Assembly: GCA_025350865.1 (NCBI GenBank) | Contig: JANXWZ010000164.1 | Location: 1-52,596, forward strand | Origin: Rhodanobacteraceae bacterium | GTDB taxonomy: Bacteria > Acidobacteriota > Terriglobia > Terriglobales > Acidobacteriaceae | DNA length: 52,596 nt | Direction: 5' to 3' | Shown here: positions 1-52,596 of the stretch, piece by piece | How positions within the stretch are numbered: position 1 is the first letter of the stretch | Layout: each line of letters begins with the position of its first letter | Program-made: the position numbers and the translations under genes | The notes under the pieces: generated by a model | The model's database searches: none | Seen by the model: only the letters and a program-made list of their open reading frames with translations | Told to the model about the DNA's origin: nothing

Positions 1-35
1 GGGTCCTTCGACTGCGTCCATCGCAGAGGCGCGCT

Positions 36-57
36 GGACTTCGCTCAGGATGACGAG
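36..57 (+). repeat. REP-like half-site at left edge
   Basis: A GGACTTCGCTCAGGATGACG sequence lies just before the first gene. It resembles the right half of the GATTCTTCGCT...CTCAGAATGAC palindromic repeats found elsewhere in this window. The window edge cuts off any partner arm, so this is only a probable member of that family. Confidence 0.35.
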
Positions 58-150
58 ATTGTGCGTGAGTTAGCCATTGCACTAGTTGATGGCGTAGGCT
101 TTCTGGTGCGACCCCATTTTGTTCGGAGTTGCACCTTGGAGGATTTCCGC

Positions 151-1113
151 TTGCTGACTCGTCGTCGTTTTCTTGCTACTTCCGCCGCTCTCGCTGCAAC
201 TCCTGCGATGCTTCGCGCGCAGGCTGCCAAGCCCCTGTATCCGCAGCGCAATTTGCCGTTTCACCTGGCGGTCATCAACGACGAGATCGGCGAGGACTTT
301 GAGTTCACCTGCAAGGTTGCAGCGGTGGACTTTGGCCTGAAGTACATTGAGATCCGCTCGATCGGCAAGACGAATATTGCTGCAGCCAGCGATGAGCAGT
401 TGGCGGATGCGAAGAAGATTCTTACGAAGTATTCACTAGCCGTCACCGACCTCGCCAGTCCCCTGTTCAAGGTGGACTTTCCTGGCGAGAAACGCGCCGA
501 TGGCAGGGCGGAGAAAAACCCGCCGGCAGATACCTTCGCAGCGCAGACCGAGGTGCTGGAGAAGTGCATTCACGCCGCGAAGATGCTGGGCAGCACACGC
601 ATTCGGTGCTTCGATTTCTGGAAGCTGGAGGATGAGACCAAGGCTCGGCCGGTGATCAACGCGCAGCTGCGCAAGGCATCTGTGCGGCTGGCGAAAGAGA
701 ACATGATCCTGCTGCTGGAGAACGAGCAGAGCTGCAATACGTCGACCGGCGCGCAATCGGCGAAGCTGCTTGCAGCAGTAACGAATCCAAACTTCATGCT
801 GAACTGGGATCCGGGCAATGCAGCCGAATCCGGCGAGGTTCCGTTCCCGTATGGCTACAATCTGTTGCCGAAGAACCGCATCGGCCATGTGCATTGCAAG
901 GACGCGATGAAGCTGCCGGACGGCAAGATCGGCTGGGCTCCTGTGGGTGGCGGCATGATCGATTGGAAGGGCCAGCTGGAGGCGCTCAAGAAGCTCAAAT
1001 ACTCGCAGGCCCTGTCACTGGAGACCCATTGGAAGAGTGGCAAGGGTCCGGAAGATTCGACGCGGACAAGCATGGCTGGATTGCAGAAGATATTGGCGGA
1101 AGTTAGTTCTTAA
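151..1113 (+). CDS. Secreted sugar phosphate isomerase/epimerase-like TIM-barrel protein
   Basis: A 320-residue protein of the xylose isomerase-like TIM barrel (AP_endonuc_2) type. These proteins usually act on sugars or sugar derivatives; the substrate here is unknown. The TTG start at 151 is preferred over GTG 61 because GGAGG lies at 138-142, and because it gives an N-terminus LLTRRRFLATSAAL followed by Ala-X-Ala (LRAQA). That is a Tat-type signal (RRxFL), so the enzyme is probably exported folded. Core motifs include the LLLENEQS and MLNWDPGN strands and the GHVHCKD metal-site region. It stands alone and ends against a long hairpin shared with the convergent SGNH hydrolase gene. Family is fairly sure, reaction is not. 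Confidence 0.82.
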   Translation: MLTRRRFLATSAALAATPAMLRAQAAKPLYPQRNLPFHLAVINDEIGEDFEFTCKVAAVDFGLKYIEIRSIGKTNIAAASDEQLADAKKILTKYSLAVTDLASPLFKVDFPGEKRADGRAEKNPPADTFAAQTEVLEKCIHAAKMLGSTRIRCFDFWKLEDETKARPVINAQLRKASVRLAKENMILLLENEQSCNTSTGAQSAKLLAAVTNPNFMLNWDPGNAAESGEVPFPYGYNLLPKNRIGHVHCKDAMKLPDGKIGWAPVGGGMIDWKGQLEALKKLKYSQALSLETHWKSGKGPEDSTRTSMAGLQKILAEVSS

Positions 1114-1128
1114 AACAAGAACAGAGCG

Positions 1129-1196
1129 ACCACGGATATAACGGATGAACACGGATAAGACAAGGCAAATCCGTGTTCATCCGTTATATCCGTGGT
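1129..1196. terminator. 28-bp perfect hairpin between convergent genes (hairpin family C)
   Basis: The arms 1129-1156 and 1169-1196 are exact reverse complements over 28 bp with a 12-nt loop. The left arm begins ACCACGGATATAACGGAT. It sits between two convergent stop codons, as expected for a bidirectional terminator. Related hairpins with different stem sequences lie at 25097-25171, 39996-40108 and 51092-51154. Confidence 0.7.
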
Positions 1197-1207
1197 TGCT
1201 TTTCGTA

Positions 1208-1945
1208 TCAGTTTCCCCACGCGGCGTTCGTCGTACGGAGCCACTCGCGTGCCATCAGGCCGTGGCCGGCGTAGGTGGGGTGGACGCCGTCCCAGCACCA
1301 GTAGGCAGCGGGCGCGTGGGCCAGCGCGTCGTCGAAGGCTTGCTGGTAGTGGATCACCGGCAGGTGGTATTTGGCTCCTAGTTTTGCGACTGCAGTCTGG
1401 CGTTTCTTCAGGTCGGCTAGCTCTTCGCTGTAGTTGGCCTGGTGTTTTCCGACCGGCAGCAGGAACGGTTCGCCGAGGACGATCTTAGTGTTGGGCAGGG
1501 CAGCTACCGTTTCCGCGAGAACCTTGTCGTATGCGGTCTCGTACTCCTCGGCGGTGAGGGGGCCTTTTGAGCCGAGCTGGTCGTTGATCCCGATGAGGAT
1601 GGAGAGGATGCTGGGCTTCAGGGCGAGCGTGTCTTCCTTCCAGCGTGCGGCCAGGTCGACAACGCGCTCGCCGGAGATGCCGCGATTGATGAAGTGGATG
1701 TTCCGGTCCGGGATATCGGCCCCCACCTGCGCAGCGAGGATGTAGGCGTAGTCCTGGCCCATGATGTGGTTCTGGTCGGTGCCGGTCTTCGCTCGGCCGC
1801 CATCGGTGATGGAGTCGCCCTGAAAGAGGACTACATCGTTCTCGTGCAGGAACGGGAACTGCACATGGGTGGGCGGACGAATGGGGCGCTGCTGGGCGGC
1901 GAGCGTGGGGGCGAGCAGAAGGAGCGCGGCGAGGCGGAGTTTCAT
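1208..1945 (-). CDS. SGNH/GDSL-family hydrolase, secreted
   Basis: A 245-residue esterase/lipase-like protein. The start at 1945 follows an AGGA about 9 nt upstream and gives a signal peptide (MKLRLAALLLLAPTLAAQQ). All SGNH blocks are visible: FQGDSITDGG (catalytic Ser, block I), NRGISGERV (Gly, block II), ILIGIND (Asn, block III) and WDGVHPTYAGH (Asp/His, block V). The family deacylates lipids or carbohydrate esters; the substrate cannot be told from sequence. A start 13 codons upstream is open but would mask the signal peptide. It is convergent with the TIM-barrel gene and separated from it by a perfect hairpin. Confidence 0.88.
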   Translation of the reverse strand: MKLRLAALLLLAPTLAAQQRPIRPPTHVQFPFLHENDVVLFQGDSITDGGRAKTGTDQNHIMGQDYAYILAAQVGADIPDRNIHFINRGISGERVVDLAARWKEDTLALKPSILSILIGINDQLGSKGPLTAEEYETAYDKVLAETVAALPNTKIVLGEPFLLPVGKHQANYSEELADLKKRQTAVAKLGAKYHLPVIHYQQAFDDALAHAPAAYWCWDGVHPTYAGHGLMAREWLRTTNAAWGN

Positions 1946-1979
1946 CAGGTTCAATCCTAGTGCGGATGTGGTGTTGGAG

Positions 1980-2020
1980 CCCACCTCAAACGGTGATGCT
2001 GTTTGAGATGGGGCACCCGG
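1980..2020. repeat. Palindromic repeat family B, copy 1
   Basis: The arms CCCACCTCAAACG (1980-1992) and GTTTGAGATGGGG (2001-2013) pair with one mismatch and are followed by CACCCGG. The same layout recurs at 23016, 38254 and 45485. It lies between the SGNH hydrolase start and the aldo/keto reductase stop, next to a family A copy. Confidence 0.7.
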
Positions 2021-2046
2021 ACGGTTTGGGTGGGGATAGAAGAGCC

Positions 2047-2084
2047 AATACGGAGATTCTTCGCTTTACTCAGAATGACCTCAG
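2047..2084. repeat. Palindromic repeat family A (REP-like), copy 1
   Basis: The unit ACGGAGATTCTTCGCT..ACTCAGAATGACCTC contains GATTCT..AGAATGAC half-sites around a TTCGCT core. Near-identical units occur at 9237, 9287 (inverted), 9711 and 20725, with variants at 24344 and 42695. It is intergenic, just after the aldo/keto reductase stop codon. Confidence 0.75.
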
Positions 2085-2093
2085 CGGGTTGGG

Positions 2094-3056
2094 TCAGGGG
2101 CGGGATTTGATGAAGTCGGCGATCTCGTTGAACTCGGCTTCGGTAAGGCGGAACTCAGCGGCCGGCAACACGCCTTCGACCTGGCTGGCGCTGCGTCCGC
2201 CGACGATGGCGGCTGTGATCGCTGGATTGTGCAGCGTCCAGGCGATGGCTACTACGCCGGCTGAGACATCGTGCGAAGCGCCGATCTCCCGCAGCAGTTC
2301 TGCGAGGTCCAGATTGCGCGAGAGCAGCGGCTCCTGATACTGCTTGGCGCGTTTGCGGAAGTCGTTCTCCGGGAAAGTCATCACGCGCTCTTTGGTCATC
2401 GCGCCCGTGAGCAGGCCGCTGTGCATGGGGGCATAGTTGATGACGCCGATGCCGTGCTTCAGGCAGAAGGGCAGCACCTCAGCCTCGGCGGTGCGGTTGA
2501 TCATGGAGTATGGCGGCTGCATGGATGTGAGCGGCGCGATCTTCATGGCGCGCTCCATCTGAGCGATGGAGAAGTTGGAGCCCCCGATCCAGCGGACTTT
2601 CCCCTCCTTTTTGAGCTCGGCCATCACCGCCCAGCCCTCTTCGAGCTCTTCGTCGGGGACGGGCCAGTGGATCTGGTACAGGTCGATGGTGTCGATGCGC
2701 AGGCGACGCAGGCTATCTTCACACTCCTGCCGGATTTTCTTCATCGTCTGAACGACCTTACGGTCTTCGCCCCAGGTCATGGTGGATTTGGTGAAAACGT
2801 AAGGTTTGGTGGTGTTGGTCTTCAGGGCGTGGCCGACGATCTCCTCGGAGTGGCCCAGGCCGTAGACGGCGGCAGTGTCGATCCAGTTGATGCCGGCGTC
2901 GAGTGCGCGGTGGATGGCGTCAACGGAGTCGGTGTCGTCCTGGGGGCCCCAGCCAAACTGCCAGTCTCCGCCGCCAATGGCCCAGGCACCAAAGCCGATG
3001 GGGGTAAGCTGCAGGTCGGAGTTTCCAAGTTGCCGTGTGGTGCCGAGTGTGGTCAT
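2094..3056 (-). CDS. Aldo/keto reductase
   Basis: A 320-residue NADPH-dependent aldo/keto reductase. The catalytic tetrad is visible in order: Asp in NWIDTAAVYG, Tyr in the same segment, Lys in YVFTKSTMTW and His in LYQIHWPVP. The C-terminal AIVGGRSASQVEGVL is the usual cofactor phosphate-binding stretch. It has no signal peptide, so it is cytoplasmic. The family reduces aldehydes and ketones, often in sugar metabolism; the substrate is not predictable here. It is divergent from the endonuclease III-like gene, with 84 bp between the two starts. Confidence 0.93.
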   Translation of the reverse strand: MTTLGTTRQLGNSDLQLTPIGFGAWAIGGGDWQFGWGPQDDTDSVDAIHRALDAGINWIDTAAVYGLGHSEEIVGHALKTNTTKPYVFTKSTMTWGEDRKVVQTMKKIRQECEDSLRRLRIDTIDLYQIHWPVPDEELEEGWAVMAELKKEGKVRWIGGSNFSIAQMERAMKIAPLTSMQPPYSMINRTAEAEVLPFCLKHGIGVINYAPMHSGLLTGAMTKERVMTFPENDFRKRAKQYQEPLLSRNLDLAELLREIGASHDVSAGVVAIAWTLHNPAITAAIVGGRSASQVEGVLPAAEFRLTEAEFNEIADFIKSRP

Positions 3057-3140
3057 CGTGATCTCCTGATCGTGGTTGGATGTGGTGAGCCGCTTGGCTC
3101 GTCACTACCAGTGTGCAGCATCGAGACTAAAATCAGGTCA

Positions 3141-3848
3141 ATGGATCCAGTTCCACTCTTCCCGCAGCCTGTCGATACGAGGCTGACTCATCTCCATCAG
3201 ACGCTGCTGACACGCTACGGACAGCCGGCACCGCGGGTGCAGCGCGATCCGCTGTCGCAGTTGATCTACTCGCTGCTGGCCTCGCGAACGAAGACCGAAG
3301 ACTCGGACAACGTGATGCGCGGGCTGCAGTCAAGATACGCGACGTGGGAGGAGTTCCGCGATGCGCCGCTGGCCGAGGTGGAGCAGGCGATCGCCGGGGT
3401 GACATTTCCAGAGGTGAAGGCTCCGCGGATCAAAGGGGCGCTGATGGGGATCACAGCTCGGTATGGATCGTTGACTCTCGACTTCCTGGCGAAGTATCGC
3501 ACCGACAAGATTCGTGAGTGGCTGGAAGGATTTGAAGGCGTGGGGGCGCAGGTGTCGGCTGCGGTGGTGAATTTTTCCACCCTGCGACGGCGGGCGCTAT
3601 GCGTAGACGCGAATCACCTGCGCGTGACGCAGCGGCTGGCTCTGACTCCCAGGGCAGACGCAGCCACCACCGAAACGCGCCTGATGCGGCTGGTTCCGGA
3701 GGATTGGGACGCGGCGATGCTGGATGAGCACCACTCGCTGGTAAAGCTGCACGCGCAGACGCTGTGTACGTTTGCCGAACCGAAGTGCGGGGCGTGTCCG
3801 TTGGTGGAGCGTTGCCCGTTTGGCAAGAAGACCGTGGGGCAGGTCTAA
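3141..3848 (+). CDS. Endonuclease III-like HhH-GPD DNA glycosylase with Fe-S cluster
   Basis: A 235-residue base-excision repair glycosylase of the HhH-GPD superfamily. The hairpin is LEGFEGVGAQVSAAVV, the catalytic Asp lies in CVDANHLRV, and a C-X6-C-X2-C-X5-C [4Fe-4S] motif closes the protein (CTFAEPKCGACPLVERC). The Lys that gives endonuclease III its lyase activity (GVGRKTA in E. coli Nth) is Gln here, so a glycosylase-only enzyme is likely. The reading frame is open far upstream, but that part is antisense to the reductase gene; ATG 3141 is chosen because homology begins there. Its 3' end overlaps the convergent toxin gene by 4 nt. Confidence 0.88.
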   Translation: MDPVPLFPQPVDTRLTHLHQTLLTRYGQPAPRVQRDPLSQLIYSLLASRTKTEDSDNVMRGLQSRYATWEEFRDAPLAEVEQAIAGVTFPEVKAPRIKGALMGITARYGSLTLDFLAKYRTDKIREWLEGFEGVGAQVSAAVVNFSTLRRRALCVDANHLRVTQRLALTPRADAATTETRLMRLVPEDWDAAMLDEHHSLVKLHAQTLCTFAEPKCGACPLVERCPFGKKTVGQV

Positions 3849-4231
3849 ACCTTGCGGATCGGGCCGGGGTATTGGGCGATTCTGACGTCGGAGGTTAGTA
3901 GTGTAATGTTCTCACTGATCGCCTGCGCTATGAGGATGCGGTCGAAGGGGTCTCGATGAATCCGTGGCAAGCCCTCGATTGCCATTGCATGGTGTGTGGC
4001 GAAGGTCAGTTCGCGAAACCCACGCCGTAGAAGCTCTTCGTGCAGGAGACGAGGGTCCGGCTGAAAGTCCTGCCGGTTGAGAGCTCTTTTGATGGCGATC
4101 TCCAAAAAGCTGATTGAACTGAAGAACAGCTCGTTTGCTGGATCTTGCATCAGCCGACGGGCCTCAGCCGGAAGTTTTTTAGGCTCCGTCGTGAACCATA
4201 GAAGGAGATGAGTGTCATTGAGAAACTTCAT
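3845..4231 (-). CDS. PIN-domain toxin, VapC type
   Basis: A 128-residue PIN-domain ribonuclease. Acidic residues expected for Mg2+ binding are seen at FLNDTHLLLWF (Asp), FLEIAIK (Glu) and HRDPFDRILIAQA (Asp pair), followed by TLLTSDVRIAQY (Asp). The family cleaves tRNA or rRNA when freed from its antitoxin. Its ATG overlaps the last base of the antitoxin stop codon, so the two are translationally coupled. Typical type II toxin-antitoxin length and order (antitoxin first). Confidence 0.9.
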   Translation of the reverse strand: MKFLNDTHLLLWFTTEPKKLPAEARRLMQDPANELFFSSISFLEIAIKRALNRQDFQPDPRLLHEELLRRGFRELTFATHHAMAIEGLPRIHRDPFDRILIAQAISENITLLTSDVRIAQYPGPIRKV

Positions 4232-4464
4232 TACTCTCGCAGTCCGAACATGTCTTCGATTTCCTTTTGGAACATGGTGTCGAAATCGTCTGGAATCGTA
4301 AACATACCTTCGAGGCCACCCATCCTGCGCATGGCCGGGGCAGGCTCTTCAATGGGCACGGCCTTGTAAAGGGGCTTCCCGGATTTCGCGATGATGAAGG
4401 GCTCTCCCTTGGCGATCAGCTTGGAAAGGTGGGTCTTCGCTTCGTGGATATTGACGGTTTGCAT
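4231..4464 (-). CDS. Antitoxin, Phd/YefM type
   Basis: A 77-residue antitoxin. The N-terminal MQTVNIHEAKTHLSKLI is the Phd/YefM DNA-binding fold, and the C-terminal acidic tail (PDDFDTMFQKEIEDMF) should wrap the PIN toxin. It precedes and overlaps the toxin gene by 1 nt. Such antitoxins repress their own operon; an operator-like repeat lies 5-26 bp before the start codon. Confidence 0.9.
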   Translation of the reverse strand: MQTVNIHEAKTHLSKLIAKGEPFIIAKSGKPLYKAVPIEEPAPAMRRMGGLEGMFTIPDDFDTMFQKEIEDMFGLRE

Positions 4465-4468
4465 AGTG

Positions 4469-4490
4469 GACTTAGTCTACCAGACTTAGT
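4469..4490. promoter_or_regulatory. Operator-like repeat before the toxin-antitoxin pair
   Basis: Two direct copies of GACTTAGT start at 4469 and 4483, 14 bp apart. Between them AGTCT (4474-4478) and AGACT (4482-4486) form an inverted repeat with a 3-bp centre. The position, directly upstream of the antitoxin start, fits autoregulation by the Phd-type antitoxin. Inferred from position and symmetry only. Confidence 0.5.
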
Positions 4491-4550
4491 TTACTTGGTT
4501 CAGTCCTCCGCGGACGGAATCCGGGCCGACCAGCTAGACTGCCAGATACG

Positions 4551-5450
4551 ATGGATATTGGACAGCTTGAAGAGAAGTTTGGGATTCCGGGACATCTTTC
4601 GTTCGACTCGCACGACAGATTGACGCGGGTGCAGGTGCACACGGCGGCGGCGGACGCCACCATCTATCTGCACGGCGCGCATGTGACGCACTGGCAGCCT
4701 GCGGGGCAGGAGCCGGTGATTTTTCTGTCGGAGAAGTCGGAATTTGCGGAGGTGAAGGCTATTCGCGGGGGAGTGCCGATCTGCTTCCCGTGGTTTGGTC
4801 CGCGGTCCGACGGGCAGGCGGGGCCGCCCCATGGGTATGCCCGAATTCAAGAGTGGGAACTGGTGTTTGCGGCGCTGGTCCCGGGGCCGGACGGCGACCA
4901 GATTTACCTTACGTTTGCGCTGTATCCGAATGACGCGAGCCGGAGCCTGGGCTTCGACAACGTGCGGTTGGCGTACGAAGTCATCGTCGGCAGGACGTTG
5001 ACGATGCGGCTGACCTCAGTCAATGCAGGCGCGGAATCAGTCGTGGTCGAGGAGGCGTTGCATGCCTACTTTGCGGTTGGCGATGTGCGGAACGCGATGC
5101 TGACCGGGCTGGAATCGGCGGTGTATCGCGACAAGACAGATGGGATGAAGGTGAAGTCCACTCCCGCGGGACCGCTGCGGTTGACGGCGGCGACGGACAG
5201 CGTGTTTCCGGGAAACAGAGCTCCGATTGAGATTCACGACATCGGCAATGGCCGGGTCATTTCGGTGGATAAGACGAATTCTGCCACGACAGTTGTGTGG
5301 AACCCGTGGAGTGGTCTGTCGGACTTACCGGAGGATTCGTGGCCGGGATTTGTGTGTGTCGAGACAGCGAATACGGCGACGGATGACATCACACTGGAGC
5401 CTGGCAAAAGCCATCAGATGTCCTGCGTGATTGCGGTTACTGCCGTTTAG
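4551..5450 (+). CDS. D-hexose-6-phosphate mutarotase (YeaD-like)
   Basis: A 299-residue aldose-1-epimerase-fold protein of the glucose-6-phosphate 1-epimerase group, which interconverts anomers of hexose 6-phosphates in the cytoplasm. Family landmarks are GGVPICFPWFGPR (phosphate/sugar site), PPHGYARIQEW (His), EEALHAYFAVGD (catalytic His) and DSWPGFVCVETAN (catalytic Glu). It is the first gene of a co-directional run; maf follows 9 nt after its stop. Confidence 0.9.
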   Translation: MDIGQLEEKFGIPGHLSFDSHDRLTRVQVHTAAADATIYLHGAHVTHWQPAGQEPVIFLSEKSEFAEVKAIRGGVPICFPWFGPRSDGQAGPPHGYARIQEWELVFAALVPGPDGDQIYLTFALYPNDASRSLGFDNVRLAYEVIVGRTLTMRLTSVNAGAESVVVEEALHAYFAVGDVRNAMLTGLESAVYRDKTDGMKVKSTPAGPLRLTAATDSVFPGNRAPIEIHDIGNGRVISVDKTNSATTVVWNPWSGLSDLPEDSWPGFVCVETANTATDDITLEPGKSHQMSCVIAVTAV

Positions 5451-5459
5451 GAGAAGACT

Positions 5460-6092
5460 TTGCTGATACTTGCTTCTGCATCGCCCCGCCGTAGCGAGTT
5501 GTTGGCGCAGGCTGGGTTGGAATTCGAGGTGGTCCCGGCGGATATCGACGAGACCCCGCTCCCGGACGAGGGAGCTGCTGCCTATGTGCAGCGGGTCGCG
5601 ACGGAGAAGGCGCAGGCGGTGTGTGCGAAGTATCGCAAGGAGCGTGCAGACGCGGACTTCACAGTGCTGGCGGCGGATACGGCAGTTGTGCTGAGCGAGT
5701 CAGGAACAATCCTCGGCAAGCCGCTGAACCCGGAAGATGCTGAGCGGATGCTTGGGCTGCTGAGCGGGCGGACGCATGCCGTTATGACCGGGGTGGCGGC
5801 GGTGTCGGCCAGGCACGACCGTACGGTGGTGGATGTCGAAATCACCCACGTTTCGTTCAACATGATGTCGGCGCAGGAGATTGAGGACTATGTCGCGACC
5901 GGCGAGCCGCTGGGCAAGGCCGGCGCCTATGCGATTCAGGGCTTTGCCGCCCGCTGGATCCCGCGAATTGAGGGAGACTACTTCAACGTCGTGGGCCTCC
6001 CGATCGCACGGGTCATCGCACTTCTCTCGGAAGCGGATCAAGAACCAGTTGCATTGCAGCCCGGTAAGTTGATAGATCCAAACGAGTTATAA
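5460..6092 (+). CDS. maf: Maf-like nucleoside triphosphate pyrophosphatase
   Basis: A 210-residue Maf/HAM1-fold pyrophosphatase, which hydrolyses non-canonical or dTTP/UTP-type nucleotides to monophosphates. The start is TTG at 5460, with AGGAG at 5449-5453 overlapping the preceding stop region. Family motifs are LILASASPRRSELL at the N-terminus, LAADTAVVL (metal-binding Asp), KPLNPEDAERML and EPLGKAGAYAIQGFAARW. Cytoplasmic. It closely follows the mutarotase gene and is probably co-transcribed with it. Confidence 0.93.
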   Translation: MLILASASPRRSELLAQAGLEFEVVPADIDETPLPDEGAAAYVQRVATEKAQAVCAKYRKERADADFTVLAADTAVVLSESGTILGKPLNPEDAERMLGLLSGRTHAVMTGVAAVSARHDRTVVDVEITHVSFNMMSAQEIEDYVATGEPLGKAGAYAIQGFAARWIPRIEGDYFNVVGLPIARVIALLSEADQEPVALQPGKLIDPNEL

Positions 6093-6229
6093 CAAAACTG
6101 AGGGGAATCAGGCTAGTAAACAAACAGCGGAGAGCAGTGTGGCTTGCGTGCGGAGAACCTGTGTCTGATTTGCCACACTCCGAGTTCGACCCCAGCCATG
6201 TAATCTAGGCCGGTGGCGAAAGGACGTTC

Positions 6230-7156
6230 GTGCAGGTATCCACCGGCGCTGTTCATTACGAACAGACGATTCAATCCGCGATCGGCTTTTCGGGTGTCGG
6301 GCTGCACAGCGGTGCGGTTGTCGAGATGCGACTGGTACCCGCTCCGGCGGGGTCAGGGATTGTCTTTCGCCGGACCGATCTGGACAACTTTGAGATTCCG
6401 GCGACAGGACGCAACGTCGCCAAGGTTAGCTATGCGACATCGTTGATGCGCCAATCGGTCCTGATCCAGACGACCGAGCACCTGCTGTCGGCGCTGATCG
6501 GGTGCGGCGTGGACAACGTGATCGTCGAAGTGGACAACCTCGAGGTGCCCATTCTGGATGGAAGCTCGCTGCCGTATGTGCAGGCGTTCCAGCAGGTGGG
6601 GCTGAAGCAGCAGCGGCGCAAGCGCGAGTATTTGAAGATTTTGAAGGACGTTGAAGTGCGCGACGGGGCGAAGTTCATCGGCGTGTACCCGGGAGAGGGC
6701 TACACGATCGACTACATGATCGATTTCCCTTCGCCGATTGGGCAGGAGACCTTTCGCGGCGACCTTGCGACCGGGGATTATATGGCGCAGATCGCTCCGG
6801 CGCGGACCTTTGGCTACAAGGAAGACGAGCCCATGCTGCGCAACATGGGGCTGATCCGCGGGGCGTCAGATGCGTGTGCGATTATTCTCACCCGCCAGGG
6901 CGTTGTAAACGGTCCGCTGCGGTTTGCGGACGAGTTTGTCCGCCACAAGGTGCTGGACCTGATCGGCGATCTGGCGCTGGCCGGCCGCCGCATCCAGGGT
7001 CGAGTCGTCGCCGAGCGAGCCGGTCATGCGATGCACACCGCGCTGGTGCAGCGGCTGATGCGCGACCGGTCGGCGTGGGAACTGGCGTTTGGGTACGACC
7101 AGGTGGAAGAGCAAGCGCCGGTGCGGCTGCTTGAGATGACCGTCGCGCATGCCTGA
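6230..7156 (+). CDS. lpxC: UDP-3-O-acyl-N-acetylglucosamine deacetylase
   Basis: A 308-residue zinc enzyme that commits UDP-3-O-acyl-GlcNAc to lipid A synthesis. Zinc ligands His84 (TTEHLLSAL), His239 and Asp243 (RHKVLDLIGDLAL) and the catalytic His266 (AERAGHAMH) are all present, as is the GxGLHSG loop near residue 24. The start is GTG 6230. The 137-bp leader before it contains an inverted AGTGTGGC/GCCACACT pair (6136-6143 and 6172-6179) of unknown role. folK overlaps its 3' end by 8 nt. It shows the host makes a lipopolysaccharide-type outer membrane. Confidence 0.97.
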   Translation: MQVSTGAVHYEQTIQSAIGFSGVGLHSGAVVEMRLVPAPAGSGIVFRRTDLDNFEIPATGRNVAKVSYATSLMRQSVLIQTTEHLLSALIGCGVDNVIVEVDNLEVPILDGSSLPYVQAFQQVGLKQQRRKREYLKILKDVEVRDGAKFIGVYPGEGYTIDYMIDFPSPIGQETFRGDLATGDYMAQIAPARTFGYKEDEPMLRNMGLIRGASDACAIILTRQGVVNGPLRFADEFVRHKVLDLIGDLALAGRRIQGRVVAERAGHAMHTALVQRLMRDRSAWELAFGYDQVEEQAPVRLLEMTVAHA

Positions 7157-7655
7157 GCTCCACAGGGCGGCGATTGCGTTGGGATCGAACCTGCCGTCCG
7201 TATTCGGCGGGCCGCGTGAGAATCTTGACGAGGCTGTGCGGCGGATCGCCGAGTTGGGGCGAGTGGTTGCGGTATCAAGCTACCTTACGACCGCGCCGGA
7301 GATTTATCTGGAACAACCTGAGTTTGTGAATGCGGCTGTGCTGCTCGATACCGAGCTGGAGCCTCGGGCGTTGATGCGTGGGTTGTTGGGAATTGAAGGC
7401 GCGATGGGGCGAGTGCGGACGGGTGTTCCGCCAAAGGGGCCGCGACTGATCGATCTGGATCTGATCTTCTTTGATGATCTGGTGTTGGAGTCTGCAGAGT
7501 TGATGCTGCCGCATCCGGGCGTGGCGGAGAGGCGGTTTGTGCTGCGGCCGCTGGCGGAGATCGCCGGTGACTGGCTGGAGCCGGTGTCGGGGAAGACAGT
7601 TGCGGCGATGCTGGCGGAGTTGGATCTTGGTGGCGAAGCTGGCGCTTTTATGTAA
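7149..7655 (+). CDS. folK: 2-amino-4-hydroxy-6-hydroxymethyldihydropteridine pyrophosphokinase
   Basis: A 168-residue HPPK that transfers pyrophosphate from ATP to hydroxymethyldihydropterin in folate synthesis. Visible motifs are AIALGSNL at the N-terminus, the substrate-binding FVNAAVLLDT, and the signature GPRLIDLDLIFFDD with the Mg-binding Asp pair, followed by LPHPGVAERRFVLRPLAEI. Overlaps lpxC by 8 nt, so translation is likely coupled. Length is normal for the family. Confidence 0.96.
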   Translation: MPELHRAAIALGSNLPSVFGGPRENLDEAVRRIAELGRVVAVSSYLTTAPEIYLEQPEFVNAAVLLDTELEPRALMRGLLGIEGAMGRVRTGVPPKGPRLIDLDLIFFDDLVLESAELMLPHPGVAERRFVLRPLAEIAGDWLEPVSGKTVAAMLAELDLGGEAGAFM

Positions 7656-7714
7656 GGCTGTTGTCTTGATTTAGATGAGACGTGTCATCACTTCCCTGCT
7701 CAGGAGCTCCTGCC

Positions 7715-7921
7715 ATGCGGTCTGTTGTCCTTCCGGTGCTGTTCGTTGTCTTGTTTCCTCTAAGCGTTGCTAGCCGCGCCCAAAGCGTCTCGCAGGACTA
7801 CGCCCGTTACTCTGCGATGCTGAACCAGGAACGCGCCGATGCAGCCCAGCGCGATCAGCAGGCTCTGTATGACAGAGTCAGCACGGAATGCCCGAAGCTC
7901 AACCAGCGGAAGCAGCAATAG
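7715..7921 (+). CDS. Signal-peptide fragment, probable 5' part of the Sel1 gene (frame-shifted)
   Basis: A 68-codon frame with AGGAG 12-16 nt before ATG 7715. It encodes a clear signal peptide (MRSVVLPVLFVVLFPLSVAS, then RAQS) and then a polar segment ending CPKLNQRKQQ. The large Sel1-repeat frame (7839-9194) overlaps it in another frame and has no signal peptide or ribosome site of its own. The two are best read as one secreted protein split by a 1-base (or 2-base) indel near 7880-7925, in or just before the AGC-rich stretch. Confidence 0.6.
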   Translation: MRSVVLPVLFVVLFPLSVASRAQSVSQDYARYSAMLNQERADAAQRDQQALYDRVSTECPKLNQRKQQ

Positions 7922-9194
7922 CGGAGGCAGCAGCCGCAGCAGCAGCAGCAGTGGTTCCGGGGCCGCAGGAGCCGGGATAGGCATGCTGAACGGCACGCTT
8001 TCGAGCATTGTGGACCGGCACAACGCGGCGGCCGCCGCACGGCGCAAGAACTCGACCGATCCCAAGGATGCCGACACCTATGAAGAGATGATGAGGCGGC
8101 TGAGCGCGCTGACGGATAAACGCGTTGCAGAGAAGACGAAGAAGGAACATGAAGCGTTCGTGCAGCTGACCAAGGAGAAGGCGGCTGCGGGTGATGTGGA
8201 GGCAGGTGGGCAGATTGGCCGCCTGATGGTCGAAGGCGCACTGATGAAACGGGACACCAAACACGGGCTGGAATTGATGTCGATCGCCGCCGAGAAGGGA
8301 AATACCTTCATCGGGCGATACCTCGCTACCTTCCTGATGGAAGGGCAGTACAACGTGCCGGTGGACTTCCCGAAGGCGCACTACTGGAACATGAAATTTG
8401 CCGAAAAGGGTGTCGGCGATCTGGCGTATGAAGCGTGTATGGATTTTGTGCTGGGACGCGGTGTCGGTCGTGATCTAAAAGAGGCGGTCAGGCTGTGCAA
8501 GGTGAGTTTCGACAACGAAAGCTACGACGGTGCCGAGATGCTGGGCGACCTGCTGAACGGAGATATGCCTGGCGTTCCGGCGGATTATGCTCTGGCTGAA
8601 GCTGGATACCGGAGAGCGATGGAGAACCATTGGAAGAAAAATGCGCCGGATAAGCTGACCAAACTTCTGTTGCACTCCAAAGACGGCGGCCCGGACTATG
8701 CGAAGCTGCTCCCGATCTACCAGCAGATGGCTGACAAAGGAGATCGCATGGCGCAGGCGAGCCTGGGATATCTCTATATGAATGGAAATGGGACGCCGGT
8801 GGATATGGCCAAGGCAATCCAATGGCTGAGCACGGCGGCGGGAGGTGGATCGGAGCGGGCGACGTTCGACCTGGGAACGCTTTGGATCACGGGCAATAAC
8901 CTGCCGAAAGATCCAGCAAAAGGGCTGAGCCTCTATCGGGCGGCAGCGGTGAAAGGATGGCCGCCGGCGCTGTATGCGATGGGCATTCGAACGCTGAATG
9001 GACAGGACGTTCCGAAGGACCCGGCAGAAGGTACCCGGTTGCTGGAGTTGGCGGCAGGCAAGGGCGATCCCAATGCTCCGTGCGCACTGGGCCAGATTTA
9101 CCTGCAGAAAGACCCCGTGGCAGCCCGAAAATGGTTCGGCATGGGAGCGGAGCGGGGCAACGAGGTATGTGTGCAGGCGCTTAAGAACCTTTAG
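7839..9194 (+). CDS. Sel1-repeat (TPR-like) protein, probably missing its N-terminus
   Basis: A 451-codon frame. A Ser/Gly tract coded by AGC repeats (about residues 20-45) is followed by a helical segment, then several Sel1-like repeats across roughly residues 110-450. Examples are DRMAQASLGYLYMNGNGTPV, AKAIQWLSTAAGGGSERATF and GLSLYRAAAVKGWPPALYAM. Sel1 repeats mediate protein contacts, often in the periplasm. The frame opens at ATG 7839 without a ribosome site and has an unlikely N-terminus; the signal peptide lies in the overlapping frame at 7715-7921. Either this is a frameshifted gene or an assembly error in low-complexity DNA. If intact in the cell, it would be a secreted scaffold protein. 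Confidence 0.75.
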   Translation: MQPSAISRLCMTESARNARSSTSGSSNSGGSSRSSSSSGSGAAGAGIGMLNGTLSSIVDRHNAAAAARRKNSTDPKDADTYEEMMRRLSALTDKRVAEKTKKEHEAFVQLTKEKAAAGDVEAGGQIGRLMVEGALMKRDTKHGLELMSIAAEKGNTFIGRYLATFLMEGQYNVPVDFPKAHYWNMKFAEKGVGDLAYEACMDFVLGRGVGRDLKEAVRLCKVSFDNESYDGAEMLGDLLNGDMPGVPADYALAEAGYRRAMENHWKKNAPDKLTKLLLHSKDGGPDYAKLLPIYQQMADKGDRMAQASLGYLYMNGNGTPVDMAKAIQWLSTAAGGGSERATFDLGTLWITGNNLPKDPAKGLSLYRAAAVKGWPPALYAMGIRTLNGQDVPKDPAEGTRLLELAAGKGDPNAPCALGQIYLQKDPVAARKWFGMGAERGNEVCVQALKNL

Positions 9195-9236
9195 GGCTCG
9201 GTTTCGGGACGGGTTATGTTGCGACGGCAACGGCTG

Positions 9237-9318
9237 AATACGGAGATTCTTCGCTGCGCTCAGAATGACCTCCACCCACCACCTAGGTCAGTCTGAGCAA
9301 AGCGAAGAATCTCAGTGT
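9237..9318. repeat. Inverted pair of family A repeats (REPIN-like)
   Basis: A forward unit (9237-9273, ..GAGATTCTTCGCTGCGCTC..) is followed after about 13 bp by an inverted unit (9287-9318, GTCAGTCTGAGCAAAGCG..). Together they form a large palindrome. The inverted unit ends directly at the stop codon of the GIY-YIG nuclease gene (9319-9321). This is the two-REP arrangement described for REPINs. Confidence 0.8.
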
Positions 9319-9660
9319 TTAGAACTTCGTGGGCGGCCGGAGTTTGGATTCGTCGAAGGGTTCGGCCTGCTTGCCCCAGTTGGCGCTGAGGTCTTGCCAT
9401 GTGGGGTTAAGGCCGACGATAAGTTGAATTTTGCGGAGTCGCAGGATGCCCTTGAGCGATGTCTCACGGGCAATGGCTTCGTTGATGGACTCGAAAACCT
9501 CGTAGTAAACGAGGTGATGAATGTTGTACTTGGTGCAGTGGGAGTTTGGGTCGGCGTTGGACTTGTGTCCTTTCATGCGCCGCATCAGGTCGGAGGTTAC
9601 GCCGATATAGAGGCGCTTGCCACGGCTCGACATGATGTAGACGTAGGCGGGCTTCGACAT
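9319..9660 (-). CDS. GIY-YIG nuclease domain protein (UPF0213-like)
   Basis: A 113-residue single-domain GIY-YIG protein. It has AYVYIM and RLYIGVTSDLMRRM (the GIY...YIG core and catalytic Arg) and, further on, EAIARETSLKGILR with the metal-binding Glu. The C-terminal tail (NPTWQDLS) is typical of small stand-alone GIY-YIG proteins. The family hydrolyses DNA in homing endonucleases and UvrC; the role of stand-alone members is mostly unknown. Palindromic family A repeats lie on both sides, and CCTCCACCC (9271-9279) and GGGTGGAGGGT (9661-9671) form an inverted pair around the gene. See findings. Confidence 0.9.
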   Translation of the reverse strand: MSKPAYVYIMSSRGKRLYIGVTSDLMRRMKGHKSNADPNSHCTKYNIHHLVYYEVFESINEAIARETSLKGILRLRKIQLIVGLNPTWQDLSANWGKQAEPFDESKLRPPTKF

Positions 9661-9710
9661 GGGTGGAGGGTATGGAGTTCAGAGGGCAAAAGCAAGAGCA
9701 AAGGCAAAGC

Positions 9711-9749
9711 GAAATGCTGAGATTCTTCGCTGCGCTCAGAATGACCTCT
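9711..9749. repeat. Palindromic repeat family A, copy 4
   Basis: GAAATGCTGAGATTCTTCGC..GCTCAGAATGACCTC lies upstream of the GIY-YIG gene. It is followed by GGGTGGAGGGT (9755-9765), a direct copy of 9661-9671. Confidence 0.75.
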
Positions 9750-9803
9750 AGCGTGGGTGGAGGGTGTCGGGGTGGCGTTTCCAGCTGGGGTAATTTAAGC
9801 GGT

Positions 9804-10673
9804 TCAGCGAATGCGGAGCTCAAAGATGTCGGGTCGGTTGTAGTGGCCGGCGACGTCGAGGTCGTACTTGCCGCGCGGGATGTCGTCCAGGTTGATGTCG
9901 GCGGTGAGGATGCCTTCGCCGCTGAGGGGGCCGGCAAGCACTTCGCCGAACGGGGACACGATCAGGCTGTGGCCGTCGATTTCGCCGCCCTGGTCTCGGA
10001 GGTCTGCGGGCCAATCCTGTTTGGTGAAGTACTGGCAGGGCGAGAGGACGAAGCAGCGGCCCTCGTAGGCGATGTGGCGCATGCTGGTTTGCCAGATTTC
10101 TCGCACGTCCACGGTGGGGGCGCACCATAGCTGCACACCCTGGCTGTAAAGGTGCTGGCGATAGAGAGGCATGTAGTTTTCCCAACAGATCGCCATGCCG
10201 ATGCGGCCAATGGCGGTGTCGACGACCTGCATGGTGGAGGCGTCGCCCTGGCCCCAGATGAGGCGCTCGCTGCCCGTTGGCATCAGCTTGCGATGTTTGG
10301 CGATGAGCCCGGCGTCAGGGGAGAACAGGAGGGAGGTGCAGTAGAGGGTGCCGTGGTCGCGCTCGATCACGCCCGTGACAAGGTGGAGGTCGAGCTCTTT
10401 GGACCAGTGAGCGATGCGCTCGGTCTCCGGGCCCGGGACGCGGGCAGCGGCGTTCGAGTAACGGAGAAACTGGTCACGGCCCTGCTCGGTGCGACCGCCT
10501 ACGATTGCTCCGAAGGTGAGTCCGCGGGGGTAGCCGCCTAAGATGGCCTCCGGAAGCACGACGAGTTTGGCGCCAGCGGCTGCGGCCTGACGGCAGGCGG
10601 ATTCCATGCGGTCTAGCGTGGCGGCCGTGTCGAAGAGGACGCTGCCGAGTTGGGCTACAGAGACTTTCAGCAT
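9804..10673 (-). CDS. Nitrilase-family carbon-nitrogen hydrolase
   Basis: A 289-residue nitrilase-superfamily enzyme. The catalytic Glu-Lys-Cys triad is seen in VVLPEAILGGYP, KHRKLMPTG and AICWENYMPLYR. The ending HYNRPDIFEL matches true nitrilases (branch 1) rather than amidases or NAD synthetase domains, so conversion of a nitrile to an acid is the likely reaction. Cytoplasmic, no signal peptide. The gene stands alone. Confidence 0.92.
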   Translation of the reverse strand: MLKVSVAQLGSVLFDTAATLDRMESACRQAAAAGAKLVVLPEAILGGYPRGLTFGAIVGGRTEQGRDQFLRYSNAAARVPGPETERIAHWSKELDLHLVTGVIERDHGTLYCTSLLFSPDAGLIAKHRKLMPTGSERLIWGQGDASTMQVVDTAIGRIGMAICWENYMPLYRQHLYSQGVQLWCAPTVDVREIWQTSMRHIAYEGRCFVLSPCQYFTKQDWPADLRDQGGEIDGHSLIVSPFGEVLAGPLSGEGILTADINLDDIPRGKYDLDVAGHYNRPDIFELRIR

Positions 10674-10677
10674 GCGG

Positions 10678-10842
10678 CTACGATACCCGACCTAATGGTA
10701 CTGCGCCTATTTGGAATGTCGTCTCGATGATAGTCGATGTGGCGATCAGGTGGAACTGGCCGCCGGCCGCCTTGATGTGGGCTTCGGTGTCGGCGATTCC
10801 AAAGATGACTACCTCGTGGCCACGTTGTTGCAGGGTGCGGGA
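10678..10842 (-). pseudogene. Remnant of a glycosyltransferase N-terminus (MGT/GT1-like)
   Basis: Read on the minus strand, an open stretch of about 55 codons encodes LQQRGHEVVIFGIADTEAHI and then KAAGGQFHLIA. This resembles the first Rossmann strand and helix of UDP-glycosyltransferases of the macrolide/GT1 group. It starts after a stop codon (10843-10845) and ends at 10678 without the rest of the domain. The intergenic space between the nitrilase and carbonic-anhydrase-like genes is too short for an intact gene. Assignment rests on the short motif only. Confidence 0.4.
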
Positions 10843-10904
10843 TCACTTTCGAGCTGAGAAATGGGGACCCGAGTGGAGATACGCAGTTCCAGGAACATCT
10901 GGAT

Positions 10905-11417
10905 TCAACGCTCGCTGAGGTAGATCGCCACGTAGTCAAGGTAGTTATTGGCGTACTTCAGGATCGAGGCGCGGTCCTCGTCGCCAAGCTGGCGCCGGAT
11001 TTTGCCCGGTACTCCGGCGACCAGGCTGCGCGGTGGAATGATGGTCTGCTCCGGGATGACCGCGCCGGCAGCGATGATGGACCCCTCGCCGATCCGCGCG
11101 TTGTTCAGGACGACGGCGCCGATGCCGATCAGGCACTCGTCCTCGATGACGCAGCCGTGGACGGTGGCGTTGTGGCCGATGGTCACCATCTCCCCGATGA
11201 TGACGGGGTAGAGGTAGCGCATGCCGTGGAGGACGGCGCAATCCTGTACGTTGGACCTGGCGCCGATGCGGATGGAGTTGACGTCGCCGCGGATAACGGC
11301 GTTCATCCACACGCTGGCCTGCTCGCCAAGAGTGACGTCACCGATGATCTGGGCGCTGGGATCGACGTAGCAGGAGGCGGGGATGACGGGGGTGTGGCCC
11401 TGGTAGGAACGAATCAT
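10905..11417 (-). CDS. Gamma carbonic anhydrase-like hexapeptide-repeat protein
   Basis: A 170-residue left-handed beta-helix protein of the YrdA/PaaY/gamma-CA group. Hexapeptide repeats run through IIGDVTLGEQASVWMNAVIR, and the zinc His positions are seen in CAVLHGM and VTIGHNATVHGC. Members bind zinc as trimers; some hydrate CO2 or hydrolyse CoA thioesters. Cytoplasmic. The exact activity is not predictable. Divergent from rpsU. Confidence 0.9.
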   Translation of the reverse strand: MIRSYQGHTPVIPASCYVDPSAQIIGDVTLGEQASVWMNAVIRGDVNSIRIGARSNVQDCAVLHGMRYLYPVIIGEMVTIGHNATVHGCVIEDECLIGIGAVVLNNARIGEGSIIAAGAVIPEQTIIPPRSLVAGVPGKIRRQLGDEDRASILKYANNYLDYVAIYLSER

Positions 11418-11569
11418 ATGTTGGCCCGTGCGCGGAAGGATGGGGTCAAGCCCTTTGCAATGCGCCCTGTGGCGACGCGATTTCTTCGATTTTACCTGCT
11501 GAATCTGGGCTGGAATGACGTATCTTTAGAATGTAGCCACTCAGGCCCCGATTGTGAGGTGTATTTTCC

Positions 11570-11767
11570 TTGGCAGAGATTCGAGTTCAAGAAGGTGAAC
11601 CGCTCGAGAATGCCTTGCGCCGTTTCAAGCGCAAAGTTCAGACCGAAGACATCATCAAAGAGGTCAAGCGTCACTCGTTTTACCTGAAACCGGGCGAGAA
11701 GAAGCGCGTTAAAGAAGCGCTTGCTCGCAAACGCAATCGCAAGAAGGTCCGTAAAGAGCAGGACTAA
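11570..11767 (+). CDS. rpsU: 30S ribosomal protein S21
   Basis: A 65-residue protein with EGEPLENALRRFKRKVQ and a Lys/Arg-rich tail (ALARKRNRKKVRKEQD), the S21 hallmark. S21 helps 30S subunits base-pair with the mRNA Shine-Dalgarno sequence. The start is TTG at 11570; GAGG about 10 nt upstream supports it. A weak start for a ribosomal protein may keep output low. A GC hairpin follows about 60 bp after the stop. Confidence 0.95.
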   Translation: MAEIRVQEGEPLENALRRFKRKVQTEDIIKEVKRHSFYLKPGEKKRVKEALARKRNRKKVRKEQD

Positions 11768-12106
11768 CCGGGCATCGACAAAACTTCGTCGTGTGTACCT
11801 TTTTGTTGTATATGTATTGAGGTGACGTGGGCCGGGTCAGTCAATCCGGCCCGCTTCTCCTCAATCTGTAGAGTTAACACCGAAGCTTGCCCGACGTGAT
11901 CCCATTCCGGACCCGTCCGGGTTCCTGCCCCGCCCATCCCCAGGCAGAGCTAACTCCTCCCGATTCTTTGTTGCAACCGATCCAGCCACGCCGTTCAGCA
12001 ATTCCGGGCCCCGTATCACCGATTGGCTTTGAGCAAAGCGTGACGATTTGCGTGCGATGATTTTGGCCGCAGACGCTCATCCTTTTCCGCACAGTGGAGA
12101 AGCGAT
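11768..12106. other. 339-bp gap after rpsU
   Basis: The gap holds a GC-rich hairpin (11829-11852) and, further on, a short GGACCCG/CGGGTTCC inverted repeat near 11909-11925. No coding frame, tRNA or known riboswitch could be recognised in the rest. Confidence 0.4.
11829..11852 (+). terminator. Hairpin after rpsU
   Basis: GGGCCGG (11829-11835) pairs with CCGGCCC (11846-11852) over a 10-nt loop. Only a short T-poor tail follows (GCTTCTCC), so termination may be weak or factor-assisted. Confidence 0.45.
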
Positions 12107-12745
12107 ATGGAAGTCCAGTTCGTTGACCGAATTCTGATCTGCTCGGATTGCCACAGCGAGTTCGTGTTTACGGCTGGAGAACAGCTGTTTTTCCACGACA
12201 AGCAGTTCAAGAACGATCCGAAGCGGTGCAAGCCATGCAAGTCGCGATGCTCCGGTTTGACTGCGGGCGCGAACGGGACAGGGCCAGCTGCGGCAGGACT
12301 CTCACGCACCGAGACTCGCACCGAATGCTCCGAATGCGGCGTCCCCACAACCGTTCCGTTCAAACCGACACAAGGACGTCCGGTGCTCTGCCGGCAGTGC
12401 TTCCAGACCAAGAGCAAGATTGCTGCTGCCGCGGTTTCCGTTCCCGGACCTTTGGCCGCACTGTCGGCTGAGGACACGGCAGCGCAGTTGTCGGCAGCTT
12501 CGGAAGAGGCCAGCGGCGCGATGATGTCGGGGGACAGCGCGGTGGGAGCTGCAGCATCGATGGTGGCAGCTTCGCCGCTGAGTTCGGTGGCCAGCGCTGC
12601 GGACCTCGAATCGATTACTCCGGTGGAGTCGACACCAGCTACCGCCGCCAACGCGGAGATTCCGACGGAGTTGTTGGCGGCGGCCAATGCGGCGAGTATT
12701 CCGGCCGACCAGATCGCGGCAACGGTAAAGGCGTCAGAGGCTTAG
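12107..12745 (+). CDS. Two-zinc-ribbon protein with Ala/Ser-rich tail
   Basis: A 212-residue protein. The N-terminal zinc-ribbon (about residues 12-46) has the pairs CSDC and CKPC around HSEFVFTAGEQLFFHD, matching the probable zinc-binding family zf-trcl. A second ribbon (about residues 73-102) pairs CSEC with CRQC, matching the CxxC-x-CxxC domain common in acidobacterial and deltaproteobacterial regulators. From about residue 106 the protein is low-complexity, rich in Ala, Ser and Glu. Cytoplasmic; a nucleic-acid or protein-binding role is an inference. Confidence 0.8.
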   Translation: MEVQFVDRILICSDCHSEFVFTAGEQLFFHDKQFKNDPKRCKPCKSRCSGLTAGANGTGPAAAGLSRTETRTECSECGVPTTVPFKPTQGRPVLCRQCFQTKSKIAAAAVSVPGPLAALSAEDTAAQLSAASEEASGAMMSGDSAVGAAASMVAASPLSSVASAADLESITPVESTPATAANAEIPTELLAAANAASIPADQIAATVKASEA

Positions 12746-12788
12746 CCGCCTGCGCTACACTGAGAGGGCTGCTCCAGCCACCCCAACC

Positions 12789-13694
12789 ATGCATCCAGCC
12801 GCTCGCCCAACCGACGCCAACCTTCTTCGCGGCAACCTGACAATTGGGGATTTTGCCCTCAGCATCTGCTCCGACGGCACCTACCTGCTGGATGGCGGGG
12901 CCATGTTTGGCGTGGTGCCAAAGACTCTATGGCAAAAACGGGCACCCGCGGATGACGAGAATCGTATCCTGCTGGGGCTGAACACGGTGGTGGTTCGAAC
13001 CGGGACGGCGACGGTGGTGATCGAGACCGGCATCGGCGACCGCCAGCCGGAAAAGATGCAGCAGATTCATCAGAATCAGGCGCGGCTTCCGGCGTCGCTG
13101 GCGGCGGCGGGTGTATCGCAGCACGAAGTGACGCATGTGATCAACACCCACCTGCACTTCGATCACTGTGGCTGGAATACGACCTCGGACCCGAATGGAA
13201 CGATTCGGCCAACATTCCCAAACGCGCAGTACTTCGCACATCGGGGCGAGGTGGAGCATGGGCATCTGCAACTGGATCGCGACAAGGTGAGCTACCTCTC
13301 GCCGAACTATGATCCGCTGATTGCTACCGGGCAGATGACGTTGCTGGACGATGAGATGATCCGGCGGGATCCGGCAATTGTCCCGGGCATCGGGGTGGAA
13401 CTATTTCCGGGCCACACGGCGCAGATGATGGGCGTGCATATTGAGTCGCAGGGCGAACATGCCTGCTACATCGGGGATCTGATGCCGACCTCGCATCACA
13501 TCGAGCCAACGTGGGTGATGGGCTACGATCTCGATCCGCTGCTGTGCATTGCGCAGCGCAAGCGGTTTTTGGCTCGCGCCATTCCGGAGTCGTGGGTTGT
13601 CCTGTTTACCCACGACCACCATGTGCCGGCTGCCACGCTGAGTCTGAATGACAAGGGCAAGCCGGTTGCGACGCCGTACGAGATCATCATTTAA
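12789..13694 (+). CDS. MBL-fold metallo-hydrolase
   Basis: A 301-residue metallo-beta-lactamase-fold hydrolase. The metal site is HLHFDHCGW (HxHxDH), followed by HRGEVEH, LFPGHTAQMMGV (His), CYIGDLMPT (Asp) and FTHDHHVP (His). The closest general type is the AHL lactonase/quinoprotein-like MBL group; the substrate is unknown. Cytoplasmic. Its last 4 nt overlap the convergent XRE-cupin gene. Confidence 0.92.
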   Translation: MHPAARPTDANLLRGNLTIGDFALSICSDGTYLLDGGAMFGVVPKTLWQKRAPADDENRILLGLNTVVVRTGTATVVIETGIGDRQPEKMQQIHQNQARLPASLAAAGVSQHEVTHVINTHLHFDHCGWNTTSDPNGTIRPTFPNAQYFAHRGEVEHGHLQLDRDKVSYLSPNYDPLIATGQMTLLDDEMIRRDPAIVPGIGVELFPGHTAQMMGVHIESQGEHACYIGDLMPTSHHIEPTWVMGYDLDPLLCIAQRKRFLARAIPESWVVLFTHDHHVPAATLSLNDKGKPVATPYEIII

Positions 13695-14512
13695 GCCGGA
13701 CGCTGGTTCTTGGCGATTCCCTTGAACTGCGAAACCGAGCTGGGCGCAGCCTTCGTCGCCAAAGCGGCTGGGGCGGCGGTCCGTGGACGCGCCGGGACAA
13801 ATCCGTTGACGCGATTGGGGAGCGGCGGAACCACTGGTTGCTGCAGCGTCACGATGAGGGCCGTTGCGGCAACTTCGCCGATGCAGACGTAGCTGTGGAC
13901 CGTCGCTGCGTCGAAGTAAACGGCGTCACCGGCTTCGAGGTGATGGGTTACCTCGCCATGCTGGACGTCAAGGTTTCCAGTCAAGATATACAGAAACTCG
14001 CACCCGACGTGCTGGTGGGCGCGGGGTTCGCGGTCGCGCTTGTTGGGCAGGAACTCCGCGAAGTAGGGGTCGAGCAAACGGTCGGGCACGAGGTAGCCGA
14101 GGCTCTCGAAGAAGTAGGACGGGTCGGCAACGCCGCTCTGGGGAAGCCGCACGCGCTGCTTGCCGCGATGCACGCGGAAGAGCGACTCCGGTTCAGGATC
14201 GAAGAAGTAGCTTAGGTCCTTCGAGAACACCATGGCGATGCGGGCGAGATTCCGCAACGTCGGGACCACACGGCCGGTTTCCAGCTGCGAGAGGAAGCTT
14301 GCCGAGAGGCCGGTGTGGCGGCCGAGATCGACAAGGCCCATCGATTTCTTCAGGCGCAGGTACTTGATGCGTTCGCCGATGCGCTTCTCAGCTATGAATG
14401 TTTCGGCAGCCTCTCCGTCGATTTGCAGGTTGGAGAGTTCTGCGATGGGTTCAGGGAGCGGGTGGCCGGATTCCGCGATATCGGGGGCCTGGCTTAGGAC
14501 TTCGCTATTCAT
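13691..14512 (-). CDS. XRE-family regulator with C-terminal cupin domain
   Basis: A 273-residue regulator. A helix-turn-helix (about residues 48-103; IKYLRLKKSMGLVDLGRHTG, then SASFLSQLETGRVVPTL) is followed by a cupin barrel (about residues 170-240; HVGCEFLYILTGNLDVQHG and LEAGDAVYFDAATVHSYV). This is the layout of HipB/PuuR-like regulators that sense a small molecule through the cupin. The tail is Pro/Ala-rich. ATG 14512 is chosen over an upstream start, whose extension is hydrophobic and unlike the family. It is convergent with the MBL gene. Confidence 0.88.
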   Translation of the reverse strand: MNSEVLSQAPDIAESGHPLPEPIAELSNLQIDGEAAETFIAEKRIGERIKYLRLKKSMGLVDLGRHTGLSASFLSQLETGRVVPTLRNLARIAMVFSKDLSYFFDPEPESLFRVHRGKQRVRLPQSGVADPSYFFESLGYLVPDRLLDPYFAEFLPNKRDREPRAHQHVGCEFLYILTGNLDVQHGEVTHHLEAGDAVYFDAATVHSYVCIGEVAATALIVTLQQPVVPPLPNRVNGFVPARPRTAAPAALATKAAPSSVSQFKGIAKNQRPA

Positions 14513-14658
14513 AAGTTTGATTATATCAATAAGTTTGTAATTGGAGCAACAAAATAAGCAGGCTAGCAAAAAATATTTTTGCCAGAATGCGCGAGTAAAT
14601 CTGCTGCCAACCGGTCCCGGTGGCCGCTGTAACTGAGACGGGTGCTAGCCTGAAACGG

Positions 14659-15876
14659 ATGGCTCTTGCTCTGAAGTTTTGTTGGGCGCGATCGTTTGCG
14701 CTGAGTGCGACGGGCGGTTTACTGCTGCCGCTGCTGGTCGGTTGCGCGAGCCAGGGTCCGCTGCGTCCGCCGTCGTTACAACTTCCGAATCTGGCGGAAT
14801 CCCTCGTGGCTCAACGAGTTGGCGATCATGCGGAGCTTGCCTGGACGACGCCGGGAACGACCACGGACGGAGAGCGAATCAAGGGTCCCACTATCGCGAA
14901 CGTCTGCCTGGAGGAACGACCGGGCGCTGCCGTTGCGACAGTCCCTGTTATGACGAAGACCGCCAAACGCGGTAAGAAGACCACACAGCTGGTGCCGGCG
15001 GGGCCAATGCCTGCCTGCATTTCGGTGCAGCAACTGCCGGTCATTCCGGGGCCGACGAAGACGACGCTGGAGCTTGCTCCGGCATTGAGGACCGGACCTG
15101 TGAAGGTGGTCGCCTACCGGGTCGAATTGAGCAATGCGAATGGGCGTTCGGCTGGCGAGTCGAGGCCGGTATATGCCGCGGCGGGGGCCGCTCCGGCGGC
15201 TGTTGAGGCAATGACGATTGTGCCACGCCGGGGGAGTGCCGTCGTAGAGTGGAAGGCCAACAGCGAGGCCTCGCTGGTTCAGTTGCAGCGGACCCTGATT
15301 GCAACGGCGACGGGACCTGTCTCCGATGTGCCGAAGGTAAAGCAGGCCAGGGCTGGACTTCCCTTTTCGCAACCCGCGAAGGAGCCCGCGCGCGAGGTCA
15401 CCCTGCGCAGCGAAGGCGCGGACGCAACCAATGCGAGCGGCATGGTGGACACCGGCGTTCGGGATGGCGATACCTATCGATACATCGCCCAGCGAGTGCG
15501 CACGGTGACGCTGAATGGACAGCGGCTGGAGTTGCGCAGCGTTCCCTCCGCAGCGATCACGTTCACGTTTCACGATGTGTTTCCCCCGAAGGCTCCGGCG
15601 GGACTGGTGCTGGTGCCTGGCGGTGGGTTTGGCGAGTCGCCGTCAATTGACCTATCGTGGGACGCCAACTTCGAAAACGATGTGGCGGGGTATAACGTGT
15701 ATCGAAGCGAGAGTGGCTCGTTTGTGAAGTTGAATGCGGAGGCGGTTGCCGCCCCTGCGTTCCGCGATGTGCATGTTGAGCCGGGCCATACGTACTCGTA
15801 CCGGGTGACGGCGGTGGACCAGCGCAGGAATGAGAGTGCGCCCAGTGTGGCGGTTAGCGAGAGTCTGAGGAGATAA
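14659..15876 (+). CDS. Fibronectin type III domain lipoprotein
   Basis: A 405-residue secreted protein. The N-terminus has a hydrophobic stretch ending in a lipobox (LLPLLVGCASQGP), so it should be lipidated and membrane-anchored. The C-terminal about 100 residues form an FnIII-like domain (SIDLSWDANFENDVAGYNVY and HTYSYRVTAVDQRRNESAPS). The middle is beta-rich and contains a Lys-rich loop. A GTG 13 codons upstream is an alternative start. The FAH-family gene begins 2 nt after its stop, suggesting co-transcription without an obvious functional link. Confidence 0.82.
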   Translation: MALALKFCWARSFALSATGGLLLPLLVGCASQGPLRPPSLQLPNLAESLVAQRVGDHAELAWTTPGTTTDGERIKGPTIANVCLEERPGAAVATVPVMTKTAKRGKKTTQLVPAGPMPACISVQQLPVIPGPTKTTLELAPALRTGPVKVVAYRVELSNANGRSAGESRPVYAAAGAAPAAVEAMTIVPRRGSAVVEWKANSEASLVQLQRTLIATATGPVSDVPKVKQARAGLPFSQPAKEPAREVTLRSEGADATNASGMVDTGVRDGDTYRYIAQRVRTVTLNGQRLELRSVPSAAITFTFHDVFPPKAPAGLVLVPGGGFGESPSIDLSWDANFENDVAGYNVYRSESGSFVKLNAEAVAAPAFRDVHVEPGHTYSYRVTAVDQRRNESAPSVAVSESLRR

Positions 15877-15878
15877 CG

Positions 15879-16667
15879 ATGCGGTACGCGAAGATCAAGA
15901 CGGCGGCTGGAGCGGGTTATGTCACGGTCGAGTTGCGCGATGGCGTGGAGTGGGCTGCGGCACCGATGGCGGGTCCGGAAGAAGATCCACTGCCGCTGCT
16001 TGCGTTCGCAGCTGCGCCGCTCGATACGGTTGCGCTGATGGCTCCGGTGCGGCCGTCGAAGATTGTCTGCGTTGGGCGTAACTACAAGGATCACGCGACG
16101 GAACTGGGCAACGATGTGCCGAAGGAGCCGCTTCTCTTCTTCAAACCGCCGAGCGCGCTCCTGGCTCCGGGTGGAACGGTGGTGATGCCGGCGATCTCCA
16201 AGCGCATCGACTACGAGGGTGAGTTGGGGATCGTGATCGGCAAGCGCTGCCGGAACCTCGGTGCGGACGAGGATGCTCGCGAGTACATTCGCGGCTATGT
16301 CCTGGTGAACGATGTGACGGCGCGGGATATTCAGAAGAGCGATGGGCAGTGGACTCGGGGCAAGGGCTACGATACGTTTTGCCCGGTGGGGCCGATTGTT
16401 TCCGACGAGATCGCCCCTTGCAGTGGCGAACCAGTGACAGTCACGACGAAACTCAACGGCGAGTTGCGGCAGACGGGCTCGACGGCGGATTTGATCTTTC
16501 CGATTGCCGAGCTGCTGCGGTATATCTCGGCCTGCATGACGCTGGAGGTGGGGGATTTGATCCCGACGGGAACTCCGGCGGGCGTGGGGCCGATGAATGC
16601 GGGGGATGTGGTTGAGGTGGGGATTTCAGGGTTGGGCATTTTGCGGAATACGCTGGCAGCAGAGTAG
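15879..16667 (+). CDS. Fumarylacetoacetate hydrolase family protein
   Basis: A 262-residue FAH-fold enzyme. VGRNYKDHATELG opens the catalytic domain, the metal ligands are in IDYEGELGIVIGK (Glu-x-Glu) and YVLVNDVTARDIQ (Asp), and the SDGQWTRGKGYDTFCPVGP and IPTGTPAGVGPM segments are typical of acylpyruvase/2-hydroxyhepta-diene-dioate isomerase relatives. The family cleaves or isomerises beta-diketo acids, including oxaloacetate decarboxylation in some members. Substrate unresolved. Cytoplasmic. Confidence 0.93.
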   Translation: MRYAKIKTAAGAGYVTVELRDGVEWAAAPMAGPEEDPLPLLAFAAAPLDTVALMAPVRPSKIVCVGRNYKDHATELGNDVPKEPLLFFKPPSALLAPGGTVVMPAISKRIDYEGELGIVIGKRCRNLGADEDAREYIRGYVLVNDVTARDIQKSDGQWTRGKGYDTFCPVGPIVSDEIAPCSGEPVTVTTKLNGELRQTGSTADLIFPIAELLRYISACMTLEVGDLIPTGTPAGVGPMNAGDVVEVGISGLGILRNTLAAE

Positions 16668-16787
16668 ATTTAGCACCCCTGATATGTTAGGCAAAGCACC
16701 CTGCGCTTATCATTCGTTGCCGACGAAGCGTAGAATCGACGCCTTGTCAACGAAGGGTGATTCCCGCCATCCAGGGGTTCAACAACC

Positions 16788-18266
16788 ATGATGTTCCGCA
16801 GGTCCCGAATTCTACACGCCGGGCCTTTTGCCTCTGCCTGCGTGTCCATCCTTTTGGTGCATGGGGCGTATTCCCAGCAACAGACGCAGCAACCTGAAGT
16901 TCATGCTGGCGCGAAGGATGCCAGCAGCAGCCCAATCGCAGAGCCACCAGTGATCCGCGGCCGGTTTCTGGAGCGCCTTGGCCGCTACTACCTCGCAGAC
17001 TGGCAAGGTAAGCTGCCCACCGGTCCTGCTCTCGCACGGCGCGCGTTCGATTCCCCGCTCGATAGCACGCCCTATCCCTCCGGCGATTGGAGCTACGGCG
17101 GGTCTCCTACCATCGGTGTCCCGGACACCACGGCTTATCCCCTGATGACTGCGCTCAAGCTCGAGAACCATCGCACCAAGGTTTACGGCTGGGCCAAGGG
17201 AACCTACAACCAGAGCACGAGCAGCGATAGCAACTACCCGCTCATCTTCGCGTCAGGGCCCGACACCGCGCGCCTGCATCAGGCTGTGGCGTTTGTCGAA
17301 CGCCTGCCGGACACGGTGCAAACGACGCACTTCGATTGGGGGTTTCACGCGACGGCGCTCTACTACGGCATTGATTACCGCTTCACCACCACAAAGGGCT
17401 ACCTGAGCAACCAGCTCCTTGTGTCCAACCGGACCTATGGCTATGACCCGTTGTCGGAGTATGCCGATCTGTACTTTCCGGTGAAAGACGGGCTGAACAT
17501 CCGCGTTGGGCGCTTTCTTTCGCTGCCTGGACTTGATTCGCCACTGGCACCGCTGAACTACACCATGACCCGATCTCTGGTTTACACCGCCGAACCGGTT
17601 ACGGACACAGGCGTGATCGCTACCCTGAAACTGAATAAGCAGTGGCTCGTTCAGCTTGGCGTGTCGGCTGGCCACGACGTCGCTCCCTGGTCCAGCGACC
17701 GCGAGCCTTCGCTCATTGCCTGCATCAATTATTCGTCAGGCTCGAATCACGACAACATCTACGCCTGCGCCAACGGCATTAATAACGGCAAGTACGCCTA
17801 CGACAACGTCCAGCACTACGACCTTACCTGGATGCACAAGTTCAACGCGAAATGGCATATGGGGACCGAAAGCTGGGTGATGTACGAGCGCGATGTGCCG
17901 AATGTGGCGGCCAACGTGGCGAATCCCGTTTCCCCGGAAGACGGAACTCTTGGCGCCACTTGTGCACCAGGGCAACTGCGCTGTTTCGCGCCTGAATACG
18001 CCGTGGTGACCTACCTGAACCGAGAGATCAATCCATCGCTCACAGTAGGCTTGCGTTCCGAACTATTGAATGACAAAAAGGGCCAGCGCACCGGTACAGC
18101 AACCAAATATACGGAGAACACGTTGTACGTAAACCGCTACTTTGGCAGCACGGTGCTGGTGCAGTCCGATTTGCGCTTTGACCACTCGTGGGACAAGCGC
18201 GGATACAACAACGGCAAAGCGCGCAACCAATTGGTCTACGGCATCAGCGTTGTTTACCGTTACTGA
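16788..18266 (+). CDS. Outer-membrane beta-barrel porin-like protein
   Basis: A 492-residue protein with a signal peptide (hydrophobic CVSILLVHGAYSQ) and alternating amphipathic strands rich in Tyr, Trp and Gly throughout. It ends in QLVYGISVVYRY, a C-terminal aromatic residue typical of outer-membrane barrels. The pattern (YLADWQGKL; HFDWGFHATALYYGIDYRF; NLYVPVKDG-like VKDGLNIRVGRF) matches the putative OmpL-like/beta-barrel porin group BBP2. Likely a passive channel; cargo unknown. Single gene, convergent with the cytochrome. Confidence 0.82.
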   Translation: MMFRRSRILHAGPFASACVSILLVHGAYSQQQTQQPEVHAGAKDASSSPIAEPPVIRGRFLERLGRYYLADWQGKLPTGPALARRAFDSPLDSTPYPSGDWSYGGSPTIGVPDTTAYPLMTALKLENHRTKVYGWAKGTYNQSTSSDSNYPLIFASGPDTARLHQAVAFVERLPDTVQTTHFDWGFHATALYYGIDYRFTTTKGYLSNQLLVSNRTYGYDPLSEYADLYFPVKDGLNIRVGRFLSLPGLDSPLAPLNYTMTRSLVYTAEPVTDTGVIATLKLNKQWLVQLGVSAGHDVAPWSSDREPSLIACINYSSGSNHDNIYACANGINNGKYAYDNVQHYDLTWMHKFNAKWHMGTESWVMYERDVPNVAANVANPVSPEDGTLGATCAPGQLRCFAPEYAVVTYLNREINPSLTVGLRSELLNDKKGQRTGTATKYTENTLYVNRYFGSTVLVQSDLRFDHSWDKRGYNNGKARNQLVYGISVVYRY

Positions 18267-18277
18267 GTGGTTCAAAA

Positions 18278-18430
18278 CTAGAGGACGCTGAGGAAGTTGA
18301 TCAGGTCTTGCTTTTCCTGGTCGGTGAGGCGGATGTCGAAGCGGGTGTCGTAGAAGTTGACTACTTCGGCGAGGGTTTTGGATTGGCCGTTGGAGAAGTA
18401 GGGGGCGCGGGCGCTCAGTCCGCGTAGCTG
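18278..18430 (-). pseudogene. Cut-off C-terminal 50 codons of the di-haem cytochrome
   Basis: Directly downstream of the amber codon at 18431-18433, and in the same frame, 50 codons continue to a TAG at 18278-18280. They encode QLRGLSARAPYFSNG, VVNFYDTRFDIRLTD and end in DLINFLSVL. This is the conserved C-terminus of MauG/CcpA-type di-haem cytochromes, so the stop truncates the upstream gene. Confidence 0.8.
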
Positions 18431-19711
18431 CTACATGACGATGGAGCCGGTGTCTGCGCAGCGGCCTGTGGTGAGGGCGCGGCCAGGGTCGGTGGTGTAG
18501 ATCTCGCGGCCCAGGTAGGGGTGCGGCGCGGCGTTGGGGTTCCAGGTCAGCTTGAAGATGGGCAGCGTGGGGTTGGCTGCTTTAGCTTCGGCGACAGTGG
18601 CGTAGGCGGTGGTGCCTACGTCCATCGCGGGGTGGTCAAGGTTGGAGCCGGCGAGCGGGGTAGTGTGGCAGCTGGCGCAGGTTCCAGAGGTGGGGCCGCC
18701 GGGCATTCCGGCCACGTCGCGGATGTGGAAGCTGCGATTCATGAAGATGGCGTTGCCGCGCGCGACGGATTCGCGGAAGTCGGTCTGCGGTGTGTGGCCG
18801 GTGTTGCCGTGGGCGGCTTTGGTCCAATAGCTGGCTTCGAGGAAGAGAGGCTGGTTGGGGCCGGTTTTGATGTTCTTGTTGAAGCCAAGAGCCCAGGCTC
18901 CGAGGGGGCCGCTGACTTCCGTGAGGTCGCCGCCCTTGGCGTCGGCGGATTGGGCAACAAAAATCTGGGACTCGAAGTCCAGGTTGTGCTGCAGTTCCGT
19001 CGGGGTGAGGGAGCGGCCGGTCTGCTCGTGCGCGTGCATAGCCTCGGCGGCCTGCTGGGCGAGCGTGGAGTCGCGACCGTCGGCGGCCAGCTGGGCTTTG
19101 ACGGTTGGGTTGAGGTGGAACGCGCCATCGGTGCCCAGGACGTACTTCAGGTTCGCGACCACGCGAGGGCGGCGGTAGACCGACACCGTATTGGTGGCCA
19201 GGCCGTAGGTGGTGGAGGTGTTGCAGGTGGTGGGGTCTTCGACGACTGCCAGCTTGTAGTCGGCGTTGGAGGGAACCGGGAGTGGGATGCGGAAGAGGCC
19301 GCGCTGGAGCAGGAGAGAGTGGGAGGCGGGATCGGCCTGTGGGAGCGAGGGGCAGTTGCTGCCGTCGATGGCGGCGAAGACGGGGTCTTTGCCGCGGGTG
19401 TCGACGTACTGCTGGCGGATGCGGTCGGTGGAGAGGCCCATGGCGCTGGAGGGCTGGTGGCAGGTGATGCAGGCGCGGTAGTTGGTGCCGACGTTCTGGA
19501 AGAAGGGGTGGTCGGCGGTGGCGATGGGGCCTTCCATGTTGACGATGGTGATGTCGCCGGTGGAGTCGGGGAAGGTGGAGAACATGGGAAGGTTGCGGCC
19601 GGTGCCGGGCTCCCACCAGGGGTCGCCGGAGTCGCCGTACTGGGCCATGAGGGCAACGGCGGTGATGCCGAGAGCGGCGGTGGCGAGGAGTTTGCGCGGG
19701 TGCAGGTTCAT
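18431..19711 (-). CDS. Di-haem cytochrome c (cytochrome c peroxidase/MauG-like), truncated by an in-frame stop
   Basis: A 426-residue exported protein with a signal peptide (LLATAALGITAVALMAQ) and two haem c motifs, CITCH (about residue 88) and CASCH (about residue 338). The family transfers electrons in the periplasm or reduces peroxide. The start at 19711 has AAGGA 7 nt upstream. The frame ends at an amber codon just after GRCADTGSIVM; the usual C-terminal APYFSNG segment lies beyond it in frame. The truncated product lacks a conserved loop near the low-potential haem and may be inactive. A read-through, a true nonsense mutation or a sequencing error are all possible. Confidence 0.82.
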   Translation of the reverse strand: MNLHPRKLLATAALGITAVALMAQYGDSGDPWWEPGTGRNLPMFSTFPDSTGDITIVNMEGPIATADHPFFQNVGTNYRACITCHQPSSAMGLSTDRIRQQYVDTRGKDPVFAAIDGSNCPSLPQADPASHSLLLQRGLFRIPLPVPSNADYKLAVVEDPTTCNTSTTYGLATNTVSVYRRPRVVANLKYVLGTDGAFHLNPTVKAQLAADGRDSTLAQQAAEAMHAHEQTGRSLTPTELQHNLDFESQIFVAQSADAKGGDLTEVSGPLGAWALGFNKNIKTGPNQPLFLEASYWTKAAHGNTGHTPQTDFRESVARGNAIFMNRSFHIRDVAGMPGGPTSGTCASCHTTPLAGSNLDHPAMDVGTTAYATVAEAKAANPTLPIFKLTWNPNAAPHPYLGREIYTTDPGRALTTGRCADTGSIVM

Positions 19712-19899
19712 GGTGGATTCCTTATGGAGTCGCATGGATGCTGCTGGAGCCTGGATTGGAGCGCGGTGGATCGATTGTATGCGAAGGAAATGTCGACCCA
19801 CACAAATATTGTCGAGCGGAAGGTAGGATGGGCGTCTAGCTCAATAGAAGGGTTCGCGTCCGCGATCTTCGATGTGGTCGTTTGGGAGTGCGTGAAGTT

Positions 19900-20451
19900 A
19901 TGGCGGCGATCGAGGGCTCTGTCTTGGCGTTTGGGAATGTGGAGGGTGCGCGGGAAGAGGTCGATCTCGCGGCTCTCGTCGAGACGTACGCCGGACTGTT
20001 GTTTCGCGTGGCGCACTCGGTGGTGCGAAGCAGAGCAGAGGCTGAGGATGTAGTGCAGGACGTTTTCGTACGAGTGATGGAACGGCGCAGCAAGCTCGGC
20101 GAGATTCGCGAGATGCGAGTGTGGCTGGTGCGGATTGCGTGGAACCTGGCGTTGGATCGGCGGAGACGGATCAGGCCGGAGCAGTTCGATGTGGGCTTTG
20201 CGGAGAGCCTCGTAGGGAGCGAGTTGGCCGCCGACAAGGCTCTCGACGAAGCACAGCGGATGGCGGCGGTGCTGCGGGAGTTGGAACGGTTGCCGAAGGG
20301 CGAACGCCATGTATTGCCGCTGGCGGCGGTCGAAGAGTTGGGCACGGCGGAGATGGCAGAGGTTCTGGGTCGGAGCGAATCGGCGGTGCGGGCGTTGTTG
20401 TTTCGCGCTCGCACCCGGCTGAAAGAGCGGCTCGAAGGAGGTAAGCGATGA
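19900..20451 (+). CDS. ECF-type RNA polymerase sigma factor
   Basis: A 183-residue sigma-70 family protein. Region 2 is LFRVAHSVVRSRAEAEDVVQ and EMRVWLVRIAWNLALD; region 4 is ELGTAEMAEVLGRSESAVRA and LFRARTRLKERLEG, a helix-turn-helix for the -35 element. The start at ATG 19900 has GGGAG 11 nt upstream. The next gene overlaps by 4 nt (ATGA), forming a sigma/membrane protein/secretin-like three-gene operon. It is divergent from the cytochrome gene across about 190 bp. Confidence 0.93.
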   Translation: MAAIEGSVLAFGNVEGAREEVDLAALVETYAGLLFRVAHSVVRSRAEAEDVVQDVFVRVMERRSKLGEIREMRVWLVRIAWNLALDRRRRIRPEQFDVGFAESLVGSELAADKALDEAQRMAAVLRELERLPKGERHVLPLAAVEELGTAEMAEVLGRSESAVRALLFRARTRLKERLEGGKR

Positions 20452-21035
20452 AGAATTCGGATGAGGCTATCAATAGGGTGCTGAGCGGACTGCGAGAGGT
20501 TGAGGCTCCGGCTGGGTTGGAGCGGCGGGTGTTGGCCGCGATGGAGGAGAGGGCGGCGGCGCGGGTTGGGTGGAAGCCGATGCGGTGGGCTATGGCTTGT
20601 GCGGTTGTGGAGGTGGCGGTGGCAGGGGCTTTGATGATGAGGCCCGCGCGGGTTCGGGTGGAGAAGGTTGCGGCGGTTGCCGTTCCGAAGATGCAGCCGG
20701 TACGGGCCCAGAGAGTGCAAGGGCGAAATACTGAGATTCTTCGCTTTGCTCAGAATGACCTCAACCGTAGGGTTATGCGAATGGCTGTCGCAGTTCCAGT
20801 CGCTACCGGTGGCTTCCCGGCGCCGCCCATGCCTCTGACGGAGTCCGAAAAGTTGTTGTTGCGGGTGGCGCATCGGGCCGATGCCACCGAGTTGACGCCG
20901 CTAAATGCAGAGGCTCGTGCGCGACAGAGTGCGGAGTTCGACAAGGAGTTTATTGAATTTTTTGCGGTGCCGGTGACGGTGACAGAAGAGCAACAGGCAT
21001 ATCCAACTGAAAGCGACAAGGGAGAGGCACGATGA
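20448..21035 (+). CDS. Predicted anti-sigma-like membrane protein with a repeat inserted in its coding sequence
   Basis: A 195-residue protein. Residues 1-40 are a helical cytosolic segment (RVLSGLREVEAPAGLERRVL), residues about 46-65 are one membrane segment (MRWAMACAVVEVAVAGALMM), and the rest is likely periplasmic. No zinc motif is seen, so anti-sigma function is inferred from position directly after the sigma gene (4-nt overlap). Residues 94-105 (NTEILRFAQNDL) are encoded by a family A palindromic repeat at 20725-20762, kept in frame. The 3' end overlaps the next gene by 4 nt. Confidence 0.75.
   Translation: MKNSDEAINRVLSGLREVEAPAGLERRVLAAMEERAAARVGWKPMRWAMACAVVEVAVAGALMMRPARVRVEKVAAVAVPKMQPVRAQRVQGRNTEILRFAQNDLNRRVMRMAVAVPVATGGFPAPPMPLTESEKLLLRVAHRADATELTPLNAEARARQSAEFDKEFIEFFAVPVTVTEEQQAYPTESDKGEAR
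20725..20762. repeat. Palindromic repeat family A inside a coding sequence
   Basis: GAAATACTGAGATTCTTCGC..TTGCTCAGAATGACCTC lies within the anti-sigma-like gene and adds about 12-13 residues in frame. The sequence matches intergenic copies in this window almost base for base, showing insertion rather than convergence. Confidence 0.85.
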
Positions 21036-21784
21036 AGTTTGCGAGTGGAGTAGTGGCGGTGATTTTGATGGCAACATGCGCGCTGGCGCAGGAAGCCCCG
21101 AAGAGCGATAAGGTGGAGTTGACGAAGGCACCGGTCCCGGACGGACCGATGACGACGCAGACCTTCTTTCTGAAGAATGCCTCCGGGGCGAACGACGGCA
21201 ATGAATTGTTGACAGGAATCCGGTTGCTGTTGCCGCCGCGCATCAAGATGTATCTCCTGCAGAGCCAGAATGCGCTGACCTTGACCGCGGGTGCTGAAGA
21301 CATGGCACTCGCGAAGAAGCTGATCGATGAACTCGACAAGCCGAAGAAGACCTATCGCTTATCCTTCACCATCACCGAGAGCGATGGCACCAGAAAGATT
21401 GGGGTGCAGCATACGTCTATGGTGATTGCCAACGGACAGCGCACCACGATGAAGAACGGCAGCAAGGTACCGGTTGCAACGGGCTCGTACAACAGTGCGG
21501 GAGCGACCTCGCAGACGCAGTTTACCTACCTCGATGTGGGCATCAATATCGACGCAACACTGAACGAGGTGGCAGGCGGCGCGCAGTTGAAAGCCAAAGT
21601 GGAGCAGTCGAGCATTGGCGAGGACCGCACCTTTAACGGGATTCAGGAGCCGATCGTTCGCCAAAGCGTGATGGAAGGCGTGTCCATGCTGCAGGTTGGC
21701 AAGCCTGAGGTAATCGGGTCGCTGGACATCACCGGCAGCACCAGGCACCTCGACATCGAGGTGGTGATGGAGCCGGTGAAGTAG
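21032..21784 (+). CDS. Secretin-like beta-domain protein of unknown function
   Basis: A 250-residue exported protein (signal MKFASGVVAVILMATCALAQ). Residues about 60-105 (IRLLLPPRIKMYLLQSQNAL, then MALAKKLIDELDKPKKTYRL) resemble the N-domain of type II/III secretins, and the rest (YLDVGINIDATLNEV..., PIVRQSVMEGVSMLQVGKPE) resembles the secretin core strands. It is much shorter than a real secretin and probably does not form a channel alone. It closes the sigma operon with a 4-nt overlap, so it may be a target or sensor partner of the sigma factor. Confidence 0.7.
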   Translation: MKFASGVVAVILMATCALAQEAPKSDKVELTKAPVPDGPMTTQTFFLKNASGANDGNELLTGIRLLLPPRIKMYLLQSQNALTLTAGAEDMALAKKLIDELDKPKKTYRLSFTITESDGTRKIGVQHTSMVIANGQRTTMKNGSKVPVATGSYNSAGATSQTQFTYLDVGINIDATLNEVAGGAQLKAKVEQSSIGEDRTFNGIQEPIVRQSVMEGVSMLQVGKPEVIGSLDITGSTRHLDIEVVMEPVK

Positions 21785-21788
21785 AGGG

Positions 21789-22727
21789 CTATTCCGAGCG
21801 GGCGGCGAGGGCGCGGACATCGACTACGTCGGTTGCCTTTCGCACTTCGCGCTCGGCGGCACTGGCGGCGTCGGTCATCCCCCGTTCTCGCAGAAACTGC
21901 GCGTAGTGGGCCATGGCGTCGACATAGATGGAGTGGCCCCAGCCCATGTCCAGCCTCATGCGGTTGGTGCCACGCCGCATGGCTTCGGCTGCCGCATCCA
22001 GGTTGCCGTCCTTCCAGTAGAAGTAGCCGAGAAAGTAAGTGGTGATGCCAGCCATCAAGCTGTCGGGCCCATAGCTCGCGGTAGATAGGTCAGCCGCGTT
22101 GCGAAACACGTTGACGGCCTGATCGCACTGGTGGATTCCACACAGCGCCAGCGCCAGACGCTGCTGCGCCGAGATGAGCTGGACCGGACCTTTTGCGGAA
22201 CTGGCGGCGAGCGTATCGACCGCCTGCTGTGCAGGCCCGACGGCCTTTTTGAACTTACCCTGTTTCAGGTAAACGCCGGCCAGGTCGCTGCGCGCAAGTG
22301 CGAGGCCCACCGGATCACCGAGTGTCTCCCGGATGTGGATCGCCTGGAGCTCTTCCTTTTCGGCGCGGCCGGAGTCGCCCATGAGGTTGTGCAACATCGC
22401 GAGGCTGGAGGTCGCGTCGGCGAGCCGATCGCCAGGACCATCATGCAGCAACGCTACGGCGTGGATCATGGCGTCTTCCGACTTGAGATACAGCGCGGCA
22501 TCCGCATACAAGGCGCCGAGGTTGCAGTAGATTCTGGCTTGCGCGACATTGGCCGCGTGGGCAGACATGGCGGCGTGCAGGGCGGTTTCGTTGACGTCAA
22601 TCTCGCGGATCAACTCAGTACGGCTCGGGAATCTCGGCTCGGGGCTGGGGGCTTGTGCGGAGGATGGAACGACCGTTGAAGCGAACGCCAGTACGGGGAG
22701 AAGCAATGCAGCAAAGCGATCAATCAT
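21789..22727 (-). CDS. Secreted tetratricopeptide-repeat protein
   Basis: A 312-residue protein with a signal peptide (LLLPVLAFASTVVPSSAQA) after ATG 22727, which has AAGGAAG 6 nt upstream. TPR helices are seen in ARIYCNLGALYADAALYLKS, RLADATSSLAMLHNLMGDSG, LALARSDLAGVYLKQGKFKK and MAGITTYFLGYFYWKDGNLD. TPRs bind partner proteins. Convergent with the sigma operon, 4 bp apart. No specific partner can be named. Confidence 0.85.
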   Translation of the reverse strand: MIDRFAALLLPVLAFASTVVPSSAQAPSPEPRFPSRTELIREIDVNETALHAAMSAHAANVAQARIYCNLGALYADAALYLKSEDAMIHAVALLHDGPGDRLADATSSLAMLHNLMGDSGRAEKEELQAIHIRETLGDPVGLALARSDLAGVYLKQGKFKKAVGPAQQAVDTLAASSAKGPVQLISAQQRLALALCGIHQCDQAVNVFRNAADLSTASYGPDSLMAGITTYFLGYFYWKDGNLDAAAEAMRRGTNRMRLDMGWGHSIYVDAMAHYAQFLRERGMTDAASAAEREVRKATDVVDVRALAARSE

Positions 22728-23318
22728 GGCGACTTCCTTGGGACAAGAAGCCTTCTCGTAAGCGTCGGCGATGTCCGCCGTCGGCGCGATCTCCTGCTTC
22801 ATGGATCAAGCAACATCAGGTCAAGCAAGTGTTACAGGTGCGGATGACCGAGGGGCCCAATCCCCGAGGCTGGCAACCCGATCGTTTCAGGTTGCCGGAT
22901 ACGGAGAACGAAAAGCGGTGAGGATAGTACGCGCAGAAGGGTTCGTGTCGCAAATGATTTATCGGATAAAAGGAAATAATTCTTAGGGGTACCGGGAAAG
23001 GAAATTTTGCCCTATCCCCACCTCAAACGATGGTGCCGTTTGAGATGGGGCACCCGGGCATTATTGGTGCGGGTTGCAGCCGGCCGAGGATGATCGCGCC
23101 GGGGCGATTCTGGACGCCGCGCTTCTCTCGCTCCAAACGGATCGATCGATGCAATCCGACATCGAATTACTGGGCAAGGCGTGTTGCCAGCCGCAGGAGT
23201 CGTCCCCTTGATCGGCGCTCCAGTGCCGAGTGCGTATGCGCAGCATGCCACCGGCATTAATCTGTTTGCGGACGGACGCTGATAAGATAGAGGGCAGAAA
23301 GACTGAAGGAGCAAACCT
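22728..23318. other. 591-bp gap between the TPR gene and transaldolase
   Basis: It contains a GGCAACC/GGTTGCC hairpin (22872-22896), a family B palindromic repeat (23016-23057), and GAAGGAG before the transaldolase start. A short plus-strand stretch ending near 23282 reads VLPAAGVVPLIGAPVPSAYA but has no start and an open antisense frame, so I do not call it a gene. The rest shows nothing recognisable. Confidence 0.4.
23016..23057. repeat. Palindromic repeat family B, copy 2
   Basis: CCCCACCTCAAACG (23016-23029) and CGTTTGAGATGGGG (23037-23050) pair over 14 bp with one mismatch and are followed by CACCCGG. Intergenic. Confidence 0.8.
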
Positions 23319-24305
23319 ATGCCAACGTTGTTGGAACAGCTTCGCGGGATGACTACAGTGGTCGCCGATTCGGGCGACATCAATTCAATCAAGCAGTTCA
23401 AGCCGACCGATTCGACGACGAATCCGTCGCTGATCGCGGCAGCCGCGCAGATGCCGGAGTATGCGTCGATCGTCGACGACGTTTTGAAGACAGCGCGCAA
23501 CCAGGCTGGAGATGGCGCGAGCGACAAGGATGTAGCGGCCCTCGCATTCAAGACGTTGGCAGTCGCCTTCGGACGTAAGATTCTCGACATCGTACCGGGT
23601 CGCGTTTCGACCGAAGTGGATGCCCGGCTCTCCTACGATCGCGAAAAGACGCTGGAACAGGCCCGCGACATCATCTCGCAGTATGACAAGGCCGGCATCG
23701 GCCGCGACCGCGTGCTGATCAAGATTGCTTCGACGTGGGAAGGCATCAAGGCAGCGGAGATCCTGGAGCAGGAAGGCATCCACTGCAACCTGACCCTGCT
23801 GTTCGGACTGCACCAGGCGATCGCCTGCGCGGAGGCTAAGGTGACGCTGATCTCGCCGTTCGTCGGCCGCATCCTCGACTGGTACAAGAAGGACACGGGC
23901 AAGGACTACACGGCGGCGGAAGATCCGGGCGTCCACTCGGTGACGACGATCTACAACTACTACAAGAAGTTCGACTACAAGACGGTCGTCATGGGGGCGA
24001 GCTTCCGCAATATCGGCGAGATTACCGAGCTGGCTGGATGCGATCTGCTGACCATCGCGCCGAAGCTGCTGGGCGAGCTCGATTCCACCGAAGGCGACCT
24101 GCCGAAGAAGCTTGACGCGGCCAAGGCGAAGACGATGGAGATCGAAAAGCTGACGATCGACCAGGCGACGTTCGAGAAGATGCACGCCGAAGATCGCATG
24201 GCGCACGACAAGCTGAAGGAAGGCATCGAAGGCTTCTCCAAGGCGCTGGAAGATCTGGAGCAGTTGCTGGCGAAGCGGTTGAGCGAGCTGATGCAGCACG
24301 CATAG
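23319..24305 (+). CDS. tal: Transaldolase
   Basis: A 328-residue class I transaldolase, moving a dihydroxyacetone unit between sugar phosphates in the non-oxidative pentose phosphate pathway. Motifs: [22 protein letters not shown] (first 10 residues of the family signature shown in part), the Schiff-base Lys in [11 protein letters not shown], and [19 protein letters not shown]. Length and C-terminus match the TalB subgroup. RBS AAGGAG lies 8 nt before ATG. A rho-independent terminator follows. Confidence 0.96.
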
Positions 24306-24343
24306 AGCCTGGGTCCGTTGGTTGTATGGTGGCATGAAGACAA

Positions 24344-24374
24344 CTACTGAGATTCTGGTTTTGCCAGAATGACG
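24344..24374. repeat. Palindromic repeat family A, variant copy
   Basis: CTACTGAGATTCTGG..TTGCCAGAATGACGG keeps the GATTCTGG/CCAGAATGAC arms but has a shorter centre than the TTCGCT form. The same variant occurs at 42695. Lies between tal and its terminator. Confidence 0.7.
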
Positions 24375-24393
24375 GCGGTGATGGTTTGGACGA

Positions 24394-24426
24394 GGGCGGC
24401 TCCCCACGAGCCGCCCTTTCTCTTTG
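24394..24426 (+). terminator. Rho-independent terminator after tal
   Basis: GGGCGGCT (24394-24401) pairs with AGCCGCCC (24409-24416) over a 7-nt loop, followed by TTTCTCTTTG. It is a strong classic terminator for the transaldolase transcript. Confidence 0.8.
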
Positions 24427-24487
24427 CCAGACGCAAAGCCAGTTATTGCCTGAAAATCCACCGGCCCCGCCGAACTACCATCGAAGG

Positions 24488-25090
24488 ATGTCCACACCGC
24501 ACCCCGGCCGTCTTGAAGTGATCGTCGGCCCCATGTTCTCGGGCAAATCCGAGGAGCTGATTCGTCGCCTGAAGCGAGCCCGCATCGCCCGCCAGCGCGT
24601 GGTCTGTTTCAAGCCCGATATCGACCTCCGCTATCACCGCACGTCCATCGCGTCGCATTCGTCGCATACGCATGAGGCCACAACCATCAGCAATGTCGAA
24701 CGGCTCCGCGAGGCCCTCGCCCCGCAGCTGGATGCGATCGAAGTGGTCGGCGTGGACGAGGCCCAGTTCCTCGACGAGTCGATCATCCCGCTGGCCATGG
24801 AGTTGGTCCACCTCGGCAAGCGAGTGCTGATCGCCGGGCTCGACACGACGTTCTCGAACGAGCCGTTCGGCCCTATCCCGGTGCTAATGGCGCTGGCCGA
24901 CGAGGTCTCCAAACTCTCCGCCGTCTGCATGACGTGCGGAGCGCCGGCAATCCACACGCAGCGCCTGGGTCAGTCGCAGGAGCTGGTGGTTGTGGGTGCC
25001 GCGGGGCTGTACGAAGCCCGCTGCCGGGCTTGCTTCCGCCCCTTTGTCGACGAACATGGCAGCGAGCAGCTTGAACTCCTAAACAACTAA
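24488..25090 (+). CDS. tdk: Thymidine kinase
   Basis: A 200-residue type II thymidine kinase that salvages thymidine to dTMP. The P-loop is GPMFSGKSEEL, the Mg-binding DE box is VVGVDEAQFL, and two CxxC zinc pairs (CMTCG, CRAC) form the lasso domain with GAAGLYEARC. The upstream reading frame is open for 34 more codons, but family homology begins at MSTPHPGRLEVIVGPM, so ATG 24488 is used. A family C hairpin follows the stop. Confidence 0.96.
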   Translation: MSTPHPGRLEVIVGPMFSGKSEELIRRLKRARIARQRVVCFKPDIDLRYHRTSIASHSSHTHEATTISNVERLREALAPQLDAIEVVGVDEAQFLDESIIPLAMELVHLGKRVLIAGLDTTFSNEPFGPIPVLMALADEVSKLSAVCMTCGAPAIHTQRLGQSQELVVVGAAGLYEARCRACFRPFVDEHGSEQLELLNN

Positions 25091-25096
25091 ACAAAT

Positions 25097-25171
25097 CGAC
25101 CACGGATCAGAGCGGATAAACACGGATCAAACCGATACAAATCCGTGTCAATCCGCCTTGATCCGTGGTCG
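25097..25171. terminator. Hairpin family C, copy 2, between convergent genes
   Basis: CGACCACGGATC.. (from 25097) pairs with ..GATCCGTGGTCG (to 25171) and, inside, ACACGGAT with ATCCGTGT. The outer sequence resembles the copy at 1129-1196, while the inner stem differs on both arms. Placed between tdk and the carboxypeptidase stop codons. Confidence 0.65.
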
Positions 25172-25213
25172 CATTTGCCTTGATCTGATCCGCGCACATC
25201 CGCGGTCCAGCAT

Positions 25214-26719
25214 TTAGTGCTTGCTCACCATCTCCATCACATCTTTCCGGAGCGCCAGCGAGCTTCCGAGCCGGGCGTAGTACATGTGTCCGCCCGGATA
25301 CTCGTGCACCTGCACACGCGTCGGATCGCCCATGATCGGCATCTGGCTGACGGTCAGGATGCTGCCCATGAAGGGGCACGAGAGATCCGCCCAGCCGTGA
25401 GCGATGACCACGCGGAGCTTGGGGTCGGTGGCGACGGCGACGCGGAGATCGTTGGCTGAGGCCGCCCCGCCAAACGCTCCGTTACGACCGCCGCGATCCC
25501 ACAGACGCCCGACTTCGTCGCTGAGCGCGTTGTAGCGGGCGTCGGTCTTCCAGCCGACAGTCTTGGTCACCCAGTCCACCATCGCGGTGGTCGTCGGGGC
25601 GATGATCGAGAGCAGAATCGGGTCGTTTGTCTGCTGCGTCGGGTTATAGGGGTAGGGGTCGTAGGCGGTGACGTTGGGGTCATAGCGCGAGCCGAGTTTG
25701 CCTGTCTCGCGGAACTCCTCACGGAGAAACGACTGGGTCTCCAGCCGTCCGCCCGACTCTTTCACAAACTTCGGGTCGAGTCCGGTCAGTTCGGTGACTT
25801 TTTTGACGATGCGGGCGGTCGCCTGGGGGTCGGAGTTGCCCTTCAGCAGGTCCGACGCATACTCGCCGCGCACATAGTCCAGCACCGGGGCCATGGTCGC
25901 ATCGCTGAGTTTGCCCTGCCGCTCGTAATTGGCCGCGACGATCGACGGCAGCGTCAACATCCACGGCACGGGCGACAGATCGCGATCACCGGCAGTGGAA
26001 TTAAGCGCGGGGGACACCAGCACCAGGCCATTCATGGCGACACCGATCTGCGACTGTAGATAGCTGGTGAGGCGCGGCCCGCGATAGCCGCCGTAGCTCT
26101 CTCCGGCGAGGTACTTGCGGCTCTGGAGGCGGCCGTTTTTGACGAGCCAGTCGTAGACGATCTTGGAAAGATAAGCGATGTCCTGATCGGGGCCATAGAA
26201 AAGCTTCTTCGACTCGGCTTCGTTGACCAGTGAGGTCGAGAAGCCGGTGCCGATGGGGTCAATGAAGACCAGGTCGGTAAAGTCGAGCCAGGTACCGGGG
26301 TTATCCTTCATCGTCGCCGGATCGCTTGGGCTCTGGCCTTCGGCGCCGAAGTCGACGCGCTTGGGGCCGATCGCGCCGAGGTTGAGGTAAACGCTGGCCG
26401 CGCCGGGGCCGCCGTTGAACGCAAACGTTACGGGCCGGTTCGCGCCTTCCATAATGTAGGAGGTAAACACGACCTCGCCGACGACCTTGCCTTCCTCGTT
26501 CTTGACCGGGAGGGTTCCGACCGTGGCGGTGTACTTGAGTTCTTTGCCATCCATGTGGATCGACTGGTCCACGTGCGCATCCGCCGGCAACGGGTTGGCC
26601 ATCGGAGCAGCTTCAGCAGGCGCGGCGGCAGCCGACGGAGCGGCCCCTCCCGGGCGTTGAGCAAACAGGGAAGGAACGGCGCAGAGCGCCACGGCAAGAG
26701 CAACTCGATTGAATTTCAT
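25214..26719 (-). CDS. Serine carboxypeptidase (peptidase family S10)
   Basis: A 501-residue secreted S10 peptidase. Signal peptide MKFNRVALAVALCAVPSLFA, then a Pro/Ala-rich linker and the alpha/beta-hydrolase domain. The oxyanion loop is FAFNGGPGAASVYLNLG, the nucleophile Ser is in YLAGESYGGYRG, the Asp in VIAHGWADLSCP and the His in EYPGGHMYYARL. Acidobacterial S10 proteins are thought to trim peptides in the periplasm. The frame stays open upstream of 26719, but there it only runs antisense to the superoxide dismutase gene. Confidence 0.92.
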   Translation of the reverse strand: MKFNRVALAVALCAVPSLFAQRPGGAAPSAAAAPAEAAPMANPLPADAHVDQSIHMDGKELKYTATVGTLPVKNEEGKVVGEVVFTSYIMEGANRPVTFAFNGGPGAASVYLNLGAIGPKRVDFGAEGQSPSDPATMKDNPGTWLDFTDLVFIDPIGTGFSTSLVNEAESKKLFYGPDQDIAYLSKIVYDWLVKNGRLQSRKYLAGESYGGYRGPRLTSYLQSQIGVAMNGLVLVSPALNSTAGDRDLSPVPWMLTLPSIVAANYERQGKLSDATMAPVLDYVRGEYASDLLKGNSDPQATARIVKKVTELTGLDPKFVKESGGRLETQSFLREEFRETGKLGSRYDPNVTAYDPYPYNPTQQTNDPILLSIIAPTTTAMVDWVTKTVGWKTDARYNALSDEVGRLWDRGGRNGAFGGAASANDLRVAVATDPKLRVVIAHGWADLSCPFMGSILTVSQMPIMGDPTRVQVHEYPGGHMYYARLGSSLALRKDVMEMVSKH

Positions 26720-26869
26720 GCAGTAAGCATACCAACCATTGACCTGCCTCTGCGCCATTTGCAAAACCTCCGCGCCTTGGCGTTCTTCCTTGCCTTTACG
26801 CCAGCTCACCCAAAATCCACCCGAACGCGCTACGATAGTCTCGCTGCTTGAATTCTTCAGGAGACACCC

Positions 26870-27400
26870 ATGCGCCTCGCCTTCGTCGCTCTCACTGCCC
26901 TCGCCCTGGCCGTCCCGGCCGGAGCCGCTCCCAAGAAGCTTAAACCTCTGGTGGTTCCCGTGAAGACCAGCAAGGGCGAAGACGCCGGAACTGCAACCTT
27001 CATCGCCGGCAAGAAGGGCAAACTCGAAATCAAGCTCGCGCTGAAAAATCTCCCCGAAGGCGACCACGCGGTGCATATCCACCAGAAGCCGCTGTGTGAG
27101 GCTCCCTTCACCACCGCCGGTGGTCACTTCAACCCCGACTCCAAGCAGCACGGCTCCCAGAACCCGATGGGCCATCATAACGGTGATCTGGGCGTAAATC
27201 TGAACGTCGGCGTGGAGCACACCGTCAACCAGATCATCACGGTTGACTTTCTCTCCATCGGCACCGGCCAGCCGAATGACATTACGGCCAATGGCGGGAC
27301 GAGCATCATGATCCACGAGAAAGCCGACGACATGAAGACCGACCCAACCGGAAACGCCGGTAACCGAATCGCCTGCGGCATCATCATGGGCAACCCATAA
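26870..27400 (+). CDS. Cu/Zn superoxide dismutase family protein
   Basis: A 176-residue periplasmic enzyme with a signal peptide (LAFVALTALALAVPAGAA). Metal and fold motifs: HAVHIHQKPLCE (Cu His pair and disulfide Cys), GGHFNPDSKQHG and PMGHHNGDLG (Zn ligands), SIMIHEKADD (Cu His, Zn Asp) and GNAGNRIACGII (Arg gate and second Cys). All residues needed for dismutation of superoxide are visible. A 14-bp hairpin follows. Confidence 0.94.
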   Translation: MRLAFVALTALALAVPAGAAPKKLKPLVVPVKTSKGEDAGTATFIAGKKGKLEIKLALKNLPEGDHAVHIHQKPLCEAPFTTAGGHFNPDSKQHGSQNPMGHHNGDLGVNLNVGVEHTVNQIITVDFLSIGTGQPNDITANGGTSIMIHEKADDMKTDPTGNAGNRIACGIIMGNP

Positions 27401-27517
27401 CTGGTTGTATGACAAGAAGGTCAGCGTTTGAACGGGACGGCCTAGCCGTGCGTTGACCCCGCCAGCAATGGTCCCCACCCAAGTGTAGGGATTCAAAGAG
27501 GTCCCGATTAGCTCCGC

Positions 27518-27551
27518 CCAAACGAGATTCCTTCACCGGAATCTCGTTTGG
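27518..27551. terminator. 14-bp perfect hairpin between convergent genes
   Basis: CCAAACGAGATTCC (27518-27531) pairs exactly with GGAATCTCGTTTGG (27538-27551) over a 6-nt loop. It lies between the dismutase stop and the stop of the minus-strand conserved gene at 27557. It is not a family A, B or C member. A bidirectional terminator is the likely role. Confidence 0.65.
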
Positions 27552-27556
27552 TGTTC

Positions 27557-27913
27557 TTAGTCCCTAATGGAAATTTCGTGCAAGGTATTGTGAAGCACGA
27601 TCAGAAAGCGACCCGTGTGGCGGCACTTTCTCCCTGCCAGCGTCTCCATAATTCCCGGCAGGAGTTTCGAGAGTCTGTAACGATCAAAATCAAAATACCT
27701 CGTCTCACGCGCATCCGAGTGTTCCAGTGCCCGGTTGTATGGCCTTGATTTTGGCAGAGATCGAGAGAAGCAGTGCATACTGAAAGTCAGATCGACAAAG
27801 TAGGCAATCCCAGCCTTTTCATCCCTCTCGGCATTCACGAATTGCAACGCTCGAGGATGGAGATGGGCCAGATCGTAAGTCTGCCCGCCGTACGCGAAGG
27901 GAGTCCAGTGCAA
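27557..27913 (-). CDS. Conserved protein of unknown function, possibly truncated
   Basis: A 118-residue protein. MHWTPFAYGGQTYDLAHLHP, LTFSMHCFSR, DARETRYFDFDRYRLSKLLP and ERKC-like GRKCRHTG resemble a small family of uncharacterised proteins seen beside phage- or plasmid-type genes and on chromosomes. I recall that family members continue past the HTG motif with further beta strands; here the frame stops 17 residues later. So this copy may be shortened. Function unknown. Confidence 0.6.
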   Translation of the reverse strand: MHWTPFAYGGQTYDLAHLHPRALQFVNAERDEKAGIAYFVDLTFSMHCFSRSLPKSRPYNRALEHSDARETRYFDFDRYRLSKLLPGIMETLAGRKCRHTGRFLIVLHNTLHEISIRD

Positions 27914-28015
27914 GCGTTTGATTCCTCATGGGGCAAAACCAGTATCAACGCTCGGTAACGCTCCCGCGCACCCACCTATGGAACAAACCCAAATCCCTCT
28001 GCGTATACACATCCC

Positions 28016-28825
28016 ATGGGCGTTTATTCCATGGCGATTCCACTCTCGATGCCGATGCGGCGGCCGCTCTCCTTGTCCCGGGGAGAAGCACAGGGCAGCC
28101 GCTTTCAGCACGAGCGGCCCCCAGTCGTTTCCACCCTAAACCCTGCGGTTCCAAGTACACTGCTCCCATCCTTGAAGTCCACGGATCGATCCACCGAGGG
28201 CCGTGTGCAGCGCACTCCGGAACAACAGGCCGAGCAGGATGCTTTCGTACAGCTTATCGCCCAATGCATGGCCGGCGACCAGCGCGCCTGGCACAGCATG
28301 GTCACCGGCCAGCATAAGCGCGTCTATGCCATCTGCTATCGCTTCACCAGCGACGCCACCGACGCCGAAGACATCACACAGGATGTGTTTCTGAAGATTT
28401 ACCGCAATCTGGCCAGCTTCGACGCCGACAAGGGGAGCTTTCAGACCTGGATCACCACCCTCACCCGCAACATGCTGGTGGACAATTACCGCCGCACGAA
28501 GCTGGACCGCGCGACCGACTCGCTGGACGCCACGCTCTCCGCCGACGATGACGGGCCGACGATGGCGGACCGGCTGGCCGACACCCGGCAGAATCAGGAA
28601 CAGCGCTTTGCCGGCCTCGAATTGAAAGCCACAATCCAGCAGGCGCTCAAAAAGCTGTCCCCTGAATTGCGCGAGGCGGTGATCCTGCGCGACCTCGAAG
28701 ATATGGATTACAAAGAGATTGCGCTCGTCCTGAAAATTCCAGAGGGAACTGTTAAAAGCAGAATATCCCGAGGACGAGCGGAACTGGCAAGGTTGTTGCA
28801 ACGTATAGAGAAACAGGGAAATTAG
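28016..28825 (+). CDS. ECF-type RNA polymerase sigma factor (RpoE-like)
   Basis: A 269-residue sigma factor with a long, disordered N-terminal segment of about 65 residues. Region 2 is RVYAICYRFTSDATDAEDIT and FQTWITTLTRNMLVDNYRRT; region 4 is LSPELREAVILRDLEDMDYK and EIALVLKIPEGTVKSRISRG. The true start is uncertain (28016, 28031 or 28049; no clear ribosome site). The anti-sigma gene follows about 40 nt later, then a zinc-ribbon and a DUF4097 gene, suggesting control of envelope genes. Confidence 0.9.
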   Translation: MGVYSMAIPLSMPMRRPLSLSRGEAQGSRFQHERPPVVSTLNPAVPSTLLPSLKSTDRSTEGRVQRTPEQQAEQDAFVQLIAQCMAGDQRAWHSMVTGQHKRVYAICYRFTSDATDAEDITQDVFLKIYRNLASFDADKGSFQTWITTLTRNMLVDNYRRTKLDRATDSLDATLSADDDGPTMADRLADTRQNQEQRFAGLELKATIQQALKKLSPELREAVILRDLEDMDYKEIALVLKIPEGTVKSRISRGRAELARLLQRIEKQGN

Positions 28826-28866
28826 AAGTAAAGAGAACGAATCCCTTAGCACCACAGGTGACCCAC

Positions 28867-29793
28867 ATGGCACACATGATCCAATTCGATGACTCCCAGC
28901 AAGGACGTCCGCCGCTCTGCATCGCCTGCGAAGAGATGCTGGCCGATGCAATCGACCAAACGCTCTCTCCCGCGGATCAGGCCTGGTTTGACCGCCACAT
29001 CGCCTCCTGCGCCGACTGTAGCGTCAGCTTTGCCGACGCGCAACGCGGTGCCGCATGGCTCGAGCTGCTGAAGTCTCCCCGGCCCGAGCCGTCGGCCGCG
29101 CTGATGGAGCGGATTCTCGCCCAGACGTCGGAGATGCAGCCCGATACATTCCTGAATCCGGCAATTGTCGGCCAGCCCGCGATGCTGCCCATTCCGGCGG
29201 CTCCGCGTGGAAACCTGCTCGGCTTCCGCCCACGCCTGCCGCAGATGGCGAGCTGGATGAACCCCAACTCGCAGCCACGCCTGTACATGACGGCGGCTAT
29301 GGCGTTCTTCTCAATCGCCCTGACCCTGAACCTGGCTGGCGTGCGGCTCGACCAGATCAAGGCCTCCAACCTTAGCCCCAGCAACGTGCGCAAGACCTAC
29401 TACGAGGCCTCCGCCGACGCCGTCCGCTACTACGACAACCTCCGCGTCGTCCGGGTGATGGAATCGCGCGTCGACGACCTGCGCGACTCTTCTGACGACC
29501 ACAAGACGCCCGACCGCACTCAGCAGTCGCGCCCGGCATCGCCCGAGCCCAAGGTCCCGGAATCCCAGCAGGACCAGAAGCCCGCAAAGGAAGATCGTAA
29601 AGACCCCAACGGCCCCAGCAGCCGCACGGATTCTCCCACGCCCCGCGCCAAATTTGTCACCATCTCGACGCTGACCATTCCGACGCTCTCAGCGCCAACG
29701 GCAGAAGGCCCGACCTATCTTGGCCGCCTCATCACCACGACCACACGCCCCAACCAAATCTCGAAGCACACTCAGGAAGGGGGCCTGGCATGA
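28867..29793 (+). CDS. Anti-sigma factor with zf-HC2 domain
   Basis: A 308-residue membrane protein. Cytoplasmic residues 1-60 hold a zinc-binding anti-sigma motif (CIACEEML, then FDRHIASCADCSVSF: C..H...C..C). One membrane segment is at about 140-158 (LYMTAAMAFFSIALTLNLAG). The remainder is periplasmic and charged, with a Pro/Lys/Asp-rich stretch. AGGTGA 8 nt before ATG 28867 supports this start over GTG 28858. The stop overlaps the next gene by 4 nt. It should hold the preceding sigma factor inactive until an envelope signal. Confidence 0.9.
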   Translation: MAHMIQFDDSQQGRPPLCIACEEMLADAIDQTLSPADQAWFDRHIASCADCSVSFADAQRGAAWLELLKSPRPEPSAALMERILAQTSEMQPDTFLNPAIVGQPAMLPIPAAPRGNLLGFRPRLPQMASWMNPNSQPRLYMTAAMAFFSIALTLNLAGVRLDQIKASNLSPSNVRKTYYEASADAVRYYDNLRVVRVMESRVDDLRDSSDDHKTPDRTQQSRPASPEPKVPESQQDQKPAKEDRKDPNGPSSRTDSPTPRAKFVTISTLTIPTLSAPTAEGPTYLGRLITTTTRPNQISKHTQEGGLA

Positions 29794-31064
29794 ACGACTA
29801 CCAGCCTGACGTCAACCAAAACCCACAACCGCCGATCGCCTTTTGCCAGAACTGCGGCAAATCGCTTGACCCAGAGACTGTCCGCCGCGTAGGCACCGCT
29901 GTCTACTGCGAACCCTGCCTCGAAGCCCGCGTCCATGGCGCCGGCTATGCACCTGGCGCACCGCCACCCGCCGACACGGCCTGGCAGTGGGGTGCCGGAT
30001 CGCCCAAGGGTTGGACCCCCGGCGCAGGCCCCAACCCCGGCCTGGCAGCCCTTCTGGGCCTGATCCCCGGCGTTGGCGCGATGTACAACGAGCAATACGC
30101 CAAGGGCGTAGTCCACCTCGGAATCTTCGCCGTCATCATCATGTTCACGCATATCTCGGGCATCTTTATTCTGTTCGTGTTCGGCTGGATCGCCTACATG
30201 TCCATCGAGGCTCACCACACCGCCAAAGCCCGCCGCGACGGCACGCCGCTGCCCAACCCATTCGGTTTCAACGACATCGGGGAGCGCATGGGCTTCGGAG
30301 CCGCCTGGCCCGCGGCCGACGTAAAAGGTGCGGCGCGTGACGCAGTCAACACCGCGGCCGAAACCATCAACGCAGCCGCGTCCAACTTCAACCGCCCCCC
30401 CGTGCCACCGCCCACACCCGGCGCAGCCACCTGGGGAGCCCCAACCGACGCCTACAATCAGCCCTACACCTATCCCAACCCAAACCCCATGCCCCCAGTC
30501 AACTCGCCCTACGCGCCGCCCTATTCACCCGTCTCCTCGGCTGTCCCACCGTACGCGCCGTACGTCCCGGCCCCCATCCCTCCCCAGCCCGCCCGCTTTC
30601 CCATGGGTGCCGTGTGGCTGATCGGCCTTGGATCGTTCTTCCTGCTCAGCAGCCTTCACGTCTTCAGCGCCATCCCGGGCGAAGCCGTGGTTGGCACCAT
30701 CCTCTTGGGGGTCGGCGCCTGGGTGTTCTTCCGGCGCATGACTGAGACCGGTGCCTCCCTGTCCGACGACGGCAGCCCGAACTACCGCTTCCGCGTCCTC
30801 CGTGCGCTCAAAGGTTCGGTTTGGCTGGCTGCGATCGGCTTCCTCTTCCTGCTCAGCGCGTTCCATCTGCTCCGCTGGGACTATAGCTGGCCCTTCCTCA
30901 TCATCCTTGCTGGCGTCATGATGATCGTCCAGCGCGCCTTCTATAACTCCGCCGCCAACGCCGCCACCTATCAACCCGGCCCCATCATCACCCCGGCCCC
31001 TCAGGCCCCGGTTGAGAACCCAGAGACCATTACGCCGCAGGACCACACCGAAGGAGGTCTCTAG
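29790..31064 (+). CDS. Zinc-ribbon multi-spanning membrane protein (TM2/DUF5668-like)
   Basis: A 424-residue protein. An N-terminal zinc ribbon (FCQNCGKSL..., YCEPCLEA) is followed by a TM2-like hairpin (about residues 85-140; GLAALLGLIPGVGAMYNEQY and FAVIIMFTHISGIFILFVFG), then a long Pro/Tyr/Asn-rich linker (about 205-270), and two further helix pairs (AVWLIGLGSFFLLSSLHVF; VWLAAIGFLFLLSAFHLL) of the LiaF/DUF5668 type. Such proteins sense or organise envelope stress responses. Overlaps the anti-sigma gene (ATGA); the DUF4097 gene follows after 2 nt. Confidence 0.8.
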   Translation: MNDYQPDVNQNPQPPIAFCQNCGKSLDPETVRRVGTAVYCEPCLEARVHGAGYAPGAPPPADTAWQWGAGSPKGWTPGAGPNPGLAALLGLIPGVGAMYNEQYAKGVVHLGIFAVIIMFTHISGIFILFVFGWIAYMSIEAHHTAKARRDGTPLPNPFGFNDIGERMGFGAAWPAADVKGAARDAVNTAAETINAAASNFNRPPVPPPTPGAATWGAPTDAYNQPYTYPNPNPMPPVNSPYAPPYSPVSSAVPPYAPYVPAPIPPQPARFPMGAVWLIGLGSFFLLSSLHVFSAIPGEAVVGTILLGVGAWVFFRRMTETGASLSDDGSPNYRFRVLRALKGSVWLAAIGFLFLLSAFHLLRWDYSWPFLIILAGVMMIVQRAFYNSAANAATYQPGPIITPAPQAPVENPETITPQDHTEGGL

Positions 31065-31066
31065 TC

Positions 31067-32719
31067 ATGTCGACTCAGCCGCCTCCCTACTCTCCCCCGC
31101 CCTTTGGCTATGATCCCCGCCAGCAGGCCAAGTTCGCCCGCCAACAGATGAAGGCCCAGGCCAACGCGCAGAAAGCCGCCTTCCGGGCCCAACGCGACCT
31201 GTACCGCTACCAGTCCCGCGCCTACCGTCGCAGCTCCATCCTTGGCCCGCTGATGGTTCTTGCCGCCGGCATCATCATCCTGCTGATCCGCATGGGCCGC
31301 ATCCCGCTGGGCGAATTCAGCATGTGGTACGGCCGCTGGTGGCCCGTGCTGCTGGTCGGTGCTGGCCTGATCCTCGTTGCCGAATGGGTCTTCGACCAGT
31401 CGCAATCCAACCCCGACGGCACGCCCTACGTCCGTCGCGGCATCGGCGGCGGAGCCATCGTCCTAATCATCTTCCTCGCCATTAGTGGGGCTTTAGTCAA
31501 CCACCTGCGCGACTTTCATCAGGATTTCGCGAACACATTCTCGCTCGATCCGGACTCCATCGACGAGTTCTTCGGCGAGAAGCACGAGTCATCCGAGACC
31601 GTTGACACCCCGTTCCCCGCTGGCTCTTCGCTGGTCATCTCCAACTCCCACGGCGACGTCACCATCGTTGGCAAGTCGGATGACAACAAGGTCCACATCG
31701 TCGTCAACAAGCAGGTTTACAGCTCGTCCAGCGATGCCGGCTCCAAGGCCAGCCAGTTGACGCCGCAGATCACGCAATCCGGCAGCGTCGTCAACGTGTC
31801 CGTTCCGTGGCTCCGCGGCGGAACCGCGAACCTCGACGTCACGGTCCCCGACTTTGGCGAGACGACCATCACTAACGATCACGGGGACGTCGCCGTCTCG
31901 GGACTGCACGCCCCCGTCACGATCACCGCCAACCACGGCAGCGTCGAGCTCAACTCGATTACCGGAGCGGTCTCCGCCCACATCAACAACCGCGACTCCA
32001 CCTTCAACGCTCACACCATCACCGGAGACGTCTCGGTCCGCGGCCACGCCGACGACATGACCATCACGGATGTCACCGGCCAGGTCTCCTTCGAGGGCGA
32101 GTTTTACGGCGACACCCACATGGAGCGGCTGCGCGGGCCCATCAGCTTCCACACCAGCAGAACCCAGTTGAACCTCGGACGGCTGGACGGCGAACTGAAC
32201 ATCAGCCCCAAATCGGACCTGACTGCCGACCGCATTAGCGGCCCCACCACCCTGAAGACGCGCAGCCGCAATGTCACCTTCGACCGCGTAGCAGGAGACG
32301 TTGACGTCTCCAACTCAAACGGCAGCGTCGATATCAGCGGAGCCCAGCCACTGGGCAACATCACTGTCCAGAGCAAGGATGGCGCGGTGAATGTCAACGT
32401 CCCCGAACACTCGGACTTCACCGTTGACGCCGAAACCAAGGGTGGCGAGATCGAAAGCGATCTGAACCTGAAATCCGTCGATAACGGCAAGAACTCCAGC
32501 GTCTCGGGAACCATCGGCAAGGGCGGACCCCACATCTCGATTCACACCACGCACCTCGATGTCGGCATCCACCAGAAAGCGATTGCGCCGCTGGCTCCCC
32601 CGGCCCCACCTGCTCCGCCAGCCGCCGCACCGCCAGCCAGACCGACTCGTCCGGCTGTAGCTCCAGCACCAGCGCCTGCACCCCTGGCTCCACCGGCCAA
32701 ACTGGCTAAAACCATCTGA
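31067..32719 (+). CDS. DUF4097-family beta-repeat protein with N-terminal membrane domain
   Basis: A 550-residue protein. Residues 1-55 are basic and cytoplasmic; membrane helices lie at about 60-80, 92-110 and 128-146 (DUF5668-like). From about 175 to 500 there are short repeated beta turns (ANLDVTVPDFGETTITNDHG; SVELNSITGAVSAHINNRDS; RISGPTTLKTRSRNVTFDRV), typical of a DUF4097 beta-helix adhesin-like domain. The final 45 residues are a Pro/Ala-rich tail. In other bacteria DUF4097 proteins sit with LiaF/PspC stress genes. Last member of the sigma operon. Confidence 0.85.
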   Translation: MSTQPPPYSPPPFGYDPRQQAKFARQQMKAQANAQKAAFRAQRDLYRYQSRAYRRSSILGPLMVLAAGIIILLIRMGRIPLGEFSMWYGRWWPVLLVGAGLILVAEWVFDQSQSNPDGTPYVRRGIGGGAIVLIIFLAISGALVNHLRDFHQDFANTFSLDPDSIDEFFGEKHESSETVDTPFPAGSSLVISNSHGDVTIVGKSDDNKVHIVVNKQVYSSSSDAGSKASQLTPQITQSGSVVNVSVPWLRGGTANLDVTVPDFGETTITNDHGDVAVSGLHAPVTITANHGSVELNSITGAVSAHINNRDSTFNAHTITGDVSVRGHADDMTITDVTGQVSFEGEFYGDTHMERLRGPISFHTSRTQLNLGRLDGELNISPKSDLTADRISGPTTLKTRSRNVTFDRVAGDVDVSNSNGSVDISGAQPLGNITVQSKDGAVNVNVPEHSDFTVDAETKGGEIESDLNLKSVDNGKNSSVSGTIGKGGPHISIHTTHLDVGIHQKAIAPLAPPAPPAPPAAAPPARPTRPAVAPAPAPAPLAPPAKLAKTI

Positions 32720-32754
32720 TCGGAAGCACGGGTTGTAGACTAACGCCACGACCC

Positions 32755-33162
32755 GTGCATCTACCCGCAAAAATCGTCCTCTCCGCCGTGGTTATCCTCC
32801 AACCGGTCCTGATGGCGGTCATCGAACTGAACCGCACCCACGCCACCAACCCGTTTTGGCCCGGCCACGCCCGCTTCCATCTGGTCTGGCAGAACCTCAC
32901 CGCCATCCTCGTTGCAGGTGCGCTTATCACTTTGCTCTGGATGCGGGACGAACGGTTCTATCTGGTCGCTGGCTTCACGCTGCTCCCCCTGATTGCTTTC
33001 CTGCTTGCAAACGTGGCGCGCCCCCTCTACAACGGGTCGATGTCCGACCCCAATGGCGTCCCGCCCATCCGCATTGGCGACCGCAGTGTGGATGGAAATA
33101 CCATCGCCGTGATCCTCGGCCTGATTGCGACGGTGACCGCGATTGTCCTTTACAACCGTTGA
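32755..33162 (+). CDS. Small four-helix membrane protein of unknown function
   Basis: A 135-residue protein with four predicted membrane segments (AKIVLSAVVILQPVLMAVIE; LTAILVAGALITLLWM; FYLVAGFTLLPLIAFLLANV; IAVILGLIATVTAIVLYNR). Start GTG 32755, 35 bp after the DUF4097 gene, so it may belong to the same transcript. No catalytic motif is visible. Function unknown. Confidence 0.7.
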   Translation: MHLPAKIVLSAVVILQPVLMAVIELNRTHATNPFWPGHARFHLVWQNLTAILVAGALITLLWMRDERFYLVAGFTLLPLIAFLLANVARPLYNGSMSDPNGVPPIRIGDRSVDGNTIAVILGLIATVTAIVLYNR

Positions 33163-33369
33163 AACATTCCCGCTTTGCTCGGGAACGAATCCTTTCCACC
33201 CAAATGCCGTCTTAGTTCATAGACTATCGAGTTCTACGTTGCACGGTGGTCCCGATGTTCGCAAGTGGTGGCGGCGTCATGCCGGTCTGGTGCAATATGT
33301 GGCGCGGCATCGAATCGGACGGATATACTCTCCCATAATCTGCTACCGCTAGGAATCAGGGGATGTCAA

Positions 33370-33576
33370 ATGACTATAGAGGAACGGCTTGACAAGTTGA
33401 CCGAACGCCACGAGGCATTGGCGCAGACTCTCGAACTGGAGAGCTTGAACATCGCCGCAACGCGGGCACTGGTGGATAAGACTGTGGTGCTGGTCCAAGC
33501 AATGGTAGATGGGATTAATGGCCTAACGGCCATCGTGAAGAGCCACGAGGCACGCATATCCGGCCTGGAAATCTAG
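33370..33576 (+). CDS. Small coiled-coil protein
   Basis: A 68-residue helical protein: TIEERLDKLTERHEALAQTL then heptad-like repeats to EARISGLEI. AGGAATCAGGGG precedes ATG 33370. Similar small coiled-coil proteins are common in acidobacterial genomes. A hairpin with a T run follows. Function unknown. Confidence 0.65.
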   Translation: MTIEERLDKLTERHEALAQTLELESLNIAATRALVDKTVVLVQAMVDGINGLTAIVKSHEARISGLEI

Positions 33577-33597
33577 GCCAACAAACCACCCCCACAG

Positions 33598-33621
33598 AGG
33601 CCACGGGACATCGTGGCCTTT
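33598..33621 (+). terminator. Rho-independent terminator after the coiled-coil gene
   Basis: AGGCCACG (33598-33605) pairs with CGTGGCCT (33612-33619) over a 6-nt loop and runs into TTTC. Placed 22 nt after the stop codon. Confidence 0.7.
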
Positions 33622-33689
33622 CGCGCGTCAGTAAGCAAGAAGCGACAACGGCAACTAATGACTGATGACTGCATCTGACAAGGATCAAC

Positions 33690-35075
33690 ATGGCCACCGC
33701 AACGTTCCCCAGTCCCACGACTCCCCTGCAGACCGAAGACCAGAAGTCCTACGCAGCCCACGTTAACCCCGTCTGGGTCCGGCTGCTCGACACGCTCGGC
33801 ATGAACCTGAAGTACACGCACTGCCAGGGGACCGAGCTCTACACGCGCGATGGCCGCACCATTCTCGACTGCCTCTCCGGCTACTGCGTCCATAACGTCG
33901 GCCATAATCACCCGCACGTTGTGGCAGAGCTGGTCGCCGAACTGCAGCGCCAGTCCCCTGCGATGCTCCAGTCGAACGTCGTCGAAGAGGCCGGAGCCCT
34001 GGCCCGCGTGCTGTGCGCCCACGCTGGCGGCCGCGTCGAAAAGGTGTTCTTCTGCAGCTCCGGAAGCGAGGGTGTCGAGACCGTCATTAAATACGCTCGC
34101 GCCCACACGAAACGTAGTGGGCTCGTGTACGCCGCTGGAGCCTTCCACGGCCTCACCTGCGGCGCGCTGTCGCTGATGGGGTCCGACTTCTGGCGCGAAT
34201 CCTTCGGCCCCATGCTTGCCGACACCCACGAAGTTCCCTTCGGCGACCTGCCCAAACTGGAAAGGATCCTGGCCAAACGCAAGACCGCCGCCGTCATTCT
34301 TGAACCGATTCAGGCCGAGGCGGGCATCGTCCTGCCGCCTGAAAACTACCTCGCCGAAGTCCAGCGACTGTGTCGCCAGTACGGGACGCTGTTCGTATTG
34401 GACGAGGTCCAGACTGGCATGGGCCGTACCGGAACCTTCCTCGCGGGGCAGCGCTACGGCGTTGAGCCGGACATGATCGTGATGGCCAAAGCCCTCTCCG
34501 GGGGGCTGGTCCCCTGCGCCGCAGTCCTGATGACCGACGAAATCTACCGCTCGGTCTTCCACTCGCTCAAGCGAGCGTTCATCCACACCAGCACCTTCAG
34601 CGAAAACTCGCTCGCGATGCGCGCCGGTCTGGCGACGATTGAAGTACTGGATAGCGAAGACCTCACCGCTCGCGGAGAGCGTCTCGGCAACCGGCTCCGC
34701 GACCGCCTCCGCTCGGCCCTCGCCGGATACGAAATGGTGAAGGAAGTCCGGGGCGCCGGCATGCTGACCGGAATCGAGTTCCAGCCACCACGTTCCCTCG
34801 CCATGCGCCTTTCGTACGAAGCTTTCAAGGCGATCCACCCCGGCCTCTTCGGCCAGATTCTCGTCATGCGCCTGTTCAACGACAAGAACATCCTCACCCA
34901 AATCTGCGGCAATAACTTCACGGTCCTGAAAGTAGCTCCACCGCTAACGGTCAGCGAAGCTCACCTCGACCAGATCGCCGAGTCCATCCGCTCCGTCGTC
35001 GACACGATCCATCACTCCACCGCCTTCTGGTCCGACGCCCTCGCCCTGGGGCGCCGTGCCATGTCCTCCCGTTAA
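33690..35075 (+). CDS. Class-III PLP-dependent aminotransferase
   Basis: A 461-residue aminotransferase of the ornithine/acetylornithine/putrescine type. PLP-site motifs: FFCSSGSEGVETVIKYAR, AAGAFHGLTCGALSL, LFVLDEVQTGMGRTGTFLAG (Asp) and the Schiff-base Lys in MIVMAKALSGG. The amino donor is likely a terminal amine (ornithine, putrescine or similar). The hopanoid aminotransferase HpnO is of similar size and class and is a possible alternative, but no hopanoid genes are nearby. Single gene. Confidence 0.9.
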   Translation: MATATFPSPTTPLQTEDQKSYAAHVNPVWVRLLDTLGMNLKYTHCQGTELYTRDGRTILDCLSGYCVHNVGHNHPHVVAELVAELQRQSPAMLQSNVVEEAGALARVLCAHAGGRVEKVFFCSSGSEGVETVIKYARAHTKRSGLVYAAGAFHGLTCGALSLMGSDFWRESFGPMLADTHEVPFGDLPKLERILAKRKTAAVILEPIQAEAGIVLPPENYLAEVQRLCRQYGTLFVLDEVQTGMGRTGTFLAGQRYGVEPDMIVMAKALSGGLVPCAAVLMTDEIYRSVFHSLKRAFIHTSTFSENSLAMRAGLATIEVLDSEDLTARGERLGNRLRDRLRSALAGYEMVKEVRGAGMLTGIEFQPPRSLAMRLSYEAFKAIHPGLFGQILVMRLFNDKNILTQICGNNFTVLKVAPPLTVSEAHLDQIAESIRSVVDTIHHSTAFWSDALALGRRAMSSR

Positions 35076-35481
35076 ATCTGCGCCGTCCAACCTCCCCACT
35101 TTCCAATCATCCGCGACAATACCATCCACGACCTGTGTCCGACGACACAGACTGGAACCGCAGCCTGCTGTCTGATCAGTGCAGGCAGCCCCCCCTTCAC
35201 GGTGAGACGGCGTACAGAGCCGATCGTTCGAGTTGCTGTGGGTAACTTCGAAATTCGCGGCGGCAGTGCGTACGACAGCAACGGAACGCTGCGCAGGCAG
35301 ATGAGGAGGCGAAACCTCGGCCTCGAATCCCGCAGCGTTTATGCCGAGATCGGGCACCAGGGTAAGTTCCGGTTTTACGCGGGGTACTCGGAGCTGCTCG
35401 CCAATCGCTCCGACACCTTCCAGACTCCGTCCTCGGGGATCCCTCCGGGATGACAAGCAAAGAAAGGCAATGCAACCCGTC
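35076..35481. other. 406-bp gap with hairpins and a repeat-like tail
   Basis: It has two stem-loops (CTGTGTC/GACACAG at 35133-35150; GCCTGC..GCAGGC near 35163-35188) without T runs, and a GGGGATCCCTCCGGGATGAC repeat-like motif near 35435-35455. A GTG-led open frame at 35202-35453 has no recognisable product and ends in the repeat; I do not call it. Confidence 0.4.
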
Positions 35482-36240
35482 CTACTCCACCAGAGTCGGT
35501 GGGCTGACGTTCTTGCCTATCGAAGTCATGGTTGCCACTGAGAAGTCGGACGGCAGGCAGTGCCAGTCTCCGCCGCTATTCTTGAAGCAGCTACCAGCCG
35601 CGTTGGTGCCGCGAAACTGATTGCAGTTGCGGTTGTTGGGGTTGTCCAGGTGTGAGGCCGACAGCGGGCTGCACTGGAAATCATTGTAGGTGGCACGGAG
35701 ATCGACCACGGGCTGTGTGCGGTCGATGCCAGGTTTGCGCGCGTCCTTGGCCGCATCAAAAGGCCGGGGCGACGAAAGCTCGAGCGAAACGTCCGACACG
35801 AGGAACAGGCTGCCGTCGAACTCGTGCTCGGCGTCGCAGGTGAAAATCTCTTTTGCCTCTTCAGCCTCCAGCCGAGCGGGGCGGCGGTTGCAAAGGCGCG
35901 GATCGCGGGTGCCAAAGCGGGCTCCGGCGGTTTCGTTGATCGATGCCGCAGGCGGTGGGGGAGCGGTCTGAAACCCGAACGCCGCCTGGACTCCAGGAGG
36001 TGGGATCACGTGAATGCGCAGTTCGCGCGGATCGGGTTTGGCGCGAAGGTCGATCGAGCCGCAATGGACGTTGTAGCTGCCGGCCGAGAGCGGCGAGGCG
36101 ATGGTGCAGGGAATCCACTTGCCGAAACTATAGAAGTCGACCAGGTCGCCGGGGCGGAAGTTCGGCACCTGCTGGGCCAACGCAGGTGCAGCGGCCGAGA
36201 AGCAGGCGGCTGAGGCTAAAACGAAGGCAAGTGGTCGCAT
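35482..36240 (-). CDS. Secreted protein of unknown function
   Basis: A 252-residue protein with a signal peptide (MRPLAFVLASAACFSAAAPA). AGGAG 6 nt upstream supports ATG 36240 over a longer frame. An SH3-like N-terminal stretch (FRPGDLVDFYSFGKWIPCTI) is followed by a Pro-rich linker and a Cys-containing domain (FTCDAEHEFDGSLFLVSDVS; NCNQFRGTNAAGSCFKNSGG). Four or more Cys suggest disulfides. No catalytic motif recognised. Confidence 0.75.
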   Translation of the reverse strand: MRPLAFVLASAACFSAAAPALAQQVPNFRPGDLVDFYSFGKWIPCTIASPLSAGSYNVHCGSIDLRAKPDPRELRIHVIPPPGVQAAFGFQTAPPPPAASINETAGARFGTRDPRLCNRRPARLEAEEAKEIFTCDAEHEFDGSLFLVSDVSLELSSPRPFDAAKDARKPGIDRTQPVVDLRATYNDFQCSPLSASHLDNPNNRNCNQFRGTNAAGSCFKNSGGDWHCLPSDFSVATMTSIGKNVSPPTLVE

Positions 36241-36366
36241 ACAAACTCCTGAACGTCCGTCGTGAGGCAAGGGCCGTGCCGGTGGTCGGGGAGCGAACAC
36301 AGTTGGCGGTACTCAGGAGCCTAGCAGGATTATCGAAATTCTGACAAGTACTTGAATTAAGGTGAC

Positions 36367-36384
36367 TTTTGGGGATACCCAAAA
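36367..36384 (-). terminator. Short hairpin after prfA
   Basis: TTTTGGG (36367-36373) pairs with CCCAAAA (36378-36384) over GATA. On the minus strand it lies 23 nt after the prfA stop and ends in a T run. A small but plausible rho-independent terminator. Confidence 0.55.
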
Positions 36385-36406
36385 TACGGGTCTTCGCCGA
36401 CCACAA

Positions 36407-37477
36407 TTACGCGTTGACTGGTTCGCCCTTCATCTTTTCCGCGATGTCATGCGCGATCAACGCGTCCACCGTCGGCTGCAGCTGGCCTTCCATCACCATG
36501 TTCAGGTTATGGTTGGTCAGGCCGATGCGGTGATCGGTCAGGCGGTTCTGCGGGAAGTTGTAGGTCCGAATCTTCTCTGACCGATCCCCCGTCCCAACCT
36601 GCGATTTGCGATCTTTGGCCTGAATCTGGTGGATACGCTCAGCTTCAACCTCGTAGAGCCGCGAGCGAAGTACGCGCATCGCCTTCTCGCGATTCTTGAT
36701 CTGCGACTTTTCATCCTGGCAGCTGACAACCGTGTTGGTAGGCAGGTGCGTAATGCGGATGGCCGAGTAGGTCGTGTTGACCGACTGGCCGCCGGGCCCG
36801 GAGGAGCAGAAGGTATCGATGCGGAGATCCTTGGCTTCGATCTTAACGTCGACTTCCTCGGCCTCGGGCAGGACAGCGACGGTGATGGCGCTGGTGTGGA
36901 CGCGGCCCTGGGTCTCGGTGGCCGGAACGCGCTGCACGCGGTGCACGCCGGACTCGTACTTCATCTGCTGGTAGACCTTGTCGCCCTCGAAGATCGCGGT
37001 GACGTCCTTGAGGCCGTTGCCGATGCCGGATTCGGACTCGGACATGACCTGGACCTTCCACTTATGCTGCTCGGCGAAGCGGAGGTAGAGGCGGAACATC
37101 TCGGCCACAAACAGCGCGGCCTCGTCGCCGCCGGTGCCAGCGCGGAGCTCGATGATGATGTTCTTGTCGTCGTTGGGATCTTTCGGCAGCAACAGCACCT
37201 TCAGCTCTTCTTCGATGGGCTCGACTTGCGGCTGCAGCGTGGCAAGCTCTTCCTCAGCCATCTCTTTCAGGTCCGGGTCGGCAAGCATGGCTTTGGCATC
37301 GGCGATGCCGTCTGCCACCTTGCGGTATTGGCGATACTTCTCGACGATTGGCTCCATATCGCGATGTTCCTTGGCGATGGCCTGGAACTTCTTCTGGTCG
37401 TTGACGAGCGACGGGTCGGACATATCGCGCGAGAGCGAGTCGTAACGGGCTTCCATTTGGGAAAGGCGGTCGAACAC
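36407..37477 (-). CDS. prfA: Peptide chain release factor 1
   Basis: A 356-residue class I release factor. The GGQ motif that triggers peptidyl-tRNA hydrolysis is [15 protein letters not shown]. The stop-codon recognition tripeptide is PAT ([16 protein letters not shown]), which identifies RF1 (UAA/UAG) rather than RF2 (SPF). The coiled N-terminal domain and the [16 protein letters not shown] helix match the family. A tandem CAGGGTGTAGGG repeat (37495-37520) lies just upstream of its start. Confidence 0.96.
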
Positions 37478-37494
37478 TGGGGGCTCCTCAGGGC

Positions 37495-37520
37495 AGGGTG
37501 TAGGGGACAGGGTGTAGGGA
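37495..37520. repeat. Tandem CAGGGTGTAGGG repeat upstream of prfA
   Basis: Two copies of CAGGGTGTAGGG separated by GA, followed by a shortened third (AGTAG). It lies in the 5' leader of prfA. Role unknown. Confidence 0.5.
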
Positions 37521-37692
37521 GTAGAAAAGGCGCGAAAGCGAAAGCGCAGCTAGGCAAAGTCGTGGCGGTCGGGGGTGGACCGAGCCACGCGGGGAGAAAG
37601 CACCGGGTTTGCGAAGTTGGACATACGCTGTTTAGATGTTACTCCGTGCTGGCAGGGTGCGCTAACCCAGTCTTGTCGGATATGGTTCACCT

Positions 37693-38109
37693 ATGACGCC
37701 CGCACCCTACTGCGTAATCATTATTGTGGACCCTCTGTTCAACGGCGATCTGTCAGGTTTGCTAGAACGAGCGCCGATCTGGATCGCCGATACTCCGCAC
37801 AACCGACAGCTTGCGCAAACAGCCTGGGATTCAAATCCCACCCAGAGCCACCTTGATGGGTTGACGATCTTCACCGTCCGCCAGGAGCGCACACCAGCAG
37901 ACTGGTTGATTGGAAATTTCGACACGATTGATCTTCACCATGGGGTCTACTCCGCAGACCCGCCTTTCACAATTCTGGAAGTCTTTGGCACCCCTATCTC
38001 GGACAGCATCCAATCTCTATTGGGCGAGTACGGCTTCGACACGTTGGAGCCTTCGCAACTCGGCTTTCGGGCCATTCGCCCTCTGCCAACTGGCATCGAT
38101 GTTTTGTGA
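37693..38109 (+). CDS. Hypothetical protein
   Basis: A 138-residue protein with an alternating beta/alpha pattern (YCVIIIVDPLFNG; LTIFTVRQERTPADWLI; TIDLHHGVYSADPPFTILEV). It contains WDSNPTQSHL, encoded by sequence that superficially resembles a tRNA 3' end. No known family recognised. The DNA ligase gene starts 25 nt downstream with AGGAG. Confidence 0.65.
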   Translation: MTPAPYCVIIIVDPLFNGDLSGLLERAPIWIADTPHNRQLAQTAWDSNPTQSHLDGLTIFTVRQERTPADWLIGNFDTIDLHHGVYSADPPFTILEVFGTPISDSIQSLLGEYGFDTLEPSQLGFRAIRPLPTGIDVL

Positions 38110-38134
38110 AGCTTTGCCCGGCAGGAGTAAAGAC

Positions 38135-39991
38135 ATGACGACCCATTTCACTTCAGTGGCGGAACTGGCAGAGCGGATGGCGCGGACAGCCAGCCGGTTG
38201 AAGAAGCGTGCAGAGATCGCGGAAGCGATTTCGGCTGTTCGTGCTGACGTTGACCCCATCTCAATCGAAAAGCCGATTGAGATGGGGCACCCGGGCGATG
38301 TGGGGCTGTTTTGTTTGTACCTGGCCGGGCTACCATTTGCGGAGGCGGATGCCCGGAAGCTGAGTGCGGGTGGAGCTTTGCTGACCAAGGCTCTGCTGGC
38401 GGTAAGCGGGGCGAGCGACGCGGAGTTGACGGCGGCCTATCGGCGGCATGGGGATATTGGTGCAGCGGGGTTCGATCTCTACACCGCACACGCTGTCGCC
38501 GGGGATGGAACGCTGGCGCTGTCCGACGTTGCCGAAGCCTTCGCCGGGATGGCCACGGCGAAGACGACGGCCATTCGGGCAGCACTGGTGGAGGGCCTGC
38601 TGCGCCGCGCGACTCCGCTCGAAGCCAAATACCTGCTCAAGCTCATGCTGGGCGACATGCGCATCGGCGTGAAACAGTCGCTGGTTGAGGAGGCGATTGC
38701 CGTGGCGGCGGGGGTCGCGGTAGCCGCTGTTCGCCATGCGGTGATGCTCGAAGCTGACCTCGGCGCAGCGGCGGAGAGAGCCTTCGCCGGAACCCTCGGC
38801 GACGCCCGCATGCGGCTCTTCCATCCGCTTGGCTTCATGCTTGCCAGCCCTGTCGATACACCGGAGGAGGCGATTGCGCGGTTCACGAAAGAAATCAGCA
38901 CGGAGGACACCGAAGTTTCACAGGGGGACACAGGGGTTCAGGCTTTCCTGGAAGACAAGTACGACGGGATGCGTGCTCAGATCCATTGTGGAGCCCGCGA
39001 CCAGCACGGGCGAGTCGCCATCTACTCCCGCAATCGCGAGGACATTACGGAGAGCTACCCGGAGCTGGTCGAAGCCTTCTCAGCGGTCGAGGAAGAGCTC
39101 ATCTTCGACGGCGAGATTCTGGGTTGGGACTTTGCCGCTGGCCTGGCCCTCCCGTTTGCAGTGCTCGGCCAGCGCATCGGGCGCAAGCGCGTTGGCGATG
39201 AGTGGCGGCAGAAGATTCCAGTCATCTTCATGGCCTTCGACCTGATGTTTGCCGGCGGCGAACTCATCCTCCCGCTGCCCTTGCGGGAGCGGCGGAACCG
39301 CCTCGAAGCCGTGGTCGAAACCCTGGTCGATCGCACTCGCGCACCGTTGCTGGAACCTCGCCAACCCAAGGCTCAGGGGAGCATGTTCGACACGGAGGAA
39401 TACGTGGGTGAGCGGCTGCCCCGCCTTATGATCTCCCCCTCCCGTCTTGTCCAGTCAGCCGAGGAAATCGAGCGCGCGTATGCCGATGCCCGCGCACGCG
39501 CCAACGAAGGCGTGATGCTCAAGGCGGCGGGCTCGGCTTACCAGCCGGGGCGGCGCGGACTGGCCTGGGTCAAACTGAAGCGCGAACTCGCCACACTCGA
39601 CGTGGTCATCACCGGGGCCGAATACGGTCACGGCAAACGCGCCGGGCTGCTGAGCGACTACACGTTCGCCGTGCGGAATGCGGCGGGTGAGTTGGAGAAT
39701 GTTGGCAAAGCCTACAGCGGCGTCACCGATGCCGAAATTTCGGAGCTGACGGAGTTCCTGAAGGCGCACACGCTGCAGGATCAGGGTCACTTCCGGACTG
39801 TGGAGCCCTTGGTGATCCTGGAAGTCGCATTCAACAACGTGATGCGCAGCGACAGGCACGCGAGCGGATTTGCGCTACGGTTTCCGAGGATCGTGCGCAT
39901 CCGCACCGACAAGCCGCTCGCGGAAATCGACACCGTCGAGCGGGTGGAGGAGATCTATCAGAGCCAGGTGGATAAGCCGGTGGAGAGCTAA
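38135..39991 (+). CDS. ATP-dependent DNA ligase with two repeat-derived inserts
   Basis: A 618-residue DNA ligase of the eukaryote/archaea-like type found in some bacteria. N-terminal DNA-binding domain (about 1-250), nucleotidyltransferase domain with the AMP-binding Lys275 in FLEDKYDGMRAQ, motif III-like EELIFDGEILGW, IFMAFDLMFA, NEGVMLKAAGSAYQPGRR (motif IV), and motif V WVKLKRELATLDVVI, then an OB-fold. AGGAG 7 nt before ATG 38135 fixes the start. Residues about 40-54 (DPISIEKPIEMGHPG) are coded by a family B palindrome, and about 254-269 (ISTEDTEVSQGDTGVQ) by another repeat-like stretch. Both keep the frame. Confidence 0.92.
   Translation: MTTHFTSVAELAERMARTASRLKKRAEIAEAISAVRADVDPISIEKPIEMGHPGDVGLFCLYLAGLPFAEADARKLSAGGALLTKALLAVSGASDAELTAAYRRHGDIGAAGFDLYTAHAVAGDGTLALSDVAEAFAGMATAKTTAIRAALVEGLLRRATPLEAKYLLKLMLGDMRIGVKQSLVEEAIAVAAGVAVAAVRHAVMLEADLGAAAERAFAGTLGDARMRLFHPLGFMLASPVDTPEEAIARFTKEISTEDTEVSQGDTGVQAFLEDKYDGMRAQIHCGARDQHGRVAIYSRNREDITESYPELVEAFSAVEEELIFDGEILGWDFAAGLALPFAVLGQRIGRKRVGDEWRQKIPVIFMAFDLMFAGGELILPLPLRERRNRLEAVVETLVDRTRAPLLEPRQPKAQGSMFDTEEYVGERLPRLMISPSRLVQSAEEIERAYADARARANEGVMLKAAGSAYQPGRRGLAWVKLKRELATLDVVITGAEYGHGKRAGLLSDYTFAVRNAAGELENVGKAYSGVTDAEISELTEFLKAHTLQDQGHFRTVEPLVILEVAFNNVMRSDRHASGFALRFPRIVRIRTDKPLAEIDTVERVEEIYQSQVDKPVES
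38254..38294. repeat. Palindromic repeat family B inside the ligase gene
   Basis: CCCCATCTCAATCG (38254-38267) and CGATTGAGATGGGG (38274-38287) are exact reverse complements over a 6-nt loop, then CACCCGG. It is the best-preserved family B member and adds about 14 residues in frame to the DNA ligase. Confidence 0.85.
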
Positions 39992-39995
39992 AAAC

Positions 39996-40108
39996 AAGGC
40001 GTAACGCGGATAAGACGGACAGGACGGATAAAACAGATGCATTGCGGATCATTGGTCGTTGCTTTATCCCACTTATCCGCCTTATCCCATTAATCCGCGT
40101 TACGCCTT
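39996..40108. terminator. Hairpin family C, copy 3, after the ligase gene
   Basis: AAGGCGTAACGCGGAT (39996-40011) pairs exactly with ATCCGCGTTACGCCTT (40093-40108); a long, partly paired middle contains more GGAT/ATCC steps. It follows the ligase stop by a few bases. The next gene is on the same strand, so only one transcript ends here. Confidence 0.55.
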
Positions 40109-40136
40109 GCTTTGTTTTCGGCCATCCATGTACAGT
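40107..40136 (+). promoter_or_regulatory. Possible promoter for the aromatic operon
   Basis: TTGCTT (40107-40112) and TACAGT (40131-40136) are 18 bp apart and resemble sigma-70 -35 and -10 boxes. Transcription would start a few bases before the leader peptide ATG (40146). Weak matches; inferred. Confidence 0.3.
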
Positions 40137-40145
40137 ATTCCAAGA

Positions 40146-40223
40146 ATGATCATCCGCTTCAGCCCGTCGTTTACGTTCCGCTACTGGCCCTTTACGGGCC
40201 ACATGGCGGCTTTGGCGAAGTAG
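40146..40223 (+). CDS. Leader peptide rich in Phe/Tyr/Trp upstream of trpB
   Basis: A 25-codon frame, ATG 40146 to TAG 40221. The first 14 residues are MIIRFSPSFTFRYW and the next are PFTGHMAALAK. It contains four Phe, one Tyr and one Trp, with F-R-Y-W-P-F clustered in the middle. No strong ribosome site precedes it. The Tyr-Trp codons (40182-40187) lie directly before a TGGCCC/GGGCCA hairpin. The Ala codons GCG GCT (40206-40211) can pair with the left arm of the terminator at 40276-40302. Content, position and pairing fit an attenuation leader. Confidence 0.65.
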   Translation: MIIRFSPSFTFRYWPFTGHMAALAK

Positions 40224-40310
40224 ATTGTCCTCTGAAAGCAACCGATTCAGACGAGAGATCGAAACAGACCAGATGAGCCGCTACCCCGACCGGGAAGCGG
40301 CTTTTATATT
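40204..40310 (+). promoter_or_regulatory. trpB: Transcription attenuator: alternative antiterminator and terminator before trpB
   Basis: Terminator: AGCCGCT (40276-40282) pairs with AGCGGCT (40296-40302), with an inner CCC/GGG step, then TTTTATATT. Antiterminator: 40204-40212 (TGGCGGCTT) can pair with 40275-40283, which includes the same left arm. The two pairings exclude each other. A ribosome held at the Tyr/Trp/Phe codons would leave 40204-40212 free (antiterminator, read-through); a ribosome at the stop codon would cover it (terminator). Inferred from sequence pairing; not tested. Confidence 0.65.
40276..40310 (+). terminator. Rho-independent terminator in the trpB leader
   Basis: A 7-bp stem (AGCCGCT/AGCGGCT) with an inner 3-bp extension and a TTTTATATT tail, ending 15 nt before the trpB ATG. 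Its position inside the leader rather than after a gene is what points to attenuation. Confidence 0.8.
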
Positions 40311-40324
40311 GCGAGGAACTTGAT

Positions 40325-41577
<1,253 letters not shown>

Positions 41578-41578
<1 letters not shown>

Positions 41579-42342
41579 TGCCGATTGAGTTCAAACACAA
41601 GCCGGGGATTGTGGCGTACCTCACGGCGGGCGACCCTGACCTCGCAACCACGCGCGACATCGCATTGGTCGCTATCGATAACGGTGCCGATGTGATTGAG
41701 TTGGGCGTGCCATTTAGCGATCCGTTGGCCGACGGCCCGGTGATTCAACGGGCAAGCGAGCGGGCCGTAGCACGCGGAACTCGCCTGAGCGATGTACTGG
41801 CGCTTGCTAAGGAACTGCGGGCTGCCAGACCAGCATGCGGACTGGTGCTGTTCAGCTATCTGAACCCCGTCGTACGCATGGGTATGAGGCAGTTTTGCGC
41901 GGCGGCGAAAGAGGCTGGTGCGGACGGCGTACTGCTCACCGACATGATTGTGGAAGAGGCTGGGGAGTATCTGGCGGAGATGAAAACAAACGATCTTGCG
42001 CCGATCTTCCTTGCGGCGCCGACCAGCCCTGATGCGCGTTTGAAGGCGATTGGCGCGGCTTCCAAGGGATTTGTCTACGCGATTTCGCGCGTCGGCATTA
42101 CGGGCACGCAGGATAAGGTGGCGAGCGATGCGCCGCAACTTGTGGCTCGGCTGCGGGAGTTCACTTCCCTGCCGATCGCGGTTGGATTTGGTATTTCGAA
42201 CGCCGAGCATGTCAAGGCAGTAGGCGAGTTCGCGGATGCTGCGATCATTGGAAGTGCGCTGGTCGCGTTGATCGAGAAGACGGCCCCGGAAGCGGCGGCA
42301 AAGGCAGTTGGAGAGTTTATCAAAGGGTTGCGAGCGGGTTAG
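41578..42342 (+). CDS. trpA: Tryptophan synthase alpha chain
   Basis: A 254-residue TIM-barrel protein that cleaves indole-3-glycerol phosphate and channels indole to TrpB. Catalytic Glu in VIELGVPFSDPLADGPVIQ, catalytic Asp in GVLLTDMIVEEAGEY, phosphate loop in AVGFGISNAEHVKA. Start GTG 41578 overlaps the trpB stop. Co-transcription with trpB is certain from this overlap. Confidence 0.96.
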
Positions 42343-42412
42343 AAGCAACAGCGTGATCTTCGAGTTGAGAGTGTTGGGTTCAGAGTGAAGAGTTAGAACG
42401 AGGAGTGGTGCG

Positions 42413-42676
42413 ATGGAGATAGCGGACTGGCGGAAGAAGATCGATGAGATGGACGAGGAGATCGTTCAGCTTATCAGCAAACGTGCCGAGGCGGCCAAGG
42501 CCATCGGCGAGTTGAAGCAGAAAAGCACGTTGCCGGTGTACGAACCAGCGCGTGAGACAGAAGTCTTCGAACACGTGAAGAGCATCAACCCGGGCCCGCT
42601 CTCCGATGAGCAGTTGGTGGATGTATACATCCGCATCATCGACGTGATGCGGATGCTGCAGCGTCGAGATTCGTAA
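42413..42676 (+). CDS. aroQ: Chorismate mutase, AroQ type
   Basis: An 87-residue all-helical chorismate mutase converting chorismate to prephenate. IDEMDEEIVQLISKRAEAAK and YEPARETEVFEHVKSINPGP follow the AroQ pattern, with Arg, Lys and Glu of the active site present. A stand-alone domain, not fused to prephenate dehydratase or dehydrogenase. AACGAGGAGTGG lies just upstream. 70 bp after trpA. Confidence 0.92.
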   Translation: MEIADWRKKIDEMDEEIVQLISKRAEAAKAIGELKQKSTLPVYEPARETEVFEHVKSINPGPLSDEQLVDVYIRIIDVMRMLQRRDS

Positions 42677-42694
42677 CAGGGATTGAACAAGTAC

Positions 42695-42729
42695 AAATAC
42701 TGAGATTCTGGCCTCGCCAGAATGACGAC
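42695..42729. repeat. Palindromic repeat family A variant inside the operon
   Basis: AAATACTGAGATTCTGG..CTCGCCAGAATGACGAC has the same short-centre form as 24344-24374. It lies between the chorismate mutase stop and the DAHP synthase ribosome site (GGAG 42736-42739), within the co-directional operon. Confidence 0.75.
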
Positions 42730-42744
42730 ATTTTTGGAGACGCG

Positions 42745-43764
42745 ATGATAGTTGCAATGCAAGATAACGCAGCAGAGGCACACATTCAGGCAGTGATCGA
42801 GCGGATGGTCGAGCTCGGGTTCAACGTACACCGCACCACCGGCGCGAACCAGACGATTCTTGCTGGGGTCGGCTCGCCCGCACACTTTGAGGTGGCAGAA
42901 TTTACCGTACTGGCGGGCGTTCATAATGCCTATCGCATCAGCTCGCCGTACAAGCTGGCGGGGCGCGGATTCCGGCCTGAAGGCACGACGATCACGTTTC
43001 CGAATGGCGTAGTGGTTGGCGGCACGGAAGTGACACTGATGGCGGGGCCGTGCTCGGTCGAGAGCCGCGAGCAGATTTTGATCAGCGCAAAGATTGTGAA
43101 GGCCGCCGGCTGCCAGTTCCTGCGCGGCGGAGCGTTCAAGCCACGCAGCTCGCCGTACAGCTTCCAGGGGATGGGCCTTGAGGGTCTCAAGCTTCTGCGT
43201 GAAGTCTCGAACGAGACCGGTCTGCTGGTCATCACTGAGGTGATGGAGATCTCGCAGATCGAGCTGATGCTGCCATACATCGACTGCTTCCAGGTGGGCG
43301 CGCGCAACATGCAGAACTTCAACCTGCTGCGTGAGCTGGGCCACGTGCGTAAACCGGTGCTGATGAAGCGCGGCATTGCGGCGACGATCGAAGAGGTCTT
43401 GCTCTCGGCCGAGTACATCCTGAGCGGCGGCAACTACGACCTGATGCTGTGCGAGCGCGGCATCCGCACCTTCGAAACCTACACCCGCAACACGATGGAC
43501 ATCTCGGCCATCCCCGTGCTGAAAAAGCTGACGCACCTGCCCGTCTTCGGCGACCCCTCGCACGGCGTCGGCATTCGTGACCTGGTGTCGCCGATGGCGC
43601 TGGCCAGCGTTGCCGCGGGAGCCGATGGCCTGCTGATGGAGATGCACCCGAATCCTGATAAGGCGATGAGCGACGGCGCCCAGAGCCTGTACCCGGAGCA
43701 GTTGGAGAAGCTGGTGGCGAAGCTGCGGATGCTTGCTCCGGTGGTGGGTCGGACGGTGGCGTGA
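42745..43764 (+). CDS. aroF: 3-deoxy-7-phosphoheptulonate synthase (DAHP synthase)
   Basis: A 339-residue DAHP synthase of the AroA-I-beta type, the entry enzyme of aromatic amino-acid synthesis (PEP + erythrose 4-phosphate). An N-terminal ferredoxin-like domain (about 1-75; VIERMVELGFNVHRTTGANQ) is the feedback-inhibition domain seen in Thermotoga-like enzymes. Catalytic motifs: MAGPCSVESREQ, FLRGGAFKPRSSPYSFQGMG, HLPVFGDPSHGVGIRDLV and metal-binding His/Glu/Asp in LLMEMHPNPDKAMSDGAQSL. GGAG precedes ATG 42745. Confidence 0.95.
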   Translation: MIVAMQDNAAEAHIQAVIERMVELGFNVHRTTGANQTILAGVGSPAHFEVAEFTVLAGVHNAYRISSPYKLAGRGFRPEGTTITFPNGVVVGGTEVTLMAGPCSVESREQILISAKIVKAAGCQFLRGGAFKPRSSPYSFQGMGLEGLKLLREVSNETGLLVITEVMEISQIELMLPYIDCFQVGARNMQNFNLLRELGHVRKPVLMKRGIAATIEEVLLSAEYILSGGNYDLMLCERGIRTFETYTRNTMDISAIPVLKKLTHLPVFGDPSHGVGIRDLVSPMALASVAAGADGLLMEMHPNPDKAMSDGAQSLYPEQLEKLVAKLRMLAPVVGRTVA

Positions 43765-43793
43765 GGGAGTAAAATAAAAGGTGGAGACAATCT

Positions 43794-44015
43794 ATGCCTC
43801 GGATCAGCGAAGAGGAACGGAGTCGGCGTCGCAACATGATGCAGAGCGTTTTGGGCACGCATGAGATGGAAGGCATGTTTGCGGACAAGGCGACCGTGGC
43901 AATCATGGACAGTTATGTGTCGGGCGAGTTCGACATGGATGAGTTCTCCTCTGCGATGGAGAACCATGCTCGTTCCCTGGTTCATGCTGCCTCCACGCTC
44001 GTCGCGGTCGCCTAA
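43794..44015 (+). CDS. VbhA-like antitoxin of a Fic toxin
   Basis: A 73-residue protein. Residues 22-27, THEMEG, match the (S/T)xxxE(G/N) inhibition motif of class I Fic antitoxins, and YVSGEFDMDEF matches the VbhA helix after it. The antitoxin Glu normally blocks the ATP gamma-phosphate in the Fic active site. The next gene is a Fic gene, as expected for this pair. It sits within the aromatic operon, 29 nt after aroF. Confidence 0.8.
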   Translation: MPRISEEERSRRRNMMQSVLGTHEMEGMFADKATVAIMDSYVSGEFDMDEFSSAMENHARSLVHAASTLVAVA

Positions 44016-44021
44016 CCTCCA

Positions 44022-44626
44022 GTGAATTCCGGCTTTGCAAACGATCCTCACACTCAGGCTGGGAGCGATTGTCCCAAGAACTGCTTCGGCATTGTCAGTT
44101 ACGACCAACTGCATGACGTCGAGCGCTCGTACAGCATACGGCGAGCGGCACAATTGGAAGACCGAGCAGCAACAGGTGTCTTTGACGCTTCGCATTTGAA
44201 GACGGTTCACCAGTTTCTGTTTCAGGATCTTTTCCCTTGGGCCGGAGAATTCCGGGTTGTAAATATCCACAAAGGCAATTCGCCATTTGCTCCTCCGTTC
44301 AATATCCTCTGGACACTCAACGATGTGCTGTCGAAATTGAGGTCGGAGCGATATGTGGTCGGCTTAACGCCGCTTGATTTGCAAACCGGGCAGCGTTCTA
44401 TCTGGGCGAGATCAATGCGATCCACCCGTTTCGCGAAGGCAATGGTCGTACGCAACGGGAGTTCATCCGGCAACTTGCAGTGCAAGCCGGTCACCCGCTT
44501 TCGTGGTACGGATTCACTCAGCGGCAGATGGTGGAGGCTTCCATTGCAAGCCACATGATGGGCGATTGCACGGGACTGGCTGCAATAATCAAGACTGCGC
44601 TTCACTCTTCGGAGGAGTCTGCATGA
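44022..44626 (+). pseudogene. Fic-family AMPylating toxin, interrupted by a frameshift
   Basis: The first frame (from GTG 44022) encodes FLFQDLFPWAGEFRVVNIHK up to YVVGLTPLD, then turns into an unrelated reading. The frame one base back continues with FANRAAFYLGEINAI, then HPFREGNGRTQREF, the full Fic catalytic motif, to TGA 44624. Restoring one T in the run 44378-44380 would join both parts as a VbhT/Doc-like protein of about 200 residues. The stop overlaps the tyrA start (ATGATGA). A 1-base deletion, a phase-variable tract or a sequencing error are possible. Confidence 0.8.
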
Positions 44627-45474
44627 TGGAGAAGATTGCCATTGTCGGGACAGGGCTAGTCGGCGGGTCCGTCGGCCTTGCGCTGCGTTGTGCCGGTTTC
44701 AGCGGCGAGATTGTCGGCGTTGATTCGAGCGAGGCGGAGACAGCGGCGGCTTTGGCTGCGGGGGCGATCTCGCGAGTGGGCGGCTTTGAGGATGTGGTGG
44801 CGTCCGATGTGGTCGTGCTGGCTGTGCCGGTGATGGGGATTCTGGACTGGATGGAGCGGCTGGCTTCGCGGCTGGGACCGGGCCAGTTGCTGACCGACGT
44901 GGGGAGCACCAAGCTGGCGATCAGCTGTGCAGCTAGGGCTCAGTTTGGCAGCGCCGGGCAGGCAAGGTTTCTCCCCGGCCACCCGATGGCTGGCAAGGAA
45001 TCCGGCGGCGCGGAGCTCGCCGAGGCGACACTCTTCGACGGCGCGATGTGGCTTTTCACGCCCGTTGCCGACGAGACTGCGCTTGAGGCTGAGTGGCGCA
45101 GTTGGGTGACAAAGTTCGGGGCTCGGACGATGGATTTGGATGCCGCTCGTCATGACCAGATCTGCGCCTGGGTCAGCCACTTGCCGCAGATGGTTTCTAC
45201 GGCAATGTCGGCAATGTTCGAGGATGAATTTGCGGAGCAGCCAGAGTTGGCAGCGGAGTTTCAGGCGATTGGTGGACGGGCTTTGCGCGAGATGACTCGG
45301 CTGGGTGCCAGCCCGTACAGCATGTGGCGCGATGTCGCGCACACTAACACACAGCCGCTGGCCGCGACGCTGTTTGCGCTGGAACAGAGACTGGCGCATC
45401 TGCGCGAGAACCTGAAAACTCCGGAGTTGAGGACGGAGTTTGAGAAGGCGAATGCGTTTCGTCGGGGGAAGTAG
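44623..45474 (+). CDS. tyrA: Prephenate dehydrogenase
   Basis: A 283-residue NAD-dependent enzyme that makes 4-hydroxyphenylpyruvate, the tyrosine precursor. The Rossmann motif is IAIVGTGLVGGSVGLAL; the substrate His/Glu region is FLPGHPMAGKESGGAELAEA. Starts at 44623 (MMEK) or 44626 (MEK), overlapping the Fic stop by 4 nt. With no chorismate mutase domain attached, it works with the separate aroQ gene upstream. Confidence 0.95.
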   Translation: MMEKIAIVGTGLVGGSVGLALRCAGFSGEIVGVDSSEAETAAALAAGAISRVGGFEDVVASDVVVLAVPVMGILDWMERLASRLGPGQLLTDVGSTKLAISCAARAQFGSAGQARFLPGHPMAGKESGGAELAEATLFDGAMWLFTPVADETALEAEWRSWVTKFGARTMDLDAARHDQICAWVSHLPQMVSTAMSAMFEDEFAEQPELAAEFQAIGGRALREMTRLGASPYSMWRDVAHTNTQPLAATLFALEQRLAHLRENLKTPELRTEFEKANAFRRGK

Positions 45475-45484
45475 GATTCCGTAA

Positions 45485-45526
45485 TCCCACTCATCGCGAT
45501 GAAACTGCGATGAATGGGACACCCGA
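45485..45526. repeat. Palindromic repeat family B, copy 4
   Basis: TCCCACTCATCGC (45485-45497) pairs with GCGATGAATGGGA (45507-45519) with one mismatch, then CACCCG. Between tyrA and the convergent glycerophosphodiesterase. The stem sequence has changed on both arms compared with the other copies. Confidence 0.7.
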
Positions 45527-45546
45527 ACGTGGTGGCAGGATCGGCG

Positions 45547-46479
45547 TTAGGGGTGGAGCGGCGGAGTCTGGGCGCGGAGCCACGCCAGCAGACCTGCGGG
45601 GTCATCGGTGATGATGGCGTTTACCTTGGCGTCGGCCATCTTCTGCCAGGCTTCCGGGGTGTTGACCGTATACGGCGCGACCTTGATGCCGAGGTCATGC
45701 GCAACCTTAACCTCCGCTGGAGTGACCAGGCTTTGGTCGGGGCTCAGAATCTCCGCTCCGGTGAGTTTGGCGATGTGGGCGAAGCTCTTGTCATGGTCGG
45801 GGATGCCCATCATGGCGTCGTACTGGTCGCGGCCAAAGAGTGCGGAGAGCCGAATCCTGGGGTCCAGAGCGCGCATGGCCTTGAGTGTTCGGAAGTCGAA
45901 GCTTTGCAAAATCACGCGGGATTGAAGTCCGTGCTTCTTCACCGCGGCGTCGATCATGGCGACAAACTGCTCCGGCGTGGGCGTCAGCTCGGGGTGGTTG
46001 GGGAAGCTCTTGGTCTCCACGTTGAACTCCACCTTGTTGCCCTTGGCGAGCTCGAGGACTTCGTCGAAGGTCGGGATGGTCGTGTGGGGGACAGCGATCT
46101 GGTGCGGGAACGCGGCAAGCGGATGATTTCCGCAGTCGTAGTGCTTTAGCTGCGCCAGTGTGAGGGAGCGGATGGCGGTTCCGGGCGGCAGCGGCGGGCC
46201 ATCGCAGTGGCGCTCGCCAGCCAGGGCCGCCACCACGCGCGGATCAGAGGATTCCGCCTGTGTGAGGTAGGGCGAGTGCGAGACTACGAGCACGTCGTCC
46301 TTGGTGACGGAGAGGTCGAGCTCCATGACGTCTGCGCCGACGCTGATGCCGTACTGGAAGGCCGGCAGCGTGTTCTCCGGGCGGTAGGCTCGACCGCCGC
46401 GATGGGCGTGGACCAAAATTGTCTGGGCGGAGGCGGATGTGGCGGCTAACAGCGTCATGGCTAGGATTCTGCGGAGCAT
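45547..46479 (-). CDS. Glycerophosphodiester phosphodiesterase, secreted
   Basis: A 310-residue GDPD enzyme that hydrolyses glycerophosphodiesters to glycerol-3-phosphate and an alcohol. Signal peptide MLRRILAMTLLAATSASAQ. Motifs: HAHRGGRAYRPENTLPAF (catalytic His and Arg, Glu), MELDLSVTKDDVLVVSHSPY (metal Glu/Asp, His) and KVEFNVETKS (Glu). A start 7 codons upstream (46500) is open; neither has a clear ribosome site. Periplasmic. Confidence 0.9.
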   Translation of the reverse strand: MLRRILAMTLLAATSASAQTILVHAHRGGRAYRPENTLPAFQYGISVGADVMELDLSVTKDDVLVVSHSPYLTQAESSDPRVVAALAGERHCDGPPLPPGTAIRSLTLAQLKHYDCGNHPLAAFPHQIAVPHTTIPTFDEVLELAKGNKVEFNVETKSFPNHPELTPTPEQFVAMIDAAVKKHGLQSRVILQSFDFRTLKAMRALDPRIRLSALFGRDQYDAMMGIPDHDKSFAHIAKLTGAEILSPDQSLVTPAEVKVAHDLGIKVAPYTVNTPEAWQKMADAKVNAIITDDPAGLLAWLRAQTPPLHP

Positions 46480-46519
46480 CGAACTAGATTGACGATACAT
46501 CGTTACAGAGCGATGAAGT

Positions 46520-48118
46520 TCAGTGCCCCATGGCTTCTTCAGGCGGCGGAGCTTCTGCCTTCTTCGGCAGCCGCATCAGGAACGGCAGCGGCGTCAGCAC
46601 GAGTATCACGCCTGCGAGGACCGCGAAGGCGTTCTGGTACGCGAGCATCGCGGCCTGCCGCAGCATCTGTTGGTAGGCGTAGCCGACGGCGCTTGACGCA
46701 GCCTGTGCCGCAGACATGCCGTGTTCGCGGAAGACGGTTGCGACGCGCGCGAGGTACTGGACGTACTGCACCGAGCCGGGGTTGGTGTGGCTGGCTAGAT
46801 TCTGCTGATGGGTCTGGGCTGTCCGCGCCAGGAAGGTCGTCAACAATGCCGTGCCGACCGAGCCGCCGAGATTTCGCGCGAAGTTCGAAAGGCTCGAGAT
46901 CTGGTTCGACTTCGAGCGGGGGACGCCAACGTAGTTCAGCGTCGAGATCGGGATAAAGATGAACGGCAGTCCGATCACCTGGAGCATGCGCCAACCCGTC
47001 ACCGTGGCGTAGCTGGTATCCAGCGAGAGGCGGGTGAGGTTGTAAATGCCGAAGGCCGTCGCCAGGTATCCGAGCGCGACGGTAAGCCGCGGATCGATCT
47101 TCCACGAGAGGGATTTGCCGGCGACGCCCATCATGAACATCATTACGAACCCCGCTGGCGACAGCACCATGCCAGCCCGCTCGGCCGTGTACCCCAGCAA
47201 CGTTTGGAGGTATTGCGGAATAAGTACGGTCGAACCGAACAGCACCATGCCGAGGATCAGCTGTAGAAACACAGCCGTGCCGAAGTTGCGGTTCTTCAGC
47301 AACTTGAGATCAACGATGGGGTCGGGGTGCCGCCACTCCCACCAGACGAAGGTGACCAGCAGCACAAGGGCCGTGCAGGCGACGGTGGTGATCATGGAAT
47401 CGCCAAACCAGTCTTTCTCCTGGCCTTTGTCCAAGAAGAACTCGAGGCAGCCGACGCCGGATGCGACCAGCGCGAGGCCGGTAAAGTCGATGGGCAGCTT
47501 GATCTTGGTGCGAGCCTTTAGAGCCGGTGGGTCTTCGACCATGCGGTTCGACAGGTAGAGCGAGATCAGGCCGATGGGCAGGTTGATGAAGAAGATCCAG
47601 TGCCAGTTGTAATTGTCCGTAATCCAGCCGCCAAGCGTTGGGCCGATTGCCGGTGCGACCACGACTGCCATGCCGTAAAGCGCGAAGGCCTGCCCGCGTT
47701 TCGCAACCGGGAAGGTGTCAGCGAGAATCGCTTGCTCCGACGGTGCGAGGCCACCACCGCCAAGCCCTTGCAGGATGCGCGCGAAGATCAGCAGAGGCAG
47801 TGTGGGAGCAAGCCCGCAGAGCAAGGAGCAGATGGTGAACAGCGCCACGCAGATCATGTAGAAGCGCTTGCGGCCGATGCGGTTCGAAATCCAGCCGGAG
47901 ATGGGCAGCACGATGGCCGAACTAACCAGGTAGCTGGTCAGCACCCACGTCGCCTCTTCCTGCGACGCTCCGAGGGACCCGGCGATGTGCGGCAGCGCAA
48001 CATTGGCGATGCTGGTATCGAGGACCTCCATGAAGGTCGCCAGGGTTACGGTCAGGGCGACCGCCCATGGATTGTGACTTGGCCGCCATTCTTCTTCGTG
48101 ATGTTCGGAATCAGGCAT
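46520..48118 (-). CDS. MFS transporter, DHA2 (EmrB/QacA-like) multidrug efflux
   Basis: A 532-residue membrane protein with 14 predicted helices. DHA2 hallmarks: LDTSIANVALPHIAGSLG (motif D1), GWISNRIGRKRFYM (motif A), ARILQGLGGGGLAPSEQAIL (motif B) and YGMAVVVAPAIGPTLGGWIT (motif C). The family exports drugs with proton motive force, often with EmrA- and TolC-like partners not seen here. Divergent from the MarR gene across 57 bp with two palindromes; control by it is likely. Confidence 0.93.
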   Translation of the reverse strand: MPDSEHHEEEWRPSHNPWAVALTVTLATFMEVLDTSIANVALPHIAGSLGASQEEATWVLTSYLVSSAIVLPISGWISNRIGRKRFYMICVALFTICSLLCGLAPTLPLLIFARILQGLGGGGLAPSEQAILADTFPVAKRGQAFALYGMAVVVAPAIGPTLGGWITDNYNWHWIFFINLPIGLISLYLSNRMVEDPPALKARTKIKLPIDFTGLALVASGVGCLEFFLDKGQEKDWFGDSMITTVACTALVLLVTFVWWEWRHPDPIVDLKLLKNRNFGTAVFLQLILGMVLFGSTVLIPQYLQTLLGYTAERAGMVLSPAGFVMMFMMGVAGKSLSWKIDPRLTVALGYLATAFGIYNLTRLSLDTSYATVTGWRMLQVIGLPFIFIPISTLNYVGVPRSKSNQISSLSNFARNLGGSVGTALLTTFLARTAQTHQQNLASHTNPGSVQYVQYLARVATVFREHGMSAAQAASSAVGYAYQQMLRQAAMLAYQNAFAVLAGVILVLTPLPFLMRLPKKAEAPPPEEAMGH

Positions 48119-48141
48119 CGTATAAGTGGCTGAGACCGGGA

Positions 48142-48177
48142 TATCAGCATACTGATAAGATATCAGCTAGCTGATAT
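48142..48177. promoter_or_regulatory. Two MarR-type operator palindromes between the pump and regulator genes
   Basis: TATCAGCATACTGATA (48142-48157) and ATATCAGCTAGCTGATAT (48160-48177) are perfect inverted repeats sharing TATCAG-N4-CTGATA, centred 19 bp apart. The second covers the MarR start codon (48176). This fits one MarR dimer on each box, blocking both divergent promoters and the regulator's own translation start. Confidence 0.8.
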
Positions 48178-48643
48178 GGATTCAGGGAAAGGCACGACAA
48201 AAAAATCCGTGGGCACACGGGTAGCCGAAGTTCGGCGCGCTTCGACGTTGATGCGGCGCGTCCTGCTCGGCTTCAAGGCGAAGCTGGACGACGGACTGCG
48301 TGTCCGAAATGCAACCACCGCGCAGATGCGGTTTTTGCGCGAGGTGAAGGAACGGCCCGGAAGCTCCGGCGCGCAGATGGCACGGGCCTGTTTTGTGACC
48401 CCGCAGAGCGCGCAGGCGATGATGGCGCGAGCGGTGGAGCATGGCTGGATCGTGCGCGGCAAAAGCGCGGAGAACGATCGCGTGGTGACAGCTCGGCTGA
48501 CGTCAGCGGGAGAGCGCTTGCTGGCCTTTGCCGACGAATTAATGGCGGAACTCGAAGCCGAGGTGTGGGATGGAATCTCCGTCACGGAACTTCGTGCGAT
48601 GAACAACGTATTGGAGAGAGGCCTCGTGAAATTGGAGGACTGA
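48176..48643 (+). CDS. MarR-family transcriptional regulator
   Basis: A 155-residue winged-helix protein. The recognition region is GSSGAQMARACFVTPQSAQA and the wing is ENDRVVTARLTSAGERLLA. MarR proteins repress pump genes until a phenolic or lipophilic ligand binds. Divergent from an MFS pump; two palindromes lie between, one over its own ATG. The start codon is fixed by the start of homology and by the absence of an upstream in-frame alternative. Confidence 0.9.
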   Translation: MDSGKGTTKKSVGTRVAEVRRASTLMRRVLLGFKAKLDDGLRVRNATTAQMRFLREVKERPGSSGAQMARACFVTPQSAQAMMARAVEHGWIVRGKSAENDRVVTARLTSAGERLLAFADELMAELEAEVWDGISVTELRAMNNVLERGLVKLED

Positions 48644-48742
48644 CCCCTGCACGGGGCTGAGCCGCATCCAACGGGACAGAGGCGCATTCCGTCGCTACAA
48701 TTGGAAGCGGCTCGATTTGATAGGGGCTAAGGTGCTTTGCCG

Positions 48743-49945
48743 ATGAAGTTACGTCCGGTTCTGCTGGTGTTGTTGTTGCTGACGGGTTTCTACTATGTAA
48801 CCACTCGCGGGATTTCCGCGGGCAAGCTGTTCCCTGTCCTGCGCAACGTTCCGCCGGTCATCCAGCAGGCCAGCCTCAGCGGCAACACCAGGGTTTCTAG
48901 CGCGTTCGACCTCAGCGAGGCCTCCGCCGCGCCTGCGTTCGATGATGAAGAGCAGCAGAATATCGCCGTCTATCGCAAGGCTTTACCTTCGGTCGTCAAC
49001 ATCACTTCGACGGCTGTAGCCTTCGACTTCTTCAACCGGCCGGTTCCGCAGCAGGGCCAGGGGTCGGGCTTTATTCTCGATAAACAGGGCCACATCCTTA
49101 CCAATCTACATGTGATCGACAACGCGCAGCGGGTCGAGGTTACGCTAGCGGACAAGCACAAGTACAAGGCCACCGTTGTCGCGATCGACAAGAGCCACGA
49201 TCTGGCGCTCCTCCTGATTAACGCTCCGAACCTGACGCCGGCGACGCTCGCGGAATCAAACACCCTAGTCGTCGGGCAGCGAGTCTATGCGATCGGGAAC
49301 CCCTTTGGTTTGAGCGGCACGATGACGCGCGGCATCATCTCCGCAATTCGCTCCATCGGCGTACAGGGTGGCGCGCCGATCGAGGACGCCATCCAGACCG
49401 ACGCGGCGGTGAACCCGGGCAACTCCGGCGGGCCGCTGCTCAACTCGCGCGGCGAGGTGATCGGCGTCACCACGCTGATCGCAAGCGCGGGCGCGGATCA
49501 ATCCGCAGGCATCGGATTTGCCATTCCGATCAACACGGCCAAGGCTGTGATCGACGACTTCGCGAAGTACGGCCGGGTTCGACGCCCGTCGCTGGACGTC
49601 AGCACGATACAGATTGGGCCGGATATCGCGGAGCAGATTGGGCTTCCTGCTGACTACGGGATTCTGATTGAGCGCGTTTTGCCCGGCGGAGCAGCCGAAA
49701 AAGCTGGTCTCCATGGCGGTACGCAGCGTCTCTACCAGGGAAACACGCCCGTGATGCTGGGTGGCGACCTGATCGTGGAGATGGACGGCAAGGAAATCCA
49801 AACCGGGCAGGACCTGGCCGCGGCGATGAATGTGCACCGCGCGGGCGATATCTGCACCGTCACGGTATTTCGCGGTCAGAAGCGGATGTCATTCAAGGTA
49901 GTATTGGGCGATGCCAAGGAGGCGATCTCGCTCCCGGCAGCATAG
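48743..49945 (+). CDS. HtrA/DegP-like serine protease with PDZ domain
   Basis: A 400-residue trypsin-like protease. One N-terminal membrane anchor (VLLVLLLLTGFYYVTT), then the protease domain with His in ILTNLHVIDNA, Asp in IDKSHDLALLLI and Ser in AVNPGNSGGPLLNSRG. A PDZ domain (about 305-385; YGILIERVLPGGAAEKAGLH) follows. It is anchored and faces the periplasm, as in DegS or DegQ. Start ATG 48743 has AAGGTG 8 nt upstream. A site-2-type protease gene follows in the same direction. Confidence 0.93.
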   Translation: MKLRPVLLVLLLLTGFYYVTTRGISAGKLFPVLRNVPPVIQQASLSGNTRVSSAFDLSEASAAPAFDDEEQQNIAVYRKALPSVVNITSTAVAFDFFNRPVPQQGQGSGFILDKQGHILTNLHVIDNAQRVEVTLADKHKYKATVVAIDKSHDLALLLINAPNLTPATLAESNTLVVGQRVYAIGNPFGLSGTMTRGIISAIRSIGVQGGAPIEDAIQTDAAVNPGNSGGPLLNSRGEVIGVTTLIASAGADQSAGIGFAIPINTAKAVIDDFAKYGRVRRPSLDVSTIQIGPDIAEQIGLPADYGILIERVLPGGAAEKAGLHGGTQRLYQGNTPVMLGGDLIVEMDGKEIQTGQDLAAAMNVHRAGDICTVTVFRGQKRMSFKVVLGDAKEAISLPAA

Positions 49946-50040
49946 TGGTTGGATCGCGACCATGAGACGCCAGGGGCTCCCTTCCCTGGGTTTGCACAGT
50001 TTTGAAGCTCTTCAGCGTCCAATATGGCAGGAACAACACC

Positions 50041-51087
50041 TTGGCTGACGCACTCACCGGCATCACTCCCCAATTCGACGCGCCGGAGTCGATTTACAAC
50101 TGCCCGAACTGTACCCACTGGCTCCCGCCGGACAGCCTCGTGTGTCCCGAGTGCCAGACCATCGTCTACTCCGAACATCTGCGCGGAATCGCGCTTGCGG
50201 CGACGAACGAAGAAAATGCCAACCAATGGGCGCAGGCTCGCGAGACCTGGAAGCAGGCCCTGCTGTGGTTGCCGCCAGACACCAAGCAATACACTGCCGT
50301 GGAGCAACGGATCGCACTGGTCGACGCAAAGCTGCACGGCGTTCAGGCCGACAAGGCAAAGTGGACGCGCAGGCTGGGCCCACTGGCACCCGTCCTGGTC
50401 TTTCTGTCCAAGGCCAAATGGCTGCTGATCCTGCTGACCAAGGCGAAGTTTCTGATCAGCTTTGCAGGATTCTTCGCGCTCTACTGGGCCATCTTTGGAT
50501 GGAAGTTCGCGCTTGGCTTTACCGTCGGCATCCTGATCCACGAGATGGGCCATTTCGTGGTCGCGCGCGGCAAGGGGCTCAAGGTCGACTTGCCGATGTT
50601 CATCCCCGGCATGGGTGCCTACGTTCGCTGGTACTCGGAAGCGGGCGGCGTCACGGTAGAAGATCGCGCGGCGATCTCCCTTGCCGGGCCGATGTTCGGG
50701 CTCATCTTCGCGGCGGTCTGCGGCGGAATCGCCCGCGTGCAAGGTGAGACGATCCTGACCCCAGGCCTGTGGAGCGCGCTCGCCCACGTCGGAGCGTGGC
50801 TGAACCTGATCAACCTTGCGCCGGTCTCGATCCTCGACGGCGGCAAAGTTGCAGTGGCGCTTGACCGCATGCAGCGCTGGCTGGTCCTCGCAACCACTGT
50901 GATCTTCTTCGTGTGGCTGCGCGAGTTGCCATTTCTCCTCGTCGGCCTGGGCATGGGCTGGCGACTCTGGAAGGACGACGGCGCGGAAAAGCCGCACACC
51001 AGAACCCTTGTCCAATATGTGCTGCTAATGTTTGTACTCGGATTGCTGATGTACCTGTTCCCAGACCCGATGCGGCGGCGGTATTAA
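50041..51087 (+). CDS. Site-2-type (M50) metalloprotease with N-terminal zinc ribbon
   Basis: A 348-residue membrane protein. An N-terminal zinc ribbon (YNCPNCTHWLPPDSLVCPEC) precedes a helical repeat and four or more membrane segments. The M50 zinc motif is ILIHEMGHFVVAR, and the second metal Asp is in NLAPVSILDGGKVAV (LDGG type). TTG 50041 is preferred over TTG 50002 because AGGA is 8 nt upstream. It follows an HtrA gene; in other bacteria DegS-type and site-2 proteases act one after the other on an anti-sigma factor. That link is inference here. Confidence 0.88.
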   Translation: MADALTGITPQFDAPESIYNCPNCTHWLPPDSLVCPECQTIVYSEHLRGIALAATNEENANQWAQARETWKQALLWLPPDTKQYTAVEQRIALVDAKLHGVQADKAKWTRRLGPLAPVLVFLSKAKWLLILLTKAKFLISFAGFFALYWAIFGWKFALGFTVGILIHEMGHFVVARGKGLKVDLPMFIPGMGAYVRWYSEAGGVTVEDRAAISLAGPMFGLIFAAVCGGIARVQGETILTPGLWSALAHVGAWLNLINLAPVSILDGGKVAVALDRMQRWLVLATTVIFFVWLRELPFLLVGLGMGWRLWKDDGAEKPHTRTLVQYVLLMFVLGLLMYLFPDPMRRRY

Positions 51088-51091
51088 GAAC

Positions 51092-51154
51092 GCGACCACC
51101 GATTTCACGGGTCGCACGGATTTTCTCCGTGCGATCCGTGAAATCTGTGGTCGC
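51092..51154. terminator. Hairpin family C, copy 4, between convergent genes
   Basis: Arms 51092-51120 and 51126-51154 are 29 bp long with two mismatches, starting GCGACCACCGATTTCACG and closing over a TTTTC loop. Same outer motif (GCGACCAC) as the copies at 1129 and 25097, but with a different stem. Between the site-2 protease and purN stops. Confidence 0.7.
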
Positions 51155-51166
51155 TTTGTCTTGTTC

Positions 51167-51769
51167 TTAGCGGACTACGAAGCGGCGTCCACGAATCTCA
51201 TAATCCCCGCTCAGGACTCGGGCGATAGCCTCAGGGTAGGCCTGATGCTCCTGCTCGAGGATCCGCGCCGACAGACTACCAGCCGTGTCATCGTCCAAAA
51301 CCGAAACCGCCCGTTGCAGGATGATGACGCCGTGGTCGACAGCTTCATCGACGAAATGAACCGTGCAGCCAGCCACCTTCGCGCCGAACTCTAGCGCCTG
51401 TGCCTGCGCGTCGAGCCCCGGGAAATTCGGCAGCAGCGACGGGTGAACGTTCAGAATCCGGTTCGGGAACGCCTCCACAAACGTCACGGAAATGATCCGC
51501 ATGTAGCCCGCAAGGCATACGAAATCGACCTCATACTCCCGCAGCTTTGCAATAAACTCCAGATCTCGCTCAAAAGGCGTCCGACCCGCAACCGGAATGT
51601 GATGTGCCGGCAAGCCGAATACCCTCGCCCGAGCCAACCCCGGCGCATCCACCTTGTTCGACAGCACAACGGCAATCTCGGCGTTCGGAAGGCGGCCATC
51701 GGCGATCGCCTGATGGATAGCAAGGAAGTTGGAACCGCGGCCGGAGAGGAGGATGCCTAGTCGTTTCAT
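51167..51769 (-). CDS. purN: Phosphoribosylglycinamide formyltransferase
   Basis: A 200-residue GAR transformylase of purine synthesis, using 10-formyltetrahydrofolate. Folate and substrate motifs: LLSGRGSNFLAIHQA, ILNVHPSLLPNFPGLDAQAQ (catalytic Asn, His) and CTVHFVDEAVDHGVIILQ (catalytic Asp). MKRLGILLSG at 51769 is the usual family start; an ATG six codons upstream (51787) is also open. Alone in its operon; overlaps no neighbour. Confidence 0.96.
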   Translation of the reverse strand: MKRLGILLSGRGSNFLAIHQAIADGRLPNAEIAVVLSNKVDAPGLARARVFGLPAHHIPVAGRTPFERDLEFIAKLREYEVDFVCLAGYMRIISVTFVEAFPNRILNVHPSLLPNFPGLDAQAQALEFGAKVAGCTVHFVDEAVDHGVIILQRAVSVLDDDTAGSLSARILEQEHQAYPEAIARVLSGDYEIRGRRFVVR

Positions 51770-51834
51770 GGTAGTTTCAATTCCCATTCTAGGGGCAGCG
51801 CTGCCTCGGTATGCGGCTGGTTTAACATAGAGAC

Positions 51835-52440
51835 ATGTCCCTCATCCTCCCCCCCGGCGACTTCAAAGCCTACCTTTTCGACTGCGACGGCACCGTTGCC
51901 GACTCCATGCCGCCCCACTACGTCGCCTGGAAGCGCGCGCTCGATGAGCAGGGCGCGACCTTTACCGAGGAGCAGTTTTACGGCTTGGGCGGGCTCCCCG
52001 CTGAGGCCGTCATCGAACGCCTGAACGCGGAGCAGGGGCTGAAGATGATGGCCGCTGCGGTCGCCAAACGCAAGGAAGAGTTCTACTACGAATCGCTTCC
52101 AACCTTGAAAGCCGTGCCCGAGGTTCTGGAGCATGTGCTCGAAGCGCATGGGCGAATTCCAATCGCGATCGTCTCGGGAAGCACGCGCGAATCGGTCGTC
52201 GCTTCGCTCACCACACTGGGCTTGCTGGACTACTTCGACGCGCTGGTTTGCGCCGGAGAATACACCCACGGCAAACCGCATCCCGAACCCTTTTTGATGG
52301 CGGCTGCGCTGGTCGGGGTCGCTCCGCAGGACTGCCTCGTCTTTGAAGACGCCGAGCCGGGAATTGCCGCCGCGCAGGCGGCAGGCATGGCATGGGTGCG
52401 GGTTCCAATGCCCTGGGAACGAGCGGCCGCGACCACCTAA
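51835..52440 (+). CDS. HAD-family phosphatase, beta-phosphoglucomutase-like
   Basis: A 201-residue haloacid dehalogenase. Motif I is YLFDCDGTVADSM, motif II IAIVSGSTRES, motif III with GKPHPEPFLMAA and motif IV VFEDAEPGIAAAQ. These fit the YqaB/beta-PGM group that dephosphorylates fructose-1-phosphate or sugar phosphates. Cytoplasmic. Its 3' end overlaps the end of the next minus-strand gene by 4 nt. Confidence 0.9.
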   Translation: MSLILPPGDFKAYLFDCDGTVADSMPPHYVAWKRALDEQGATFTEEQFYGLGGLPAEAVIERLNAEQGLKMMAAAVAKRKEEFYYESLPTLKAVPEVLEHVLEAHGRIPIAIVSGSTRESVVASLTTLGLLDYFDALVCAGEYTHGKPHPEPFLMAAALVGVAPQDCLVFEDAEPGIAAAQAAGMAWVRVPMPWERAAATT

Positions 52441-52596
52441 AGCTGGTCGAGCAGACGACGCAAGGGTCTCACAAATCCATCCAGCGCGGCGTCCCCGCCC
52501 TGGAACTTGTTCGTGTTCAACACGAACGCGCAATCCACGCCATTTGGCCGCGAGAACGTGTCGCTCGAAGTGCCGGCCATGCTGCCGTTGCGCTCG
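52437..52596 (-). CDS. C-terminal part of a serine hydrolase (beta-lactamase class C-like)
   Basis: The last 52 codons of a gene that runs off the right edge. ERNGSMAGTSSDTFSRPNGV and CAFVLNTN look like the C-terminal strands of serine hydrolases of the beta-lactamase/penicillin-binding type (the HNGSMPGTSS-like stretch). The catalytic residues lie outside the window. Partial. Confidence 0.65.
   Translation of the reverse strand, partial: ERNGSMAGTSSDTFSRPNGVDCAFVLNTNKFQGGDAALDGFVRPLRRLLDQL

Follow-up and report, generated by a model that had tools for sequence, protein, structure and literature searches.

The window, a stretch of 52,596 nucleotides of acidobacterial DNA, raises the question of how an operon for aromatic amino acid synthesis is controlled from the short region ahead of its first gene. 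Five genes lie in a row on the forward strand, as do all features described here: trpB, encoding the tryptophan synthase beta subunit (40325..41578; TIGR00263 over cut-off); trpA (41578..42342; TIGR00262 over cut-off), the start of which overlaps the trpB stop; aroQ, encoding chorismate mutase (42413..42676; PF01817 and TIGR01807 over cut-off); aroF, encoding DAHP synthase (42745..43764; TIGR01361 over cut-off, PF00793); and tyrA, encoding prephenate dehydrogenase (44623..45474 from the first of two ATG codons; PF02153, PF20463). Upstream there is a gene for an ATP-dependent DNA ligase. Between aroF and tyrA, a frame at 44022-44558 gave no Pfam match at 1e-4; similar frames occupy this interval at two other loci, L084 and L101.

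The leader of trpB is very likely a ribosome-mediated transcription attenuator of the classic kind and, judged from sequence, this operon of soil Acidobacteria is very probably switched on by a ribosome that senses a shortage of Phe/Tyr/Trp. We infer in the same way the start site, the stalling of the ribosome, the switch itself and the identity of the amino acids sensed.

Leader frame and promoter ahead of trpB

The first-pass annotation had described a 25-codon frame with six aromatic residues and Tyr-Trp at its middle, and the window sequence confirms it. The frame (40146..40223) runs from the ATG at 40146 to the TAG at 40221-40223 and encodes MIIRFSPSFTFRYWPFTGHMAALAK, with four Phe, one Tyr (40182-40184) and one Trp (40185-40187). 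The putative sensor block, Phe-Thr-Phe-Arg-Tyr-Trp, occupies 40170..40187, its two Phe codons lying at 40170-72 and 40176-78.

Searching 150 genomes of the family yielded trpB in 133, and searching 62 of the same genus yielded it in 61. Among the 60 same-genus genomes in which the region upstream of trpB was read, the leader was present in 59 (58 distinct and one duplicate), while the sixtieth reads N. Sixty-seven distinct trpB leaders were aligned (alignment A1), giving a peptide consensus of approximately MTxxSSRFxFTxRYWxTVAASAE. With the sensor Trp set as position 0, Phe at -5 and Arg at -2 are present in 67/67 leaders and Tyr at -1 in 61/67, being replaced in the other six; Trp holds its position in 65/67, and the remaining two leaders carry a Trp six codons ahead of Tyr. 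Most have a single Trp, rather than a run, at the sensor position. The Phe codon at -5 (window 40170-40172) is TTT in all 67 leaders, and TTT accounts for 64% of Phe codons in the leaders versus 41% in trpB; a constraint at the nucleotide level or a slow-codon effect is possible.

Outside the genus, a leader containing Arg-(Tyr/Phe/Ser/Thr)-Trp was found at 9 of 96 trpB loci, by a pattern that misses leaders built differently. Of 86 loci that lack the leader and offer 500 nt or more of upstream sequence, 66 have a trpF-like frame that ends shortly before trpB (five of the 66 were checked, and all were PF00697), which suggests that trpB is there part of a longer trp operon. The leader itself seems to accompany trpB operons that stand apart from the other trp genes and are split from trpF.

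A sigma-70-type promoter is predicted at 40107..40136, with TTGCTT at 40107-40112, an 18-nt spacer and TACAGT at 40131-40136; the leader frame begins 9 nt after the -10 box. In 65 of the 67 leaders the pattern TTGnnn-N17/18-TAnnnT is present and its -10 box ends 7-11 nt ahead of the leader ATG; when the letters of these 50-nt stretches were shuffled, 0.17% gave such an arrangement, which rules out a chance promoter. Judged from the window alone, the evidence for the promoter is weak: a consensus scanner reported neither a promoter nor a terminator above its thresholds. Shine-Dalgarno-like motifs precede the leader ATG in only 4/67 leaders but precede a possible trpB start in 66/67; together with the fixed distance of the promoter, their scarcity suggests that the leader mRNA is nearly leaderless, with a transcript start predicted at about 40143. 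The first-pass annotation had named a transcription start downstream of 40146 as fatal to its proposal; the predicted start lies just upstream of that position. A strong imperfect inverted repeat at window 39994-40112 (fold z-score -7.3) extends into the -35 box; it has 34 BLAST matches in its own genome, itself included, and is a dispersed repeat.

Alternative hairpins and the position of the ribosome

Four segments of the leader can pair in alternative ways. Hairpin 1:2 (40178..40209; arms 40178-40190 and 40196-40209), identified by fold and covariation, spans the Arg-Tyr-Trp codons. Segment 2 (40204..40215) can instead pair with the left arm of the terminator, 40275-40283, as the putative antiterminator 2:3. 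A post-stop hairpin, UCUGAA...UUCAGA (40231..40251; A1 columns 118-173), appears in both the window fold and the alignment, and an intrinsic terminator (40275..40305) is formed by segments 3:4 at 40275-40303 followed by a U run. Its stem contains one mismatch and its tail, UUUUAUAU, extends to 40309, leaving 15 nt before the trpB ATG at 40325, in agreement with the T-tailed stem annotated before. The alternative pairing proposed then, 40204-40212 with 40275-40283, is likewise present, with nine pairs of which two are G-U. A common core, CCGC / GCGG / GCCGC / GCGG, is found in all four segments, which is what pairings that exclude one another would require.

In alignment A1, 91.3% of cells were paired across 1:2, the post-stop hairpin and 3:4; 13 of these 26 pairs changed on both sides, compared with a shuffled mean of 5.6, and their covariation score was 0.152 versus 0.095 for shuffled alignments and 0.032-0.075 for slid partners. 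Helix 3:4 was 96.9% paired in the 67 leaders, with compensatory changes and a U run, and the post-stop hairpin was the least regular (79.9%); the latter may hold segments 2 and 3 near each other or serve as a pause hairpin. The third base of the Tyr codon covaries with its partner, forming C-G in 40 and U-A in 19 of 67 leaders, the other 8 being unpaired. The antiterminator 2:3 was paired in 86.0% of cells compared with 31.9-43.9% for slid partners, although it did not covary independently (double changes in 3 cells, versus 3.8 on average in shuffles) and its core hardly varies. The comparison of relatives that had been suggested as a check therefore upholds both frame and alternative pairing by conservation, whereas the call for covariation is borne out for 1:2 and 3:4 and not for 2:3. 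Mean energies were -19.4 kcal/mol for 2:3 (-13.9 with segment 2 shuffled), -15.2 for 1:2 and -19.2 for 3:4.

To examine the position of the sensor codons relative to segment 2, the leading edge of the ribosome was placed 12 nt past the first base of the codon in the A site. GCGG begins 12 nt past the Trp codon in 59/67 leaders, and the five-base core ends 10 nt ahead of the stop in 59/67; by this model, segment 2 would be left exposed by a ribosome stalled at the sensor and masked by one that has reached the stop. Aromatic codons made up 248 of 432 codons within the permissive zone, where a stalled ribosome would open 1:2 without covering segment 2, versus 134 of 1118 elsewhere in the leaders.

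Under the proposed mechanism, transcription would begin a few nucleotides ahead of the leader ATG. When charged Trp-tRNA (probably also Tyr- and Phe-tRNA) is scarce, the ribosome would stall in the Phe-x-Phe-x-Arg-Tyr-Trp block and occupy the 5' arm of 1:2; segment 2 would then pair with the left arm of the terminator, and with 2:3 formed, trpB-trpA-aroQ-aroF-tyrA would be transcribed. When charged tRNAs are plentiful, the ribosome would reach the stop codon and cover segment 2, and in the absence of a ribosome 1:2 would form and hide it; in either case terminator 3:4 would form and transcription would end.

Minimum-energy folds were computed for these states; to mimic a ribosome on Trp, 14 nt were hidden, counted from the start of the Trp codon. 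With the ribosome on Trp, folds of the nascent RNA contained the antiterminator in 54/67 leaders and lacked it in 13/67, whereas folds of the full-length RNA contained the terminator in 62/67 and the antiterminator in 4/67. With the ribosome at the stop, the terminator formed in 67/67; without a ribosome, 1:2 formed in 63/67 and the terminator in 67/67. The trpL leader of E. coli K-12, treated alike, adopted the same four fold states. The folds rule out that the antiterminator is thermodynamically dominant in the full-length RNA, here as in E. coli trpL; in both, it would have to win by forming first. The conserved frame, the hairpins, their spacing and the covariation of 1:2 and 3:4 support the earlier reading of this leader as a classic attenuator.

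Related elements and the amino acids sensed

A covariance model (R1) built from the 67 trpB leaders matched at least once in 62/62 same-genus genomes at E up to 0.1. With E limited to 0.01, it matched 117 of 250 family genomes, which represent 40 of 79 genera. Two or more matches were present in 57/62 same-genus genomes among the matches listed, some of them weak or on the opposite strand. The genome of the window contains two copies, before trpB and before aroK; the second (L160:1449-1611, on another contig) encodes the leader MHNSFSSYWWYPAAQVGPVCIS, with Tyr-Trp-Trp-Tyr codons. One further match in this genome lies on the opposite strand, inside the aroK terminator. Upstream of its trpE, no aromatic-rich frame was found within 600 nt, R1 finding only the trpB and aroK copies.

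Eighty further elements were chosen by hand, not at random, among the R1 matches listed: 20 second copies from the same genus, each of which precedes aroK, and 60 elements of other genera. The promoter arrangement described above was present before aroK in 32/32, trpB in 15/15, aroQ in 6/9 and aroF in 8/24. In each element, whichever frame near the start of the model was richest in aromatic residues was treated as the leader, a choice that favours aromatic content. In tallies over the 67 aligned leaders plus the 80 chosen elements, Trp occurred anywhere in the leader in 82/82 before trpB (8 genera), 32/32 before aroK (5 genera) and 21/24 before aroF (16 genera), but in 0/9 of the leaders before aroQ-first, chorismate mutase operons (3 genera, possibly with shared ancestry), all nine of which carry Phe and Tyr. 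The choice of frame does not explain this lack of Trp. Chorismate mutase feeds Phe and Tyr only, so the codons of the aroQ-first leaders fit the branch, although aroF, a gene of the common pathway, comes after aroQ at 6/9 of these loci. The idea that a mixed aromatic leader would suit the window's trpB-trpA-aroQ-aroF-tyrA operon thus gains from the way codon content tracks the downstream gene in related elements.

A second model (R2) drew on 100 matches from 99 sources, with one partial opposite-strand match included and L209 left out. Within the order it matched in 121 of 200 genomes; for the phylum the figure was 37 of 247, of which 15 lie outside the family. Eight matches assigned outside the family were inspected; seven were aromatic leaders and one was not a leader. 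In another family, three related genomes (L284, L285, L286) carry FYFYFYF, which resembles a textbook alternating Phe/Tyr sensor, and a terminator-like stem before pheA; one of the three loci starts inside the leader. A YFYFYYFY leader precedes aroF, and three leaders precede aroQ-pheA, two of which contain Trp; these aroQ-pheA and aroF leaders of other families are L283, L287, L288 and L291. Two matches were set aside: L289 precedes a serine-dehydratase-like gene, and L290 proved to be an in-family match without a leader.

These comparisons bear on which amino acids are read. Trp is most likely sensed, Tyr and Phe are likely sensed as well, and the predicted attenuator probably reads more than Trp. 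A special case of this explanation, in which Trp is the sole signal, Tyr persists on account of the hairpin and Phe is there by chance or through a constraint on the nucleotides, is less probable but deserves serious weight. It is favoured by the presence of Trp in every trpB leader, whereas the hairpin can persist without Tyr: in two leaders (L101, L103) Thr takes the place of Tyr and the opposite arm shows a matching change, indicating that Tyr is not indispensable, and the invariance of the TTT codon hints at a constraint on nucleotides. However, the Phe and Tyr codons sit where stalling would work, the aroQ-first leaders have both residues without Trp, and distant relatives place FYFYFYF before pheA and YFYFYYFY before aroF.

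Arrest by the nascent peptide is improbable. Here the peptide RFxFTxRYW would itself cause the stall, possibly together with an aromatic amino acid in free form, as for TnaC, and codon supply would be minor. Peptide context is indeed kept beyond the aromatic codons: the ratio of nonsynonymous to synonymous single-base differences was 1.72 versus a neutral 3.43 (codons 2-12 in 32 distinct leaders of 23 codons), and the Arg at -2 is invariant, yet hairpin 1:2 also fixes the Arg-Tyr codons and the sensor residues vary with the target gene. TnaC has a conserved Pro directly before its stop and a Trp 12 residues earlier; no conserved Pro before the stop was found in the 67 trpB leaders of alignment A1.

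Still less probable is a ligand-binding riboswitch or protein-binding leader to which the frame is secondary, as the conserved post-stop hairpin might suggest. The distance from Trp codon to GCGG is 12, 18, 21 or 24 nt, in steps of three, in 66/67 leaders (37 in L088), whereas gap runs after the leader stop are of any length, and the aromatic codons are placed by ribosome geometry. Rfam 15 gave no match at gathering score in the window or in 14 related loci, trp leader and T-box included; at E up to 10, three matches fell within 40000-40400, all far below gathering score and none credible. A chance frame before an ordinary terminator, suggested by modest single-sequence statistics (window fold z-score -1.9, with 8/200 shuffles folding equally well), is refuted by conservation in 59 of the 60 same-genus genomes read and by covariation; it is this conservation that raises the signal well above chance, the evidence of the single window being moderate.

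Relation to known attenuators

The attenuator favoured here is classic in mechanism; what is new is its setting, a mixed sensor in a single block, the near-leaderless start and reuse at several genes with changed codons. As in the trpL and pheL leaders of Enterobacteria, codons for the regulated amino acids lie in the 5' arm of 1:2, 2:3 would serve as the antiterminator and 3:4 as the terminator, and the likeness to E. coli trpL extends to its fold states. Those leaders contain Trp-Trp or, in pheL, runs of Phe, whereas here one Trp stands beside Tyr and Phe codons; they precede trpE or pheA, while the present elements precede trpB, and also aroK, aroF and aroQ, are predicted to be near-leaderless and recur under one model at several genes with sensor codons changed. 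A search of the open-access literature found no aromatic attenuator in Acidobacteriota; an earlier description elsewhere is possible.

A precedent for the near-leaderless start is the Trp-sensing trpL of Sinorhizobium meliloti, the leaderless transcript of which starts at the leader ATG with a 5' end reported from experiment (PMC7298713). That leader precedes trpE(G) in an alphaproteobacterium (PMC7298713), and the start in our case is a predicted one. The Acholeplasma motif uORFC-13-1 is an upstream frame ahead of aroF that contains one or more Phe codons and adjoins a terminator; attenuation was proposed for it (PMC8632094). It shares these features with the present leaders but belongs to another phylum, has a ribosome-binding site, comprises 24 sequences and is reported only ahead of aroF, and the account of the motif describes no Tyr-Trp block (PMC8632094). 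In uORFC-8-2, ahead of cysS in Rhodobacterales, tandem sensor codons likewise lie in the first stem, a terminal U run follows and conservation sufficed for detection as a structured motif, although the amino acid is cysteine, the gene encodes a tRNA synthetase and the phylum is again different (PMC8632094).

The chances appear even to us that Acidobacteriota hold an old, portable attenuator module that serves the entire aromatic pathway: one homologous RNA before trpB operons, aroK, aroF and aroQ/pheA, sensing Phe, Tyr and Trp jointly, retuned by codon exchange in a fixed block, having lost Trp where the first gene serves Phe/Tyr only, and coordinating a branched pathway through near-leaderless mRNAs with no shared regulatory protein. 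The presence or absence of Trp by downstream gene would form a natural codon-swap series, by which the evolution of attenuator specificity becomes testable, as does the ability of one block to read three amino acids. In a collection of named genomes, the element was found at 36/80 trpB loci, including those of Granulicella rosea (DSM 18704), G. aggregans, Terriglobus roseus (DSM 18391) and T. albidus, and leaderless translation of regulatory peptides is predicted in Granulicella and Terriglobus strains.
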